NCBI GenBank assembly: GCA_017306415.1 | Contig: JAFKIL010000003.1 | Coordinates: 434,001-498,000 of the forward strand | Reading direction: 5' to 3' | DNA length: 64,000 bases | DNA from: Microbacterium sp. | Lineage (GTDB): Bacteria; Actinomycetota; Actinomycetes; Actinomycetales; Microbacteriaceae | Shown here: one piece after another, positions 1 to 64,000 of the stretch | Layout of the letters: every line of letters starts with the position of its first letter | How positions within the stretch are numbered: position 1 is the first letter of the stretch | Made by a program: the position numbers and the translations under genes | Notes under the pieces: generated by a model | Database searches by the model: none | Told to the model about the DNA's origin: nothing | Seen by the model: the letters and a program-made list of their open reading frames with translations, nothing else

Positions 1-197
1 TCGCCTGGATCATCTACGACGCGATCGACGACCGGGTCGAGGCGCGCGCCGGTGCGATCTACGACAGGGCGACAGGCGGAACAGTGACGGATGCCGCAGC
101 CGCCCCGTCGGCCACCGAGCAGTCGGGGCGTCGCGAGCTCCGTGACGGACTCACCGAAGAGCAGCGGAGGATGCTGGACGAACTCGGCAACGGCTGA
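1..197 (+). CDS. C-terminal end of an unidentified protein (5' cut by window edge)
   Basis: A reading frame is open from base 3 to a TGA at 195-197 and gives 64 residues. It starts AWIIYDAIDDRVEARAG and ends GLTEEQRRMLDELGNG. The tail is hydrophilic and rich in Ala, Arg and Glu, with a short predicted helix at the end, like the cytoplasmic tail of a small membrane or regulatory protein. I do not recognise the family. The DGPF/ECF42 pair starts about 70 bases downstream on the same strand, but nothing shows that the genes are linked. Confidence 0.55.
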   Translation, partial: AWIIYDAIDDRVEARAGAIYDRATGGTVTDAAAAPSATEQSGRRELRDGLTEEQRRMLDELGNG

Positions 198-267
198 GGT
201 GTCGATCGGGCCGCGCTCCGATCGTCATGGGAGTGACGGCATCCGCCTCGACCGAAAGGAACGCACG

Positions 268-654
268 ATGCGCTACACACTCCTCCTCCACTACCCCGAG
301 ATGTCGCCCGATGAGCTCGGGCCGGACGCCATCGCCGAGGGCATGCGCGCCTTCGACGAGTACGCGAAGGCACTCGACGCGGCCGGGGTGCTGCTCTCCG
401 CCGAGGTGCTGCAGCCGTCGTCGGCCAGCACCACGGTGCGCCACCGCGACGGACAGCTGCTCGTGCAAGACGGTCCGTTCGCCGACACGAAGGAGCAGCT
501 CGGCGGGACCTTCGTGATCGAGGTGCCCGACCTCGACGCCGCCCTCGACTGGGCCGGGCGGGCGCCGTCCGTCGAATGGGGCGCCGTCGAGGTCCGCCCG
601 GGCGCCACGCACTTCGCCGACGGCGCGTGGCAGGGCGCTCCCGGCGCCCGATGA
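268..654 (+). CDS. YCII-related DGPF-domain protein
   Basis: This 128-residue protein belongs to the YCII/DGPF superfamily of small ferredoxin-like proteins. It begins MRYTLLLHYPE and carries the diagnostic LLVQDGPFADTKEQLGG stretch near residues 70-86, followed by FVIEVPDLDAALDWA. Members have no settled reaction. In actinobacteria they are typically paired with ECF42 sigma factors, and that is the context here: its TGA overlaps the ATG of the sigma gene (ATGA at 651-654), implying translational coupling. The start at 268 has an AAGGA ribosome site upstream (CGAAAGGAACGCACG). Confidence 0.85.
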   Translation: MRYTLLLHYPEMSPDELGPDAIAEGMRAFDEYAKALDAAGVLLSAEVLQPSSASTTVRHRDGQLLVQDGPFADTKEQLGGTFVIEVPDLDAALDWAGRAPSVEWGAVEVRPGATHFADGAWQGAPGAR

Positions 655-1682
655 CCAGCGCCGACGAGGTGCGCGCGGTCGCCGAACGCACGGCGCGCAC
701 CTCGTTCGGCCGTCTCGTGGCGGTGCTCGCCGCGATCACCGGCGATCTGGCACTCGCCGAGGACGCGATGGGCGACGCCTTCGAGCGTGCGCTGCAGAGC
801 TGGCCGGACGCCGGCGTGCCCGACAACCCGGAAGGATGGCTGCTGGCCGTGGCCCGCAATCGCCTGCGTGACGTCCTGCGCTCCGCCGCGCAGCGCACGA
901 GCGTGCCGCTCGGCGACCTCGACACCGCGGACGAGCGCGACCTGTTCGACCCCGACGCCATCCCCGATCGCCGCCTCGAGCTGCTGTTCGTGTGCGCCCA
1001 CCCCGCGATCGACGCTGCCGTCCGCACGCCGTTGATGCTGCAGGCCGTGCTGGGGTTCGACGCCGCGCGGATCGCGGATGCGTTCGACGTGCCGCAGGCG
1101 GCGATGGCCCAGCGGCTCGTACGGGCGAAGCGCAAGATCCGCGATGCCGGCATCCCGTTCGTCGTGCCGGCGCGTGCCGGCATGCCCGCGCGAGTGGATG
1201 CCGTCCTCGAGGCGATCTACGGCGCCTACGCCATCGACTGGCTGACGCAGCGCGACCGGATCCGGGAGTCGATCGCGGACGAGGCGCGGTGGCTCGCGGT
1301 CCTCACGGCCGCGCTTCTCGAGACGGATGCTGAGGCGTGGGGGCTCGCCGCGCTGCTCACGTTCGCGCAGTCGCGGGCGCCTGCACGGGTCGGCGATCCG
1401 TGGCCCGCTCTCGACGAACAGGACACCGCGCTCTGGTCGCGCGCGCTCATCGCGGAGGGCGAGGCGCTGCTCCGGCGCGCGGCGTCGCTCGGCGATCCGC
1501 TCGGCCGCTTCCAGCTGGAGGCGGCCATCCAGTCGGTCCACTGCGACCGCGTGCGCACGGGCGAGGTCGACCGCGCCGCGCTCGTGAAGCTCTACCGCGG
1601 GCTGGTGGCCGTCGCCCCCACGCGTGGTGCGCTCGAGGCCCTCGCCGCTGCCGAGGCCGCCGCGGGCCTCGCGGGCTCCTGA
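651..1682 (+). CDS. ECF42-type sigma factor, apparently C-terminally shortened
   Basis: This 343-residue sigma-70 family protein has a region 2 helix set near residues 20-80 (including GDLALAEDAMGDAFERAL and PEGWLLAVARNRLRDVLRS) and region 4 near 120-165 (ADAFDVPQAAMAQRLVRAKRKIR). A helical C-terminal extension of the ECF42 class follows. ECF42 proteins have no classical anti-sigma factor and their extension is thought to control them; they usually sit next to DGPF genes, as here. The extension normally runs well past the 'LY..L..VAP' motif, to about 400 residues. Here it stops about 20 residues after it (TRGALEALAAAEAAAGLAGS), right before a repeat block. It may be a shortened but working protein, or a recent truncation. 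Confidence 0.85.
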   Translation: MTSADEVRAVAERTARTSFGRLVAVLAAITGDLALAEDAMGDAFERALQSWPDAGVPDNPEGWLLAVARNRLRDVLRSAAQRTSVPLGDLDTADERDLFDPDAIPDRRLELLFVCAHPAIDAAVRTPLMLQAVLGFDAARIADAFDVPQAAMAQRLVRAKRKIRDAGIPFVVPARAGMPARVDAVLEAIYGAYAIDWLTQRDRIRESIADEARWLAVLTAALLETDAEAWGLAALLTFAQSRAPARVGDPWPALDEQDTALWSRALIAEGEALLRRAASLGDPLGRFQLEAAIQSVHCDRVRTGEVDRAALVKLYRGLVAVAPTRGALEALAAAEAAAGLAGS

Positions 1683-1699
1683 CGTCGCGGGCGCGTCGC

Positions 1700-1800
1700 C
1701 GTACCGTTCTCAGGATGCGCGTGCCCCGCCCACTGTCGCCTCCGCGTGATTCCGCCGTTCACCCTGGGACCGGACGTCCGCAGATCCTGAGAACGGTACG
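1700..1800. repeat. Widely spaced 17-bp perfect inverted repeat
   Basis: CGTACCGTTCTCAGGAT at 1700-1716 is matched exactly by its reverse complement at 1784-1800, with 67 bases between. It lies just after the sigma factor stop in the convergent gap before folD. It has no T-run, so it is not a classical intrinsic terminator. It could be a paired protein-binding site, a fold in the 3' end of the sigma transcript, or a small palindromic repeat element. It lies within the 353-bp gene-free stretch 1683-2035, which otherwise holds only the repeats listed next. Confidence 0.7.
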
Positions 1801-1807
1801 CGCCGGC

Positions 1808-1920
1808 CCTGGCGGGCGCCCGCCGAAGGCGGAGCAGGATGCCGCGGGACGCTGCAGGCCCGGGCCTGGCGGGCGCCCGCCGAAGGCGGCCGCGGGAAGC
1901 AGCGTCCCGCGGCATCCTGC
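1808..1920. repeat. Nested direct and inverted repeats between sigma gene and folD
   Basis: Two exact copies of a 25-bp unit (key part CCTGGCGGGCGCCCGCCGAA) lie at 1808-1832 and 1865-1889. A perfect 22-bp inverted repeat has arms at 1834-1855 and 1899-1920, its core reading GATGCCGCGGGACG. The second direct repeat falls in the loop of the inverted repeat. The whole could fold into a very stable hairpin and act as a bidirectional transcription barrier between the convergent sigma and folD genes. Confidence 0.7.
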
Positions 1921-2008
1921 GCAGCCGTCACGCGCAGCCGCCCCGCGGCATCCTGCGCAGCCGTCACGCGCAGCCGCCCCGCGGCGTCCCGCGCAGCCGC
2001 CCCGCGGC
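1906..2008. repeat. GC-rich tandem repeat, 36-bp period
   Basis: A unit beginning CCCGCGGCATCCTGCGCAGC repeats exactly at 1906-1941 and 1942-1977, then in a shortened 23-bp copy at 1978-2000 and a partial copy from 2001. The internal deletion in the third copy and the perfect identity of the first two point to recent slippage or unequal recombination. It is non-coding on both strands and ends just before the folD stop codon. Confidence 0.75.
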
Positions 2009-2035
2009 ATCCCGCCTCCCGCGGCGACCCCCGCG

Positions 2036-2920
2036 TCAGCCCGCAGCGCGCTCCGCGGCCTCGACCACGTTCGTCATGAGGAGCGCGACGGTCATCGGCC
2101 CGACGCCTCCGGGGTTGGGCGAGAGCCATCCCGCCACCTCGTCGACGCCGGGGGCGACGTCGCCGTACACCTTGGACTTGCCGGTCTCGGGGTCGTCCTC
2201 ACGGGTGACGCCGACGTCGAGGACGGCGGCACCGGGCTTGACGTCCTCCGGACGGACGAGGTGCTTGACTCCCGCCGCGGCGACGATGACGTCGCCCTGC
2301 CGGAGGTACGACGGCAGGTCGACGGTCCCGGTGTGGGTGAGCGTCACGGTGGCGTTGATCTCGCGCCGCGTGAGGAGGAGCCCGATGGACCGCCCGATGG
2401 TCACTCCACGACCGACGACGACGACGTGCTTGCCCTTCGGGTCGTAGTCGTTGCGCATGAGCAGCTCGATGACGGCTCGGGGCGTGCACGGCAGCGGAGT
2501 CGTGATCGGCGCGTTCACGTTGAGCACCAGGCGCCCGAGGTTCGTCGGGTGGAGCCCGTCGGCGTCCTTGGCGGGGTCGATCCGCTCGAGGATCGCATCC
2601 GTATCGAGGTGCTTCGGCAGCGGCAGCTGAACGATGTAGCCGTGGCACGTGGGATCGGCGTTGAGCCGGTCGATCGTCTCCTCGACCTGCTCCTGGGTGG
2701 CATCGGCGGGCAGCTCGACCTGGATCGAGTTCATCCCGATCGCCTCGGACTGCCGATGCTTCATGCCGACGTAGAGCTGCGACGCGGGGTCGGCTCCCAC
2801 GAGCACGGTCGCGATTCCGGGGGTGATCCCGCGCTCCTTGAGCGCCGCGACGCGCTCCGCGAGCTCCGCCTTGATGGCCGCTGCCGTCGCGACCCCGTCC
2901 AGCTTCGTTGCCGTCATCAT
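2036..2920 (-). CDS. folD: Bifunctional methylene-THF dehydrogenase / methenyl-THF cyclohydrolase FolD
   Basis: This 294-residue enzyme interconverts 5,10-methylene-THF and 10-formyl-THF in the cytoplasm, supplying formyl groups to PurN and PurH (both encoded later in this window). Visible hallmarks are SQLYVGMK with the catalytic lysine near residue 55, the IVQLPLPKH segment, the NADP-binding [12 protein letters not shown] stretch and the C-terminal PGGVGPMT signature. Two adjacent ATGs (2920 and 2917) follow a GAGAGG site six bases upstream, so I use the first. It lies 92 bases downstream of glyA on the same strand and probably shares its riboswitch-controlled transcript. Confidence 0.96.
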
Positions 2921-3012
2921 CGTCGTCCTCTCAGCGCGACGTCTCCGGACATGTCGACGCCGCACATATCACTATGTATGTAGGTAAATCTCCCCGCAAG
3001 AGCGGGGGCCGG

Positions 3013-4287
3013 TCACTGCTGGAGGCCGGGGTAGAGCGGGAAGGCTGCGGTGAGCGCGGCGACGCGGGTGCGCAGTGCCGCGACATCCGCGCCGGGGAGG
3101 AGCGCGAGGGCGATGATGTCGGCGACCTCGGTGAACTCCGCGTCGCCGAATCCGCGCGTCGCGAGCGCCGGCGTGCCGATCCGCAGTCCCGAGGTCACGA
3201 GCGGCGGCCGCGGGTCGTTCGGCACGGCGTTGCGGTTGACGGTGATGTGGATGTCGTGCAGCAGGTCCTCCGCCTGGCGGCCGTCGATCTCGGCGTCGCG
3301 CAGGTCGACGAGCACGAGGTGGACGTCCGTGCCGCCCGAGCGCACCGTGATGCCGGCATCCTTCACGTCCTGCTGCGCGAGCCGGTCCGCGACGAGCCGT
3401 GCGCCGCGCAGGGTGCGCTCCTGACGCTCACGGAACGCGGGGGATGCCGCGAGCTTGAACGCCGTCGCCTTCGCGGCGATGACGTGCATGAGCGGACCGC
3501 CCTGCTGGCCCGGGAAGACGGCCGAGTTGATCTTCTTGGCGAGCTCCGCGTCGTCGGTCAGGATGAAGCCCGAACGGGGGCCGCCGATCGTCTTGTGCAC
3601 GGTGGACGAGACGACGTGGGCGTGCGGCACCGGGTTCGGGTGGAGTCCGGCGGCGACGAGACCCGCGAAGTGCGCCATGTCGACCCACAGCAGTGCGCCG
3701 ACCTCGTCCGCGATGGCCCGGAAGGCGGCGAAGTCGAGCTGCCGGGGATAGGCGGACCAGCCGGCGATGATGACCTTCGGCTTGTGCTCGAGCGCGAGCC
3801 GGCGCACCTCGTCCATGTCGATGACGGACGTCTCGGGGTCGACGCCGTACGCCACGATGTCGTAGAGCCGACCGGAGAAGTTGATCTTCATGCCGTGGGT
3901 GAGGTGGCCGCCCTGGTCGAGCGACAGTCCCAGGAGGGTGTCGCCCGGTCGTGCGATCGCGTGCAGGACGGCGGCGTTGGCCGTCGCGCCGGAGTGGGGC
4001 TGGACGTTTGCGAACGCGGCGCCGAACAGGGACTTCGCGCGCTCGATCGCGAGCTCCTCCGCGACGTCCACCTCCTCGCAGCCGCCGTAGTAGCGGCGGC
4101 CGGGATAGCCCTCGGCGTACTTGTTCGTGAGGACGGACCCCTGGGACTGCAGCACCGACACCGGCACGAAGTTCTCGGAGGCGATCATCTCGAGATAGCC
4201 GCGCTGGCGCTCGAGCTCGCGCTCGAGGACCTGGGCGATCTCGGGATCGACCTCGGACAGGGGGGCGTTGAAGGACGGATCGGTCAT
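3013..4287 (-). CDS. glyA: Serine hydroxymethyltransferase GlyA
   Basis: This 424-residue PLP enzyme converts serine and THF to glycine and 5,10-methylene-THF, feeding the FolD encoded downstream. Family landmarks are the ASENF motif near residue 36, [15 protein letters not shown] at 55-69, [10 protein letters not shown] at 201-210, and the PLP lysine K232 in [10 protein letters not shown]. The start ATG at 4287 has GAGGAG four bases upstream. Transcription begins in a leader that carries a ZTP riboswitch, so expression should rise when ZTP (AICAR triphosphate) builds up during folate shortage. Full length, no damage seen. Confidence 0.97.
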
Positions 4288-4320
4288 GGATCTCCTCGAC
4301 ATCGGCTCGGAAAGGGAAGT

Positions 4321-4400
4321 CCGCATCGGCCCAGGCGTACGGTCGAATGCCGTGTCGGTCGCTTCCCGGTGGTAACCACCTCAACGCCAGTCGCGACACC
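4321..4400 (-). ncRNA. ZTP (pfl) riboswitch in the glyA leader
   Basis: Read on the minus strand, the leader has the conserved order of the pfl/ZTP aptamer. A P1 stem has GTGTCG closing with CGACAC. Inside it lie GCGACTGGCG, a GGTGG/CCACC hairpin and CCGGGAAGCGAC. Downstream comes the P3 part with CGCCTGGGC (minus-strand sequence at about 4327-4337). The aptamer starts a few bases after a -10 box, so it is the very 5' end of the transcript. It ends about 35 bases before the glyA ATG, leaving room for control of the ribosome site or of elongation. ZTP riboswitches commonly precede one-carbon and purine genes, including glyA and folD. Confidence 0.9.
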
Positions 4401-4403
4401 CCG

Positions 4404-4409
4404 AGCATA
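4404..4409 (-). promoter_or_regulatory. -10 element of the glyA-folD promoter
   Basis: The minus-strand hexamer TATGCT fits the actinobacterial TANNNT -10 and is placed so that transcription would begin at about 4397, exactly where the ZTP aptamer P1 stem starts. I see no good -35 hexamer 16-19 bases upstream. Confidence 0.6.
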
Positions 4410-4441
4410 ACGGATGACGCGGCCGGCCACGGTCCTCGTCC

Positions 4442-4478
4442 TTGTCGGGGCACGACTTAATTTGTTAGTGTTCCTTAC
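4442..4478 (+). promoter_or_regulatory. Leaderless promoter of the hexosaminidase with overlapping ROK-type operator
   Basis: TTGTCG (4442-4447), an 18-base spacer and TAGTGT (4466-4471) form a promoter. The expected start point is the A of the ATG at 4479, so the mRNA would be leaderless. Over the -10 lies TTTGTTAGT-N3-CCTTAC (4461-4478), which matches 15 of 18 positions of the operator before the ROK regulator gene at 15619. A repressor bound here would block polymerase directly. Confidence 0.65.
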
Positions 4479-6011
4479 ATGCCTCATCCGACGAGGGACC
4501 TCCCGCTCGTCCCCTACCCCCGTTCGATCGAGATCCGCAGCGGCGAGCCGTTCCGCCTCGGCGACGGCACGTCCGTGACCGGCGATGCGGATGCCTCGGC
4601 CGCCGCGGCGCGCATGCTCCGAGCCCGCACCGGGCTGACCCTCGACGGCACCGGCCCTGGTGTCATCGAGTTCCGCCTCGTGGCCGCGGGCGACCCCGAG
4701 TCCTACGCGATCGAGGCGCAGGCGGACGGAGTCGTGATCGCGGGGCGCGACCGCGCAGGGCTGTTCTACGGGATGCTCACCCTCGGTCAGCTCGTCGCCC
4801 GCGACGACGACGGCTGGTCGCTGCCGGCCGCGTCCGTCGCGGACGCGCCCCGATTCGGGTACCGCGGCGTCATGCTCGACGTCGCGAGGCACTTCCACCC
4901 GGTCGAGACGGTGAAGGCGTTCATCGATCGCGCGGCCGGGCTCAAGCTCAACGTCCTGCACCTCCACCTCACCGACGACCAGGGCTGGCGGCTCGACCTG
5001 CGCTCGCGTCCGGAGCTCACCGCCCGCGCGTCCGTGACCTCCTGCGACGGCGACCCCGGGGGGTTCTACACGGCCGCCGACTACGCCGACATCGTGGCCT
5101 ACGCGGCGGAGCGACACATGACCGTCGTCCCCGAGTTCGACATGCCCGGCCACACCCACGCGGTGGGGGTCGCGTATCCCGAGCTCGCCGAGGCGCCGGT
5201 CGTGACCGACCACGTGCTCGAGGTCGTCCACGCCTTCGGCGGCGGGATACCGGCCGCCGGCGTGCCCTACACCGGGCTGGCGGTGGGATTCTCGTCGCTG
5301 CGCATCCACGACGAGGCGACGTACGACTTCCTGGCCGACGTGCTCGGGGAGCTCGCCCGCCTCACCCCCGGGCCGTACCTCCACATCGGCGGCGACGAGT
5401 GCCTCGGCACCGCCCCCGAGGACTTCGCGGAGTTCATGGAGCGCGCCACGCGGATCGTCGCGGACCTCGGGAAGATCCCGATGACGTGGCACGAGGCGGG
5501 GGCCGCGGCGCGCATCTGCGACGACACGGTCGGACAGTACTGGGGCCTCCGGACGCCGGACGGCATCGCCGACGAGCGTGCGCGGTCGTTCGTCCGGCGC
5601 GGCTCGCAGCTCGTCCTCTCCCCCGCCGACACGACCTATCTCGACATGAAGTCCACGACGGACGGCCCGGGCCTGACGTGGGCCGACGGCGTGACGACGG
5701 TCGAGCGCTCCTACGCGTGGGAGCCCGCGACCCTCATCGAGGGGGTGGGCGCGGACGACATCCTGGGCGTCGAGGCACCCCTGTGGACCGAGCTGGTCCG
5801 CACCGCGGGCGACATCGACGCGATGGCCTTCCCGCGGATCGCCTCCGCCGCCGAGATCGCGTGGTCCCCCGCCCCCACGGACAGCACAGCGCGGACATGG
5901 GCGTCGTTCAGCGAGCGGGTCGGACGCCTCGGGCCACTGTGGGCCGCCGCGGGCATCGCGTTCACGCGCTCGCCGGAGATCCCCTGGGCCGACGCGAGCG
6001 CCGCGAGCTGA
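4479..6011 (+). CDS. Beta-N-acetylhexosaminidase, glycoside hydrolase family 20
   Basis: This 510-residue GH20 enzyme releases terminal N-acetylhexosamine from chitooligosaccharides or muropeptide sugars by substrate-assisted catalysis. The N-terminal GH20b-like domain (residues 1-125) is followed by the barrel, with YRGVMLDVARHFHPVE near 127-142, the LHLHLTDDQGWR strand, and the catalytic pair D306-E307 in HIGGDECLG. There is no signal peptide or membrane segment, so it should act in the cytoplasm on imported sugars. That fits the shared operator with the ROK/ABC import operon at 10-15.6 kb. The start is set by the leaderless promoter directly abutting the ATG. Confidence 0.93.
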   Translation: MPHPTRDLPLVPYPRSIEIRSGEPFRLGDGTSVTGDADASAAAARMLRARTGLTLDGTGPGVIEFRLVAAGDPESYAIEAQADGVVIAGRDRAGLFYGMLTLGQLVARDDDGWSLPAASVADAPRFGYRGVMLDVARHFHPVETVKAFIDRAAGLKLNVLHLHLTDDQGWRLDLRSRPELTARASVTSCDGDPGGFYTAADYADIVAYAAERHMTVVPEFDMPGHTHAVGVAYPELAEAPVVTDHVLEVVHAFGGGIPAAGVPYTGLAVGFSSLRIHDEATYDFLADVLGELARLTPGPYLHIGGDECLGTAPEDFAEFMERATRIVADLGKIPMTWHEAGAAARICDDTVGQYWGLRTPDGIADERARSFVRRGSQLVLSPADTTYLDMKSTTDGPGLTWADGVTTVERSYAWEPATLIEGVGADDILGVEAPLWTELVRTAGDIDAMAFPRIASAAEIAWSPAPTDSTARTWASFSERVGRLGPLWAAAGIAFTRSPEIPWADASAAS

Positions 6012-6345
6012 GGATGCGGGGAGGCCCGGAAGTCCCTCCCCCGAGATCCTTCCGAGCCCCACCCGTCGACGGCGCGTCCCCCGACGACCGTCGGCGCCTG
6101 ATCCTCCAGCCCCCCCGGTGGAGTGAGGCGTCACACCGATGAGACGCGGGTCCGAGGCATCCATTACGCGACTTCTGAGAACTTCTCCGAAGTCGCTTCG
6201 AAACCGCCGGGAAAGGGCCCGCGAAACCCACGATCGGGTGGTGGTCGCCGCACCCGGCCACCAAAATGGGGAAGTTGCGTCATGAGATCCCGGTCGACGC
6301 ATCTCTATAGGTGGCGCACTCTCCGCGCGCCTGGAGGAACCCGAG
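6012..6345. other. 334-bp gene-free stretch before the tethered sigma factor
   Basis: It contains an 8-bp inverted repeat, GCGACTTC at 6168-6175 and GAAGTCGC at 6189-6196, a plausible operator or short hairpin. Downstream lies GGAAGT at 6270-6275, then a segment with CGACGC at about 6295. This is loosely like an ECF-type -35/-10 pair, so self-regulation of the sigma factor is possible but unproven. A GGAGG ribosome site (TGGAGGAACCCGAG) directly precedes the ATG at 6346. I see no small gene here. Confidence 0.4.
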
Positions 6346-8133
6346 ATGACACCGAACGACGCCGACGACGCGGCGATGCTGCACGACACGGCCGACGCCG
6401 ACCTCGTGACGCGCACCCGCACCGGCGACAGCGCGGCCTTCGGCGAACTCTGGCGCCGGCACTATGCGTCCGGGATGAGCGTCGCGCGGTCCGTCACGTC
6501 GAGCATCGACCCCGACGATCTCGTGCAAGAGGCCTACGTGCGGATCTTCCAGTCGATCCAGCGCGGCGGCGGCCCGACCGGCTCCTTCCGGGCGTACCTC
6601 TTCACGAGCATCCGCAACACGGCGGCGGCGTGGGGGCGCTCGCGACGCGAGACCGCCGTCGACGAGTGGGAAGCGGTGGCGGATCCGTCCTCCACCGAGC
6701 GCGCCGCCGACGACGCACTCGACCGCAGCCTCACCCATCAGGCCTTCCGGAGCCTGCCCACCCGATGGCAGGAGGTGCTCTGGTACACCGAGATCGAGCA
6801 GATGAAGCCGGGCGAGATCGCTCCGCTGCTCGGCCTGCGCGCGACCGCGGTGGCACAGCTCGCCTTCCGCGCCCGAGAGGGGCTGCGTGAGGCGTGGATC
6901 CAGGCGCACCTGAAGTCGGTCGAAGACGGCTCCGACTGCCAGTGGACGATCGAACGCCTCGGCGCCTATTCGCGCAACAACCTGGGCAAGCGCGATCTGG
7001 CGAAGATCGAGAAGCACCTCCACGACTGCGCCCGCTGTGCGATCGTCGCCTCGGAGGCGAGGGAGGTCTCCGGCCGGCTGGTGCTCATCCTGTTGCCGCT
7101 CACGATCGGGATCGGGGCCAGCGCCGCCTACCTCGCGTCGGTGCAGGGCGGTGGCGCTCCCCTCACGGCGATGGCCGGGATGCCGTCGGGCATCGCCCCC
7201 GGCGCCGTGGTCGCGTCCGGCGGCACGGCGGGCGGAGGCGGCACGACCTCGTCGGCGGGATCCGCGGCGGCCGGACCGACGGCGGCGGGGACCGGATCGG
7301 CGGGCGTCGGTGTCGGCGGAGCCGTGGTCGGCACCGGCACGCTGACGGCGCTCATCACCGCGGGCGCGCTGGTGGCGGCGACGGTCGTGGCCGCGGTCGT
7401 CGTGCCCGCCGCGTTGCGCGCCCCGACGAGCACCGAGCGCCTCGACGCCGCGGGGCCCGCCGTGGTCGAGACGACAACGCCATCGGCCACCCCGACCCCG
7501 ACGGCGATACCGACCGCGTCGCCCCGCCCGAGCGATGTGCCGACGCTCGCTCCGCAGGTCCCGGCGCCCCCGAGCGCGCGTCCGATCGCGAGTGCGCCGA
7601 CGAAGCCCTCTCCCGGAACGCGACCCACCCCGACCCCCGCGCCCACTCCGACGCCGACACCGACCCCCACCCCGACGCCCACTCCGACGCCGACGCCGAC
7701 CCCCACCCCGACGCCCACTCCGACACCGACGCCGACGCCCACTCCGACGCCCACGCCCACCTCGAGCCCGAGCGCGACTCCGACCCCGACGCCCACCCCG
7801 ACGGATCCGGCGACCCCGTCCGGCGCCCCCACGCTGGGCGCGGCGACCGTGCAGTTCGTCGATGGCCGGCTGACCGTCACGGTTCCGATGTCCGGCTCCC
7901 CGGGCGCCGAGGTCCAGACGCGTCTGGGGTCCGACCCGACCGACACCGTCACGCTGGACGGCGCTGGCACGGGCACGATCGTCCTGCACCCGACCCTGTC
8001 CGACCTGATCACGGACGCGCCGCTCACCGTGCTCTACACGCTCGCCCCGCAGACTCCCCTCCAAGTCCATCTCCACGACCTGTTCGACTTCGCCGACATC
8101 ATCGCGGCGTGGGAGCAAGTGGCCTCGCCGTAG
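6346..8133 (+). CDS. ECF sigma factor fused to zinc-finger anti-sigma domain, membrane anchor and Pro/Thr stalk
   Basis: This 595-residue protein has an unusual modular order. Region 2 (about 20-95, with DPDDLVQEAYVRIFQS) is followed by region 4 (about 125-185, with MKPGEIAPLLGLRATAVAQLAFRAR in pieces). A zf-HC2-like segment with HLHDCARC near residues 224-231 comes next, then a hydrophobic helix (about 243-266) and Ala/Gly-rich sequence with a second hydrophobic stretch near 325-352. A long TPTPTP stalk (about 425-480) leads to a beta-rich C-terminal domain of about 100 residues. Sigma and anti-sigma parts on one polypeptide imply a membrane-held factor with an external sensor, released by proteolysis or conformational change. 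Some actinobacterial ECF groups carry such fusions. The sensor ligand is unknown. Confidence 0.88.
   Translation: MTPNDADDAAMLHDTADADLVTRTRTGDSAAFGELWRRHYASGMSVARSVTSSIDPDDLVQEAYVRIFQSIQRGGGPTGSFRAYLFTSIRNTAAAWGRSRRETAVDEWEAVADPSSTERAADDALDRSLTHQAFRSLPTRWQEVLWYTEIEQMKPGEIAPLLGLRATAVAQLAFRAREGLREAWIQAHLKSVEDGSDCQWTIERLGAYSRNNLGKRDLAKIEKHLHDCARCAIVASEAREVSGRLVLILLPLTIGIGASAAYLASVQGGGAPLTAMAGMPSGIAPGAVVASGGTAGGGGTTSSAGSAAAGPTAAGTGSAGVGVGGAVVGTGTLTALITAGALVAATVVAAVVVPAALRAPTSTERLDAAGPAVVETTTPSATPTPTAIPTASPRPSDVPTLAPQVPAPPSARPIASAPTKPSPGTRPTPTPAPTPTPTPTPTPTPTPTPTPTPTPTPTPTPTPTPTPTPTPTSSPSATPTPTPTPTDPATPSGAPTLGAATVQFVDGRLTVTVPMSGSPGAEVQTRLGSDPTDTVTLDGAGTGTIVLHPTLSDLITDAPLTVLYTLAPQTPLQVHLHDLFDFADIIAAWEQVASP
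7624..7770 (+). repeat. In-gene hexanucleotide repeat coding for the Thr-Pro stalk
   Basis: Variants of CC(C/G)AC(G/C/A) alternate to encode an uninterrupted run of about 20 or more Thr-Pro pairs inside the tethered sigma factor. Such tracts make extended, often glycosylated, wall-spanning stalks. They are prone to length change by slippage, in steps of six bases without a frameshift. Confidence 0.85.
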
Positions 8134-8142
8134 ACTGGGATC

Positions 8143-8517
8143 ATGTCCCACACCCCGTCCGTCACCCCTGAGCCGGGGACGCGTCCGGCGCTCTCGGCGG
8201 CGGACCTGCTGGTGTTCGCGTGCGAGCTCTTCGCCTTCGCGACCTTCGCCTTCTGGGGCTTCGCCGCCTGGCCGTTCCCCTGGAACATCGTGATGGGCAT
8301 CGGCACCCCCGTGGTCGGCATCCTGCTGTGGGCGCTGTTCGTCTCACCCCGCGCCGTCCTGCACGTGCACCCGTATGTGCGCGCCGTCATCGAGCTGCTG
8401 GTCTTCGCGGGCGCGACGATCGCACTGTGGAGCATGGGCCTGACCTGGATCGGGCTGGTGTTCGCCCTCGTCGCCATCGTGAGCGGGGTCGTCGCCGGGC
8501 GGAAGCGCTTCGCGTGA
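8143..8517 (+). CDS. Small four-helix membrane protein, YrdB/DUF2568 type
   Basis: This 124-residue protein has four hydrophobic segments: AADLLVFACELFAFATFAFWGF, the stretch around NIVMGIGTPVVGILLWALF, AVIELLVFAGATIALWS, and the C-terminal LVFALVAIVSGVVAG. The length and pattern, with an acidic residue in helix 1 and PR between helices 2 and 3, match the YrdB-like DUF2568 family, whose function is unknown. A -10 (TAGACT, 8131-8136) overlaps the stop codon of the sigma gene and sits six bases before the ATG, so a leaderless transcript is likely. Its TGA overlaps the GTG of the FAD oxidase. Confidence 0.8.
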   Translation: MSHTPSVTPEPGTRPALSAADLLVFACELFAFATFAFWGFAAWPFPWNIVMGIGTPVVGILLWALFVSPRAVLHVHPYVRAVIELLVFAGATIALWSMGLTWIGLVFALVAIVSGVVAGRKRFA

Positions 8518-9902
8518 GCGACGCTCCGGCCACGGTCGCCGGGGCCGAGGTCGCCGGTCTGCTGAGGGCCGAACTCGGCGACCGCGTGGACACCGGGGTC
8601 GCTGCGCTCGAGGAGGCGCGCGCCGACCAGTCCGGGCATTCCGCGCCGGGGGTCCCGCTCGCGGTCGTGCATGCGCACAGCGTCGCGGATGTCCGGGCGA
8701 CGATGCGGATCGCGACGGCGACACGGACGCCCGTCGTCGTGCGCGGCGCGGGGACGGGTCTCGCCGGCGGGGCGAACACCGGAGCGGGTGAGATCGCGCT
8801 CGATCTGCGCCGCATGGACCGCATCCTCGAGATCCGCCCGGACGATCTGCTCGCGGTCGTCGAGCCGGGGATCATCAACGCCACGCTCAACGCCGCGCTC
8901 GGCGAGCACGGGCTGTGGTGGGCCCCAGATCCTGCCAGCCGTGCGATATCGACCGTCGGCGGGAACATCGCGACCGGCGCGGGAGGGCTCCTCTGCGCCA
9001 AGTACGGTGTCGTGCGCGACGCCGTCCTGGGTCTCGACGTCGTCCTGGCGGACGGTCGCCTCCTGCATCTCGGGCATCGGAGCGTGAAGGGCGTCACGGG
9101 ACTGGACCTGACGGCGCTGTTCATCGGATCCGAGGGGACCCTCGGGGTCGTGGTGGGGGCGACCCTGCGCCTGCGTCGGCTCGTCGCCGGCGAGGTGTGC
9201 ACGATCACCGCGACCTTTGCCGGAGTGCGGGCCGCCGCGGAGGCCTCGGCGGCGGTCACGGCATCCGGCGTGCAGCCCGCGATCATGGAGCTGATGGACC
9301 CGGCGAGCCTCGCCGCGGTCCATGCCCTGCTCGGCATGGAACCGCCCGCGCCCCAGACCGCTCAGCTCACCGTCCAGACCGACGGGCCCGGAGCGGGAGT
9401 CGACGCCGAACAGATCATCGCCCTGCTGGAAGCCGGCGGCGGGACCGTCGCCGTGGCGCAGGACCGGGCCGAGGGTGAGCGGCTCCTCGAGGTCCGGCGG
9501 TCGGTGCATCCCGCACTCGAGCGGCTCGGCACCACGCTCATCGAGGATGTCGCGGTCCCGCGCAGCGCCCTGGCCGCGATGTTCGACGAGGTGGCCCGCG
9601 TGGAGCGCGAGCATGCGGTGTCGATTCCGACGGTCGCGCACGCCGGCGACGGCAATCTGCATCCGAACTTCATCTTCGAGGGCGAGGAGGTGCCGCAGCG
9701 GATCTGGGATGCCGCCGACGACCTCTTCCGCTCCGCGCTGCGACTGGGCGGGACGCTCACCGGGGAGCACGGCATCGGCATCCTCAAGCGCCGCTGGCTC
9801 GTCGACGAGATCGGTGAGGATCAGTGGCGGCTGCAGCGGGAGATCGCGCGCGTGTTCGATCCGCTCGGGATCCTCAACCCCGGAAAGGTCTTCACGCCGT
9901 GA
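8514..9902 (+). CDS. FAD-binding 2-hydroxyacid oxidase/dehydrogenase, GlcD/D-lactate dehydrogenase type
   Basis: This 462-residue flavoprotein oxidises a 2-hydroxy acid such as glycolate or D-lactate. The PCMH-type FAD domain (about 40-220) shows VVVRGAGTGLAGGANT, TVGGNIATGAGGLLC and GSEGTLGVVVGATLRL. The C-terminal cap domain shows HAGDGNLHPNF and GEHGIGILKRR, which hold the substrate and the FAD-proximal histidines. The GTG start is fixed by a GTGA overlap with the upstream membrane protein, and a second GTGA links it to the NUDIX fragment. Substrate specificity cannot be read from the sequence. Confidence 0.9.
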   Translation: MSDAPATVAGAEVAGLLRAELGDRVDTGVAALEEARADQSGHSAPGVPLAVVHAHSVADVRATMRIATATRTPVVVRGAGTGLAGGANTGAGEIALDLRRMDRILEIRPDDLLAVVEPGIINATLNAALGEHGLWWAPDPASRAISTVGGNIATGAGGLLCAKYGVVRDAVLGLDVVLADGRLLHLGHRSVKGVTGLDLTALFIGSEGTLGVVVGATLRLRRLVAGEVCTITATFAGVRAAAEASAAVTASGVQPAIMELMDPASLAAVHALLGMEPPAPQTAQLTVQTDGPGAGVDAEQIIALLEAGGGTVAVAQDRAEGERLLEVRRSVHPALERLGTTLIEDVAVPRSALAAMFDEVARVEREHAVSIPTVAHAGDGNLHPNFIFEGEEVPQRIWDAADDLFRSALRLGGTLTGEHGIGILKRRWLVDEIGEDQWRLQREIARVFDPLGILNPGKVFTP

Positions 9903-10084
9903 GCCCGGCGATCCGGGTCTCCGCCGCCGTCGTCACCGACTCCGCCGGATGGGCGCTGGTCGTCCGCAAGCGCGGCACAGAGATGTTCATGCAGCCCGGC
10001 GGCAAGCCCGAGGCCGGCGGCGGGCACGATCTCGCCCTCGCTCCGCTCAGCCGGGATCTGCTGCTGCCGCTCACCTGGCGATGA
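9899..10084 (+). pseudogene. Truncated NUDIX hydrolase
   Basis: The 61-codon frame starts with a GTGA overlap to the FAD oxidase. Its first 40 residues look like a NUDIX protein: AIRVSAAVVTDSAGWALVVR, then FMQPGGKPEAG, the entry to the NUDIX box. The catalytic helix that should follow (REx2EExGU) is missing. Instead there are 20 unrelated residues (GGHDLALAPLSRDLLLPLTW) and a stop, 13 bases from the convergent kinase gene. An internal deletion or replacement has removed about 70-90 residues, so hydrolase activity is not expected. Confidence 0.75.
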
Positions 10085-10097
10085 CCGGACGGGCGCG

Positions 10098-11060
10098 TCA
10101 CCTCGATGTCGCGCGGTCGCCCGCCCGGCGTGCACCGATGAGCGCCGCTCCCAAGGCGGCGGCGGGCGAGCCGGACGGAAGAAGCACCACCCGCTGCGCG
10201 AGATGCAGCGAGCGCAGGAACGGAGAGGCTCCCGCGCTGGCAGAGAGCTCGGCGGTGACATCCGCCAGAAGCCGGTCGGCGAGCGCGGTGATCCCGCCTC
10301 CGAGCATCACCGCATCCACATCGACCGTGAGCACGAGCACGCGGACCGCGGCGGCGACACCGGCGGCGAGCTCGGAGCGCAGTCGGCGGGCGAGCGGATC
10401 GCCGGCGTCGGCGGCGTCGAAGATGTCGCGGATCGGCAGCGCGCCGGGCCGGCCCCAGCGCTCGGCGATGGCGGCGCCGCCCGCGAGGGCCTCGATGCAG
10501 CCGCGCTGGCCGCAGCGGCACCGCGGCCCCTGCGGATCGACGGAGATGTGGCCGACCTCTCCCGCGGCGCCGCGCCCTCCGCGCCACAGCTCGCCGTCCA
10601 CGACGACCCCGGCGGCGATGCCCGTTCCGAGGTTCAGGTAGGCCATGGCGTCGCCGGGGATCAGCGGCGACGCGACGTCACGCGACACCCCGGACGCGTC
10701 CGCGTGCAGGGCGAAGGCGCCGAGCGCCGCCGCCTTGACGTCGTTCTCCACCCCGACGGGGACCCCGAGCACGGGCTCCAGCACGGCCGCGAGGTCGAGT
10801 TCGGCGACCCCGAGGTTGACGGCGTGCAGCACGCGCGTGGTGCCGGGCTCGACCTGGCCCGGCATCCCGACGCCCACCGAGCGCATCGCGGCGATGTCGG
10901 CGCCCTCGCGCGCCAGGGCGGCGACGGCGTCCGTCACGACCTGCGCGACGGCCTCCGGCCCCCAGCCCGTCGCGAGACGCACGCGTGCGACGATGGCGCC
11001 GGCGTCGTCGACGGCCACCGCGTCGGTCTTGGTGCCGCCGACGTCGAGTCCCACTCTCAT
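10098..11060 (-). CDS. ROK-family sugar kinase
   Basis: This 320-residue kinase opens with the phosphate-binding MRVGLDVGGTKTDAVAVD and carries VGVENDVKAAALG, LNLGTGIAAGVVVDG and the ROK zinc motif CRCGQRGCIEALAGG near residues 185-200. Such enzymes phosphorylate imported hexoses or N-acetylhexosamines with ATP in the cytoplasm. It is the last gene of the minus-strand operon that starts with the ROK repressor and continues with the sugar importer. With the hexosaminidase sharing the operator, N-acetylglucosamine is a reasonable guess, but glucose or another sugar is possible. Confidence 0.88.
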   Translation of the reverse strand: MRVGLDVGGTKTDAVAVDDAGAIVARVRLATGWGPEAVAQVVTDAVAALAREGADIAAMRSVGVGMPGQVEPGTTRVLHAVNLGVAELDLAAVLEPVLGVPVGVENDVKAAALGAFALHADASGVSRDVASPLIPGDAMAYLNLGTGIAAGVVVDGELWRGGRGAAGEVGHISVDPQGPRCRCGQRGCIEALAGGAAIAERWGRPGALPIRDIFDAADAGDPLARRLRSELAAGVAAAVRVLVLTVDVDAVMLGGGITALADRLLADVTAELSASAGASPFLRSLHLAQRVVLLPSGSPAAALGAALIGARRAGDRATSR

Positions 11061-11103
11061 GAGCCGTCCTCCCGGCAGAGGGCGGCGATTCCGTGCCCGC
11101 GCA

Positions 11104-12003
11104 TCAGCCCTTGACCGCCCCCGCGGACATGCCGGCGACGAGGTGACGCTGGATGATCAGGAAGAAGACGACGACGGGGAGAGCGAACAGCACCGACGCC
11201 GCCATCTGTCCGCCGTAGTCCGTACCCGTGACCGGTGACGAGAAGGAGACGAGCCAGATCGGGAGTGTGTACATCGCCTGGTCCTTCATGAAGGTGTAGG
11301 CCAGAATGTACTCGTTCCAGGCGGTGATGAACCCGAAGATGCTCGTCGAGATGAGCCCGGGCACCACGAGCGGGAACAGGATGCTGCGCAGGATCCGCCA
11401 CGTCCCGGCGCCGTCGACCATCGCCGCCTCCTCGACCTCGACCGGGATCGTCACGAAGAAGCCGCGGAGCGTCCAGATCGAGAAGGGCAGCACCGCTGCC
11501 ACGTAGGCGAGGATCAGCCCGACGTACGAGTTGAGCAGCCCCAGGTTGTTGAAGATCAGGAACTGCGGGATCAGGAGCGCCGTCCCGGGGAGCATCTGCA
11601 CCGCCAGGATGACGACCATGATCGTCCGGCGTCCCCGGAACCGGAAACGGCTGAGCGCGGCCGCCGCGAACAGCGACAGGGCGAGCGCGAACACCACCGC
11701 CCCCGCGACCACGATGACGCTGTTGAGCAGGTTCTGCAGGAAGCTCGTCTGGGTGACGGCGACGACGAAGTTCTGGAACGTCGGGTGCACGGGCAGGAAC
11801 TGCGGCGTCGGGGTCATCACCTCGGGCCGGGGCTTGAACGCCGTGTTCACCATCCAGTAGACGGGGAAGATCCACACGATGCTGAAGACGACGGCGATGA
11901 CGTTCGCCCACACGTGGCGCGTGCGGCGACGCCGCCGCCGGGGGGCGGGGTCGGGCGCGACGGGAGCCGCGAGGCCGGAGGGCGCGGTGGCGGTGACGCT
12001 CAC
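11104..12003 (-). CDS. Carbohydrate ABC transporter permease (second subunit, MalG type)
   Basis: This 299-residue inner-membrane permease has a basic N-terminus followed by six helices. It carries the cytoplasmic EAA loop EEAAMVDGAGTWRILRS, which docks on the ATPase. The GTG start at 12003 overlaps the stop of the upstream permease (GTGA), so the pair is translationally coupled. No ATP-binding gene is in this operon, as is usual for actinobacterial CUT1 importers that share a distant MsiK-type ATPase. The sugar is unknown; context suggests an amino-sugar oligomer. Confidence 0.93.
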   Translation of the reverse strand: MSVTATAPSGLAAPVAPDPAPRRRRRRTRHVWANVIAVVFSIVWIFPVYWMVNTAFKPRPEVMTPTPQFLPVHPTFQNFVVAVTQTSFLQNLLNSVIVVAGAVVFALALSLFAAAALSRFRFRGRRTIMVVILAVQMLPGTALLIPQFLIFNNLGLLNSYVGLILAYVAAVLPFSIWTLRGFFVTIPVEVEEAAMVDGAGTWRILRSILFPLVVPGLISTSIFGFITAWNEYILAYTFMKDQAMYTLPIWLVSFSSPVTGTDYGGQMAASVLFALPVVVFFLIIQRHLVAGMSAGAVKG

Positions 12004-12983
12004 AGGTCCTCCCCCGATCGCAGGAGGCTGCGGATGTAGAAGCCGCTGAGGATGAGAAGCATGATGGTGGTGACGACCGAGATCGCGGCCCCGAAGCCGA
12101 TCTTGAAGGTGTTGAACGCGGTCAGGTAGGTCCAGATGCCGAGGGTGGCGGTGGAGTTGTCGGGCCCGCCCTGGGTGACGAGCCAGATCTGGTTGAAGAC
12201 GTTGAAATCCCAGATGATGGACAGCACCATGATGAGCAGGAGCGTCGGCTTGAGGTAGTCGAGCACGACGGAGAAGTAGATGCGCCACTCGCCGGCGCCG
12301 TCGATCCGCGCCGCCTCGATGAGGGACGTGTCGATCTGCGTCTGCGCCGCGTAGGTCGTGAGGGCGATGAACGGGACGGCCTGCCACACCACGAGCATCC
12401 AGATGTTGAACAGCGCCAGGACCGTGTTGTTCGACCAGGAGAGGTTCGTCAGATCGCCGAAGACGTGCAGCTGGGTCAGCATCCAGTTGACGACGCCGTA
12501 GCCGGGCTGGAAGAGCCAGTTCCACACCTGGGTGGATGCCACGTTGGGCATGCCCCACGCGAAGATCAGCACGATCGTGACGATGTAGCGCATCACGGTC
12601 CCGAGGCGCGTGAGGAGCTCCGCCACGCCGACGCCGATGACCATGCTGCCGGCCACGAGCGCGACCGTGAAGCCGATCGTGAGCACCGTCGACGACCAGA
12701 ACTGCGGGCTCGTGAAGGTGTCGACGTACTGCTGGATCCCGACGCCGTTGACCTCGCCCGTGAACAGCGTCCGCTGGTTGAAGTCAGTGAACGACGTGTA
12801 GACGAGGAAGAGGATCGGCGCCACGATCAGCGCGACGATCACGATTCCCGCGGGCGAGAGGAGCCACAGCGGCGCGAAGCGCGACTGTCGGCTGAAACGG
12901 CGAGGGGGCTGTGGCCGCCGCCCCTTTCCGGAGGCGGCGGCCACACCCTCGCCTGCGACAAGCGTCGCAGTCGAGGTGCTCAT
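12000..12983 (-). CDS. Carbohydrate ABC transporter permease (first subunit, MalF type)
   Basis: This 327-residue permease begins with about 40 soluble basic residues, then the helix PLWLLSPAGIVIVALIVAPI and five further helices. The EAA loop EAARIDGAGEWRIYF lies near residues 225-240. It forms the heterodimeric channel with the downstream permease and receives sugar from the lipoprotein encoded 29 bases upstream. No truncation seen. Confidence 0.93.
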   Translation of the reverse strand: MSTSTATLVAGEGVAAASGKGRRPQPPRRFSRQSRFAPLWLLSPAGIVIVALIVAPILFLVYTSFTDFNQRTLFTGEVNGVGIQQYVDTFTSPQFWSSTVLTIGFTVALVAGSMVIGVGVAELLTRLGTVMRYIVTIVLIFAWGMPNVASTQVWNWLFQPGYGVVNWMLTQLHVFGDLTNLSWSNNTVLALFNIWMLVVWQAVPFIALTTYAAQTQIDTSLIEAARIDGAGEWRIYFSVVLDYLKPTLLLIMVLSIIWDFNVFNQIWLVTQGGPDNSTATLGIWTYLTAFNTFKIGFGAAISVVTTIMLLILSGFYIRSLLRSGEDL

Positions 12984-13012
12984 GGCGATGGTGTTCCGTC
13001 AGTCGTGGTCGG

Positions 13013-14341
13013 TCACTGGTTCAGCGTGGAGTCGACGGTCGAGTCCCACGCCTTGGCGGCATCCGCCGGCGACTTGCTGCCGGACGCGATCGACTGGAAG
13101 AACTGCTTCATCCCCGGGTCCTCCAGCGACGCCCAGTTTCCCGAGGCGGGCGTGGCCTTCGAGTTCTGCGCCGACGTGAAGAACGCCTTCTGCAGGTCCG
13201 AGAGGGTTCCCCCGTCGACGGCCGACTTGGAGCCCTCGACGCTGTTCGGGATCCAGCCGTCCTTGCCGAACACGTAGGTGTTCTGGATGTCGGGGCTGGC
13301 GGCGATCTTGACCCACACGCGGGCCAGGTCCTGGTTCTTGCTCTTCGCCGCGATGCCCCAGTCCGATCCGCCGAGGTTGACCGGCTGGTTCTTTCCGGAG
13401 ACGCCCGGCATCGGGAACGAGCCGAGGACGTCGTTCGTCAGCTTCGGGTTGGCCTTCTGGATCGAGCCGATCTCCCACCCGTTGGCGATGATCGCGCCGG
13501 CCTTGCCGTCGGCGAACACCTGGTCCTGGTCGGGCTTGTCGGTGTTGAGCGTCTGACTGGCCTTCGACGAGTACGCGTTCTGGAACGCCTTCCACTCGGT
13601 GAGACCCTGCTGCGCCGCGTCGGAGGAGAAGCCGGCCTTCCACTTCCCGCCGTCCTGGGTCGCGATGTCGCCACCGGCATCCCAGATCCACTGCATGCCG
13701 GCGTACCAGTACTGACCGGGCAGGTAGAAGGCCGAGAAGTCGGCCGACGAGTTCTTCGCCTTGAGCTTGTCGAGGTCGGCCTTCAGCTCGTTATACGTGG
13801 TGGGTGCCGCGGTGATGCCGGCGGCGGCCCAGACCTGCTTGTTGTACACGACGGCGCGCGCGCCGGCGAACGACGGCACGGCGTAGAGCTTGTTGTCGAT
13901 CGTGGCCGGGTCGGCGAGGCCGCCGAGCCAGGTCTGGCCCTGGGCGAACGCGTCCTTGTACGCCGTCAGGTCGGCGAGGCCGCCGCTGGAGGCGAAGGTG
14001 GCGACCTGGGTGTTGCCGATGTCGAGGACGTCCGGCGGGGTGCTGGTGGCGAGGGCGGTCGTGATCTTGGTCGCGATGTCCGTCCACTGCTGCGTCTGGA
14101 CCTTGACCTCGGCACCGGTCTGCTTCTTGAACTCGTCGTTGATCGCCTTGAGCGTCCCGTCCGACAGGTCGCCGGTCATGGCCCACACGGTGAGGGTACG
14201 GCCCTTGCCGTCGACCTTCCCGATCGTGCCGGGGGCTCCCGAGCTGGAGCCACCGCCGGTTCCGCTGCTCGAGCACGCGCTCAGCGCGAGGGCGGCGGCG
14301 ATGCCGACCGCGCCGACGGCGACCATGCGTGATGTGCGCAT
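13013..14341 (-). CDS. Sugar-binding lipoprotein of an ABC importer
   Basis: This 442-residue extracellular solute-binding protein (family 1) has a signal peptide MRTSRMVAVGAVGIAAALAL followed by the lipobox LSAC, so it is lipidated at the cysteine near residue 23 and anchored outside the membrane. The mature domain starts after a Ser/Gly linker with TLTVWAMTGD and continues with the TP-PDVLDIGNTQ pattern typical of CUT1 binding proteins. A strong ribosome site (AAGGAGAGACA) precedes the ATG. The 73-bp gap to the ROK gene holds a run of eight G (14393-14400). Confidence 0.95.
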   Translation of the reverse strand: MRTSRMVAVGAVGIAAALALSACSSSGTGGGSSSGAPGTIGKVDGKGRTLTVWAMTGDLSDGTLKAINDEFKKQTGAEVKVQTQQWTDIATKITTALATSTPPDVLDIGNTQVATFASSGGLADLTAYKDAFAQGQTWLGGLADPATIDNKLYAVPSFAGARAVVYNKQVWAAAGITAAPTTYNELKADLDKLKAKNSSADFSAFYLPGQYWYAGMQWIWDAGGDIATQDGGKWKAGFSSDAAQQGLTEWKAFQNAYSSKASQTLNTDKPDQDQVFADGKAGAIIANGWEIGSIQKANPKLTNDVLGSFPMPGVSGKNQPVNLGGSDWGIAAKSKNQDLARVWVKIAASPDIQNTYVFGKDGWIPNSVEGSKSAVDGGTLSDLQKAFFTSAQNSKATPASGNWASLEDPGMKQFFQSIASGSKSPADAAKAWDSTVDSTLNQ

Positions 14342-14414
14342 TGTCTCTCCTTGTTCTTCTCTGGGTGTTCTGATGAGTCGGGTGACCCATCCGGGGGGGG
14401 AATGGTGGAGTGCC

Positions 14415-15617
14415 CTAGGACACCCCGAGTTGGCCCGACAGGACCATGACGGCCGCGCCGCGCAGGACGATGTCCTGGCCTTGCTCCGTCATGCGCACCC
14501 TGATGCCGTCGTGTACCTCGGCGAGCGTCCGGATGCGGAGTGTCTCGGCGGTCGCGGTGGCGAGTGGTCCGTCGAGAAGTTCAGGGGGGCCGGAGAGGAT
14601 GACCTCCGACAGGTCGAGCGCACCGACCACGGGCGCCAGCGCGATGCCGAGCCGCTCGCCCGCATCGCGGAGGATGCTGCGCCGGGCGTCGCCGTCGGCC
14701 GTCGCGTCCAGGCGTGCGGTGAGCGAGGGGACCGAGATCCAGGCCTCGAGGCATCCCACCTTGCCGCAGGAGCACACCGGACCGCCGTCGGTGGCCACGG
14801 TCACGTGGCCGATCTCGCCCGCGGCGAAGCGGCTGCCGACCATGGGCTGGCCGCCGGAGAGGAGTCCGGACCCGACACCGCGTCCGACCTTGACCAACAG
14901 GACGTCGTCGCCCGCGCCGCCGAAGGTGTACTCCGCGAGCACGGCCGCGTTGGCGTCGTTGGCGACCACCACCGGGAGCCCGAGGGCATCGCCCAGGACG
15001 CCGCGCAGATCGAACCCGGTCCAGCCGAGGTTGGGCGCCGTCAGGACGACACCGCGGTCGTCGACGATGCCGGGGGTCCCGACACCGACGCCGAGCACGG
15101 GGGCGTGCGAGTCGGCGACCAGCTCGCGTGCGAAGGCGACCACGGCCGCGACGACGTCGCCGTCCCTCCCGGGGTGCGCGATCTCGCGTCGCACGACGAT
15201 GTCGCCGTCGAGGGTGAGGACCCCGCCGACGAACGAGTCCGTGCCCGAGAGATCGAGTCCCACGATGCGATGCCCGTCGCGGTCGAGATCCACGAGGATC
15301 GCCGGCTTCCCGGGGCGCGTGGTCTCCCGCACCCCCTTCTCGGCGACGAAGCCGTCGGAGATGAGCCCCGCGACGAGGTCGGAGATCGTGACCCTGGTCA
15401 GCCCGGTCTCGCGCGACAGGTCGGCGCGGCTCATCGCGCCCTGGTGGAAGAGCGTCTGCAGGACGAGCGCGCGGTTGTGTCCGCGGGCGTGCTCGGGCAG
15501 GACCTTGGCGCCCTGGCGGAGCGCCCTGCTCGGTCCGAACGCGTGCGTACCGGGACCCCCGGTGGGGTGCGACGGCTCGAGGGAGGAAGAGCGTCGCTGC
15601 ACTTCCGATGCAGACAT
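14415..15617 (-). CDS. ROK-family transcriptional repressor (NagC/XylR type)
   Basis: This 400-residue protein has an N-terminal winged helix-turn-helix (about 45-100: RALVLQTLFHQGAMSRADLS, then TRVTISDLVAGLISDGFV) and a C-terminal ROK sugar-binding domain with VVANDANAAVLAEY, VKVGRGVGSGLLSGG and the zinc motif CSCGKVGCLEAW. It should sense a sugar or sugar phosphate. A 25-bp near-palindrome (15619-15643) lies directly before its start codon, indicating autorepression of the whole operon down to the kinase at 10098. A related site precedes the hexosaminidase at 4479. Confidence 0.93.
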   Translation of the reverse strand: MSASEVQRRSSSLEPSHPTGGPGTHAFGPSRALRQGAKVLPEHARGHNRALVLQTLFHQGAMSRADLSRETGLTRVTISDLVAGLISDGFVAEKGVRETTRPGKPAILVDLDRDGHRIVGLDLSGTDSFVGGVLTLDGDIVVRREIAHPGRDGDVVAAVVAFARELVADSHAPVLGVGVGTPGIVDDRGVVLTAPNLGWTGFDLRGVLGDALGLPVVVANDANAAVLAEYTFGGAGDDVLLVKVGRGVGSGLLSGGQPMVGSRFAAGEIGHVTVATDGGPVCSCGKVGCLEAWISVPSLTARLDATADGDARRSILRDAGERLGIALAPVVGALDLSEVILSGPPELLDGPLATATAETLRIRTLAEVHDGIRVRMTEQGQDIVLRGAAVMVLSGQLGVS

Positions 15618-15618
15618 G

Positions 15619-15643
15619 TTTGTTAGTAGACCTTACGAACAAA
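15619..15643 (-). promoter_or_regulatory. ROK operator and promoter of the sugar import operon
   Basis: The arms TTTGTTAGTA and TACGAACAAA (written on the plus strand) form an inverted repeat with one mismatch around a 5-base centre. Read on the minus strand it contains TAAGGT, a possible -10 twelve bases before the ATG, so a very short leader is expected. AT-rich palindromes of this kind are standard for NagC/ROK repressors. Confidence 0.75.
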
Positions 15644-15792
15644 CATCCCGCAAGCCCCGAAACGCAATTCGAACAGGTCCTTTACAAAAGCGTTACACGC
15701 GCCGGCAGCGCCGAATGTGATGCGAACGTTGCCCATAGCACGTATCCCGCTCGGTTACCATTAGGGGCACGATCACCGTCGGGGGGTATGAC

Positions 15793-17229
15793 GTGACCGA
15801 TTCGGGGACCACACCGGGCGCTCAGGATGCGCCGACCTCTGCGCCAGAAGGGCCAGAGGTCACTTACGCGTGGGCTCCGACCGCGCCCGCACCGCGCAAG
15901 CGACGCCTCGCACTCTGGATCGGGACGCCGCTCGCGGTCGCGATCGTCGGCGTCGTGGCCGCATCGCTCGTGCTCATCGCGCCCGGCACGGCCGTCGCCG
16001 GCGTTCCCGTCGGCGGCATGACCGCGGGGGCCGCAGCCGAGGCGATCCAGTCGCGGCTCGCCCACACGACCGTGGAGCTGTCCGCCGCGGGAGTGGACGC
16101 GACGCTCACCGGCGCCGACCTGGGCGCCTCCGTCGACGCGCGCTCACTCGCGGAGGCCGCATACGCCGACCACCCCATGTGGAAGGTGGGCGGCTGGTTC
16201 TCCGAATCGCGCCCGGCCTCCATCACCCTCAACCCCGAGACGGCGAACGCGGCGCTGCGCAAGGTCCTGCCCGATCTCTACACCGACCCGACGAATGCCC
16301 GCGTGACCTATCAGGCGTCGTCCTCGACCTACGTCGTGACACCCGCCGTCGAAGGCAAGGGCGTCGACCTCGCCGCTCTGGCCACGGCGATCGAGACGTC
16401 GTTCGCCAAGGGCGAGAGCACGGTCAGCCTCACCCCGACGACGGCGCCCGTCCAAGCCGCCACGACCACCGCCTACGCGCAGACCACGGCGACATCGCTC
16501 AACAAGCTCCTCGGCACGGTCGGCTTCTACGTCGGGAGCGAGCGCACCGTCCCCGTCGCCCCGGCTGTCGCGGCATCCTGGCTGACGCTGTCGACGCACC
16601 CGGACGGCGCGATCTCGATCGACGCCGACACGGCCGTCATCCAGAAGACGGTCGACACGCTCGCGAAGGCCGTGAACCGGGCTCCGGTCAACGGCACCGT
16701 CGTCACCGATACGGCGGGCAAGGTGCTCAGCACCGAGACGACGGCGCTCGACGGCCGCACGCTCGGCGACACGTCCGGGATCGCCTCCGCCTTCGCCGCC
16801 CAGCTGGCGAAGGGCAACGGCGTGTACGCGCTGCCGGTCACGATCGCGAAGGCGACGACCACCAAGGTGTCGCGCAACATCGTCGTCGACCTCAGCACCC
16901 AGACGGCGACCCTGTTCCAGGACGGCAAGGTGTTCCGCACCTACCTGATCTCCTCGGGGCTGCCCGGCCACGACACGATCACCGGGAACTTCAAGATCTT
17001 CGCGAAGGTCTACATCCAGGACATGGGCTGCTTCCCGGGTGCGCCGTACTGCACGAAGAACGTGCCCTGGGTCTCGTACTTCAACGGCGACCAGGCTCTC
17101 CACGGCGCCTACTGGCACCACAACTTCGGTCACCGGATGAGCCACGGCTGCGTGAACATGCCATTGGACGTCGCGAAGTTCGTCTACTACTGGGCGCCCA
17201 TCGGCACCGAGGTCCGCGTCCAGTACTGA
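15793..17229 (+). CDS. L,D-transpeptidase with peptidoglycan-binding domain
   Basis: This 478-residue single-pass membrane protein has a cytoplasmic Pro-rich N-terminus (1-35), a transmembrane helix (about 38-62), a PG_binding_4-type region (about 75-330) and a C-terminal YkuD domain. The YkuD domain has HGAYWHHNFG and the catalytic SHGCVNMP, with the nucleophile at C453. It makes 3-3 cross-links in peptidoglycan outside the membrane. The GTG start at 15793 has a G-rich ribosome site (GGGGGGTATGAC). Its 5' region (15644-15792) separates it from the divergent ROK operon. Confidence 0.93.
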   Translation: MTDSGTTPGAQDAPTSAPEGPEVTYAWAPTAPAPRKRRLALWIGTPLAVAIVGVVAASLVLIAPGTAVAGVPVGGMTAGAAAEAIQSRLAHTTVELSAAGVDATLTGADLGASVDARSLAEAAYADHPMWKVGGWFSESRPASITLNPETANAALRKVLPDLYTDPTNARVTYQASSSTYVVTPAVEGKGVDLAALATAIETSFAKGESTVSLTPTTAPVQAATTTAYAQTTATSLNKLLGTVGFYVGSERTVPVAPAVAASWLTLSTHPDGAISIDADTAVIQKTVDTLAKAVNRAPVNGTVVTDTAGKVLSTETTALDGRTLGDTSGIASAFAAQLAKGNGVYALPVTIAKATTTKVSRNIVVDLSTQTATLFQDGKVFRTYLISSGLPGHDTITGNFKIFAKVYIQDMGCFPGAPYCTKNVPWVSYFNGDQALHGAYWHHNFGHRMSHGCVNMPLDVAKFVYYWAPIGTEVRVQY

Positions 17230-17264
17230 CCGGGAGCGGAGTGCGCGCCCAGTATCGTTGACGC

Positions 17265-18227
17265 GTGCCCCGCTTCGACCTGAGCCTGCCCGAGCTCGAG
17301 GCCTACCGGCCCGACGTGCGCGAACCCGCCGACTTCGACGCCTTCTGGGACGAGACGCTCACCGCGTCCCGCGCCGCCGGCGGCGAGGTGGAGATGACAC
17401 CCGTCGCCACGCCGCTCTCCTCGTTCGACGTGTTCGACCTGACGTTCCCGGGCTTCGCGGGCGAGCCGATCAAGGCCTGGTTCATGGTGCCCGCCGGTGC
17501 GGAAGAGCCGCTGCCGGCCGTCGTCGAATACGTCGGCTACGGAGGCGGCCGCGGCCTCCCCTCCGAGCGACTCCCCTGGCCGTCGACGGGACGTGCCTAC
17601 CTGATCATGGACACCCGCGGGCAGGGGTCGACGTGGAGCAGAGGCGACACCCCCGACCCGCACGGCTCCGGCCCTGCCCACCCCGGCTTCCTCACCAAGG
17701 GCGTGCACGACCCCGCGGAGTACTACTACCGCAGGGTGTTCACCGACGCCGTGCGCGCCGTCGACGCCGTCCGCACACTCCCGCAGGTCGATCCCGCCCG
17801 GGTGGCGGTCACCGGCGGGAGCCAGGGCGGCGGCATCACGCTCGCCGCGGCGGGCCTGTGCGACGGACTGGTCGCCGCGATGCCCGACGTGCCTTTCCTC
17901 TGTCACTTCGAGCGCGCGATCGGGCTCACCGACACCGACCCGTACGGCGAGATGGTGCGTTACCTGGCCATTCATCGCGGAGCGCAGGAGCGCGTCTTCG
18001 ACACGCTCTCCTACTTCGATGGCGTGAACTTCGCGAAGCGCGCGACCGCGCCGGGACTCTTCTCGGTCGGCCTCATGGATCAGACCTGCCCGCCCTCGAC
18101 GGTGTACGCCGCATTCAACAACTATGCCGGTCCGCACGAGATCGAGGTCTACTCCCACAACCAGCACGAGGGCGGCCAGTCGGACCAGTGGCTCGCGCAG
18201 GCGGCCTTCCTCGCCCGCCACACCTGA
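17265..18227 (+). CDS. Acetyl xylan esterase / cephalosporin C deacetylase family (CE7)
   Basis: This 320-residue alpha/beta hydrolase of the CE7 family removes acetyl groups from xylo-oligosaccharides and similar small substrates. Hallmarks are YVGYGGGRGLPSE, the RGQGSTWSRGDTPD segment (family RGQ motif), the nucleophile elbow VTGGSQGGGI near residue 187, and the late histidine in YSHNQHEGG. No signal peptide, so it is probably cytoplasmic. The GTG start sits six bases after a TATCGT -10 (17253-17258), indicating a leaderless mRNA. Confidence 0.9.
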   Translation: MPRFDLSLPELEAYRPDVREPADFDAFWDETLTASRAAGGEVEMTPVATPLSSFDVFDLTFPGFAGEPIKAWFMVPAGAEEPLPAVVEYVGYGGGRGLPSERLPWPSTGRAYLIMDTRGQGSTWSRGDTPDPHGSGPAHPGFLTKGVHDPAEYYYRRVFTDAVRAVDAVRTLPQVDPARVAVTGGSQGGGITLAAAGLCDGLVAAMPDVPFLCHFERAIGLTDTDPYGEMVRYLAIHRGAQERVFDTLSYFDGVNFAKRATAPGLFSVGLMDQTCPPSTVYAAFNNYAGPHEIEVYSHNQHEGGQSDQWLAQAAFLARHT

Positions 18228-18247
18228 GCCCCGCACGGGGCCGCTGA

Positions 18248-18289
18248 CGCGAGAGGGGGCGGATGCCGCGGCATCCGCCCCCTCTCGCG
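18248..18289. terminator. Bidirectional hairpin terminator between the esterase and icd
   Basis: A perfect 42-bp palindrome (21-bp arms, reading CGCGAGAGGGGGCGGATGCC into its mirror) lies between two convergent genes. The stem is extremely stable. There is no clear U-tract, as is common in high-GC actinobacteria. A sister hairpin with nearly the same sequence lies at 35966-36003. Confidence 0.8.
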
Positions 18290-18296
18290 CGTGACG

Positions 18297-20516
<2,220 letters not shown>

Positions 20517-20546
20517 CTGGGTGTCTCCGTTCAGACCGTAGATTTG

Positions 20547-20560
20547 TCTCGATATCAAGA
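20547..20560 (-). promoter_or_regulatory. Palindromic operator upstream of icd
   Basis: On the plus strand it reads TCTCGATATCAAGA. With flanks it fits GTCTCGAYRTCRAGATA, the same 17-bp pattern found before sucC at 38158-38171. On the minus strand it overlaps TATCTT, a likely -10, about 40 bases before the GTG, so binding there should repress icd. Confidence 0.65.
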
Positions 20561-20696
20561 TACCTGAGCCCCGCCCCGGCTCTCGCGTTCGTGGTCCGGT
20601 CGCGCTGCGGCGCGCGCCCGGGGGAACGATGAACTCCGTGTGAAGGGATCGGCGCGACGTATCCGCGCGGCGCGCGGGGGCGTTAGCCTGTCTACC

Positions 20697-21149
20697 ATGG
20701 CTGAGCTGCGACTCGAAGAACTGTCCGCGTCGACGATCGTCGCGGTGAACAACATGTCGCTCAAGCCCGGCCAGGAGGAGTTCCTCTCGCCGGTGAGCTA
20801 CGGCGTCGCGGCGACGGTGGTCAATCCCCAGACATCGTGGCAGCGTGTCGTGCTCGACGGCGATGAGGTCGTCGGGTTCGTCAGCGCCAACTTCGATCCG
20901 GATTTCCCGCAGGAGCACTTCCGCTCCGTGCTGTGGCGCATCAATGTGAACGCCGACGAGCAGGGCCGCGGCGTCGGCCGGTTCGCCGTCGACGAGCTGC
21001 TGGCCGAGGCCCGTCGGCGCGGCATGGACCACGTCGACGTCATCTACGAAGCCGGGCAGGGCGGACCGCAGGCGTTCTTCGACCGCGTCGGCTTCACCCC
21101 GGTGGGCGAGACCGAGTACGGTGAGGTCATCGCGGAGATCGGCCTCTAG
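20697..21149 (+). CDS. GNAT family N-acetyltransferase
   Basis: This 150-residue acetyltransferase has the GNAT fold visible as [37 protein letters not shown] (the Q/RxxGxG acetyl-CoA loop) and [13 protein letters not shown] near the C-terminus. It resembles spermine/spermidine-type acetyltransferases (including YjcK/BltD-like proteins), but the substrate is not certain. TAGCCT at 20684-20689 lies seven bases before the ATG, so transcription is probably leaderless. It is divergent from icd. Confidence 0.88.
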
Positions 21150-21282
21150 CCCGCGGCATCCCGCTCCCCGGACTCTCCCGGCGTCGCACCGGCGCCCCGG
21201 GCGGACCGGCGGCGGGGTCTCGGTTTCCCCTCCCCCACCCGAGGCCCCGTCGCCCTCGACGCCCGCGGGACTCCGCCGCGGA

Positions 21283-23094
21283 TCACACGAGGGACTGCCT
21301 CCACGCACTGTGCAGCTGCGCGAACTTGCCCGTCCCGGAGATGAGCGCGTCCGGCGCGTCGTCCTCGATGATCCGGCCGTGCTCCATGACCAGCACGCGG
21401 TCGGCGATCGCCACCGTCGACAGGCGGTGGGCGATGATGATCGCGGTGCGGTCGGCGAGCAGTGTCTGGAGCGCATCCTGGATCTGGCGCTCGCTCGGGA
21501 TGTCGAGCGAGGCCGTCGCCTCGTCCAGGATGAGGACCGCGGGGTCGGCGAGGAACGCGCGCGCGAACGAGATCAGCTGACGCTGCCCCGCCGACACACG
21601 GCCCCCGCGCTTGTTGACATCGGTGTTGTACCCGTCCGGCAGCGCCCGGATGAAGGCATCCGCCCCCACCGCGCGCGCGGCGGCCTCGATCTCGTCGAGC
21701 GTCGCGTCGGGCTTGCCGAGGGCGATGTTGTCGGCGACCGTCCCACTGAACAGGTAGGCCTCCTGCGTGACCATGACGATCGCGCGGCGCAGGTCCTTCG
21801 GGTGGAGGTCTCGCAGGTCCACGCCGTCCAGGCTCACCGTGCCACGCGTCGGGTCGTAGAACCGCGACACCAGCTTCGCCAGCGTCGACTTGCCCGCCCC
21901 GGTCGTGCCGACCAGGGCGATGGTCTCGCCCGCCGGGATGTCCAGCGTGAAGTCGGGCAGGATGACGCGACCCGACCCGTAGGCGAACTCGACGTCCTGG
22001 AAGCGGATGTGCCCCTGCGCCGTCCACAGGTCCACCGGCGTGCCGGGATCCGGGACGGTCGGCTCCTCCTCCAGCACGCCCGACACCTTCTCGAGCGCGG
22101 CCGTGGCCGACTGGTACGAGTTGAGGAACATCGCCACCTCCTCCAGCGGGCTGAAGAAGTTGCGCACGTACAGCACCGCGGCGAGCAGGCTGCCGATGAG
22201 GAGGGTGCCGTCGACGACGCGGAACGCGCCCCACACCAGGACGACCGCCATCGTGATGTTCGCGAGCAGGATGAGGCCGGGGTCGAAGACGCCGTAGAGC
22301 TTCACGAGACGCAGGTTCACGCGGCGGTAGTCCGCCGAGATCTCGCCGAACTCCTCGTCGTTGCGGCGCTCCTTGCGGAACGCCTTCACCGCGCGGACGC
22401 CGGTCATCGTCTCGACGAACTGGACGATCAGGCGCGCGCTCACCACGCGCGACTCGCGGAAGCCCTTCTGCGACTCGAGGTAGAACCAGCGCATCAGGAA
22501 CGTCAGCGGGATCCCCATGGCGATGAGGACGAGACCGCTCTGCCAGTCGAGGAGGAAGAGCGCGGCGAGCGTGAAGACGCCATACAGCGCACCCTGGACG
22601 AGCTGGTTCAGACCGCCGTCCAGGAGCTCGCGGATCGACTCCAGGTCGCTCGTCTGGCGCGAGATGATCCGCCCGGACGTGTACGTCTCGTGGAACTCGA
22701 GGCTCAGCCGCTGGGTGTGGCGGAAGATGCGCGTGCGCAGATCCATCAGGATCGCCTGCGTCAGCCGGGCCGAGAGCACCACGAACCAGCCGATGAGGCC
22801 CGCGCCGATGAGACCGGTGACGATGTACGCGATCGTGACCGCGAACGAGGGCATCCAGTCCGCATACTGCACGGCGCGCGGGAGCGCGGTGTTGATGCCG
22901 TACGCGATGAGCGACGGCCCCAGCACGCGGAGCGCCGTCGAGACGACCACGACGGACGCGGTCAGCACGACGAGCGGGCGCATCGGCCGGATCAGCGATC
23001 CGAGCAGCAGCAGCGAACGGCGCCGGATGGCGCGGCTCTCCGCCTTCGTGTAGTCGTGGCGGTCCTCCCCGCGGGTGCCGATCACGGTGCTCAC
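21283..23094 (-). CDS. Heterodimeric ABC exporter, second half (catalytic NBD)
   Basis: This 603-residue half-transporter has an N-terminal six-helix membrane domain (about 30-330) and a C-terminal ATPase with Walker [10 protein letters not shown], a signature reading VSAGQ instead of LSGGQ, and Walker [14 protein letters not shown] with the catalytic glutamate. With its partner it forms an asymmetric exporter of the TM287/288 or BmrCD kind, probably for drugs or lipids. The GTG start at 23094 overlaps the partner's stop. It shares the leader-controlled transcript starting near 25188. Confidence 0.92.
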
Positions 23095-24905
23095 AGGTTC
23101 ACCTCCCTCTCTCGCTGGCGCAGATCGTCGGCCTCGAGGCTCGAGATCACGTGCCGGTAGTGTTCGCTGTCGCGCAGCAGGTCGCTGTGCGTGCCGACCG
23201 CGGTGATGCGGCCGGCCTCCAGCACCGCCACGCGGTCCGCGAGCGCCACCGTCGACGGACGGTGGGCCACGATGAGCGCGGTGGTGGTGGCGAGGACGCG
23301 CCGCAGCGCCGCCTCGACGAGCGCCTCCGTGTCGACGTCGAGCGCCGACAGCGGGTCGTCGAGCACGAGCACGGCGGGCTTCGCCGCCACCGCGCGGGCG
23401 AGCGCCAGCCGCTGACGCTGACCGCCGGAGAGGCTCAGGCCCTCCTCGCCCACCGCCGTCTCGACGCCGTCGGGCAGCTCGTACGCGAAGTGCGCCTGCG
23501 CGATCTCGAGCGCCTCGTCCAGGACGGCCTGCGCCTCCGGACTGCGCGGGTCGAGGTCGTCGCGGCCGAGCAGCACGTTGTCGCGGACGGACGCCGAGAA
23601 CAGCGTCGCGTCCTCGAAGGCCATCGAGATGTGCCGGCGCAGCTCGTCGAGGCGGAGGTCGCGCACGTCGACGCCGTCGAGCTCCACCGATCCGCCGGTG
23701 ACGTCGTACAGCCGCGTGGGCAGCGTCGTCAGGGTGGTCTTGCCCGACCCGGTCAGACCCACGAGGGCCATCGTCTCCCCCGGCCGCAGCACCAGGTCGA
23801 TGCCGTCGAGGAGGTCGCGTTCGGACTCCGCGGCATCCTGATACCGGAAGCGCGCACCGCGGAACGCGAGCTCGCCCTTCGGCACGGGGATCGTGCGGGG
23901 CTCGTCGGGGTCGACGATGTCGTTCTCCTCGTCGAGCACCTCGAAGACGCGGTCGGTCGCGGTGCGGGCGTCGACCAGGAACGAGAAGAGGAACCCGAGC
24001 GATTCCAGCGGCCACCGCAGCGCCGTGCCCATCGCGAAGAACGCGAACAGCTCGCCCACGGTGATCTGGCGCTGGCTCACGAGCCAGATGCCGAGGAGGA
24101 GGCACAGGGCGAACGCGATCATCGGCACGACCTCGAGCCAGAACCACAGCACGCCGACCTCGCGCGCCTTGCCGAGCTCCGTGGCGCGCAGGGACTCGAC
24201 CTGCCGCGTGAACTTCTGCAGCGCGTGCTTGCCCCGCCCGAACGCCTTCAGCACGCGGATGCCGTGGACGCTCTCCTCGACGGCGGTCGCCAGATCGCCG
24301 GCCTGATCCTGGCTCTGCCGTGCGAGGGTGCCGTAGTTGCGCTCGAACCGGTACCCGAACCACCACAGCGGCGCGGACACCACGAGGAACGTGACGCCCA
24401 GCGCCCAGTGCCAGCGGAACAGCAGCAGCGTCCCCAGGAGCACGGTGAGGACGTTCACGACGAGCAGGATGAGACCGAAGATGAGCCACCGTCGGATCAG
24501 GTTGATGTCCTGCATCATGCGCGACAGCAGCTGACCGGACTGCCACCGGTCGTGGAAGGCGACCGGGAGGCGCTGGAGGCGCCGGTAGAAGCGCTGGCGG
24601 ATCTCGTACTCGACGGCGGTGCCCGGCGTCAGCACGAACGCGCGCCGCAGGTACACGAACAGCGCCTCCAGGACGCCGAGCACGAGCACGCCGGCGGACG
24701 CCCAGACGATGAGCGAGATGTCGCCCGAGGCGATCGGACCGTCGACGGTGGCCTGCAGCACGAGCGGGATGATCAGCGTCATCACGGCGGCCAGGAGCGC
24801 GACGACGAATCCGCCGACCATGCGCGGCAGGACGGGTCTGACGAAGGGGTAGAGGCGGGCGAGAGCCTGGGGAGTGGACAGTCTCGGCGTTGACGAGGAG
24901 CTCAT
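23091..24905 (-). CDS. Heterodimeric ABC exporter, first half (degenerate NBD)
   Basis: This 604-residue half-transporter has six membrane helices (about 20-320) followed by an ATPase with Walker [10 protein letters not shown], canonical signature LSGGQ and Walker [14 protein letters not shown]. Aspartate replaces the catalytic glutamate in Walker B. Together with the partner's altered signature this gives one dead and one live ATP site, the mark of heterodimeric exporters such as BmrCD and TM287/288. The gene lies downstream of a structured leader with a 25-codon reading frame; Bacillus bmrCD is likewise preceded by the leader peptide gene bmrB. Confidence 0.92.
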
Positions 24906-25188
24906 GATCCTTGCGGGGTCGATTGCGGATGCCGCGGACGGCGGAGACGCCGCGCAGGGCGACGCGAAGGGGGGCGCCGGAGGACGCCGGACGGCAGTGG
25001 TCTGGACGGAAGCAGGCGGACGTCTGTCCGCGATCGGAACGGGTCCGGGTCTACCCCTGGGAGACGTGCGCCTCGCCGGCGATCGGAAGGAAGGCGACCG
25101 GCTTGGCTGTGACGACGGCCTGGTACATGGCTTCCTCCTCGGATCGTGGAACAGTGTCTGTCGTCCGCGGCGGACCTCGAGGCGACAG
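24906..25188 (-). promoter_or_regulatory. Structured leader of the ABC exporter operon
   Basis: This is the 5' untranslated region of the exporter mRNA. The first 31 bases (25158-25188) can fold into a hairpin with outer stem CTGTCG/CGACAG and inner stem TCCGC/GCGGA. The leader peptide frame follows at 25051-25128. A GCGGAC/GTCCGC hairpin with a 4-base loop lies at 25016-25031, 20 bases past the leader stop. Further GC-rich complementary stretches (for example GGCG/CGCC pairs around 24974-24989) follow. Alternative pairings between these could control read-through or ribosome access. Confidence 0.5.
25051..25128 (-). CDS. Candidate 25-residue leader peptide upstream of the ABC exporter
   Basis: The minus-strand frame ATG 25128 to TAG 25051 encodes [20 protein letters not shown] followed by HVSQG. 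It has one of the best ribosome sites in the window, GAGGAGGAAGCC directly before the ATG. It sits about 60 bases after the predicted start of transcription and about 145 bases before the exporter gene. Between it and the exporter are hairpin-forming segments. The layout (promoter, structured 5' end, short well-initiated ORF, structured spacer, ABC genes) is that of a ribosome-sensing attenuator. No homologue search was possible, so translation is inferred only from the initiation signal. Confidence 0.55.
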
Positions 25189-25194
25189 CCCTCC

Positions 25195-25224
25195 AGCCTA
25201 TCCCTGGGCGTTTGCTGAAAGCAA
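25195..25224 (-). promoter_or_regulatory. Promoter of the ABC exporter leader
   Basis: On the minus strand TTGCTT (25219-25224), an 18-base spacer and TAGGCT (25195-25200) give a good sigma-A-like promoter. Transcription would start near 25188, the first base of the leader hairpin. Confidence 0.65.
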
Positions 25225-25253
25225 GGCCGAGTCGGAGATCCGCCCCGCGGGGT

Positions 25254-26291
25254 TCACGGCCGGGCGACGACGATGCCCGCAGGCTGCGGGCCGTCCATCC
25301 CCACGAGCGCGTCGATGGCGCCATCGAGGTCGACGACCGAGCCGACGAGCCGGGACGGATCGAGCCGTCCCGACGCGACCAGCTCGAGCAGCGGGCCGTA
25401 GTCGGCCGCGGCCATGCCGTGCGATCCGTACACCTCCAGCTCCCACGCGATCACCCGGTCCCACGGCAGGGGCGCGGAGGCCGCAGCCCCCAGCATCAGC
25501 CCGACCTGCACATGACGACCACGGCGCCGGAGACTGCGCACGGCCGCATCCGCGGTCGCCGCCGATCCGAGCGCGTCGATCGAGACGTGGGCCCCGCCGC
25601 CGGTCGCGGCGCGGACCTCCTCCGACGCGTCACCCGAGCGGATCGTGACGGATGCGCCGAGCTCGCGGGCGCGCTCCAGGGCGGCGTCGGACAGATCCAC
25701 CGCCGTCACCCGCGCGCCCAGCGCCACGGCCACCATGACGGCCGACAGACCCACTCCCCCGCATCCGAACACCACGACCTCGTCTCCGGCGCGCACGCGC
25801 GCGTGGGCGGTGACCGCGCGGAACGCGGTCGCGAAGCGGCAGCCGAGCGAGGCGGCGGTGACGGCATCCACCCCGTCGGGCAGGGCGACGAGGTTGAGGT
25901 CGGCCGCGCGGACGACGACGTACTCGGCGAACGACCCGGCGTGCGTGAAGCCCGGCTGGGTCTGGTCGGGGCAGACCTGCGCGTCACCGGCGGCGCACCA
26001 CTCGCAGCGGCCGCAGCCGTTCACGAACGGCGCCGTCACGCGCGCGCCGACCGCGAAGTCCCGGACGAGGGGGCCCGTGACCGCGACGACTCCGGCGAAC
26101 TCGTGCCCGGGCACGTGCGGCAGGGCGACCGGATCGTGCCCGCGCCACGCGTGCCAGTCGGAGCGGCACACACCCGTCGCCTCGACCCACACGATCGCGC
26201 CGTCAGCGGGGCATTCCGGGCGCGGGACCTCGCGGATCCCGGGCCGCTCACCCACCGCGTCGTACACGACAGCCCGCATCGATCCGCTCAT
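25254..26291 (-). CDS. Zinc-dependent medium-chain alcohol dehydrogenase
   Basis: This 345-residue MDR enzyme has catalytic zinc ligands in GVCRSDWHAW and PHVPGHEFAGVV, the structural zinc motif GCGRCEWCAAGDAQVC, and the NAD(P) Rossmann segment VVVFGCGGVGLSAVM near residue 175. It resembles alcohol dehydrogenases of the AdhA/threonine dehydrogenase-like branch; the substrate cannot be told. The start at 26291 has GGAGGG directly upstream; a second in-frame ATG four codons later is possible. It is monocistronic as far as can be seen, between the exporter leader and ogt. Confidence 0.9.
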   Translation of the reverse strand: MSGSMRAVVYDAVGERPGIREVPRPECPADGAIVWVEATGVCRSDWHAWRGHDPVALPHVPGHEFAGVVAVTGPLVRDFAVGARVTAPFVNGCGRCEWCAAGDAQVCPDQTQPGFTHAGSFAEYVVVRAADLNLVALPDGVDAVTAASLGCRFATAFRAVTAHARVRAGDEVVVFGCGGVGLSAVMVAVALGARVTAVDLSDAALERARELGASVTIRSGDASEEVRAATGGGAHVSIDALGSAATADAAVRSLRRRGRHVQVGLMLGAAASAPLPWDRVIAWELEVYGSHGMAAADYGPLLELVASGRLDPSRLVGSVVDLDGAIDALVGMDGPQPAGIVVARP

Positions 26292-26342
26292 CCCTCCATT
26301 CTCGCGGGGAGCGGAGGAGGTGGCGCGACCACTGCCGTCGGC

Positions 26343-26855
26343 TCAGGCGACGAGCTGCGGCGTCCGCGTCGCCTCGCGGTCGAGGAGGCTCCGCTTGACC
26401 TCGAGGCCCCACGCGAATCCGCCCAGCGACCCGTCGGTGCGGAGCACCCGGTGGCACGGCACGAAGAGCGCCGGCGCGTTGCGCGCGCAGATGGATGCCG
26501 CGGCGCGGACCGCGGAGGGCTGGTCGAGCAGTGCGGCGAACTCCGCGTAGGAGAGGGGACGACCCGGCTCGATCCGGCGGAGGGCCGCCCAGCCGGCGAG
26601 CTGCATCGCCGTGCCCTGCTGTACGACGGCGACGTCGTCGATGGCCGAGAGATCGCCGCCGTAGTACGCGCGGGCGGCGGCCGCGGCATCCGTCTCGCCG
26701 TCGCGGACGGTCGACGGCCGCAGGCGCGGGTGGATGCGGTCGACGGCTGCGCCGACGTCCGCCGTCCACCCGGACGCCAGCACGCGGCCCCGGTGGTCGG
26801 CGACGACGGTGAACGCGCCGTCGGGGGTGTCGATGGTCTGGACGATCGCGGTCAT
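26343..26855 (-). CDS. ogt: Methylated-DNA--protein-cysteine methyltransferase
   Basis: This 170-residue suicide repair protein transfers a methyl group from O6-methylguanine to its own cysteine in the [18 protein letters not shown] active-site stretch near residues 130-147. The N-terminal ribonuclease-like domain includes [12 protein letters not shown]. Its ATG overlaps the stop of the Ada-AlkA gene (ATGA at 26852-26855), so damage reversal and base excision are expressed together as an alkylation-damage operon. Confidence 0.94.
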
Positions 26856-28366
26856 CGGATCTGCTCCTCGGTCGGGGTCTGGTTCGGGATCGGGGCGGGG
26901 GCGGGGCGCGCGCGTGCCGGGCGCGCCGGTGCCGCGTGCCACAGGTGCGCGGTGAGGTAGCTGCGCCACGGCGCCACACGGGCGGCCCACGCGACGAGTC
27001 CGGCCGGGTCGGCGGGGATGCCGAGGGCCGCCGCGCCCGCCCGGGCGGCGACGTCGCCAGGGAGGACGACGTCGGGATCGCCCGTCACCCGCATCCGCAC
27101 GTAGTCCGCGGTCCACGGGCCGACCCCGGGGAGCGCCAGGAGGGCCGCGCGCTGGGCGATGCCGTCGTCGCCCGCGCTGAGGTCGAGGTCGCCGCCCGCG
27201 ATCGCCGCGGCCGCGCCGGTGATCGCCCGGATGCGGGCCGCGGGGCCGCGCAGGACCTCGTGCCCGCGTTCGGCGATCGCCGCCATCGAGGGGAAGAGGC
27301 GATCGGTCCCCTCGTGCTCGGGGACCTCCGCACCGAGGACGGCGGCGAGGTGCGACAGCGCGGTGCGGGCGGAGGCGACGGACACCTGCTGGCCGACCAT
27401 CGCGCGCACGAGCATCTCGGACGGATCGACGGCCCCCGGCACCCTGATGCCGGGGGTGCCCGCGACCGCGGCCGCCAGCTCGGGCTGACGTGCGAGCGCG
27501 TCGTCGATCGCAGTCGGGTCGGCGTCGAGATCGAACAGCCGCCGCGCCCGCGCGACGAGCGACGGCAGATCGCTCATGCGGGTGAGTCGCGACTCCAGGC
27601 GGATCCGGGTGCCCTCGGCGCGGATCCGGAACCAGGCGGGGCCGCCGGGGAGCGACAGCGTGCGCGCATAGGACGACGCGGTCGCGACCTCGACGCCCGG
27701 CAGGGCACGCGCCGACATCCACGCGAACAGACCCGCCGCGTCGAGAGGACCTCGGTGCGCGAGCACCAGGTCGATGGCCCCCGGGTCCGTCGTCCACGCC
27801 GCGTGCGGCGCCCTCCGCCGTGCACGCAGCTCGAGCGGCGTCATCCCGAACACCTCGCGCACCGTCTCGTTGAACTGACGGATGCTCGCGAAGCCGGCCG
27901 AGAACGCCACGTCGGCGGCCGGGAGGTCGGTGCCCACCAGGAGCAGGCGCGCCGTGTGAGCCCGATGCGCGCGGGCGAGGGCGAGCGGGCCGGCGCCGAG
28001 CTCCGTGGTGAGGATGCGGCCGAGGTGACGAGACGAGTAGCCGAGACGCCGGGCCAGGCCCGGCACGCCCTCGCGCTCGACGACGCCGTCGGCGATGAGG
28101 CGCATGGCGCGACCCGCGGCGTCGCCGCGCAGATTCCACGCCGGCGAGCCGGGCGCCGCCTCCGGGAGACAGCGCTTGCAGGCCCGGTAGCCGGCCTCGT
28201 GCGCGGCGGCAGAGGTGGGGTAGAACGTGACGTTGGCGGCTTTGGGCGTCCGTGCCGGGCAGCTCGGCCGGCAGTAGATCCCGGTCGAGCGCACCGCCGT
28301 CACGAACTGCCCGTCGAAGCGCGGGTCGCGGGATTCGATCACGCGGTAGCGCTCGTCGAATGTCAT
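26852..28366 (-). CDS. Ada-AlkA fusion: methyl-phosphotriester sensor/regulator with 3-methyladenine glycosylase
   Basis: This 504-residue protein joins three parts. The Ada zinc domain has four cysteines in YCRPSCPAR and ACKRCLPE (about 30-72). An AraC-type helix-turn-helix follows (about 85-175, with [16 protein letters not shown] and [19 protein letters not shown]). An AlkA domain is last, with the helix-hairpin-helix [17 protein letters not shown] and the catalytic aspartate in VLPGDVA. It can sense methylated DNA, activate its own operon and excise 3-methyladenine. The start is probably the ATG at 28366; a GTG at 28381 lies six bases after CAGGCT, a near-perfect leaderless -10, and is a serious alternative. 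Confidence 0.93.
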
Positions 28367-28499
28367 GCCCTGGCTGCTCACCTGTTCAGCCTGACACGCT
28401 CCGGCGACATCGGCTCGCGGAAATCGGCCATCGCGGTGGCGACCGGCGCGGCCACGTGACCCCCTCCCCCCTGTCGCCGGCAGGCCGTAGCGTGGAGAC

Positions 28500-29927
28500 A
28501 TGACGGCACGCGAATACGACCTCATCGTGATCGGCGCAGGGGCGGTGGGCGAGAACGTCGCCGATCGGGCCGCGCAAGGCGGACTGTCGACGGTCATCGT
28601 CGAGGCGGAGCTGGTGGGCGGCGAGTGCTCCTACTGGGCGTGCATGCCGTCCAAGGCGCTGCTGCGCAGCGCCGCATCGCTCCGCGCCGCTCGCGACCTC
28701 GACGGTGCGAAGCAGGCCGTCACCGGACGACTCGACGTCGCCGGCGTCCTGCGACGACGCGATGCGATCACGCACGACTGGAACGACGACAGCCAGGTGT
28801 CGTGGGTCGAGGGCGCGGGGATCGACCTCGTGCGCGGCCATGCGCGCTTCACCGGCCCCAAGGAGGTGGTCGTCGAGGCCCCCGACGGCACGGTGACGCA
28901 CCTCACCGCGACGCACGCGGTCGCCGTGTGCACCGGCAGCGCGGCGCTCCTTCCCGACATCCCCGGGCTCCGCGACATCGAGCCGTGGACGAGCCGCGAC
29001 GCCACCAGCGCGCACGACATCCCGAGGTCGCTCGCCATCATCGGCGGCGGTGTCGTCGCCTGCGAGATGGCGACCGCATACGCGGGCTTCGGCACCGAGG
29101 TGACGATGGTGGTGCGCGGGGCCGGCCTGCTGGACGCCATGGAGCCTTTCGCGTCGGACCTCGTGCGGAGCTCTCTGGAAGGACTCGGCGTGGATCTCCG
29201 CTTCGGCGTCGAGACGACCGAGGCGAGACGTGACGACGGCGGCGCCGAGCTGGTGCTGTCGGACGGGAGCATCGTGAGCGCCGAGCAGGTGCTCGTGGCC
29301 GTCGGCCGCGTTCCGCACACGCTCGACCTCGGCGTCGAGATGATCGGGCTCGAGGCCGGCAGATGGCTCGACGTCGACGACACCATGCTCGTCACCGGCA
29401 CCGACTGGCTGTACGCCGTCGGCGACGTCAACCACCGCGTGCTGCTCACGCACCAGGGCAAGTACCAGGCGCGCGCGGCCGGGGACGTCATCGCGGCACG
29501 CGCTCTCGGCCGCCGCGTCGACGACCGGCCGTGGGGCGTTCACGTCGCGACCGCCGACCACGACGCGGTGCCGCAGGTCACGTTCACCGACCCCGAGGTG
29601 GCCTCGGTGGGGCTGACAGAGGCGGCCGCGCGCAAGGCGGGCCGCCGCATCCGCGTGCTCGACTACGACCTCTCCTGGGTGGCCGGCGCCTCCGCCTACG
29701 CCGACCACTACACCGGGCAGGCGCGCGCGATCGTCGACGAGGACCGCGGCGTGCTCATCGGCGCGACCTTCGTCGGTCCGGAGGTCGCCGAGCTGCTCCA
29801 TTCCGCCACCATCGCGATCGTCGGCGAGGTGCCGATCGAGCGACTCTGGCACGCCGTGCCGCCGTACCCCACCGTCAGCGAGGTGTGGCTGCGATTCCTC
29901 GAGGCGTACGGCCGCCCCACGACCTGA
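28500..29927 (+). CDS. FAD/NAD(P)-dependent disulfide oxidoreductase (pyridine nucleotide class I)
   Basis: This 475-residue flavoenzyme has the FAD-binding [20 protein letters not shown], a redox C-x4-C in [17 protein letters not shown], the NAD(P) motif [15 protein letters not shown], a second FAD contact around [10 protein letters not shown] and a C-terminal dimerisation domain. It belongs with dihydrolipoamide dehydrogenase, mycothione reductase and mercuric reductase, but the active-site loop (CSYWAC, with CMPSK) is the divergent form seen in many actinobacterial proteins of unknown substrate. TAGCGT (28488-28493) six bases before the ATG indicates a leaderless transcript. Confidence 0.9.
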
Positions 29928-29954
29928 ACCCCGCCCGGGGCGAGGGCGGCCCGA

Positions 29955-31559
29955 TCAGTGGAAGAAGTGCCGCTCGTTCGTGAAGAACATCGTCACGCCG
30001 CGCTCGCGGGCGAGGGCGATCGTCTCGTCGTCGCGCACGGAGCCACCCGGCTGGACGATCGCCGAGACGCCGGCGTCGATCAGCACCTGAGGGCCGTCGG
30101 AGAACGGGAAGAACGCGTCGGATGCCGCGACCGACCCGACCACGCGGTCCCCCGCCCGCTCGACGGCGAGCCGGCACGAGTCGACCCGGTTCACCTGGCC
30201 CATGCCGATGCCGACCGTGGCCGACGCCTTCGCGAGGACGATCGCGTTCGACTTCACCGCACGGCACGCCTTCCACGCGAAGATCAGGTTCTGCATCTCG
30301 TCGGCGGAGGGCCGCTCGCCCGACACGAGCTGCCAGCCGGCAGCGACCGACTCGATGTCGTCGGGGAAGCGGTCCGCATCCTGCAGCAGCAGTCCGCCCG
30401 AGACGAGCCGCACGTCCATCGGCTCCTGCTTCCAGTCGGCCGGCAGCTGGAGGACGCGGAGGTTCTTCTTGAGCTTGAACAGCTCGAGGGCCTCCGGTTC
30501 GAAGTCCGGAGCGACGATGACCTCGGTGAAGATGTCGCGCAGGTTCTCCGCCATCTTCAGCGTCACGGTGCGGTTCGCCGCGATCACGCCGCCGAACGCC
30601 GACACCGGATCGCACTCGTGGGCGCGCAGGTGGGCGCTCGCGATCGGGTCGAGCGCATTGGGCGCGGTCACCGCGATGCCGCACGGGTTCGCGTGCTTGA
30701 TGATCGCGACGGCCGGCTTGACCATGTCGAACGCAGCGCGCAGCGCGGCATCCGCGTCGACGTAGTTGTTGTACGACATCTCCTTGCCCTGCAGCTGAGT
30801 GGCCTGCGCGATGCCGTGTCCGCCCACGCGCGTGTAGATCGCCGCGCGCTGGTGGGAGTTCTCGCCGTAGCGGAGCGTCGCGAGGCGCTCGGCCCGGATC
30901 GTGAGGTGCTGCGGGAGGTCCTCGTCGGCGAGTGTCTCCTCCGCGAACCAGGTCGCCACGGCGCGGTCGTAGTCGGCCGTGTGCGCGAACGCGCGCGCCG
31001 CCAGCTCGCGCCGGTGCACCAGCGTGGTGCCCCCGCGCTCGAGAGCCTGAACGATCGAGGGGTAAGACTCGGGTGAGACCACGATCGCGACGTTCGCGTG
31101 GTTCTTGGCCGATGCGCGCACCATCGCGGGGCCGCCGATGTCGATCTGCTCGACGACGTCGTCGCCCTGGGCCCCCGAGGCCACGGTCTCCACGAACGGG
31201 TACAGGTTCACCACCACGAGCTCGAACGGCAGGATGCCCAGCTCCTCGAGCTGCCGCTCGTGGTCCTCGAGTCGCAGATCGGCGAGGAGCCCGGCGTGCA
31301 CGCCCGGGTGCAGCGTCTTGACGCGCCCGTCCAGCGACTCGGGGAAGCCGGTCACGCCCGCCACGTCGGTCACCGCGAACCCGGCGTCGCGGATCGTGGA
31401 CGCCGTCGACCCCGTCGACACGATCTCCACGCCCGCGCCGGCGAGCGCCCCGGCGAGCACCAGCAGGTCGGTCTTGTCGCTCACCGACACGAGCGCTCGA
31501 CGGATCGGCACCAGATCGCGCTCGCGGTAGAGGGACGGGTCGTGGCGAGGGCCTGCCAT
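29955..31559 (-). CDS. purH: Bifunctional AICAR transformylase / IMP cyclohydrolase PurH
   Basis: This 534-residue enzyme catalyses the last two steps of IMP synthesis. The N-terminal MGS-like cyclohydrolase domain contains [19 protein letters not shown] and NLYPF; the C-terminal transformylase domain contains [18 protein letters not shown] with the catalytic Lys-His pair, and [10 protein letters not shown]. It uses 10-formyl-THF made by FolD, and its substrate AICAR is the precursor of ZTP, the ligand of the glyA riboswitch. It lies 18 bases downstream of purN. Confidence 0.97.
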
Positions 31560-31577
31560 GCGGACTCCTGATTCGGT

Positions 31578-32174
31578 TCAGCGGGGGGTGGATGCGCCGG
31601 CGAGGTCGAGCTCACCGGTCGCGACGCGTCGTACGACATCGATCAGCAGTCGGCGCTCGACGGGCTTGATGCGCTCGTGCAGGGTGTGCTCGTCATCGTC
31701 CGGAAGCACCGGGACGCGCTCCTGCGCGAGGATCGGACCGCTGTCGACGCCGTTGTCGACCACGATGACGCTGGCGCCCGTCTGGACGGCGCCCGCCGCG
31801 AGCGCGTCGCGGACCCCGTGCGCTCCGGGGAACTCCGGGAGGTAGGCGGGGTGGGTGTTCACGATGCGGGGGGACCACGCGTCGACGACCGACGGCGGGA
31901 GCAGGCGCATCAGACCGCTCAGCACGATGAGATCCGGTCGCCACACGCGGAGCTGCCCATCCAGCTCCGCACCCCACTCCTCGCGCGAGGCGAAGCGGGC
32001 GTATGGAACGGTGAAGCTCGGGATGCCGAAGTCCTCGGCGTGCTGCAGCCCATCGGCCTCGCGATCGGCGCCGACGACCACGATGCGGGCGGGGAAGCCG
32101 GGGGCGTCCGCCGCCTCGAGGAGTGCCCGGAGGTTCGAGCCGGCTCCGGAGATGAGGACGGCGACCGAGAGCAC
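31578..32174 (-). CDS. purN: Phosphoribosylglycinamide formyltransferase PurN
   Basis: This 198-residue enzyme formylates GAR using 10-formyl-THF. It shows the phosphate-binding [16 protein letters not shown], the catalytic asparagine and histidine in [17 protein letters not shown] and the aspartate in [10 protein letters not shown]. The start is a GTG at 32174, six bases after TAGACT (minus strand, 32181-32186), so purN probably has a leaderless promoter of its own in addition to any read-through from perM. Confidence 0.96.
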
Positions 32175-32183
32175 GCGCTCAGT

Positions 32184-33752
32184 CTACCGGCGACCGTCGC
32201 CGTCGCCGTCCGCGTCCGGATCGGCGGTCCGGTCGTGACCCGCGCCGCCGGACAGCGGGCCGGGGTCGATCGGCGCGGTCTCGGTCTCGTCGGCGATCGG
32301 CGACCCGGGCGGATAGGGACGTCCGACGGCGTCGGCGCCGAGCAGCCCGCCCACGAGGTCCGCCTCGATCGGCGCGGTCTCGCGTCCGTCCTCGTCCGCA
32401 GCCCTGCCGCGCCCCGCCCGACGCGGCGTGCGGGTCGCCGCCCCTTCGAGATCGTCGGCGAAGGAGGAGCGTCCGATCGGCGGCCACACCGGCAGGGGGT
32501 TCTCGACGGTCGCCACGGGAGCGGGGACGTCTGCCGCCGCGGTCGGCAGGTCGTCCTGCCGACGCGGCGAGATGAGGAGGATGCCGGCGCCCACGAGCGC
32601 CTCGACCCCGACGGCGAGAGCGACAGGGCCGGGGGCAGGTCCCGTCTGCGCCAGACGATCGGGCCCGATCGAGCCGGACGCGAGCACCGCGAGGAGGGCG
32701 GCCCCGAGGGCGGAGAGCACCGCCACGGCACCGGTGAGCGCGAGCCGGGCACCCACGGCATCCTGATCACCGGACGCGGCGAGCCGCGAGCGGAGCGCCC
32801 AACCCGCGAACGCGGCGACGGCGATCGGCAGGATGACGACGACCAGCAGCCAGGACGGCGTCGACTCCGGCAGCGCGCCGAGGATGGGGATCCCCGGGAC
32901 CACGCCGAGCTGCGTGCCGGACGGGGAGACGGCGGTGCCGGCACCGACCGCGAAGCCCGGACCGGCGACGAAGGACATCGCCCAGATCACGAGGGTCGGG
33001 AGATACGCGATCTGGCCGAGCGAGACGAGGACGACCCCCACCGCGTTCATGTTCCCGGCCTCGTAGAGCGCGATCACCTCTCCTCCGCGCACCAGCAGCG
33101 CGAGCACGAGAGCGGCCGCGCCCACCCCGAGGAGCCCGACGAGCACGATCGCCGCTCCGCGCACCGCCAGCGCCGGCAGGTCGCGCCACACGCCGGGCAG
33201 GCGGTCGATCCGATCGTGCAGGCGATCGACGACCCCGTCATCGCCGTCGCTCCATGCCGCCGAGACGGCGCCCGCGAGCGCCGGGAGCAGGAAGACCATG
33301 GTGGGGAGGAGGACCGCCTGCCAGCCGTGCACGGCGTCGATCGTCGTGCGGGACGTGAGCCAGACGAGCGCGCAGAGCACGGCGAACACGGCCCCGCTGC
33401 TGACGACGCCCGTGACCCACGCGCCGGCGCGCGCCGCGCGGCGGCCGGACCGCGCCGCGAAGACGGCGGTGAACGAAGCGTAGGCGAGAGGAGCGAGCGA
33501 CAGGGTGAAGGATGCCGCGTCCGCGGGCACTCCGGCGGAGGCGAGGTAGGCCGCCGGCAGGCTGATCGCGTGCGGCACGAGGTGCCCCGCCTGCCACACC
33601 GCAGCGGACGCCGGCCACAGCGCCGCCCAGACCGGGGTCCCGAGCCCGAAGACCCAGAGGAGCGTCAGCGGGACGAGCGCGGCGGCGACGCCGACGGCCG
33701 CCGCGATGACGGCGTCGAGCGCGGCGAGGAGGGCGACGAGGAGGCGATGCAT
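32184..33752 (-). CDS. PerM-like polytopic membrane protein (DUF6350)
   Basis: This 522-residue protein has about ten membrane segments over residues 1-400, starting with HRLLVALLAALDAVIAAAVG, and a hydrophilic, acidic C-terminal tail of about 110 residues. Its place between the sucCD region and purN-purH matches mycobacterial perM (Rv0955), a divisome-associated integral membrane protein needed for persistence. Size and topology also match. The function here is by synteny and shape rather than by a catalytic motif. Confidence 0.8.
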   Translation of the reverse strand: MHRLLVALLAALDAVIAAAVGVAAALVPLTLLWVFGLGTPVWAALWPASAAVWQAGHLVPHAISLPAAYLASAGVPADAASFTLSLAPLAYASFTAVFAARSGRRAARAGAWVTGVVSSGAVFAVLCALVWLTSRTTIDAVHGWQAVLLPTMVFLLPALAGAVSAAWSDGDDGVVDRLHDRIDRLPGVWRDLPALAVRGAAIVLVGLLGVGAAALVLALLVRGGEVIALYEAGNMNAVGVVLVSLGQIAYLPTLVIWAMSFVAGPGFAVGAGTAVSPSGTQLGVVPGIPILGALPESTPSWLLVVVILPIAVAAFAGWALRSRLAASGDQDAVGARLALTGAVAVLSALGAALLAVLASGSIGPDRLAQTGPAPGPVALAVGVEALVGAGILLISPRRQDDLPTAAADVPAPVATVENPLPVWPPIGRSSFADDLEGAATRTPRRAGRGRAADEDGRETAPIEADLVGGLLGADAVGRPYPPGSPIADETETAPIDPGPLSGGAGHDRTADPDADGDGDGRR

Positions 33753-33886
33753 GCCTCACCGACCCTACCCAGGCGACCGGAGGATGCCGCGCAGAGCCAC
33801 GCCCGGCCGCGGCATCCGGACCGTTCCTGAACGAAAGCTGGGAACATCGCGCCCGGACCGCTAACGTCGAGACCCGGAGGTCCCCG

Positions 33887-35350
33887 ATGAGCACAGCCCC
33901 GTCTGCCGAGAAGACGACCGAAGACGAGCCGCAGCCGCAGAACGGCTTCGATCGGTTCTTCGAGATCACGAAACGCCGATCCACGGTCGGAACCGAGGTG
34001 CGCGGCGGCATCGTCACCTTCGTGACGATGGCGTACATCGTCATCCTGAACCCGATCATCCTCTCCAGCGGCAAGGACGTCGCGGGTCACTCCCTGCAGT
34101 TCGCGCAGGTGTCGGCGGTGACCGCGCTGACCGCCGGAGCGATGACGATCCTCTTCGGGCTCATCACGCGACTGCCGTTCGCGTTCGCGGCCGGCCTCGG
34201 GATCAACTCGTTCCTCGCCGTGAGCGTCGTCGGCCAGCTCACCTGGCCCGAGGCGATGGGCCTCGTCCTCATCAACGGCGTGATCATCGTCATCCTCGCC
34301 GCGACGGGCCTGCGGCGGATGATCTTCAACGCCGTCCCGCTCGAGCTGAAGACGGCGATCACCGTCGGCATCGGCCTGTTCATCGCGTTCATCGGCTTCG
34401 TCGACGGCGGCTTCGTCACGGCCACGGGCGTCGGCTCGCCGCCGGTCGGACTCGGCGAGTCGGGCTCGATAGCGACCGTCCCGACGCTCCTGTTCGTGCT
34501 GACGCTCATCCTCACCGGCGTGCTGATGGCCCGCAAGGTCAAGGCCGCCCTGCTGATCGGGCTCCTCTCCGGAACGGTCGTCGCGATCATCGTCGAGGCG
34601 ATCTGGCACCTCGGCTCGAAGAGCGCGAAGAACCCGGACGGCTGGTCGCTGGCGGTTCCGGCGCTCCCGTCGCAGTGGTTCAGCGTGCCCGACCTCGGCC
34701 TCGTCGGTCAGGTCGACGTCGTCAGCAGCTGGGGCCGGATCGGCGTGCTCGCCTGCGTCATGCTGATCTTCACGCTCGTGTTCACGAACTTCTTCGACGC
34801 GATGGGCACGATGACGGGTCTCGCCCGGGAGGCCGGACTGTCGGACGCGAAGGGCGACTTCCCGCGCCTCCGGTCGGCCCTCATCGTCGAGGGCGTCGGC
34901 GCCGTGGCGGGCGGCGCGACCTCGGCGTCGTCGAACACGGTGTTCATCGAATCGGCCTCCGGCATCGGGGAGGGTGCGCGCACCGGCGTGGCGAACCTCG
35001 TGACCGGGGTCCTGTTCCTGCTGGCCATGTTCCTGACGCCGCTCACCTCGATCGTGCCGAGCGAGATCGCGTCGGCCGCGCTCGTCATCGTCGGTGCGCT
35101 GATGATGTCGCAGATCCGCCACATCGACCTGACCGATCTGTCGGCGCTCATCCCGGTGTTCCTCACGATCACGGTGATGCCGCTGACGTATTCGATCGCG
35201 AACGGCATCGGCGCCGGCTTCATCAGCTGGGTGATCATCCGGTCGCTGTCCGGCAAGGCGCGCCAAATCAGCCCGCTGCTGTGGATCGTCGCCGCGGGCT
35301 TCGTGATCTACTTCGCGCGCGGCCCGATCGAGGCGCTGCTCGGCGGCTGA
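33887..35350 (+). CDS. NCS2-family purine permease, AzgA-like
   Basis: This 487-residue transporter of the AzgA branch (hypoxanthine, guanine or adenine/proton symport) has a soluble N-terminus with FFEITKRRSTVGTEVRGGIV, then about 12 helices. NCS2 hallmarks are FVTMAYIVILNP, FAAGLGINSFLAV, VFTNFFDAMGTM and GATSASSNTVFIESASGIGEGART given in parts. A TAACGT -10 and a strong GGAGGT ribosome site precede the ATG. It interrupts the otherwise conserved sucCD-perM-purNH order on the opposite strand. Confidence 0.93.
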   Translation: MSTAPSAEKTTEDEPQPQNGFDRFFEITKRRSTVGTEVRGGIVTFVTMAYIVILNPIILSSGKDVAGHSLQFAQVSAVTALTAGAMTILFGLITRLPFAFAAGLGINSFLAVSVVGQLTWPEAMGLVLINGVIIVILAATGLRRMIFNAVPLELKTAITVGIGLFIAFIGFVDGGFVTATGVGSPPVGLGESGSIATVPTLLFVLTLILTGVLMARKVKAALLIGLLSGTVVAIIVEAIWHLGSKSAKNPDGWSLAVPALPSQWFSVPDLGLVGQVDVVSSWGRIGVLACVMLIFTLVFTNFFDAMGTMTGLAREAGLSDAKGDFPRLRSALIVEGVGAVAGGATSASSNTVFIESASGIGEGARTGVANLVTGVLFLLAMFLTPLTSIVPSEIASAALVIVGALMMSQIRHIDLTDLSALIPVFLTITVMPLTYSIANGIGAGFISWVIIRSLSGKARQISPLLWIVAAGFVIYFARGPIEALLGG

Positions 35351-35370
35351 ACCGGGTTCGGGGCGTCCGG

Positions 35371-35808
35371 TCAGTCGACGGGTTCGAGGATGAAGAGCGC
35401 GATGCGACGGTCGGTCTTGGTCTGGTAGGTCGCGTAGTCGGGCCACGCCTGGACTGCGCGCGCCCACCAATCCTCGCGCTCGGCCCCGGATGCCTCGTGC
35501 GCGGTGTAGTCCTTGCGCACGGCGCCGTCCTGCAGCTCGACGTGCGGGTTCCTGCGGAGGTTGGCACCCCACGCGGGCTCCTTCGGCGCCCCGCCCTTCG
35601 ACGCCACCACGGCGTACCGTCCGCCGTGCTCGACGCGCATGAGCGCCGTCTTGCGGAGCGCTCCGGTCTTCGCCCCGACCGACGTCAGCACGATGATGGG
35701 CTTCCCGCGCAGCTCGGCGGCCTCGGCGCCCGCGCTCTCCTCGAACCTCTCGGCCTGCACCCGGGCCCACTCGGACGTGCTCGGCTTGTACTCCCCGTTC
35801 AGCGGCAT
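35371..35808 (-). CDS. Deazaflavin (F420)-dependent nitroreductase family protein
   Basis: This 145-residue split-barrel protein has the Ddn/DUF385 signature. [29 protein letters not shown] is visible in order around residues 32-60, followed by [20 protein letters not shown] and [13 protein letters not shown]. Relatives reduce quinones or nitro compounds with F420H2. Whether this organism makes F420 cannot be seen here, and some relatives bind other cofactors. TAGGCT six bases before the ATG suggests a leaderless transcript. Confidence 0.88.
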
Positions 35809-35867
35809 ACCTCCAGCCTAGGGCGAGCCAGGGGCCGTCGTCCGGCCGGCGAGTGTACGGCTTACCG

Positions 35868-35909
35868 TCGAGTGCACGACCTAGCAGCGACAGGAGGTCG
35901 TCCACTCGA
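35868..35909. repeat. Intergenic 15-bp inverted repeat
   Basis: TCGAGTGCACGACCT (35868-35882) is mirrored with one central mismatch at 35895-35909, with 12 bases between. A third related element (AAGTCGTGCA) follows at about 35914. It lies between the start of the F420-type gene and the sucD terminator. It could be a double operator or a palindromic repeat element. Confidence 0.6.
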
Positions 35910-35965
35910 CACGAAGTCGTGCATTCGCGGCGATGACGGCGCCAGCCGACGCGCGGCGCGGACAC

Positions 35966-36003
35966 GCGAGAGGGGCGGATGCCGCAGCATCCGCCCCTCT
36001 CGC
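35966..36003. terminator. Hairpin terminator of the sucCD operon
   Basis: The perfect 17-bp stem GCGAGAGGGGCGGATGC pairs with 35987-36003 around a CGCA loop, ending nine bases past the sucD stop. It is almost identical to the hairpin at 18248-18289 after icd, which suggests that a common terminator module is reused in this genome. Confidence 0.8.
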
Positions 36004-36012
36004 TCGTTCAGG

Positions 36013-36945
<933 letters not shown>

Positions 36946-38109
36946 TCAGGCGTTCGCGAGCTCGGCGGCCTTGTCGGCGCCCTCGTCCATGGTCGCCGCG
37001 AGCGTGACGAGCGGGTGGGCGGCCTCCAGCAGGATGGCGCGTCCCTCCTCGACCCGGTTGCCGTCGAGGCGCACCACGAGCGGCTTGGAGGCGGTGGCGC
37101 CGAGCTCGGCGAGCGCGCCGACGATGCCGCGGGCGACGGCGTCGCACGCCGTGATGCCGCCGAAGACGTTGACGAACACCGACTTCACCTGCGGGTCGCC
37201 GAGGATGACGTCGAGGCCTGCCGCCATCACCTCGGCCGAGGCGCCACCGCCGATGTCGAGGAAGTTCGCGGGCTTCACCCCGCCGTGCTTCTCACCGGCG
37301 TAGGCGACGACGTCGAGCGTCGACATGACGAGTCCCGCGCCGTTGCCGATGATGCCGACCTGGCCGTCGAGCTTGACGTAGTTGAGGTCGTTCTCCTTGG
37401 CCTTGGCCTCGAGCGGGTCGGCGGCGGCCTTGTCCTCGAGGAGGGCGTGCCCGGGGTGGCGGAACTCGGCGTTGTCGTCGAGCGACACCTTGCCGTCGAG
37501 GGCGATGATGTCGCCGTCCTCCGTCTCGACGAGCGGGTTCACCTCGACGAGCGTCGCATCCTCGCCCTTGTACACGTCGTAGAGCGTGACGAAGACGTCG
37601 GCGACCTTCTCGGCCAGGCCGGGCTCGAAGTTCGCCGCCTTCGCGATCTCGAGAGCCTTGGCCGGGGTGATGCCCTCCAGCGGGTCGACCTCGACGCGGG
37701 CGAGCGCCTCCGGCTTCTCGACCGCGAGCTGCTCGATCTCCATGCCGCCCTCGACGCTCGACAGCGACAGGTAGGAGCGGTTGGCGCGGTCGAGCAGCAC
37801 CGAGAAGTAGAACTCGCGCGCGATGCGCGCGCCCGCGGCGACCATGACGCGCTTCACGACGTGGCCCTTGATGTCGAGGCCGAGGATCGCCTTCGCGGCC
37901 TCGTACGCCTCGTCCGGGGTCTTGGCGACCTTGACGCCGCCGGCCTTGCCGCGGCCTCCCACCTTGACCTGCGCCTTGACGACGACGACGCCGCCGATCC
38001 TCTCGGCGGCCGCCCTCACCTCTTCCGGCGTGTCCGCGACGATGCCGGCGAGGACCGGCACTCCGTACTGTTCGAAAAGATCGCGTGCCTGGTACTCGTA
38101 AAGATCCAC
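36946..38109 (-). CDS. sucC: Succinyl-CoA synthetase beta subunit
   Basis: This 387-residue ATP-grasp subunit begins [20 protein letters not shown] and carries [23 protein letters not shown]-like nucleotide contacts ([11 protein letters not shown]) and the C-terminal [15 protein letters not shown], which contacts the phosphohistidine loop of SucD. The GTG start at 38109 is preceded by GAAGGAAG and matches the usual N-terminus. Upstream, at 38158-38171, lies the palindrome shared with icd. Confidence 0.96.
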
Positions 38110-38157
38110 GTGGCTTCCTTCGCTGTGGCGAATGAGGGGCTGTGAGGCGAGAGAACG

Positions 38158-38171
38158 TCTCGACGTCGAGA
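38158..38171 (-). promoter_or_regulatory. Palindromic operator upstream of sucC
   Basis: TCTCGACGTCGAGA is a perfect 14-bp palindrome, followed on the plus strand by TAA. It fits GTCTCGAYRTCRAGATA, shared with the site before icd. On the minus strand TAGGCT (38190-38195) is a likely -10, placing the palindrome about 12-25 bases downstream of the start of transcription, a position suited to repression. Confidence 0.65.
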
Positions 38172-38309
38172 TAAATCGACCAATCACTCAGCCTACTACC
38201 GCCCGATGCGCGCTCCTGACCGCCCGCTGAACGACCCTGACCTCCCGCTGAACGACGCCGTGCGACGGCGACGCCGGCCGGATGCCGCTGCCACGGCTAC
38301 GCTTCCCGT

Positions 38310-38987
38310 ATGAGCACCGCGCCCTCCGCGTCCGCCGCACGCAATGCCGTCGTCGCGGCCGCGCTGGACCTGTTCGCCCGGCAGGGCTTCGAGGCGACGT
38401 CGGTGGAGCAGATCGCGCAGGCCGCCGGGGTCTCGCGCTCGACGTTCTTCCGCCAGTTCGGCGGGAAGGACGACGTCGTCTTCGCCGACCACGAAGAGCT
38501 CCTCGGGATGCTGCGCGAATACCTCTCGAAGCCGCACGACAACCCGTGGGCCGCGGTGTGCGATGCATCCGTCAAGGTGTTCCGGCACTTCGCCGCCGAC
38601 CCGGAGCTCGCGCGGCGACGCTACACGGTCGTGCGTCAGGTTCCGGCCCTGCGCGACCGCGAGATCGTCGCGGTCTTCCGCTACGAGCGCCTGTTCGACG
38701 AGTACCTGCGGCAGGCCCTCCCCGGTCTCGACCCCCTCGACGCGGTCGGGTTCGCGGCGCTTGTGACGGCGATCCACAACCACGTGCTCCGCCGGCTGAT
38801 CCGCGGCTCCAAGCGCGTGCCGACCTCGGTATTGAGGGACGCGCTCGACGACGCGATGAGACGCTTCGGCGTGCTGCCCGACGACCCCGGCATCTCGGCG
38901 CCGGACGACGTCGTGGTCGCGGTGTTCCCCCGGCGGATGCCTGCCGCGGAGGTCGCGCGGCGGCTCCGTTCCGAGCTGCCCGGCTGA
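38310..38987 (+). CDS. TetR-family transcriptional regulator
   Basis: This 225-residue regulator has an N-terminal TetR helix-turn-helix, AALDLFARQGFEATSVEQIA then GVSRSTFFRQFGGKDDVVF (about 16-60), and a variable helical ligand domain. TACGCT six bases before the ATG (38298-38303) indicates a leaderless mRNA. The next gene on the strand, an acyl-CoA dehydrogenase 103 bases downstream, is the likely target, so an acyl-CoA or fatty acid may be the effector. Confidence 0.92.
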   Translation: MSTAPSASAARNAVVAAALDLFARQGFEATSVEQIAQAAGVSRSTFFRQFGGKDDVVFADHEELLGMLREYLSKPHDNPWAAVCDASVKVFRHFAADPELARRRYTVVRQVPALRDREIVAVFRYERLFDEYLRQALPGLDPLDAVGFAALVTAIHNHVLRRLIRGSKRVPTSVLRDALDDAMRRFGVLPDDPGISAPDDVVVAVFPRRMPAAEVARRLRSELPG

Positions 38988-39024
38988 GGCGGGTCTCCGG
39001 CGCACGACACCGAGTCTCATGACT

Positions 39025-39053
39025 GGCGACACTCGATGTCGCCGCGCTACCCT
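39025..39053 (+). promoter_or_regulatory. Palindrome and -10 before the acyl-CoA dehydrogenase
   Basis: GGCGACA (39025-39031) and TGTCGCC (39037-39043) form a perfect inverted repeat around CTCGA, four bases before a possible -10, TACCCT (39048-39053). The spacing suits a TetR operator between -35 and -10 rather than a terminator, since there is no T-run. The dimer half-sites would face the same side of the helix. Confidence 0.4.
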
Positions 39054-39090
39054 TGCCGAGGGCCGCTGACGGTCCGGAACGAGGCATCCC

Positions 39091-40326
39091 ATGAGCATTC
39101 CCGAGTCGTCCTTTCCGGGCGAGCGCGTCTCCTCGTACGACGTGACGGCGCGGCTCGACACCGACTACTACGCGGTGTTCGCCGACCTCTCCGACGCCGA
39201 CCGCGCCGCGTGGGACCGCGCGAAGGCGTACGTCGACGAGGTCCGCGATCGCATGGTCGACGCGTGGGACACCGCGGACTACCCGCTCGACGTCGCGCGG
39301 CGGATGGGCGAGCTCGACCTCGTCGTCGACGGGATCGACCACCCGGCGCTGACGCGGCTGTCCCCTCTGGCGGCCGGCCTGGTCAACATGGAGATCTCCC
39401 GCGGCGACGGATCGCTCGGCACCGTGCTGGCCGTGCAGGGCGGGCTGGCGCTGCGGACGCTCGCGCTCTTCGGCAGCCGGGAGCAGCAGGATCGCTGGCT
39501 GGTTCCGCTGGCCCGCTGCGAGGTGCTCGGCTCGTTCGCGCTCACCGAGCCCGACCACGGCTCCGACTCCGTGTCGCTGGAGACCACGGCGCGCCGCGAC
39601 GGCGACGGATGGGTGCTGCGCGGCACGAAGAAGTGGATCGGCAACGGCGCCTCGGGCGGCGTGACCTTCGTGTGGGCGCGCGTGGACGACGAGGGCGCGG
39701 ACGAACACGGCTCGGTCCGATGCTTCCTCGTCGAGCAGGAGACGCCAGGGTACGTCGGCACCGTCATCCGCGGGAAGGCATCGCTGCGCGGCATCCACCA
39801 GGCCCACATCGTGCTCGACGACGCGCGCGTCCCGCTCGACGCGGTCCTCCCCGGGGCGAGGAGCTTCAAGGATGCCTCGACCGTGCTCTACTCGACCCGC
39901 TCCGGCGTGGCCTGGTCGGCGCTCGGCCACGCCACCGCCTGCTACGAGGCGGCGCTCGCGTACGCGCAGCAGCGGGTGCAGTTCGGCAAGCCGCTCGCGA
40001 AGTTCCAGATGGTGCAGGAGCGACTGACGCAGATGCTGGAGCAGCTCACCGCGATGCAGCTGTACTGCCGCACGATGGCCGACCTCGAAGCCGCCGGGCG
40101 ACTGCGCCCCACGCAGGCGTCGCTCGCGAAGTACCACAACACGCGCGCCGCCCGCCGGATCGCCTCCACCGCGCGTGACCTGCTCGGCGGGAACGGCATC
40201 CTCCTCGAGAACGCCGTCATGCAGCACATGGCCGACATCGAGGCGATCCACACCTACGAGGGCACCGAGTCCGTGCAGGCGCTCCTGATCGGCCGTGACA
40301 TCACCGGGATGAGCGCCTTCGCCTGA
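39091..40326 (+). CDS. Acyl-CoA dehydrogenase family protein (glutaryl-CoA dehydrogenase-like)
   Basis: This 411-residue flavoenzyme shows the ACAD signatures LGSFALTEPDHGSDSVSLET, WVLRGTKKWIGNG and YAQQRVQFGKPLAKFQMVQ, and ends with the catalytic glutamate in HTYEGTESVQALLIGRDITG. The C-terminal YEGT pattern and overall length resemble the glutaryl-CoA and short-branched-chain dehydrogenase groups. It passes electrons from an acyl-CoA to ETF. The gene follows a TetR regulator and has a palindrome in its promoter. Confidence 0.92.
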   Translation: MSIPESSFPGERVSSYDVTARLDTDYYAVFADLSDADRAAWDRAKAYVDEVRDRMVDAWDTADYPLDVARRMGELDLVVDGIDHPALTRLSPLAAGLVNMEISRGDGSLGTVLAVQGGLALRTLALFGSREQQDRWLVPLARCEVLGSFALTEPDHGSDSVSLETTARRDGDGWVLRGTKKWIGNGASGGVTFVWARVDDEGADEHGSVRCFLVEQETPGYVGTVIRGKASLRGIHQAHIVLDDARVPLDAVLPGARSFKDASTVLYSTRSGVAWSALGHATACYEAALAYAQQRVQFGKPLAKFQMVQERLTQMLEQLTAMQLYCRTMADLEAAGRLRPTQASLAKYHNTRAARRIASTARDLLGGNGILLENAVMQHMADIEAIHTYEGTESVQALLIGRDITGMSAFA

Positions 40327-40539
40327 GCGTGCGGCCGTGCGCGCGCGCACGTGCGGGCGTGCGGCTGTGCGCGGGCGTGCGAATTCGCGGATCCCCGCGC
40401 AGGGCACGCCGTCCGCGAGCCCGAAACTCCGAGAGGATCGAGCGCCGCTCCGCGATTTCGTACATCACGACGGGATCGGGATGCGGCGACGGGATGCCGC
40501 GACGCTGCGGCTGTCGGCACCGGGGGGCAGGATGGACGC

Positions 40540-41586
40540 ATGTCGTACGAGATCCCCGCGCCGATGCTCGCCAAGTCCGTGCCCGAGGTGCCGGCGCCGG
40601 ACGCTGTCGCGGGCGGCCTGAGCTACGAGCCGAAGTGGGACGGTTTCCGCGGGCTGGTCTCGTGGGACGGCGAGTCGGTCGAGATCGGGAGCCGCGGCGC
40701 CAAGCCGTTGACGCGCTACTTCCCGGAGCTCGTCGAGGCGTTCGCACGGCTCCTGCCCGAGCCCTGCCTCCTCGACGGCGAGGTCGTCGTCCCGAAGGGC
40801 GAGCCCGGCGCACAGCGGCTCGACTGGGACTCGCTCACCCAGCGCATCCACCCCGCGGCATCCCGCGTCAACCGCCTGGCCGAGGAGACGCCCGCGATGT
40901 TCATCGCGTTCGACCTCCTCGCTCGTGGGGAGCGCGACCTGCAGCCCGAGCCGTTCGAAGTGCGCCGCGCCGAGCTCGTCGACCTCCTCGGCGGGCTGCC
41001 GCATCCGATCCACGTCACCCGCACGACCGACGACGCCGACCTCGCGCGCCGCTGGCTGTCGGAGTTCGAGGGGGCCGGGCTCGACGGCGTCGTCGCGAAG
41101 CCGCTCGCGCAGCCCTACGCACCGAACAAGCGCACGATGTTCAAGATCAAGCACCACCGCACGGCCGACGTCGTGGCGCTGGGCTACCGCATCCACAGAT
41201 CAGGGGCCGGAGTCGGCTCGCTGCTCGTCGGGCTGTACGGCGACGATGGGCGGCTGTTCAACGTCGGCGCGGTGTCGGCTTTCAGCGACAAGCGCCGCCT
41301 CGAGCTCGTCGACGAGCTCGCTCCCCTCGTGGAGCGCGACGAAGAGGGCGACGCGCTGACCGGGGCGGGCGAGAAGTCCCGGTTCTCCGCAGCCGACCGC
41401 GACTCCTCCTTCGTGCGCCTGCGTCCCGAGCGGGTGCTCGAGGTGCGCTACGACCAACTGGAGGGGCATCGGTTCCGGCACACGGTCCAGTTCGAGCGGT
41501 GGCGCCCCGACCGCGACCCCGCGTCGTGCACGTACGACCAGCTCGACGCGGTGTCGGCCTTCGACGTGGGTCGCGTCCTCGAGTAG
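40540..41586 (+). CDS. ATP-dependent DNA ligase (LigD ligase-domain type)
   Basis: This 348-residue ligase has the adenylation lysine in SYEPKWDGFRGLVSW (KxDG, near residue 32), the nucleotidyltransferase motifs PCLLDGEVVVPKG and GVVAKPLAQPYAPNKR, and an OB-fold C-terminal domain with RPERVLEVRYDQLEGHRFRH in parts. It is the free-standing ligase module of bacterial end joining. The convergent gene four bases away encodes the matching polymerase module; no Ku or nuclease module is in the window. The start ATG at 40540 is chosen by homology. Confidence 0.93.
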   Translation: MSYEIPAPMLAKSVPEVPAPDAVAGGLSYEPKWDGFRGLVSWDGESVEIGSRGAKPLTRYFPELVEAFARLLPEPCLLDGEVVVPKGEPGAQRLDWDSLTQRIHPAASRVNRLAEETPAMFIAFDLLARGERDLQPEPFEVRRAELVDLLGGLPHPIHVTRTTDDADLARRWLSEFEGAGLDGVVAKPLAQPYAPNKRTMFKIKHHRTADVVALGYRIHRSGAGVGSLLVGLYGDDGRLFNVGAVSAFSDKRRLELVDELAPLVERDEEGDALTGAGEKSRFSAADRDSSFVRLRPERVLEVRYDQLEGHRFRHTVQFERWRPDRDPASCTYDQLDAVSAFDVGRVLE

Positions 41587-41590
41587 GGGT

Positions 41591-42616
41591 TCACGCCTCC
41601 GGCTTCTTGGCGCGGCTCGGCTGGACGCGCGGCGGCTCGCCCGGCATCTTCGGGAACTCGGGAGGGAACGGCAGCTCGCCGAGGCCTTCGTCGAGGTCGC
41701 GGCGCCACCACTCCAGCAGGGTGTCGATGCTCCCCCGGTCGTCGAGGAGGCCGGCCCAGGGATCCCCGACCGAGCCCAGGCGCTCGGGGACGGAGCGCAC
41801 CGTGAAGGACGACGGGTCCACCTCGGCCAGCTCGTCCCATGCGATCGGGGTCGAGACCGTGGCACCCGGGAGGGCCCGCGGACTGTAGGCGCCCGCCATC
41901 GTGCGGTCCCGGTTGGCCTGGTTGAAGTCGATGAAGATGCGCTCGCCGCGCTCCTCCTTCCACCAGTTCATCGTCACCCGGTCCGGCATCCGGCGCTCCA
42001 GCTCGCGCCCCGCCGCGATGACGGCGTGACGCACGTCGAGGAACTCGTACGCCGGCTCGATCGGGCAGAAGACGTGGATGCCGCGGCTCCCGCTCGTCTT
42101 GATCCAGGCCGTGAGCCCCGCCTCGGCGAGGACCTCGCGCAGCGCGGGGGCGACGGCGGCCGCCTCCGCGAACCCGGTGCCCGGCTGCGGGTCCAGATCG
42201 ATCCGCAACTCGACGGGGTTGTCGGTGTTCGCGGTGAGCGACGCCCACGGGTGGAAGACGATCGTGTTCATCTGCGCCGCCCATACGGCCTGCGCGATCT
42301 CCGTCAGCACGAGCTGCGGATGCCGCCGGCCGCTGTTGTAGGTGACCGTCTCGGCGCGGATGTAGTCCGGGGCGCCCTTGGGCGGGTTCTTCGAGAAGAA
42401 GCTCTCGCCCCCGACGCCATCCGGGAACCGCTCGAGCGACACGGGCCGGTCGCCGTTCGCGTTGAGGAACGGCTCCCGCACCGTGATGAGGTACTCGGCG
42501 AGCTCCTGTTTGGTGATGCCGAGCTCCGGCCAGATCACCCGGTTCGGGCTCGACACCCCCACCTCCCGGTCGCCGTGGGGTCCGGGGACGGTGAGGGTGA
42601 TGCGCTCGGAGGCCAT
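41591..42616 (-). CDS. LigD-type DNA primase/polymerase domain protein
   Basis: This 341-residue archaeo-eukaryotic primase-like polymerase matches the polymerase domain of LigD. Landmarks are SSPNRVIWPELGITKQELAEY near the N-terminus, FSKNPPKGAPD, the metal-binding LRIDLDPQPG, and TSGSRGIHVFCPI. It fills gaps with preference for ribonucleotides in end joining. TACGGT (minus strand, 42623-42628) six bases before the ATG implies a leaderless mRNA. It is convergent with the ligase gene, with only four bases between the stop codons. Confidence 0.93.
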   Translation of the reverse strand: MASERITLTVPGPHGDREVGVSSPNRVIWPELGITKQELAEYLITVREPFLNANGDRPVSLERFPDGVGGESFFSKNPPKGAPDYIRAETVTYNSGRRHPQLVLTEIAQAVWAAQMNTIVFHPWASLTANTDNPVELRIDLDPQPGTGFAEAAAVAPALREVLAEAGLTAWIKTSGSRGIHVFCPIEPAYEFLDVRHAVIAAGRELERRMPDRVTMNWWKEERGERIFIDFNQANRDRTMAGAYSPRALPGATVSTPIAWDELAEVDPSSFTVRSVPERLGSVGDPWAGLLDDRGSIDTLLEWWRRDLDEGLGELPFPPEFPKMPGEPPRVQPSRAKKPEA

Positions 42617-42653
42617 GAGCCCACCGTATCCGGGCGGCAAAAGGACGGCGAGT

Positions 42654-42731
42654 AGTCGCAGATTCAGGAAGAATCGGTCCTGATCGGGCTGCCGACGGCG
42701 GTGGAGCGCGATTTCTCCTGAATCTGCGACT
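42654..42731. repeat. Intergenic inverted repeat with 23-bp arms
   Basis: AGTCGCAGATTCAGGA (42654-42669) is perfectly mirrored at 42716-42731. With flanks, the arms extend to 23 bases with two mismatches (42654-42676 and 42709-42731), around a 32-base centre. It lies between the polymerase gene start and the MFS gene stop. It could be a fold at the 3' end of the MFS transcript or a copy of a palindromic repeat family. Confidence 0.75.
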
Positions 42732-42770
42732 GGTTGACGGGCGGCCGGAGGGCCGGGGGTGGGTCCGCCG

Positions 42771-44153
42771 TCAGTGCCCGCGCCAGGGCAGTCTGCGGTC
42801 GAGCAGCACCAGGAGGAGGACGACCACGCCGGCCCCGACGATCACGAAGGCGGCGGTGTGCAGGCCGGAGTCGGTGGCGTGGCCGGGGAAGGCGAGCGCG
42901 ATGAGCGCGGAGGCGAAGATCGCGCCGAGGTAGCTCGCGGTCCGTGCCAGCCCCGAGGCGACGCCGATCTGCTCGGCGGTGGTCTGCGTGTAGAGCGCCG
43001 CCTGGTTGCTCGTCGACGTCATGCCCATGACGACGCCGAAGACGAGACTGAGGCCGATGAGGAGGAGGATGTTCGTCCCGCCGCTCACGAGGGTGAGAGC
43101 CGCGCCACCCAGGATGATCCCGACGCCGCTCACGATGAGCGGACCGCGGACGAGTGCGCGCCGCGAGATGACGCCGGCTCCCACCGCGGCGACGACGCTC
43201 ATCGGCAGCATGACGAGCCCGCTGATGCTCGCGGGGAGCCCTCTGCCCTCCTCGAGCCACTGGACGTACCCGTACAGCACCGTGTACGACGCCATGAGCG
43301 CGAGCGCCTGGCGGAGGTAGGTGCGCACCAGCGGGCGGTTGCGTCCGAGCATCCGCAGATCGATGAAGGGGTGCGCGGCACGCAGCTCCCACACCGCGAG
43401 CGCGGCCACCGCCACGACGAAGCCGGCGAGGTACCCCCACTCCGGGTGGCGCACATCGGTGAGGAACGCGATCAGGGTGATGACCGCCGCGGCGAACAGC
43501 GCCATGCCGAGCAGGTCGAGCGCGCCGACCAGGCCTCGCAGCGGCGTGCGCTCGCGCGGTGCATCGGCGGGCACCCACAGCACCGCCATCAGGATGCCCA
43601 CGATGCCGAGCGGGATGTTCACGGCGAAGGCCGCCGGCCATCCCCACACACCGACGAGGAGGCCGCCGAGCGGGAGTCCGAGCGCGGCCGTCGTCTGGGC
43701 GGCGATGGAGATTCCGCCCAGGACGCTCCCCGGGATGCCCGTGCCGGCCTCGTCCGCACGGGCGCGGATGAGGGCCATCGCGGTGGGGTAGCCGGCCGCG
43801 GTGCCGATGCCGATGAGCGCACGCGACACGATCAGCCACCCGAACGTGGGGGCGAACGCTCCGACCACCCCCGCGATCGTGACGATGCCGAGCCCGACGA
43901 GGAACACCCGACGGGCGCCGAACTGCGCACCCAGGCGCCCCATCGCCGGCTGCGCGACGGCGCTCGCGACATAGACCGCGGCGACGAGCGTCGCGGTCTG
44001 CCCGGCGCTGACCCCGAAGGCGGTGGCGATGGCGACGAGCGACGTCGCGATGATCGACGAGTTGACCGGGTTGAGCGACGACCCCCAGAGGAGGGGGGCG
44101 ACGAATCGCGCCGGGAACGGGCGCTCCGTCGTCTTCGCGGTGCGCAGGCTCAC
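42771..44153 (-). CDS. MFS drug/metabolite exporter, 14-helix DHA2 type
   Basis: This 460-residue transporter has about 14 hydrophobic segments and the MFS motif A-like GRLGAQFGARRVFLVGL after helix 2, the VSRALIGIGTAAGYPTAMAL antiporter region and the LGLPLGGLLVGVWGWPAAF motif C-like stretch. It is coupled by ATGA overlap (44150-44153) to the isochorismatase-like gene and lies in an operon headed by a MarR regulator. The set suggests detoxification and export of an aromatic or amide compound. Confidence 0.92.
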   Translation of the reverse strand: MSLRTAKTTERPFPARFVAPLLWGSSLNPVNSSIIATSLVAIATAFGVSAGQTATLVAAVYVASAVAQPAMGRLGAQFGARRVFLVGLGIVTIAGVVGAFAPTFGWLIVSRALIGIGTAAGYPTAMALIRARADEAGTGIPGSVLGGISIAAQTTAALGLPLGGLLVGVWGWPAAFAVNIPLGIVGILMAVLWVPADAPRERTPLRGLVGALDLLGMALFAAAVITLIAFLTDVRHPEWGYLAGFVVAVAALAVWELRAAHPFIDLRMLGRNRPLVRTYLRQALALMASYTVLYGYVQWLEEGRGLPASISGLVMLPMSVVAAVGAGVISRRALVRGPLIVSGVGIILGGAALTLVSGGTNILLLIGLSLVFGVVMGMTSTSNQAALYTQTTAEQIGVASGLARTASYLGAIFASALIALAFPGHATDSGLHTAAFVIVGAGVVVLLLVLLDRRLPWRGH

Positions 44154-44695
44154 CGGGCGGTCGCCGCCAGCAGCCGGAGGATTTCGTCGACCGTGCCGGT
44201 CTCGCCGAGCGCCGGGAAGATGCGCTCGATCGAGGTGCGGTGCGTCTCGGGGTCGCCGTCGGCCACCGCGTCCGTCGCGACCGTGACGTGGTAGCCGTGC
44301 TCGTGTGCGGCGCGGGCCGTCGACTCGACGCCCTTCGATGTGGCGATGCCGACGATGACGACCTGGGTCACACCCTCTGCGGTGAGCTTCTCGTGCAGAT
44401 CGGTGCCGTGGAAGGCGCCCCAGGTCCGCTTGGTGACCCGGATGCCGTCCCCGAGCTCCGGCAGGAGCTCATCCCATCCGTCGGGTCTCGGCGCACTCGG
44501 GCGCTGTCGCTCGGTGCGGCCGGGAGCACCGCCCGTGACGTTCACGAGCACGACGGGGAGCCCCTGCGCGCGGAAGGCATCGGCGAGGCGGACGGCGCCG
44601 GCCACCACGGGTGCAGCTGCCGGGGAGCCGGCGATGCCGCGCTGGAGGTCGACGACGACGAGGGCGGTACGGGGGTCGAGGGCGGTGATGGGCAT
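44150..44695 (-). CDS. Isochorismatase-like hydrolase lacking the usual cysteine
   Basis: This 181-residue protein has the isochorismatase fold: TALVVVDLQRGI with the catalytic aspartate, RVTKRTWGAFHGTDL with the lysine, and GIATSKGVESTARAA where cysteine hydrolases have GVATNxCVxxTAR. The nucleophilic cysteine is a glycine here. Amidase-type members need that cysteine, while the isochorismatases EntB and PhzD do not use one. So it may cleave a vinyl ether or act in another cysteine-free way. GAGGAG precedes the ATG. Second gene of the MarR-MFS operon. Confidence 0.88.
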   Translation of the reverse strand: MPITALDPRTALVVVDLQRGIAGSPAAAPVVAGAVRLADAFRAQGLPVVLVNVTGGAPGRTERQRPSAPRPDGWDELLPELGDGIRVTKRTWGAFHGTDLHEKLTAEGVTQVVIVGIATSKGVESTARAAHEHGYHVTVATDAVADGDPETHRTSIERIFPALGETGTVDEILRLLAATAR

Positions 44696-44726
44696 GGTGA
44701 CTCCTCAGGAGATGGATGGGTCGGGA

Positions 44727-45152
44727 TCAGGGCGCGAGCAGGCGCTCGATGAGCGCCGCGGCGTCGGCGAGGGTGTGCTGCTCCGCGGGGGTGAGCCGGG
44801 CGGCGATCACGCTCGCCAGCCACTCCTGCTTCGCGGCACGATGGCCGAGGATGTCGCGCTCGGCATCGGGCGTCAGGAAGACCTGGGTGGCGCGGCCGTC
44901 ACTCGGGTCCGGCCGGCGGCCGATGATCCCCGCGGCCTCCAGCGACGCGATGGTGGCGCTCATCGACTGCGGCCGGACGCCTTCGGCCCGCGCGAGCTCG
45001 GACGTCGTGGCCGCACCGGACTCGAGCAGCCGTCGCAGCACGGCGACCTGCGAGGGGGTGAAGTCGGACGCGCCGCCCTCGGCTCGCAGCCGACGCGTCA
45101 GCCGGGCGGTCGCCGATCGCAGGGCGGCAGCGGTGTCATCGATCTCACTCAC
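44727..45152 (-). CDS. MarR-family transcriptional regulator
   Basis: This 141-residue winged-helix regulator has the DNA-binding region FTPSQVAVLRRLLESG, TTSELARAEGVRPQSMSATI and a wing with PSDGRATQVFLT. It heads the operon with the isochorismatase-like and MFS genes and probably represses it in the absence of a small aromatic ligand. The start is a GTG at 45152, six bases after TAGTCT on the minus strand, so it is likely leaderless. Tandem 13-bp elements lie just upstream. Confidence 0.92.
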   Translation of the reverse strand: MSEIDDTAAALRSATARLTRRLRAEGGASDFTPSQVAVLRRLLESGAATTSELARAEGVRPQSMSATIASLEAAGIIGRRPDPSDGRATQVFLTPDAERDILGHRAAKQEWLASVIAARLTPAEQHTLADAAALIERLLAP

Positions 45153-45173
45153 ACCGCCAGACTAGCACTTATA

Positions 45174-45199
45174 CAGTCTACCTGCGCAGTTTACCTGCC
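45174..45199. promoter_or_regulatory. Tandem 13-bp operator-like repeats before the MarR operon
   Basis: CAGTCTACCTGCG (45174-45186) and CAGTTTACCTGCC (45187-45199) are adjacent direct repeats, 11 of 13 identical, with the small palindrome CTGCGCAG at their junction. They cover the -35 region of the MarR promoter, so autoregulation is the simple reading. Direct rather than inverted symmetry is less common for MarR dimers. Confidence 0.5.
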
Positions 45200-45209
45200 T
45201 AGTGTGCGA

Positions 45210-46229
45210 CTACTCCGCGAGTTCCAGGACGGGCGCGAGCTGCGCCCGCGTGAGCCGGATCCATGGGCCGCCCGGGTCGAGCACGACTCCGGACAGTCCT
45301 GCGTCCGAGGCGAGGGCGGCCGCCAGCTGCGCGGCCGTGAAGGGCGTCGGCTGGTCACCGCGCCCCAGCGCCACGACCTCGAGCGGATGGGAGAAGACGT
45401 CGAGGATGCGCTCGCCCGCGGGCGTGTGGGACTCCGCGACACCCCAGGCATCCTCTTCCGAGGCCCGGTTCACGGCCACCCAGAGCGGCGCCGTGGTCAT
45501 CGCCTCGACGACGGCAGCGGCCGTGGCATCCGTGCGGGGCGCCGCGAGGAGGTGCTTCAGCGTGAGCTCGGGGTCCATCTCCTCGACCGCGCGGCCGATG
45601 AGGGCCCGCGGGAGCACGACACTGGCCGGTGCGGACGACTGGTCGATGACCACCCCGGCGAACTCGCCGCGGAGCACGTACTGCAGCACGGTCTGGATCG
45701 CCTGCCCCATGGCGGACGTCTGCGTGTCGCCGTCCGCGTTGACCGCCTCGGCGAGTGCGACACCACCGCTGTAGAGCATGACGAACTGGCCGTCGTCGCG
45801 CGTGGCGACGGCCAGCGGGAGATCCTCACCGGCACGGAGCAGCGCCTGCGCGTCGCCCTTCACCCGGAGGTAGACGTTGCCCTGCAGCAGCTGGCGCGCG
45901 ACGTTGAAGATCTGCGCGGCGTCCGGATCCTCGTCGAGGGCCGCCAGGGCGTCGCGCAGCAGCACGTTGTCGGGGAGGCCCGGCAGCGACTCCTCCGGCG
46001 GGGGCGCCTCGCCGGAGGGCTCCGGGGCGGCCTCGACCTGTGTCGAGCCGAATCCGCCGAAGGACGAGGTGGAGATGCCGACCTGAGGCACCGCCGCCTC
46101 GTCTGCTGCGGCGTCCGTGAGGGGTGCCGCAGCCTCGGACTCTGCGGTGCCTGCCGGGTCGGAGGTGTCGGCGGCGTCGGTCCCGGGTGCGGCGTCGGAC
46201 GGCTTCGGGCGACGCGAGAAGAGTGCCAT
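45210..46229 (-). CDS. SseB-domain protein
   Basis: This 339-residue protein has a low-complexity acidic, Ala/Pro-rich N-terminus (about 1-90) followed by two SseB-like segments. FVMLYSGGVALAEAV and AGVVIDQSSAPASVVLPRAL lie in the first part, and LWVAVNR plus LEVVALGRGDQPTPFTA in the second. Bacterial SseB-domain proteins are mostly uncharacterised and are unrelated in function to secretion effectors of the same name. TAGGCT six bases before the ATG suggests a leaderless mRNA. Confidence 0.82.
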   Translation of the reverse strand: MALFSRRPKPSDAAPGTDAADTSDPAGTAESEAAAPLTDAAADEAAVPQVGISTSSFGGFGSTQVEAAPEPSGEAPPPEESLPGLPDNVLLRDALAALDEDPDAAQIFNVARQLLQGNVYLRVKGDAQALLRAGEDLPLAVATRDDGQFVMLYSGGVALAEAVNADGDTQTSAMGQAIQTVLQYVLRGEFAGVVIDQSSAPASVVLPRALIGRAVEEMDPELTLKHLLAAPRTDATAAAVVEAMTTAPLWVAVNRASEEDAWGVAESHTPAGERILDVFSHPLEVVALGRGDQPTPFTAAQLAAALASDAGLSGVVLDPGGPWIRLTRAQLAPVLELAE

Positions 46230-46355
46230 CGCGCCAGCCTAACCCGCAAGCACGCCCGACTCGGAGGGCGCGGTGCCCATCCTCGTGCTGGACAAGGGGC
46301 GTCCCGGCACGGTACGACGAAGGTGCACGCAACTCCTGCCCCCCGAGGGAGACAC

Positions 46356-47018
46356 ATGAAGATCTCCGAGTTGTCCGAGCGCAGCGGCATCCCGGTCGCG
46401 ACGCTGAAGTTCTACATCCGCGAGGGGATGCTCCCCCGCGGCGAAGCCACCTCCGCCACCAGCGCCGAGTACGACGAGACCCACCTCGACCGCCTGCGCC
46501 TCATCGGCGCGCTCGCGGGTGTGCGCGGACTGCCGCTCGTGCGTGTCCGCGACATCCTCGATCTCATCGACGCGCCGCTCGACAGCCCCTCGGAGACGGC
46601 GCACCTCGCCGTGAACGCCCTGCCGCCCTACGCCGAGATCCCCGCGCCGCTCGACGGCGACGACGACGACCGGCGCGCACGGGCGGCGATCGCACTCGCC
46701 GGGCTGACGTACGACCCGTCTTACGCGGCCGTGCGCCAGCTCGACACCGCGATCCGGGCGGTGGAGGATGCCGGGCTGCCCTGGGACGAGCCGACGCTGC
46801 GGCGCTACTCCGACGCGGTGGGCGAGCTCGCGACTCTCGAGGTCGTGCCGATCGCCGCGCTCACCCGGGCGGAGGCCACCACCTATGGCATTCTGGGCAC
46901 CGCGCTCTACGAGCCGGTGATCCTGGCTCTGCGGCGGCTGGCGCTGCACCATCTCCTGCTCACCGGGCAGGTTCCGACCCCGAGCGACGCAGGCACCGAG
47001 GAGACGGCACCGGCCTAG
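46356..47018 (+). CDS. MerR-family transcriptional regulator
   Basis: This 220-residue regulator starts with the classic MerR winged helix, MKISELSERSGIPVATLKFY then REGMLPRG and YDETHLDRLRLIGAL, followed by a helical effector domain of about 140 residues with no metal-binding cysteines. That suggests a small-molecule rather than metal ligand. The GAGGGAGACAC ribosome site fits the ATG. Its stop overlaps the helicase stop on the other strand by four bases. Confidence 0.92.
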   Translation: MKISELSERSGIPVATLKFYIREGMLPRGEATSATSAEYDETHLDRLRLIGALAGVRGLPLVRVRDILDLIDAPLDSPSETAHLAVNALPPYAEIPAPLDGDDDDRRARAAIALAGLTYDPSYAAVRQLDTAIRAVEDAGLPWDEPTLRRYSDAVGELATLEVVPIAALTRAEATTYGILGTALYEPVILALRRLALHHLLLTGQVPTPSDAGTEETAPA

Positions 47019-49465
47019 AGCTTCTCGATGGGCGCGATCTTGATCAGGAGCTTCTTCGCGCCCACCTTGTCGAAGCGCACGTGCGCCACGCGCTTCGGCC
47101 CCTCGCCGGTCACCGCGTCGACTCGGCCCTCGCCGAAGTCCTCGTGGCGGATGCGGTCGCCCGCGGCGAGCTCCATGTCGCCGTTGTCGCGCACCTTGGC
47201 GGGGATGCGGTTGGGGAAGCGGTCAAGCGACGTCGACTTCGGGGCGAGGGCGGGCGGATCGTCGTGCCGGCGCGGCCCCCAGCCGCCGCCGCGCGCGCCC
47301 GGCCTCGCGTTGAGGGCGCGCGACTGCGACCCGCCTCGCGAGTTGACGTCTCCGGGCGACTGCCGCCAGTCGATGAGCTCCGGCGGCACCTCCTGCAGGA
47401 AGCGACTCGGCATCGCGACCGAGATCTCGCCGAACTGGGCGCGCGTCATCGCGAGCGACAGGTACAGGCGCTGGCGCGCGCGGGTGACGCCGACGTAGAA
47501 CAGGCGCCGTTCCTCGGCCGGACCTCCGGGCTCGCCCGCCGAGATGCGGTGCGGGATGAGGTCCTCCTCCACGCCCGTGATGAACACGGCCTCGTACTCC
47601 AGCCCCTTGGCGGTGTGCAGCGTCATCAACGACACCGATCCCGATGCGTCCTCGAGGTCGTCGGCGTCCGACACGAGCGCGACCTCGGCGAGGAAGTCGA
47701 CGACCGTGCCCTCGGGGTTGTTGCGGGCGAACTCGCGCGCGACGGCGACCAGCTCGTCCAGGTTCTCGAGCCGCGCCTCGTCCTGCGGGTCGCGGCTCGC
47801 CCGCAGCGCGTCGCGGTAGCCGCCCTTGGTGAGGAGCAGCGCGAGCCCCTCGGCGACGGCGGTGGACGGGGCCAGCTCGCCCGTGGCCGGCAGCATCACA
47901 TCCGTCGCCTCGGCGAGGACCGCGTCCAGCTGAGCGATCGCGGCCTGGATCTTCGGCCCCACGCCGAGCGCCGACGCGTTGGCCAGGGCGTCGCGGAACG
48001 TGATGCCCTCACTCTCGGCGTAGCGCGCGATCGCCGTCTCGGTCACGTCGCCGATGCCGCGGCGGGGCTTGTTCAGGATGCGGCGCACCGCCTGCTCGTC
48101 GGCGGGGTTCGCCACCACGGTCAGATACGCCAGGGCGTCCTTGATCTCGGCGCGCTCGTAGAAGCGGGTGCCGCCCATGATCTTGTACGGGATCGCCGCG
48201 CGGATGAAGATCTCCTCCAGTGCACGCGACTGCGAGTTGGTGCGGTAGAACACCGCCATGTCCGAGTAGGCGACGCCGGCACGGCGCAGCACGTCCACCT
48301 CGTCGGCGACGAACTGGGCCTCGTCATGCTGCGAGTAGCCGGTGAAGCCGACGATCTTCTCGCCCGCGCCGACGTCGGTCCACAGTCGCTTCTCCTTGCG
48401 GTCGAAGTTGTGGCTGATGACCGCGTTCGCCGCGCTCAGGATGTTCTGCGTCGAGCGGTAGTTCTGCTCCAGGAGCACGACCTTGGCGCCGGGGTAGTCG
48501 CGCTCGAACTCGGAGATGTTGCGGATGTCGGCGCCACGGAACGCGTAGATCGACTGATCCGAGTCGCCGACGACAGTCAGCGACGCGGCCTCGAGCTCCG
48601 GGGCGTGCTCGGGTTCGAAGATCATCATGCCGCCCGCGGCATACGGCTCCGCGGCGGCGCCGACGACCGGTCGGGTGAGCTCGTGGATGAGCGCGTACTG
48701 GGAGTGGTTCGTGTCCTGGTACTCGTCGACCAGGATGTGACGGAACCTGCGGCGGTAGACGTCGGCCACCTTGGGGAAGGCGCGGAACAGGTACACGGTC
48801 TGCGCGATGAGGTCGTCGAAGTCGAACGCGTTGGCCCGCTGCAGCGCGCGCTGGTAATCGCCGAACACCTCGACGAACTTGCGCTCGGCCGGGTCGCTCA
48901 TGTTCGCCGAGCGGGCGTAGGTCTCGGCATCCGACAGCTCGTTCTTGAGCTTGGAGATGCGGCTCTGCACGCTCCCCGGCGTGTGCCCGAACGCATCGGC
49001 CTCGTGCTCTTTCACCAGGCGCTTGATGAGCGCGCGGGAGTCGCCGGAGTCGTAGATGGTGAAGGACTTGGTGAACCCGAACTGCTCGGCCTCGCGGCGC
49101 AGGATCCGCACGCACGCGGAGTGGAACGTCGAGATCCACATGCCCTGGGACTGGTCGCCCACGAGCTGGGCGACGCGCTCGCGCATCTCGCCCGCCGCCT
49201 TGTTGGTGAACGTGATCGCGAGGATCTGACTCGGCCAGGCCTCGCGGTTGCGCAGCAGCGACGCGATGCGGTGCGTGAGCACACGGGTCTTGCCAGAGCC
49301 TGCGCCCGCGACGATCAGCAGGGCCGGGCCGCGATAGACGACGGCCTCGCGCTGCTGCGGATTGAGGCCCTCGAGGAGGTCTTCGTCGGCGCGGACGCCG
49401 TCACCGGAGGCACGCGCGGGGCCGCGATCGCCGCCGACGATGATGGGCGTGGAGGCTTCGGTCAT
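47015..49465 (-). CDS. UvrD/PcrA-type superfamily 1 DNA helicase
   Basis: This 816-residue 3'-5' helicase works in nucleotide excision repair and replication restart. Motifs in order are LNPQQREAV (Q-like), Walker A AGAGSGKTRVLTHR, ITFTNKAAGEMRERV (Ia), ILVDEYQDTN (II), VVGDSDQSIYAFRGA (III), EQNYRSTQNIL (IV), LMTLHTAKGLEYEAVFI (V) and VGVTRARQRLYLS (VI). The C-terminal tail with GDRIRHEDFGEGRV is the PcrA-type Tudor-like domain that contacts RNA polymerase. Divergent neighbours; no damage seen. Confidence 0.95.
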   Translation of the reverse strand: MTEASTPIIVGGDRGPARASGDGVRADEDLLEGLNPQQREAVVYRGPALLIVAGAGSGKTRVLTHRIASLLRNREAWPSQILAITFTNKAAGEMRERVAQLVGDQSQGMWISTFHSACVRILRREAEQFGFTKSFTIYDSGDSRALIKRLVKEHEADAFGHTPGSVQSRISKLKNELSDAETYARSANMSDPAERKFVEVFGDYQRALQRANAFDFDDLIAQTVYLFRAFPKVADVYRRRFRHILVDEYQDTNHSQYALIHELTRPVVGAAAEPYAAGGMMIFEPEHAPELEAASLTVVGDSDQSIYAFRGADIRNISEFERDYPGAKVVLLEQNYRSTQNILSAANAVISHNFDRKEKRLWTDVGAGEKIVGFTGYSQHDEAQFVADEVDVLRRAGVAYSDMAVFYRTNSQSRALEEIFIRAAIPYKIMGGTRFYERAEIKDALAYLTVVANPADEQAVRRILNKPRRGIGDVTETAIARYAESEGITFRDALANASALGVGPKIQAAIAQLDAVLAEATDVMLPATGELAPSTAVAEGLALLLTKGGYRDALRASRDPQDEARLENLDELVAVAREFARNNPEGTVVDFLAEVALVSDADDLEDASGSVSLMTLHTAKGLEYEAVFITGVEEDLIPHRISAGEPGGPAEERRLFYVGVTRARQRLYLSLAMTRAQFGEISVAMPSRFLQEVPPELIDWRQSPGDVNSRGGSQSRALNARPGARGGGWGPRRHDDPPALAPKSTSLDRFPNRIPAKVRDNGDMELAAGDRIRHEDFGEGRVDAVTGEGPKRVAHVRFDKVGAKKLLIKIAPIEKL

Positions 49466-49521
49466 GTCGCTACGAGTCTAGGCGCGGGCGCCGACACCGC
49501 AGGCGTCGCGCTCCGCGAGAG

Positions 49522-52515
49522 TCAGAGCGCACGGGAGCGTCGTCGTCCCCCGAGCGCCAGGGTCACGCCCACGACGCAGACGAGCAGGCCCAGCGCCGCC
49601 GCCCACCACGCGGTGTCATCCGGGATCTCGAGATAGGTCGTGATGCCGAGGATGCGCGCCAGGCCCCACGGGAGGAGGCCGAGCTGGTCGTTCCAGGCGG
49701 TGAGGGCGCGTTCGAGGCCGATCGCGCCGACGACGGCGGCAGGGACGGCGAGACCGGCACCGACCCCCGCGAGCACGAAGCCGGTGGCCCGCCGCGCGCC
49801 GACCTGCGCGGACAGCGCCCACCCGGCGGCCACGAACACCCAGACGAACAACGCGAAGCCGATCGCGATGTAGAGGGTGCGCAGAACCGGGCTGGTCCAG
49901 AATCCGTACCAGTACCCGCCGGGGCCGGTGAAGGAGAGCGCGACGAGGGTCAGGACGCACCGGATCACGACCACGCCGCCCACGGCCGCGATGACCGGCC
50001 ACGGCGAGCGCCGCCCGATCAGCAGCCGCACGACGAGCACGAAGACGACCCACGCGCCGAGCACGGCGGCGAGCTGCGCCCACCCGAGGAACGACGTCTG
50101 CACGGCCCGTGTCGCCACCAGCAGCGCCCCGGGGACGATGAGCAGCAGCCAGCGGTCGAGGCTCAGCATTCCGAGGGTGGACTCGCGCGCGCGCCACGGA
50201 CGGATCGCGGCGATCCAGGACGCCCGCGCCGCGGCCGCGCCGGGCCGGCCCACGAGCCGCGTGCGCGCCGACAGCGCGCCGATCACGCTCCACGCCAGCG
50301 CCAGAACGAGGAGCACCCGCGCAAGCCACGACATGGCGAGGTCGCGGTCTGCGCGCTGGACGCCGAGTGCCGCGGCGGTCAGGTTCCACGCCGGGTGGTC
50401 GAGGTCGCCCCAGTAGGCGGCGAGGTGGGCGGCCGCCCGCTTCTCGTAGAGGTTCCGCGCCGCCTGCCACTCGGCGTACGCGTCGCCGGACAGCGTGGCG
50501 TGCCAGGCCGCCTGGGCGAGGAACATCGCACGGTACGCCGAGAGGAGCCGGAGGGTGTCGACCTCGTAGTCCATCGTCGAGGTGAACGCGGTGCGCAGGT
50601 CCGCCGAGTGCCAGGTCGCGGCATCCGTCTGCGCCACGAGGTCGCGCATCTTCTCCGCCGTGCGCACGGCCGCCTCGCCCTCGGACACGGCCTCGTCGCG
50701 CCGGTCGCCCACGATCGCGGACATCACGTCGAGAGTGGCCGAGTCGCCGGTGAGGATGTCCCACTCGAACAGCCACATCTGCGGCGGCGGCTCGAGACCG
50801 ATGGCCTTCACGCTCTGCTCCGCGAACGGCTGCACGTACAGGCCCTGCCTGATCGCGTCGCGCGAGAGCGCCATCGCGTCGGCGATCGCGGTCACCGTCG
50901 CGGGATCGTCGGAGAGGTAGCGCCGGATCCAGTCCTGGGTGACGGCCCCGACGTCCACCGCCGGATCGCGGGCGATCGCCGCGGCGAGCATCGTGTTCGC
51001 CTCGTACAGCTGCCAGAACCCGGCCTTGAGGTAGAGGGACATCGGGCCGGCCCGCCACGGCCCGCCGTCCTGGGTCCAGGCCCACACGCCCTCGATGTGC
51101 GGATCCGCGGCGAGCGCCTGCTGCATCGCCCATCGGAACTCCGCGCCCAGATCGTTCGGGAAGGCGCCGAAGCCCTCGAACTCCCGCCGCGACTGGAACT
51201 CGACGATGCGGCGCTGGTCGCCCACCGCCAGCGTGGCGTTCAGCGGCAGCCAGCTGTAGAAGTCGCCCTGGGTGTACTTGGTCGAGACGATGAGCTTCGG
51301 CGAGTCGATCCCCTTCAGCACCGCCTCGTAGGACGCCGGGTCGGTGTGCATGTCGCCCACATCGCCGATCCCGACGCTCCAGCTGCGGAAGATCACCTCG
51401 TGGTCGGATGCCTCGGCCTCGGCGAGGAATCCCTTCAGCATCGCCCGCACCCCCGCGACGCTGCGCACCGCGATCGCCGAGTAGTAGTCGAAGCCGGGCG
51501 TCTGGTAGATGCTGCCGCCCTCGCCGATGCGGATCAGCACGCCCGACAGTCCGGGCTCCTGCGCATAGAGCTCGTCGAGCGCGTCGGTGTAGACCTTCCA
51601 CAGCGCGGGATCCTCGGTGTCGGAGCCGAAGCGGCGCTCGAGATACGAGTGGAGCGCCGGCGTGAGGGCGAGCATGTCGGTGCGCAGGTACACCTTGACC
51701 CCGAGCGCCTTCGCGCGATCCCAGAACGGTGAGAACGCTTCGCGGAGAGCCTTCGCGCGGGCGATGTGCTCGTCGCCCGCGGGGTACACGCCCGCCGTGG
51801 CGAACTCCGCGTACTCGATGAAGCCCGGCCAGGCGACGGCGTTGTAGCCGTCGGCGAGGATGTGGCGGAGGTAGGTGTCCCAGTCGGCGTAGTCCTTCGC
51901 GAGCGCCGTCGCGTCGACGTACGGCGCGCGCGGCAGGTAGGCATCCTCGAACGCACCGGACGCGTGCGAGTAGTCGGTCCCGCTCCGCCACTGCGCCGGA
52001 TCCGGCTGGACTCCGACGGCGCCGAGGTCGGCCATCCGGAACGGCAGCTTCGAGGTGACCTTCTCGCCGAGGCCCTCCGCCACGGACCGCCCTGCGCGGA
52101 TGCGTGCGGCGAGGTCGTACACGCCGCGCACCGCGCCGGTCTCGCTCGCGGCCTCGATCCGCAGAGCGCTCGCCGAGCCGGTGAGGGTGTAGGAGTCGTC
52201 GGCGGCGTCTCCCGACCCCGCCGTGACCGTGAGGGTCGCGGCGCCGGACCGGCGGGCGACGGATGCCTCGGCCTGATCGAGCTCGTCGATCGCCGTCGAC
52301 ATCCGCACCGTGTCGGGCGCGCGGACGACCAGCGCGGGCGGGACGACGGGGGCCGCGGCGACCGGGACCGTCGGTGCGGCGGGGGACATCTGCCGCGACG
52401 GCGTCGCGCTGATGCCGAGCGCGTCGCCGACGACGGCACCCACCCCGATTCCGAGGGCGACGAGGACGATCGCGGTGACCGTGGCGAGGATGCCTCGCCT
52501 GGTCGCCGTCGTCAT
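49522..52515 (-). CDS. Membrane-anchored glycosidase-like protein with seven C-terminal helices
   Basis: This 997-residue protein has one N-terminal helix (about 8-33), an extracellular part of about 650 residues, and seven hydrophobic helices between about 690 and 997. The N-terminal part of the ectodomain resembles the accessory domain of alpha-glucuronidases and other hexosaminidase-fold enzymes (SYTLTGSASALRIEAASETG, then GAVRGVYDLAARI). A barrel-like domain follows, with YADWDTYLRHILADGYNAVAW, acidic residues in SGVLIRIGEGG, and WAWTQDGGPWR. This is suggestive of GH67-like enzymes, not proven. TAGGCT six bases before the ATG implies a leaderless mRNA. The substrate is unknown; a cell-surface glycan is possible. 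Confidence 0.75.
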   Translation of the reverse strand: MTTATRRGILATVTAIVLVALGIGVGAVVGDALGISATPSRQMSPAAPTVPVAAAPVVPPALVVRAPDTVRMSTAIDELDQAEASVARRSGAATLTVTAGSGDAADDSYTLTGSASALRIEAASETGAVRGVYDLAARIRAGRSVAEGLGEKVTSKLPFRMADLGAVGVQPDPAQWRSGTDYSHASGAFEDAYLPRAPYVDATALAKDYADWDTYLRHILADGYNAVAWPGFIEYAEFATAGVYPAGDEHIARAKALREAFSPFWDRAKALGVKVYLRTDMLALTPALHSYLERRFGSDTEDPALWKVYTDALDELYAQEPGLSGVLIRIGEGGSIYQTPGFDYYSAIAVRSVAGVRAMLKGFLAEAEASDHEVIFRSWSVGIGDVGDMHTDPASYEAVLKGIDSPKLIVSTKYTQGDFYSWLPLNATLAVGDQRRIVEFQSRREFEGFGAFPNDLGAEFRWAMQQALAADPHIEGVWAWTQDGGPWRAGPMSLYLKAGFWQLYEANTMLAAAIARDPAVDVGAVTQDWIRRYLSDDPATVTAIADAMALSRDAIRQGLYVQPFAEQSVKAIGLEPPPQMWLFEWDILTGDSATLDVMSAIVGDRRDEAVSEGEAAVRTAEKMRDLVAQTDAATWHSADLRTAFTSTMDYEVDTLRLLSAYRAMFLAQAAWHATLSGDAYAEWQAARNLYEKRAAAHLAAYWGDLDHPAWNLTAAALGVQRADRDLAMSWLARVLLVLALAWSVIGALSARTRLVGRPGAAAARASWIAAIRPWRARESTLGMLSLDRWLLLIVPGALLVATRAVQTSFLGWAQLAAVLGAWVVFVLVVRLLIGRRSPWPVIAAVGGVVVIRCVLTLVALSFTGPGGYWYGFWTSPVLRTLYIAIGFALFVWVFVAAGWALSAQVGARRATGFVLAGVGAGLAVPAAVVGAIGLERALTAWNDQLGLLPWGLARILGITTYLEIPDDTAWWAAALGLLVCVVGVTLALGGRRRSRAL

Positions 52516-52612
52516 GAGCCGAGCCTACGGCGTGGCATCCGGTCGTTTCCGCCGGATCCGGGCTCCGGGGATCACGTTTCGGTCGCGAACCGCGGGTCGC
52601 TACGCTTCCGTC

Positions 52613-53092
52613 ATGGCCGACGCCGAAGCCCGCAGCATCCTGGACCGTGTCGAGGGAGAGGAGCGCGACCTCGTGCTCCCCCGCTTCGACCTCGACGACG
52701 CGTGGGCGCTCGGCTCGCGGATGCGCGAGGCCGCGGTCGAGGCGGCGCTCCCGATCGTGATCGGCATCACCCTGGGCGAGGCGCGGGTGTTCCACACCGC
52801 CCTTCCCGGATCGAGCGCCGACAACGACGGCTGGCTGGAGCGCAAGACCCGCGTCGCCCGTCGGTACGGCCGGTCGTCGTATGGCGTGGGGCTGTCGTTC
52901 CGCGCGGAGGGGAAGGACTTCGACACCTCCGCCCGCCTCGACCCCACGCGCTACGCCGCGCACGGCGGCGTCTTCCCGATCACTATCGCCGGGGTCGGCG
53001 TCGTGGGGACGGTCGGGGTCTCGGGCCTCCCGCAGGCCGATGACCACGCGTTCGTCGTCGCGCAGCTGCGGGCGTTCGCCGCGACTGTGTGA
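52613..53092 (+). CDS. UPF0303 / HbpS-like domain protein
   Basis: This 159-residue protein has the DUF336-type alpha/beta fold of the UPF0303 family: FDLDDAWALGSRMREAAVE, LPIVIGITLGEARVF, WLERKTRVARRYGRSS and a C-terminal GGVFPITIAGVGVVGTVGVS. Relatives bind haem (HbpS) or are of unknown function (GlcG, yeast Ybr137w). TACGCT (52601-52606) lies six bases before the ATG, indicating leaderless transcription. It is divergent from the large glycosidase-like gene. Confidence 0.85.
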   Translation: MADAEARSILDRVEGEERDLVLPRFDLDDAWALGSRMREAAVEAALPIVIGITLGEARVFHTALPGSSADNDGWLERKTRVARRYGRSSYGVGLSFRAEGKDFDTSARLDPTRYAAHGGVFPITIAGVGVVGTVGVSGLPQADDHAFVVAQLRAFAATV

Positions 53093-53191
53093 ACCGGGTC
53101 ATGGCATCCGTCGCGTCACCGGCGGACACAGAGCGAAACCCGAGGTCACGCTGTTCGAATCCACGGCGGCGCCTGGCTACGGTGGACCCAT

Positions 53192-53263
53192 CGCGGCGAT
53201 CCGGACGGTTCCGGGCACCGGCTCATAACCGGGAGCGTTGCGGGTTCGACTCCCGCCGTCGCG
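53192..53263 (+). other. tRNA-like sequence with CAU anticodon (possible pseudo-tRNA or att remnant)
   Basis: The 72 bases fold into a cloverleaf. There is a 7-bp acceptor stem (one G-U pair), a 4-bp D stem CCGG/CCGG, an anticodon loop CTCATAA on a 4-bp stem, and a perfect T arm GCGGG-TTCGACT-CCCGC. The 3' half looks like a genuine tRNA-Met. The 5' half lacks U8 and the usual AGCTCAG...GGTAGAGC D-arm, and CCA is not encoded. It could be a decayed tRNA, or a tRNA 3' end left by an integration event beside the accessory region that follows. Confidence 0.35.
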
Positions 53264-53280
53264 TCGATGCCATCGGCGCC

Positions 53281-53787
53281 TCAGATCTCCTCGGTCGGGG
53301 CCGGCGGTCGCTCGCTTTCCAGTTCGCCGTGTCGCTCCAGTCCGGCAGCGAAGAACCGCAGGGCGGGAAGGGCTGCGGCGATGGCGGACCGCTGCGCCTC
53401 ATCCAGATCCTCGAGGGCCTCCTCCACGCGGCGCGCGTTGGCCTGCTGCCAGGCGGAAAGTCGCTCATGCCCGGCTCGGGTGAGGGTCAATACGACCGCG
53501 CGCCGGTCGTCGGCCCGGCCCCGACGATCCAGCAGCCCATCGGAGACCATCTGCTGAACGAGGTTGCTCACCGTGTTCCGCGCCAGCCGTTGCCGTTCGG
53601 CCAGCTCGCTGACGCCGAGTCCGGGTTCATCGGTGAGTCTCTGCAGCAGTTCGACCTGTGCCATCGGCAGTGATTCCCAGGGCAGCTCTGCGCGGACGCT
53701 GGCACGCAGGCTGCGGCGCAGCCGGGTGATGATGTCCGTCAGCGCCCACGCGTCGCTCGGGCTCGATTCCGCGGCCACGCGCGTCAC
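53281..53787 (-). CDS. MarR-family transcriptional regulator
   Basis: This 168-residue regulator has a MarR fold with LPMAQVELLQRLTDEPGLGV, the recognition region SELAERQRLARNTVSNLVQQ, and the wing RRGRADDRRAVVLTLTRAG. It is divergent from the MFS exporter gene at 53850 and probably represses it. The frame has no good ATG. The GTG at 53787 is favoured because it overlaps the stop of a tiny leaderless frame (GTGA), which implies coupled translation. A GTG nine bases further in is an alternative. Confidence 0.88.
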   Translation of the reverse strand: MTRVAAESSPSDAWALTDIITRLRRSLRASVRAELPWESLPMAQVELLQRLTDEPGLGVSELAERQRLARNTVSNLVQQMVSDGLLDRRGRADDRRAVVLTLTRAGHERLSAWQQANARRVEEALEDLDEAQRSAIAAALPALRFFAAGLERHGELESERPPAPTEEI

Positions 53788-53807
53788 GCCGGTTCCGTCG
53801 CCAACAT
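53784..53807 (-). CDS. Seven-codon frame coupled to the MarR start
   Basis: On the minus strand TAGCAT (53814-53819) lies six bases before an ATG that opens MLATEPA and stops at TGA 53784-53786. That stop overlaps the GTG start of the MarR gene. A leaderless mini-frame ending exactly on the next start would let ribosomes loaded on the bare 5' end re-initiate on the regulator. Translation is unproven; the case rests on geometry alone. Confidence 0.4.
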   Translation of the reverse strand: MLATEPA

Positions 53808-53837
53808 GAGGACATGCTATCCGGAAATGCACAATGC

Positions 53838-53860
53838 TAGACTTGTTCTGTGACAGAACA
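53838..53860 (+). promoter_or_regulatory. Leaderless promoter and palindromic operator of the MFS exporter
   Basis: TAGACT (53838-53843) is a -10 six bases before the GTG at 53850. TGTTCTG (53844-53850) and CAGAACA (53854-53860) make a perfect palindrome around TGA, lying over the transcription start and first codons. This is a convincing MarR binding site for the divergent regulator. Confidence 0.65.
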
Positions 53861-55307
53861 TTCTGAGCCGAGTCCCGCCTGGATGCGCCGGCTGCTCTAC
53901 GAGGCTCCCCGACCGGCGCGCGTGCGGGCTTCGCTCCGGGCTCCCTGGCTGATCGTGACGACCGTGTGCGTCGGAGCATTCATGGGTCAGCTGGATGCGA
54001 GCATCGTCACCGTCGCCATTCCGGCGATGCGTGCGGACCTGAACGCGACGATCGATCAGGTGGAGTGGGTCGCACTGGTGTACCTGCTGGTGCTGGTGGG
54101 GACCATCGGCGCCGTGGGGCGGATCTCGGACATGTTCGGCCGCAAACTGTTCTACACCTACGGGTTCGTCCTCTTCACCCTGTCCTCCGTGGGTGCGGGT
54201 CTGTCGCCGACGATCGAGTGGCTGCTGGTGGCTCGCGTCTTCCAGGCGATCGGCGCCGCCATGCTGCAGGCCAACAGCGTCGCCCTGATCCGTACCAACA
54301 TCCCGTCACGGACTCTCGGCCGCGCGATCGGGATCCAGGGCGCGGCGCAGGCGATCGGCCTCGCGCTCGGCCCGACCGTCGGAGGTCTGCTCGTCGGCCT
54401 CGGCGGGTGGCGGTGGGTCTTCTTCGTGAACATCCCCGCGGGGATCATCGGCGTCGCGCTCGCCTGGTTCCTCTTGCCGCGGACCCGCGCGAAGGCGCCC
54501 CGCGCGCCGCTCGACTGGCGCGGGCTGACCACCCTCATGCCGGGCATCGCCCTGCTGCTGTGGACGCTGACCGCCGCCTCCCGCGGCCAGGCGCTCGCTC
54601 CGCAGACCCTGATCGCCTTGGCTGTCGGCGTGATCCTGATGGTCGTGTTCGTCCTGATCGAGCATCGCGTGACGAACCCCCTGGTGGACCTCGCCCTGTT
54701 CAGGTCGGCCGTGTTCAGCAAAGGCATCATCACCGGGCTGCTGAGCTACCTCGTCCTGTTCGGGGTGTTGTTCGTGTTCCCGATCTTCCTCGTCGAAGGC
54801 CTGGCTCTGACGCCGGGCGCCTCCGGACTGGTGCTGACCGTGCTGCCCGCGGCTCTCGGCGTGATCGCCCCCGTCGCCGGGAGGATCGCGGATCGGTTCG
54901 GCCCCACCCTGCCGACCGCGACCGGGATGGGGGTGACAGCAGTCGCGCTCGGGACGACCGCGATCCTCCCGCTCCCGCTGTGGGGCCTCGGGGTCGCGCT
55001 CCTTCTCGTCGGCGTGGGTCTGGGGCTGTTCACCCCGGCGAACAACGCCACGGTCGCGGCGGCCGGGCCGCCCCATCACGCCGGAATGGTCAGCGCGGTC
55101 CTGAATATGACACGCGGCCTGGGAACATCGCTCGGAGTCGCAGTGGCAGCCGCGGCGTACACTCTCGGGACGGCCGGGGAGGTGGATCAGTCCAGCCCGT
55201 CCGGCTTCCACGTCGCGGTCACCACGCTCGCCGTGATCGCCGCGGTGGCGGCTCTCATCTCGCTGATCCGGGTCTCTGGGCGTCGGCTGGCTCCGCCGGC
55301 CGACTGA
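53850..55307 (+). CDS. MFS multidrug exporter, DHA2/EmrB type
   Basis: This 485-residue, 14-helix transporter begins with the helix WLIVTTVCVGAFMGQLDASIV and contains motif A (GRISDMFGRKLFYTYGFV), the VARVFQAIGAAMLQANSVAL segment, and the motif C-like LGPTVGGLLVGLGGWRWVF. EmrB relatives export drugs or uncouplers. The GTG start is supported by the leaderless promoter. The C-terminal coding end overlaps no confirmed gene. Control by the divergent MarR protein is likely. Confidence 0.92.
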   Translation: MTEHSEPSPAWMRRLLYEAPRPARVRASLRAPWLIVTTVCVGAFMGQLDASIVTVAIPAMRADLNATIDQVEWVALVYLLVLVGTIGAVGRISDMFGRKLFYTYGFVLFTLSSVGAGLSPTIEWLLVARVFQAIGAAMLQANSVALIRTNIPSRTLGRAIGIQGAAQAIGLALGPTVGGLLVGLGGWRWVFFVNIPAGIIGVALAWFLLPRTRAKAPRAPLDWRGLTTLMPGIALLLWTLTAASRGQALAPQTLIALAVGVILMVVFVLIEHRVTNPLVDLALFRSAVFSKGIITGLLSYLVLFGVLFVFPIFLVEGLALTPGASGLVLTVLPAALGVIAPVAGRIADRFGPTLPTATGMGVTAVALGTTAILPLPLWGLGVALLLVGVGLGLFTPANNATVAAAGPPHHAGMVSAVLNMTRGLGTSLGVAVAAAAYTLGTAGEVDQSSPSGFHVAVTTLAVIAAVAALISLIRVSGRRLAPPAD

Positions 55308-55463
55308 TCACCTTCCACCGACGATCGGCGCGATCGACGGGTCGGGCCGGGAAGCACCTGGCCGTGGCGCGGCCCTTGGAGGCGGGCCCGGAGTCCACCG
55401 CGCGGTCGAGGTCTGCCGGGACAGCGCACACGTGCACGACGACCGGGCGGGTGCGCGGTGCGG

Positions 55464-55625
55464 TCATCGGCCGAAGAGCCTGGCGAAGAAGCCGTCGCTC
55501 CTCTCGCCCTGGTGGCCGGCGCAGCGCTGTGAGACGGGCACGCCCCGCATGACCTGGTCGACGTGCTGTCCGCATCCGGACCAGGTGGTCTTCCCGCATC
55601 GGCGGCAGGTGACTGCAGAACACAT
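55464..55625 (-). CDS. Cys/His mini-protein (zinc-ribbon-like), copy 2
   Basis: This 53-residue protein begins MCSAVTCRRCGKTTWSGCGQ and has Cys at 2, 7, 10, 18 and 35 and His at 21 and 38, a likely zinc site, followed by a basic FFARLFGR tail. All seven Cys/His positions and GCGQHV are kept in a paralogue at 58350-58481, at the other end of the same operon. The start has GAGGAAG upstream. I know similar short proteins beside thioredoxin and rhodanese genes in actinobacteria but no established role. Confidence 0.75.
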   Translation of the reverse strand: MCSAVTCRRCGKTTWSGCGQHVDQVMRGVPVSQRCAGHQGERSDGFFARLFGR

Positions 55626-55653
55626 GGGTGCTTCCTCTTTCGGTGGTCGGGGG

Positions 55654-55932
55654 TCAGGCGAGCATGAGGAAGAGCTTCTCGAGCTCTTCGGTGGTCAGTC
55701 CCTGCTGGTCGCGCGCCGCATCCGGGTCGGCGATGCAGTCCTTCATCGCGGCGGACACGATCGCGAAGCCTGCACGGTCCAGCGCGCGGGAGACCGCGGA
55801 GAGCTGGGTGACGATGTCCCGGCAGGATCGGCCGTCCTCGACAGCGGCGATCACGGCCTCCAGCTGCCCGCGCGCGCGACGCAGCCGGTTGACGATGCGC
55901 TTGTGCGCATCGGGGTCGCTCGTGTTGATCAT
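55654..55932 (-). CDS. cstR: CsoR-family persulfide sensor (CstR type)
   Basis: This 92-residue all-helical repressor of the CsoR/RcnR family has two cysteines, C37 and C66, at the spacing of CstR. The position four residues before the second cysteine, where copper-sensing CsoR has histidine, is alanine (A62), so copper binding is unlikely and persulfide sensing fits. CstR forms di- to tetrasulfide bridges between these cysteines and releases DNA. Its ATG overlaps the stop of the YgaP-like gene. Two GC-tract operators at 58507-58549 in the operon promoter are probable targets. Confidence 0.85.
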   Translation of the reverse strand: MINTSDPDAHKRIVNRLRRARGQLEAVIAAVEDGRSCRDIVTQLSAVSRALDRAGFAIVSAAMKDCIADPDAARDQQGLTTEELEKLFLMLA

Positions 55933-56225
55933 GATTCGCCCTTTCGGGATGAGGAGTGGATGACGATGGGCCGGCGCGCCTCGGCGTACCCGATCGCGTT
56001 CGGCGGCGAGACGACCGGCGGCGCCAGCAGCTGAGCCGGGCACCAGCCGGTGAGGGCGCCGACAGCGAACATCCCCGCGGCCCCGCCCGCGGGGATCGCC
56101 GCCCAGGGCTGGTCGAGCACGCCGATAGCGAACGCGCCGAGGAACACGGACCCCAGCCCCGCCAGCACACGCTGTGACCGGCTGCCTGGGCAGACGGCCC
56201 GTGATCTATGCATACTGCAGCGCAT
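55929..56225 (-). CDS. Two-helix membrane protein, YgaP/DUF2892 type
   Basis: This protein of about 98 residues has two hydrophobic helices, VLAGLGSVFLGAFAIGVL and AAIPAGGAAGMFAVGALTGW, followed by CPAQLLAP. The family pattern CPxxxLL after the second helix is that of DUF2892, found in YgaP membrane rhodaneses and near sulfur genes. It may help move or hold persulfide at the membrane. The start is either ATG 56225 or ATG 56213, both overlapping the end of the reductase gene; the second leaves only an 8-base overlap. Confidence 0.75.
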   Translation of the reverse strand: MRCSMHRSRAVCPGSRSQRVLAGLGSVFLGAFAIGVLDQPWAAIPAGGAAGMFAVGALTGWCPAQLLAPPVVSPPNAIGYAEARRPIVIHSSSRKGES

Positions 56226-57897
56226 CGCCGTACGCGAGGGTGTCGCGCTCGCGCTCGCCGAGCGACGCGCGCAGCGTGAGCATTCCGCCCGAGAGCGATG
56301 CGGAGTCGATGCCGACCTGGGTGAGCACCCTGTGCGCGATGGCTGAGCGCACCCCGGACTGGCACATCACCCGCACCGGGCGTCCGGCGGCCGCGTCGCG
56401 GACCTCGTCGAGTCGCTCACGCAGCTCGGTGTGTGGGATATGAAGCGAACCCGGCACGTAGCCCGTGACGTATTCGGCGCGCGTGCGGACGTCCAGGATG
56501 AGCGCTTCCTCGACCACCTGCTCGAGCTGCTCCGGATACCACAGGGTCAGCGTGCCGTTCTGCACGTTCTCCCCCACCATCCCGGTCAGGTTGACGGGGT
56601 CTTTGGCCTGCCCGTAGGGCGGGGAGTACGCGAGATCCAGGTCGATCAGGTCGTGGACGCGGAGTCCGGCGCGGATGGCGGTGGCCAGCACGTCGATGCG
56701 CTTGTCCACGCCTTCGGTGCCCACCGCCTGAGCGCCCAGCAACAGACCGTCCGTGGCGCGGATCTGCACGACGAGGTGGATCTGCGCGGCGCCGGGGAAG
56801 TAGCCCGCGTGCTGGTTGGAGTGCAGGTGCAGGGTCCGGTATGCGATCCCGGCGGCGTCCAACGCGGCACGGTTCGCGCCGGTGAGCGCCACAGTCAGCT
56901 CGCCGACGCGCACGATCGCCGTCCCGACAGGCTGTGGCACCGCCCGCGCCCGCCCGGGCCGGAGGATGTCGTCCGCGATCAGACGCCCGGCCCGGTTCGC
57001 CGGACCGGCCAGTGCCACGGGGCGGCGGATGCCGGTGACCGCGTCGACGGACACGGTCGCATCCCCCGCCGCCCACACGGCGGGCGCCGATGTGCGCCCG
57101 TGGGCATCGACGACGATCGCGCCGCGCTCGCACGCGATCCCCGCCGCTTCGAACGGCGCGGTGTCCGGGCGGACCCCCACGGACAGGACCACGATGTCGG
57201 CGGGAAGCCGCCGGCCGTCGGCCAGGACGACCGTGTCGAGATCATCGGCGTGTTCGACGCTCGCGGCTCCGATGCCGGTGCGGACGTCGATGCCCAGCCC
57301 GACGAGCTCCTGGGTCACGAGCCACGCCAGCTCGCGCTCCAGAGGGGGCAGGGGATGGGGTGCGAGCTCCACGATCGACACATCCAGCCCCTGGTGCGCC
57401 AGCGCCTCCGCCGCCTCGAGACCGATGAATCCGGCCCCGAGAACCACCGCGCGCCGCGCGCCGTCGAGGACCGCGCTGCGCAGCGCGACCGCATCCTCCA
57501 CGGTGCGCAGCGTGTGCACCCGCGGGGAGTCCAGCCCGGGCAGCGGCGGGCGCAGCGCCGACGCGCCCGGCGAGAGCACCAACGCGTCATAGGCCAGGTC
57601 GTAACCGCCGTCCGCGGTGCGGACCGTGACCGTCTTGGCCGCGGTGTCCACCGCGGTCACCTCACTCCCCGTACGCACGTCCAGCGCGAGCGCGGCGCGG
57701 AGGGTCTCCGGCGTCTGCACCAGCAGCGAACGCTCCTGCTCGATGTCGCCGCCTACGAAGTACGGCAGCCCGCAGTTGGCGAACGAGACGTGCGCGCCTC
57801 GCTCCAACACCACGATCTCCGCGGTCTCATCCAGGCGACGTGCACGCGCGGCGGCACTCATGCCACCCGCGACACCCCCCACGATCACGATCCTCAC
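56206..57897 (-). CDS. CoA-disulfide reductase-like flavoprotein fused to rhodanese
   Basis: This 563-residue protein opens with VRIVIVGGVAGGMSAAARAR (FAD), has the single redox cysteine in SFANCGLPYFVGG near residue 43, the NAD(P) motif VVLGAGFIGLEAAEALA, and a C-terminal rhodanese domain (about 465-560) with the active cysteine in VRVMCQSGVRS. This is the CoADR-Rhd architecture, which reduces CoA persulfides, polysulfides or disulfides and releases sulfide. The GTG start overlaps the thioredoxin stop (GTGA). It is the enzymatic core of the CstR operon. Confidence 0.92.
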   Translation of the reverse strand: MRIVIVGGVAGGMSAAARARRLDETAEIVVLERGAHVSFANCGLPYFVGGDIEQERSLLVQTPETLRAALALDVRTGSEVTAVDTAAKTVTVRTADGGYDLAYDALVLSPGASALRPPLPGLDSPRVHTLRTVEDAVALRSAVLDGARRAVVLGAGFIGLEAAEALAHQGLDVSIVELAPHPLPPLERELAWLVTQELVGLGIDVRTGIGAASVEHADDLDTVVLADGRRLPADIVVLSVGVRPDTAPFEAAGIACERGAIVVDAHGRTSAPAVWAAGDATVSVDAVTGIRRPVALAGPANRAGRLIADDILRPGRARAVPQPVGTAIVRVGELTVALTGANRAALDAAGIAYRTLHLHSNQHAGYFPGAAQIHLVVQIRATDGLLLGAQAVGTEGVDKRIDVLATAIRAGLRVHDLIDLDLAYSPPYGQAKDPVNLTGMVGENVQNGTLTLWYPEQLEQVVEEALILDVRTRAEYVTGYVPGSLHIPHTELRERLDEVRDAAAGRPVRVMCQSGVRSAIAHRVLTQVGIDSASLSGGMLTLRASLGERERDTLAYGDALQYA

Positions 57898-58283
57898 CGG
57901 ACGACCTCCGACCCCTGCCCGACCGCTTTCGCGGCAGCAACCTCCGCGTGCACGGCCCGCATGTCCAGGCTCCGGACCCCGTCGATCAGCTGATCCAGCT
58001 GAGCGGGGCCCAGTGCGCCGGGCTGCGAGAAGACGAGCACGCCCTCGCGGAACACCATCAGCGTCGGGATCGAACGGATCTGGAAGCCCGCTGCGAGCTC
58101 GCGCTGATCCTCGGTGTCGACCTTGCCGAAGACGATATCCGGGTGCTGGTCCGAGGCCTCCTCGAAGACGGGCGCGAACATCCGGCAGGGGACGCACCAC
58201 GCGGCCCAGAAGTCGACGAACACGATGTCGTTCTGCTCGATGACATCGCCGAATCCCTCGATGGTGACAGTCCGAGTAGCCAT
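57894..58283 (-). CDS. Thioredoxin
   Basis: This 129-residue thioredoxin has active site WCVPCR in DFWAAWCVPCRMFAPVFEEA and the cis-proline in IRSIPTLMVFREG. The dipeptide between the cysteines is VP rather than the usual GP, which would shift its redox potential, and a C-terminal helix of about 20 residues extends the standard fold. It is coupled to the CoADR-rhodanese and probably resolves persulfides or disulfides made by it. Confidence 0.93.
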   Translation of the reverse strand: MATRTVTIEGFGDVIEQNDIVFVDFWAAWCVPCRMFAPVFEEASDQHPDIVFGKVDTEDQRELAAGFQIRSIPTLMVFREGVLVFSQPGALGPAQLDQLIDGVRSLDMRAVHAEVAAAKAVGQGSEVVR

Positions 58284-58349
58284 GTGGTCCTTTCGTGTCT
58301 CGTGGTCAATGGTCGACGGCAGACGCCGCCGTCGGATGGGAGATGCCGC

Positions 58350-58481
58350 TCAGGCAGCGGCCGCGTCGTGGCCGGGACAGCGGTCGTCTTCCGGGACGCC
58401 CCACAGTGCGTCCTCCACGTGCTGGCCGCAGCCGGTCCACGTCGCCTTGCCGCACACCGCACACGTCACTCTGCTGCACAT
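58350..58481 (-). CDS. Cys/His mini-protein (zinc-ribbon-like), copy 1
   Basis: This 43-residue protein begins MCSRVTCAVCGKATWTGCGQ and keeps the Cys 2, 7, 10, 18, 35 and His 21, 38 pattern of the paralogue at 55464-55625, but lacks that protein's basic C-terminal tail. It is the first gene of the CstR-controlled operon, directly downstream of the promoter. A zinc or persulfide-reactive site is plausible; function unknown. Confidence 0.72.
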   Translation of the reverse strand: MCSRVTCAVCGKATWTGCGQHVEDALWGVPEDDRCPGHDAAAA

Positions 58482-58506
58482 GGCCGCATCCCCTGTTCCT
58501 CGACAG

Positions 58507-58554
58507 ATACCCCCTTGGGTATATCCATAATACACCCCCGGGGGTATTTAGCAA
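58507..58554 (-). promoter_or_regulatory. Promoter of the sulfur operon with two CsoR/CstR-type operators
   Basis: On the minus strand TTGCTA (58549-58554), 16 bases and TATTAT (58527-58532) make a strong promoter. The spacer holds the GC-tract palindrome ACCCCCGGGGGT (58534-58545), and a second site ATACCCCCTTGGGTAT (58507-58522) lies downstream of the -10. Both fit the ATACCCCYNGGGGTAT-like operators of the CsoR family. Binding of the CstR protein encoded in this operon would block it until persulfide accumulates. Confidence 0.85.
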
Positions 58555-58835
58555 CCGGGACAGTCGTACAGCCGCGGTGAACGCGGAAAGCAGACGTCGA
58601 GCAGCCTCGCCGGCGATCTGGAGCAGCACAGCGGCGAAAGCGCGCCCGGAGCGCATCGGATGCGCGACACTCTCAACGCGGGCGCAGCGCGCACCGGTGA
58701 TGAGGGTCGTCGCCCAGGAGAGTCCTCATCCCGCGGACGCACGCCTGGCGGGCCCTCGGATTCCCCTCAACTCCCGCCGTCCCGTCGATTCCCCGCCACC
58801 TGCGCAGGAGATCGCGACGCGATGAGCCTGACGAT
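58555..58835. other. Gene-free stretch between sulfur operon promoter and CDF gene
   Basis: No frame on either strand here has both a credible start signal and protein-like composition. Together with the promoter region it makes a gap of about 350 bp. Since the CDF gene ends at 58836 and the sulfur operon starts at 58481 on the same strand, it must hold the end of the CDF transcript, but I see no clear terminator hairpin. Confidence 0.4.
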
Positions 58836-59846
58836 CTATCGGGGCCCCTCGTGCCCACCGGTCGCCAGAGCCCCGCTGCGGGTGGCGATGACGAAGTCAT
58901 CGACGTTGTGCACGTGGTCCCGGACGCGGCGCACCGCCTCCGCCGACACGGACGCGGCGGCCGCCGGGTCGAGGACCAGCACGGCGTCCCCCTCCAGCCG
59001 ATGCCCCACCCAGCGCAGGCGGACCCGCTCGATGCGGTCGACCCCTGGCACATGCTGCAGCGCGTGCTCGACCCGATCGACGAGTTCGGGCTCGACGCCG
59101 TCCATCAGCCGTCGTCCGATGCTGCGGATCGTGCCGATGAGCAGGACGAAGATCGCTGCCGAGATGATGAGGCCGACGATTGGATCGGCGAGGGGGAACC
59201 CGGCGAGCACCCCGATCCCGCCGATGACGACCGCGAGAGAGGTGAAGCCGTCCGTGCGCGCGTGGACGCCGTCGGCGACCAGCGCCGCCGAGCCGATGCG
59301 TCGACCGATGCGGATGCGGTAGATCGCCACCGCCTCGTTGCCGAGGAAACCGATGACACCCGCGACGATCACCCAGCCGAGGTTCTCCAGTGGCCGCGGG
59401 TGGATGATGCGATCGATCGACTGCCAGGCCGCGACCACAGCGGACAGCAGGACGACGAAGACGATGAACAGGCCGGCCAGGTCCTCTGCCCGCCCGAAGC
59501 CGTACGTGTACCGGCGGGTCGCCGCGCGGCGGCCGAGCACGAACGCCACCCACAGCGGGATCGCCGTCAGCGCGTCGGAGAAGTTGTGGACGGTGTCGGC
59601 GAGCAGCGCGACCGAGCCGCTGAAGACGACGACGACCGCCTGCAGCACGGTCGTCGCCAGCAGGATCACCAGACTGATCTTGAGCGCGCGGATGCCCGCG
59701 GAGCTCGCCTCGAGCGCGTCGTCGATCGAGTCGGACGCATCGTGCGTGTGCGGCACGAACAGCCTGTAGAGGAACCCCTTCACGCCGCCCGGATGCTCGT
59801 GCTCGTGCTCGTGCTCGTGTGCGTGCTGGTGATCGTGATCGGTCAT
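58836..59846 (-). CDS. Cation diffusion facilitator (zinc-type metal efflux)
   Basis: This 336-residue CDF transporter has a His-rich N-terminus (DHDHQHAHEHEHEHEHPGG), six helices, metal-site motifs VALLADTVHNFSDAL (helix 2) and ALVADGVHARTDGFTSLAV (helix 5), and a cytoplasmic C-terminal domain. The HxxxD pairs in helices 2 and 5 fit Zn/Co/Cd transport in proton antiport. Its ATG overlaps the stop of the ArsR-type sensor, giving a two-gene sensor-efflux operon. Confidence 0.93.
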   Translation of the reverse strand: MTDHDHQHAHEHEHEHEHPGGVKGFLYRLFVPHTHDASDSIDDALEASSAGIRALKISLVILLATTVLQAVVVVFSGSVALLADTVHNFSDALTAIPLWVAFVLGRRAATRRYTYGFGRAEDLAGLFIVFVVLLSAVVAAWQSIDRIIHPRPLENLGWVIVAGVIGFLGNEAVAIYRIRIGRRIGSAALVADGVHARTDGFTSLAVVIGGIGVLAGFPLADPIVGLIISAAIFVLLIGTIRSIGRRLMDGVEPELVDRVEHALQHVPGVDRIERVRLRWVGHRLEGDAVLVLDPAAAASVSAEAVRRVRDHVHNVDDFVIATRSGALATGGHEGPR

Positions 59847-60208
59847 TCGCCGGCGCGATCGCGATGGTGGTGGCGCGGAGTCCCGCCGAGGGAGTGCTCC
59901 GCCTGGAAGATGGCATCCGCGACCAGGCGCGACGCGTGCTCGTTCTCGAGGCGGTAGAACACCCGCTGCGCGTCCTGGCGCGTGGCCACGATCCGCGCGA
60001 GTCGGAGCTTCGCGAGATGCTGCGACACGGCCGCGGGCGACTTGTCCACGATGTCCGCGAGATGGTTCACCGACAGCTCACCCGACTCCCCGAGCGCGAG
60101 GATGATCCGCACCCGCGTCGCGTCCGCCAGCATCCCGAACACCTCGACCGCCAGCTCGACGTACTGGCTCTCCGGCGACGCACCGCATCCCTGCCTATCT
60201 GCGTTCAT
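59843..60208 (-). CDS. ArsR/SmtB-family metal sensor
   Basis: This 121-residue winged-helix repressor has EVFGMLADATRVRIILALGE, then SVNHLADIVDKSPAAVSQHLAKL as the recognition region, a wing with RQDAQRVFYRLE, and a C-terminal helix with NEHASRLVADAIFQAEHS and HHHRDR that could form a zinc, nickel or cobalt site. The start is ATG 60208, which lies inside a palindromic operator; an upstream ATG at 60226 is less likely. It should repress itself and the CDF gene. Confidence 0.92.
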   Translation of the reverse strand: MNADRQGCGASPESQYVELAVEVFGMLADATRVRIILALGESGELSVNHLADIVDKSPAAVSQHLAKLRLARIVATRQDAQRVFYRLENEHASRLVADAIFQAEHSLGGTPRHHHRDRAGE

Positions 60209-60217
60209 ATGCAGATA
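60196..60217 (-). promoter_or_regulatory. Operator at the ArsR/CDF operon start
   Basis: TATCTGC (60196-60202) and GCAGATA (60211-60217) form a perfect inverted repeat with an 8-base centre that includes the start codon. A TAGCGT -10 on the minus strand ends next to it. Palindromes of this size over the transcription start are typical of ArsR/SmtB regulators. Confidence 0.75.
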
Positions 60218-60340
60218 CGCTACCACGATGTCGTGCGCCCGCTCCGCTCGACGTGGTTCTCTGCGCGAGGACCCCTCCCTTCGGCTCCCGCAAAGATCAG
60301 GTGTCTAGGATGAGCGAGCCCCCCTCCTGATCGGACGCCC

Positions 60341-61297
60341 ATGATCGTCGATTCCGCCATTCCGAGCCCTGACCCCAGCTGGGCGAGCTTCTCGCTCGGT
60401 CCGCTGACGATCCACACGTACGCGCTGTGCATCATCGCGGGGATCATCGCCGCCGTCGCGATCACGGAAAGGCGACTCCGACGCCGCGGGGTGTCGCCCT
60501 GGACCACCGTCGACATCGCCCTGTGGACCGTTCCGCTGGGCATCGTCGTCGCGCGGTTCTATCACGTGTTCACGCACGTCGGCGACTACTTCTACCCGGG
60601 CGCGAACCTGTGGAACGTGTTCGCCATCTGGGACGGCGGCAACGCGATCTACGGTTCGATGATCGGCGGCGCGGTCGGCATCGCGATCGCCTGCCGACGC
60701 ACGGGTCTGCGCTTCTGGGCGTTCGTCGACGCCCTGGCCCCCGCGCTCCTCGTCGCGCAGGCCATCGGCCGGCTCGGGAACTGGTTCAACCAGGAGCTGT
60801 TCGGTCTTCCGACGACACTGCCATGGGGACTGGAGATCTCGCCGAACGCGCCGATGTACCCGGCGGGCACGCCCGCCGGGACGCTCTTCCACCCGCTCTT
60901 CCTGTACGAGATCATCTGGAATCTCACCGGCGCCCTCCTCATCGTCCTGCTGGAGCGACGCCTGACCCTGCAGTGGGGGCGGAGCATGGGTCTCTACATG
61001 GTCTGGTACGGACTCGGCAGGAGCGGACTCGAGGCGATCCGCATCGACCCGACCAGCAACGCGGCCTTCGGCATCCCCGCCAACATCTGGGCCTCGTTCG
61101 CCCTCATCGCGATCGGGGTGACGCTTCTCGTCGTCCAGAGCATCCGGCACGACGGCCCCGAACCGTCGCCGTACGTCGACGGCCGCGGCCCCACGGGCGC
61201 GGCGTCGGGAGGCGCGAAGGCGGACGCAGAGGCGGACGACGCAGAGGTCTCTCCCGGTTCGACCGCGCCCGACCCTGCGCGCGTGCGCGGCGCCTAG
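60341..61297 (+). CDS. lgt: Prolipoprotein diacylglyceryl transferase
   Basis: This 318-residue membrane enzyme attaches diacylglyceryl to the lipobox cysteine of prelipoproteins, such as the sugar-binding lipoprotein in this window. It has seven helices, the early LTIHTYALCIIAGIIAAV segment, the catalytic-region VVARFYHVFTH, and the Lgt signature GRLGNWFNQELFG near residues 143-155. A hydrophilic tail of about 50 residues rich in Ala, Asp and Gly follows, as in other actinobacterial Lgt proteins. Confidence 0.96.
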   Translation: MIVDSAIPSPDPSWASFSLGPLTIHTYALCIIAGIIAAVAITERRLRRRGVSPWTTVDIALWTVPLGIVVARFYHVFTHVGDYFYPGANLWNVFAIWDGGNAIYGSMIGGAVGIAIACRRTGLRFWAFVDALAPALLVAQAIGRLGNWFNQELFGLPTTLPWGLEISPNAPMYPAGTPAGTLFHPLFLYEIIWNLTGALLIVLLERRLTLQWGRSMGLYMVWYGLGRSGLEAIRIDPTSNAAFGIPANIWASFALIAIGVTLLVVQSIRHDGPEPSPYVDGRGPTGAASGGAKADAEADDAEVSPGSTAPDPARVRGA

Positions 61298-61394
61298 CGC
61301 TTCGAGTCCGCCGCGACACTCTCGGCGTGATCCCCACGAGGGCGACGGTCCCCATCCCGAGACCGCGGCTCCTCTCCTTCCGTCCCACCGACCG

Positions 61395-61790
61395 TCACGG
61401 GTGACGGCCACCGCTGCCACCATCCTCGCGCCAGCCGAGCAGCAGCCCGCCGGTGAGCCGTGATGCCAGGCGGAACACGAGGGCGATGCAGACCGCGACT
61501 CCCGCACCGACCACCGTCTCGACGGCGCCGATCACGAGCGCGACGAGCAACGTCACCGGGAGGTTCACCACCGCGGCGACGTGGGAGACGCCTCCCGTCG
61601 CGGCCGTGAAGCCGGTGTCCCACGCGGAGAAGGTGCCCGTGGCGAGCAGCGCCAGCCACAGCAGCGCGACGCCGAACGTCTGCACGGCGGCAAGGCAGCC
61701 CGAGAAGATGAGCCCCCATCGAGCGGCCGATCGGAGCGAGATGTCGATCAGGCTGATCCGGATGTCACGCGGTGCGGCGGGCACGAGCAC
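61395..61790 (-). CDS. Small membrane protein, possibly DUF3566-like
   Basis: This 131-residue protein starts LVPAAPRDIRISLIDISLRS, then has two long hydrophobic stretches, AARWGLIFSGCLAAVQTFGVALLWLALLA and NLPVTLLVALVIGAVETVVGAGVAVCIALVFRLAS given in parts around residues 22-50 and 75-112. The layout, a short basic N-terminus with a 'IDxxS' motif and two to three helices, recalls the actinobacterial DUF3566 family usually found next to gyrA, but gyrA is not here. Function unknown. Confidence 0.7.
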   Translation of the reverse strand: MLVPAAPRDIRISLIDISLRSAARWGLIFSGCLAAVQTFGVALLWLALLATGTFSAWDTGFTAATGGVSHVAAVVNLPVTLLVALVIGAVETVVGAGVAVCIALVFRLASRLTGGLLLGWREDGGSGGRHP

Positions 61791-61971
61791 CTCCTCGTGA
61801 CGAGCTTCTCCCTGGAGCTCTCAGGCGCGGCTAAGACGCACGTCCGTCGGGTCGGTGTCGGCGGCGCTGTGGTGTCTGAGCGACGCCGCGGCCACCTCGT
61901 TGGTGCCGATTTCGCAGTTGAGCGCCGTGCGGGCCGAGCGGCGACGAACAGCAGGCGACGGCACGATGCGT

Positions 61972-62583
61972 CTAGGCCCGCGGCACACCTTCAGCCTTGG
62001 CCCGATTCCGCCTCGAGAGCGCGGCCAGGACGATGGGCACGATGGTGAGGAGGATGATGCCGAGCATGATCCACTCGATGTTGGCCGCCACCCATGGAAT
62101 CGAACCCAGGAGAGCACCGGCGTAGCCGAGGACGGCAGCCCAGAGCACCGCGGAGACGGCATTCCACAACGCGAAGGCTCGATGCGCCATCGTCGTCATC
62201 CCAGCGGCAGGCGCAACGTAGGTTCGCACGATGGGCACGAATCTGGCGAGTACGAGCGCAAGGCTCCCCCAGCGCGCGAAGAAGCGCTCGGTGTCTTCGA
62301 GGTACTTCTCCTTGAGCACCTTGGCACCGGGACGGAAGAGCCGCCGACCGTATCGACGGCCCAGGAGGAATCCGAGTTCACCTCCCGCGAGGGCTGCGAT
62401 CGCGGCGATCGCGGCGACGAGGACCCAGTTGACGCCGATCGCCGCAGCGATCACGGCGGCAGCGAAGACGAGACTGTCGCCGGGGAGGAAGGGGAAGAGG
62501 AGGCCGTTCTCGACGAACACGAGGAGGGCGACGATGACGAGCGCGAACAGCCCGAAACCCGAGAGGGAGGTGAGGAACGCCAT
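61972..62583 (-). CDS. DedA-family membrane protein
   Basis: This 203-residue protein of the DedA/SNARE-associated family, linked to flipping of lipid carriers and membrane homeostasis, has VENGLLFPFLPGDSLVFAA (the ENxxFPFLPGD motif), GELGFLLGRRYGRRL, and the arginine-rich re-entrant LARFVPIVRTYVAPAAGM. Four to five hydrophobic segments are visible. The 181 bases before the upstream gene's start (61791-61971) contain no recognisable gene. Confidence 0.93.
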   Translation of the reverse strand: MAFLTSLSGFGLFALVIVALLVFVENGLLFPFLPGDSLVFAAAVIAAAIGVNWVLVAAIAAIAALAGGELGFLLGRRYGRRLFRPGAKVLKEKYLEDTERFFARWGSLALVLARFVPIVRTYVAPAAGMTTMAHRAFALWNAVSAVLWAAVLGYAGALLGSIPWVAANIEWIMLGIILLTIVPIVLAALSRRNRAKAEGVPRA

Positions 62584-62660
62584 GCGTCCACTGTCTGGCG
62601 CAGCGTCTAAGGAGCGTCTCAGATGCCCGCGGTGGACCGGACGGCGCCTAGCATTCGGGT

Positions 62661-62888
62661 ATGGCGAACGCTGATCCGATCGACGACGTCTCCATCGGGG
62701 GCGAGGGCATCCGTCTCGGGCAGTTCCTCAAGTTCGCGGGATTGGTCGATTCCGGCGGGGATGTGAAGGCAGTGGTGGCCGACGGGCTCGTGACGGTGAA
62801 CGGCGAGATCGATCGTCGACGTGGACGGCAGCTCACGACCGGCGATGTCGTCGGCTTCGAGGGCCGCCGGGTCCGCGTGCGCCCCTGA
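62661..62888 (+). CDS. S4-domain RNA-binding protein (YaaA/YbcJ type)
   Basis: This 75-residue protein is almost entirely an S4 fold: IRLGQFLKFAGLVDSGGDVK, VVADGLVTVNGEIDRRRGR and LTTGDVVGFEGRRVRVR. Small stand-alone S4 proteins bind structured RNA, in some bacteria on ribosomal particles. TAGCAT (62649-62654) six bases before the ATG marks a leaderless promoter. Confidence 0.9.
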   Translation: MANADPIDDVSIGGEGIRLGQFLKFAGLVDSGGDVKAVVADGLVTVNGEIDRRRGRQLTTGDVVGFEGRRVRVRP

Positions 62889-62915
62889 AGAGGGTCGCGC
62901 GAGCGGCCGCGGAGG

Positions 62916-63602
62916 CTAGCCGCCGAACAGGTGCCATGTCCCTTCGGAGACGACGTCCACCCGTCCGTCGACGATCCGCAGCGCCGTGTCGTCGTCGATC
63001 GCGTAGACCGGCACGGGGACGCCCGACGCCCACGCCTCGATGTTCGCGGCGGTGGTGTCGGGCATCTCCGGGTTGTCGAGGTGCGGGTACAGGGTGACGT
63101 CGACGAGCCCGAGCGCCGTGCCGGCATCCTGCCCCATGTCACTGTCGTCCGGCACGAAGGCGAGATCGAACTCCGCGTCGCAATTGACGGGGGTGACCGC
63201 GATGCTGCCCGCGCTCATCCCGACATAGACGGTGCGTTCGAGCATCGGCAGCAGCTGCGCGAGCCCGGACTCCCGCATCCAGTGGCACAGATAGAGGACA
63301 TCGCCGCCCCAGACGAGCAGCGCGTCCGCCTGCTGGACCGCCGGGACCCAGTTCTCCCTGCGGACGGTGGGCAGCGCGGTGAGCTCGAGGAGGGCCATCT
63401 CCTTCCAGCCGAGACCGACGAACGGATGCGGCGAGGCCCCCGAGACGGCCTGCCACGCGCCCGTCCCTCCGCCCGGGAACGGATGCATGCCGGTCGGGAT
63501 GATGAGCGCCGAGCACTCCGAGATCGGCTTGCCGAGCAGGTCGACGAGGGCCGCCTGGATGCTGGCGTTGGTGATGCCGCCGGACGTGAGCAGGAATTTC
63601 AT
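62916..63602 (-). CDS. Peptidase E-like serine peptidase (family S51)
   Basis: This 228-residue cytoplasmic peptidase has the S51 nucleophile elbow VYVGMSAGSIAVTP, the ALLVWGGDVLYLCHWM strand before it (family GGN/GGD segment) and the late VTLYPHLDNPEM histidine region. S51 members cleave Asp-X dipeptides or process cyanophycin-like products. The ATG at 63602 follows GAGAGG and gives a standard N-terminus (MKFLLTSGGITN). Confidence 0.88.
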   Translation of the reverse strand: MKFLLTSGGITNASIQAALVDLLGKPISECSALIIPTGMHPFPGGGTGAWQAVSGASPHPFVGLGWKEMALLELTALPTVRRENWVPAVQQADALLVWGGDVLYLCHWMRESGLAQLLPMLERTVYVGMSAGSIAVTPVNCDAEFDLAFVPDDSDMGQDAGTALGLVDVTLYPHLDNPEMPDTTAANIEAWASGVPVPVYAIDDDTALRIVDGRVDVVSEGTWHLFGG

Positions 63603-63659
63603 CGTGACCTCTCTCCCCTCCCCGAGGCTAGCCGCGGCGGTCGACATCCGCCCGTACCG

Positions 63660-64000
63660 TCACCGCGTTCGCGTCGACCGCAGGGTCACGGAGGGCTGCT
63701 CGGCGAACGCCGCGCGGTAGGCCGCGGCGAACCTGCCGAGGTGCGCGAAGCCCCAGCGCGCGGCCACCTCGGTGACGCTGCGCGTCCCCGGCTCGGCTGA
63801 CGCCAGCTCCTCGTGCACCCGTTCGAGCCGCAGGCTTCGCAGATAGGACATCGGCGTGGTGTCGAGCGCGCGGCGGAACCCCTCCTGCAGCGCCCGCGGA
63901 CTCATCGAGACCGCGGCCGCCAGTTCCGTCACCGTCCAAGGATGGTCGGGGCTGCTCCGCAGGAGATCGACCGCCTGCGCGACGGGCCGCACTCCCGCGA
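63660..64000 (-). CDS. AraC-family transcriptional regulator (5' cut by window edge)
   Basis: The visible C-terminal 113 residues are a complete AraC/XylS DNA-binding domain with two helix-turn-helices: VTELAAAVSMSPRALQEGFR and VTEVAARWGFAHLGRFAAAY. PMSYLRSLRLERVHEELASA lies between. The frame stays open to base 64000, so the sensing domain is outside the window. The effector cannot be predicted. Confidence 0.9.
   Translation of the reverse strand, partial: AGVRPVAQAVDLLRSSPDHPWTVTELAAAVSMSPRALQEGFRRALDTTPMSYLRSLRLERVHEELASAEPGTRSVTEVAARWGFAHLGRFAAAYRAAFAEQPSVTLRSTRTR

Follow-up and report, generated by a model that had tools for sequence, protein, structure and literature searches.

A conserved leader ORF upstream of a heterodimeric ABC exporter in Microbacteriaceae, possibly part of a ribosome-dependent attenuator

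The control region of a two-gene ABC exporter operon in a Microbacterium sp. carries a short open reading frame (ORF) with a strong ribosome-binding site, and sequence comparison indicates that this leader ORF goes far back in Microbacteriaceae and is hardly seen outside the family in a small sample. The conserved ORF may link expression of the pump to the state of the ribosome, and we tentatively favor, with somewhat less than even confidence, a ribosome-dependent, Rho-type attenuator of the exporter operon in which the peptide sequence would be largely free. The window referred to here is the whole stretch of 64,000 nucleotides that was analyzed. Within it the entire leader module lies on the minus strand, upstream of the two ABC genes, as follows.

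25219..25224, minus strand: -35 element TTGCTT, read from the sequence
Between TTGCTT and TAGGCT, minus strand: promoter spacer of 18 nt, read from the sequence
25195..25200, minus strand: -10 element TAGGCT, placed in the window sequence
25182..25195, minus strand: conserved box TGGAGGGCTGTCGC over the discriminator and the predicted transcription start, from the search for TAnnnT plus box
25158..25188, minus strand: predicted hairpin at the 5' end of the transcript, CTGTCG...CGACAG, pairing compared with shuffles
25134..25140, minus strand: ribosome-binding site of the leader ORF, GAGGAGG, with AGGAGG-type sites in relatives
25051..25128, minus strand: leader ORF, 25 codons plus TAG, ATG at 25128, position kept across genus and family
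25043..25057, minus strand: 5' arm GGGGTAGACCCGGAC of a possible stop-codon helix, minimum-energy fold
24906..25050, minus strand: untranslated spacer of 145 nt, C-rich and G-poor (rut-like) by its C over G skew
25016..25031, minus strand: hairpin GCGGAC-AGAC-GTCCGC, 19 nt past the TAG of the ORF, equaled by 17% of shuffles
24979..24992, minus strand: 3' arm GTCCGGCGTCCTCC of the possible stop-codon helix, minimum-energy fold
24908..24912, minus strand: ribosome-binding site of exporter subunit 1, AAGGA, placed in the window sequence
23091..24905, minus strand: ABC exporter subunit 1, 604 aa, ATG at 24905, Walker B region LVLDD, degenerate site
21283..23094, minus strand: ABC exporter subunit 2, 603 aa, with a GTG start that overlaps subunit 1 at its end

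The original prediction covered 25016-25224, that is, the -35 element through the end of the post-stop hairpin, and its layout is borne out. The promoter TTGCTT-N18-TAGGCT, the 5'-end hairpin, the 25-codon frame and the GAGGAGG site were all located on the minus strand, the hairpin claimed about 20 bases past the stop is present 19 nt after the TAG, and the heterodimeric exporter genes begin 145 nt past the leader ORF stop, as claimed.

By their motifs the two ABC proteins are a heterodimeric exporter. Subunit 1 reads LVLDD where the catalytic glutamate is expected, together with a canonical LSGGQ, and subunit 2 reads LDE and VSAGQ; we take the LVLDD of subunit 1 to signify one degenerate ATP site. 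A sequence search of solved structures matched TM_0288 to subunit 1 at 2e-82 over 7-587. TM287/TM288 resembles the exporter of the window in being a heterodimeric bacterial ABC exporter with one degenerate ATP site, although the best solved matches of subunit 1 are P-glycoprotein-type full transporters (among the best 60 of 117). Among the matches listed for NCBIfam (25 models per subunit), all fell below the curated cut-offs. The GTG start of subunit 2 and the stop codon of subunit 1 overlap (23094-23091), so the subunits are probably translationally coupled. An exporter match was present in 148 of 149 genomes of the genus, 102 of 120 of the family and 40 of 119 of the order (E 1e-150 or better); found in almost every genome of the genus and in most of those of the family, the exporter is thus more readily seen as a core pump than as an acquired resistance gene.

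The leader ORF was sought as an ATG ORF of 12-60 codons with a strong Shine-Dalgarno (SD) site, at most 400 nt upstream of the exporter, and expectations were taken from shuffles of two-base blocks. Such an ORF was found in 62 of the 78 Microbacterium regions long enough for the test (1.0 expected), in 38 of 60 regions from other genera of Microbacteriaceae (0.9 expected), in 12 of 17 named regions (0.3 expected) and in one of 20 regions from other families (0.3 expected). The counts, far above the shuffles in the genus and in the family, argue that the ORF is old in Microbacteriaceae. A box search recovered a leader ORF, further upstream or with a GTG start, in three of the 16 genus misses (L054, L061 and L072). 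The named set holds 21 loci, two of them distant (L020 and L021); 17 of the remaining 19 were compared, and L004 and L013 were left out because they have almost no upstream DNA. When the leader DNA was searched in 149 genus genomes, 77 matched, many only over short stretches, and the 29 best matches besides the window's own all lay upstream of the exporter. The genus sample consisted of 80 of the 118 exporter places remaining once these 29 had been removed, and was therefore biased against the leader; the other genera of the family were represented by 60 of 100 places and the other families by 20 of 32. The original prediction had staked itself on conservation in close relatives, and the start, the ribosome site and the promoter are all kept there; the peptide shows only partial likeness among members of the genus and differs in other genera.

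In the genus and named sets, leaders with the ORF measured 189-457 nt (median 271, n = 85) and those without it 28-99 nt (n = 15, some starts approximate), an association that is partly built in because an ORF needs room; 39 of the 128 ORF-bearing sequences were left out of these length-type counts, their exporter start not being recognized by the pattern. The leader thus has what a leader-ORF attenuator should have, a short ORF with a ribosome site lying between promoter and gene and kept in position. A literature search, which had most subscription papers outside its reach, found no description of this Microbacteriaceae leader among the papers listed.

Substitutions within the ORF are distributed nearly evenly over the three codon positions, both in 63 nearest pairs (239, 250 and 256) and in the 25 pairs for which exporter sequence was at hand (89, 98 and 101 in 602 codons), as against 249, 172 and 771 in 3263 codons of the exporter gene in the same 25 pairs; the rates by codon position are 0.15, 0.16 and 0.17 for the ORF and 0.08, 0.05 and 0.24 for the exporter. 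ORF codons with a single difference were synonymous in 138 of 398 cases (35%), compared with 29% for random changes. The exporter control behaves as expected, and the leader peptide is, on this measure, under almost no coding constraint. Change per codon position is about 0.11, 0.11 and 0.10 in codons 2-11 and 0.20, 0.20 and 0.22 in the remaining codons, and identity is 0.88 in codons 1-11, 0.62 in the 5' UTR, 0.66 in the spacer and 0.87 in the exporter gene. The conservation of codons 1-11 looks like a nucleotide-level need of the initiation region, or like something not yet recognized. These data bear on the idea that a small functional protein is produced from the ORF along with the pump, for which one could cite the kept position of the ORF and an N-terminal pattern common to part of the genus; we regard this as very improbable, since the ORF substitutions are nearly flat beside those of the exporter and the peptides listed for other genera look unrelated. 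The pattern, M-x-Q-A-h-h-x-[TA]-K-[PTS], is largely common to a subset of 44 genus ORFs selected by their K at codon 9, a selection that makes this K invariant. Among 140 unique leader peptides, +X+ occurs in 37% (26% in shuffles), [RK]P in 59% (24% in shuffles) and PP in 2% (14% in shuffles); because shared ancestry inflates such frequencies, we name no drug from these stall motifs.

The spacer between the ORF and the exporter is rich in C and poor in G. Its mean C over G skew is 0.30 in the genus, where 61 of 64 spacers exceed 0.2, and 0.26 in other genera, where 35 of 44 do so, and its median length is 120 nt and 180 nt, respectively. The spacer of the window, at 0.27, tops the 26 upstream intergenic regions that are 110 nt or longer (their mean is 0.04, from rough gene calls), and 0.7% of background stretches of 133 nt reach this value. 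The exporter gene has an equal or greater skew over its first 150 nt (0.30 in the genus, 0.35 in the named set and 0.43 in the window), and gene starts in the window have a mean of 0.03. A C-rich, G-poor untranslated stretch past the ORF is the feature looked for in a Rho-dependent leader and is present here, and promoter, ORF with strong ribosome site and long C-rich spacer recur together. C-richness is only suggestive as a sign of Rho termination.

An intrinsic terminator after the ORF, opposed by an antiterminator and read through when a stalled ribosome favors it, would be the logic of bmrB or whiB7. It has the hairpin 19 nt past the stop in its favor, and across relatives 32 of 107 genus, named and window leaders (about 11 expected) and 5 of 21 leaders of other genera have a best post-stop hairpin that ranks in the top tenth of shuffles; for the window alone, the hairpin is not significant, 17% of shuffles equaling it. 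An [AG]CGTT box occurs in 52 of 107 leaders as against 11% in shuffles, and among the 50 distinct box-bearing leaders, 19 pairings of the box with the stop region and 21 with downstream RNA ranked in the top tenth of shuffles, about 5 being expected for each. A compensatory change in the downstream hairpin between L080 and L086 points the same way, and bmrB itself is a precedent (PMC4191407, in part). Against these observations, a scan of 24600-25700, which would miss terminators without a T-run, gave no terminator-like site; unbiased pairing between the stop region and downstream RNA reached p<=0.1 in 9 of 102 sequences of the genus set and 3 of 44 from other genera, which is chance level; for either box pairing, the arms native to a leader did better than the median of arms taken from other species in only 28 of 50 cases; and the window leader folds like its shuffles (z 0.10 for the whole, -0.04 for the stop region). 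The possible helix over the stop codon in the window likewise pairs no better than shuffles. We therefore consider the bmrB- or whiB7-like reading unlikely. A general switch over the stop codon by way of the GCGTT-type box is not supported and was kept only as a rival reading, being favored by the anchored test in part of the genus and standing at 9 of 102 in the unbiased one; a stop-codon switch confined to subclades may exist.

Translation attenuation, in which RNA structure would mask the exporter ribosome site until a stalled ribosome freed it, has its classical precedent in erm-type leaders. The upstream ORF toiL offers another, according to part of the account in PMC12121999. In predicted foldings of 83 leaders, though, the exporter ribosome site had an unpaired probability of 0.70, compared with 0.63 when the leaders were shuffled (five shuffles each), and it lay below its control in only 23. 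A masked exporter ribosome site is thus disfavored, the site being predicted to be more open than with shuffled leaders, and we hold this mechanism to be distinctly unlikely. With no terminator-like site in the scan, pairing at chance, an almost unconstrained peptide and an exporter site predicted to be open, the specific bmrB logic of the original prediction is not supported, nor is its description of the spacer as structured, given z values of 0.10 and -0.04.

No match at gathering score was found in the window leader with Rfam 15, and two matches in six relatives were both below that score. Elsewhere in the window, at 4322-4404 on the minus strand, a ZMP/ZTP riboswitch scores 48.9 bits against an Rfam gathering score of 39.

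The C-rich spacer, the lack of a terminator-like site in the scan and the predicted openness of the exporter site favor, as far as composition can, Rho over an intrinsic terminator or SD masking. Likewise, the lack of a general conserved fold together with the near absence of coding constraint fits a translating ribosome followed by naked C-rich RNA. In the Rho-type attenuator that we tentatively prefer, RNA polymerase that has passed the leader ORF would make about 145 nt of untranslated, C-rich and G-poor RNA, Rho would load on this spacer, and many transcripts would end before the exporter or early within it. Were the ribosomes on the leader ORF to slow or stall, through translation inhibitors or other translation stress, the stalled ribosome, or the RNA shape that it imposes, would keep Rho off and the exporter would be made; the position of the ribosome would matter and the peptide sequence would matter little. 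The weak point of this scheme is that a ribosome stalled in the middle of the ORF would leave the spacer uncovered, so that the block to Rho is not accounted for. In Escherichia coli tnaC, a stalled ribosome shields a Rho site. Two further observations weigh on the Rho-type attenuator: the GCGTT-type box pairings exceed shuffles and so hint that part of the genus may have a structural switch, which counts against it, and an unseen sequence requirement is possible because codons 1-11 show exporter-like identity and the ORF a slight synonymous excess.

A leader without sensing, whose 5' hairpin and ORF would protect the mRNA or aid expression constitutively, would account for the strong ribosome site, the drifting peptide and a 5'-end hairpin that exceeds shuffles: over 128 leaders, pairing takes in 8.1 of the first 10 nt, compared with 6.4 when the rest is shuffled, with a mean z of -1.5 and 73 leaders below -1. 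It would not so easily account for retention of the ORF across many genera or for the median spacer lengths, which lie far beyond the 10-11 bp spacing at which leader genes peak in the part of a reinitiation survey available to us (PMC4833913), and we think it rather doubtful.

Of the known systems, bmrB of the bmrCD operon in Bacillus subtilis is closest in the genes controlled, an ORF preceding a heterodimeric ABC exporter operon as in the window. In the available text of PMC4191407, bmrB has a terminator-like intrinsic structure inside its coding region, with antiterminator forms; the window leader, by contrast, is without a terminator-like site and without general alternative pairing. The nearest actinobacterial drug-responsive case that we met is the upstream ORF of whiB7/wblC, reported as a sensor of several classes of ribosome-targeting drugs (PMC12121999 and PMC13236596, each in part) and drawn with a regulatory hairpin in the latter. 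Like the window leader it is actinobacterial, but it controls a transcription factor where the window leader precedes an exporter. The upstream ORF toiL of topAI-yjhQ in Escherichia coli is described in the same partial source (PMC12121999) as linked to Rho-dependent termination of the gene downstream and responsive to at least five drug classes, which act at different positions of the ORF, the downstream ribosome site being masked; in the window the exporter site instead appears open. The upstream ORF cruR (bp2923) of Bordetella pertussis, according to sections of PMC9426467, combines a C>G bubble with Rho-dependent termination ahead of the following gene, and its copper sensing relies on CXXC and a RAPP motif at the C terminus. 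The exporter leader peptides differ in that cysteine makes up only 0.3% of their residues and R.?A[GP]P occurs in 6 of 96 in the genus (1.1 expected) and in none of 44 in other genera. As far as these partial sources go, toiL and cruR indicate that upstream ORFs can act together with Rho. If the Microbacteriaceae leader does read the state of the ribosome with no conserved stall peptide, it would represent a simple and easily overlooked way of sensing translation inhibitors in high-GC bacteria, and most members would escape searches that look for leader peptides through sequence conservation.

About a third of the Microbacterium leaders compared (35 rows, L007-L126) carry in the spacer after the ORF a pair of boxes at fixed distance. 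GGCAT[AG] and [AG]CGTT stand exactly 15 nt apart, gapless, in 35 of the 38 distinct genus sequences that hold both, in a search that allowed other distances. In 12 genomes chosen for box-holding leaders, the strict pattern was counted 12 times: 11 genomes have it once in this leader, one of those 11 has a further copy elsewhere, and the G046 genome has none; a reversed control pattern occurs 4 times in the same 12 genomes. The window lacks GGCAT[AG]-N15-[AG]CGTT, as do 43 of 44 leaders of other genera. As a covarying stem, the GCAT hairpin (35 gap-free rows) was supported in part and not adopted: 68.6% of cells pair, a share that is 63.1% in shuffles and is reached by 4 of 500 of them, and the covariation score is likewise high, being reached by 5 of 500. 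Neither the pairs changed on both sides (152 of 500 shuffles) nor the pair types (322 of 500 shuffles) stand out in this way. A broader reading would have a family-wide sensor of translation stress that reads ribosome traffic rather than the peptide, the ORF keeping its start, ribosome site and rough length as the peptide drifts, Rho acting on the C-rich spacer, and the paired boxes forming a new, locus-specific element, as RNA or DNA, that times or blocks termination; this we judge rather unlikely. One genus member, L102, seems to have lost the leader ORF and to have kept the GCATA...GCGTT stretch near the transcription start.

The promoter is shared by all 107 leader-bearing genus, named and window sequences, with TTG 18 nt (100 sequences) or 17 nt (7 sequences) upstream of the -10 element in a search that required TAnnnT and allowed spacers of 16-19 nt; the -10 is TAGGCT in 50 of the 107 and another TAnnnT in the rest, as the pattern demands. 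A strict scan for the sigma-70 consensus listed no promoter at the leader. TAnnnT followed by the box, with at most five mismatches, was found in 148 of 167 upstream sequences, the weakest of which may be chance matches, and 20 of the 148 have the box without a leader ORF. Because the box occurs in sequences that lack the ORF as well, its role may lie with the promoter or with a protein and not with the ORF. The genome of the window holds one exact copy of TAnnnTGGAGGGCTGTC, and a genome-wide promoter motif was rejected, counts at up to three mismatches (65 and 71) being below those of the control (82 and 80). A leaderless CTG start at the box was dropped because box-to-ORF distances vary. In four divergent genus members without the leader ORF (L120, L121, L122 and L124), the box forms one arm of an inverted repeat across the -10 element, matching at 13-16 of 16 bases and resembling a repressor operator; an inverted repeat over the -10 at p<=0.05 occurs in 4 of 20 promoters without the ORF and in 1 of 128 with it.
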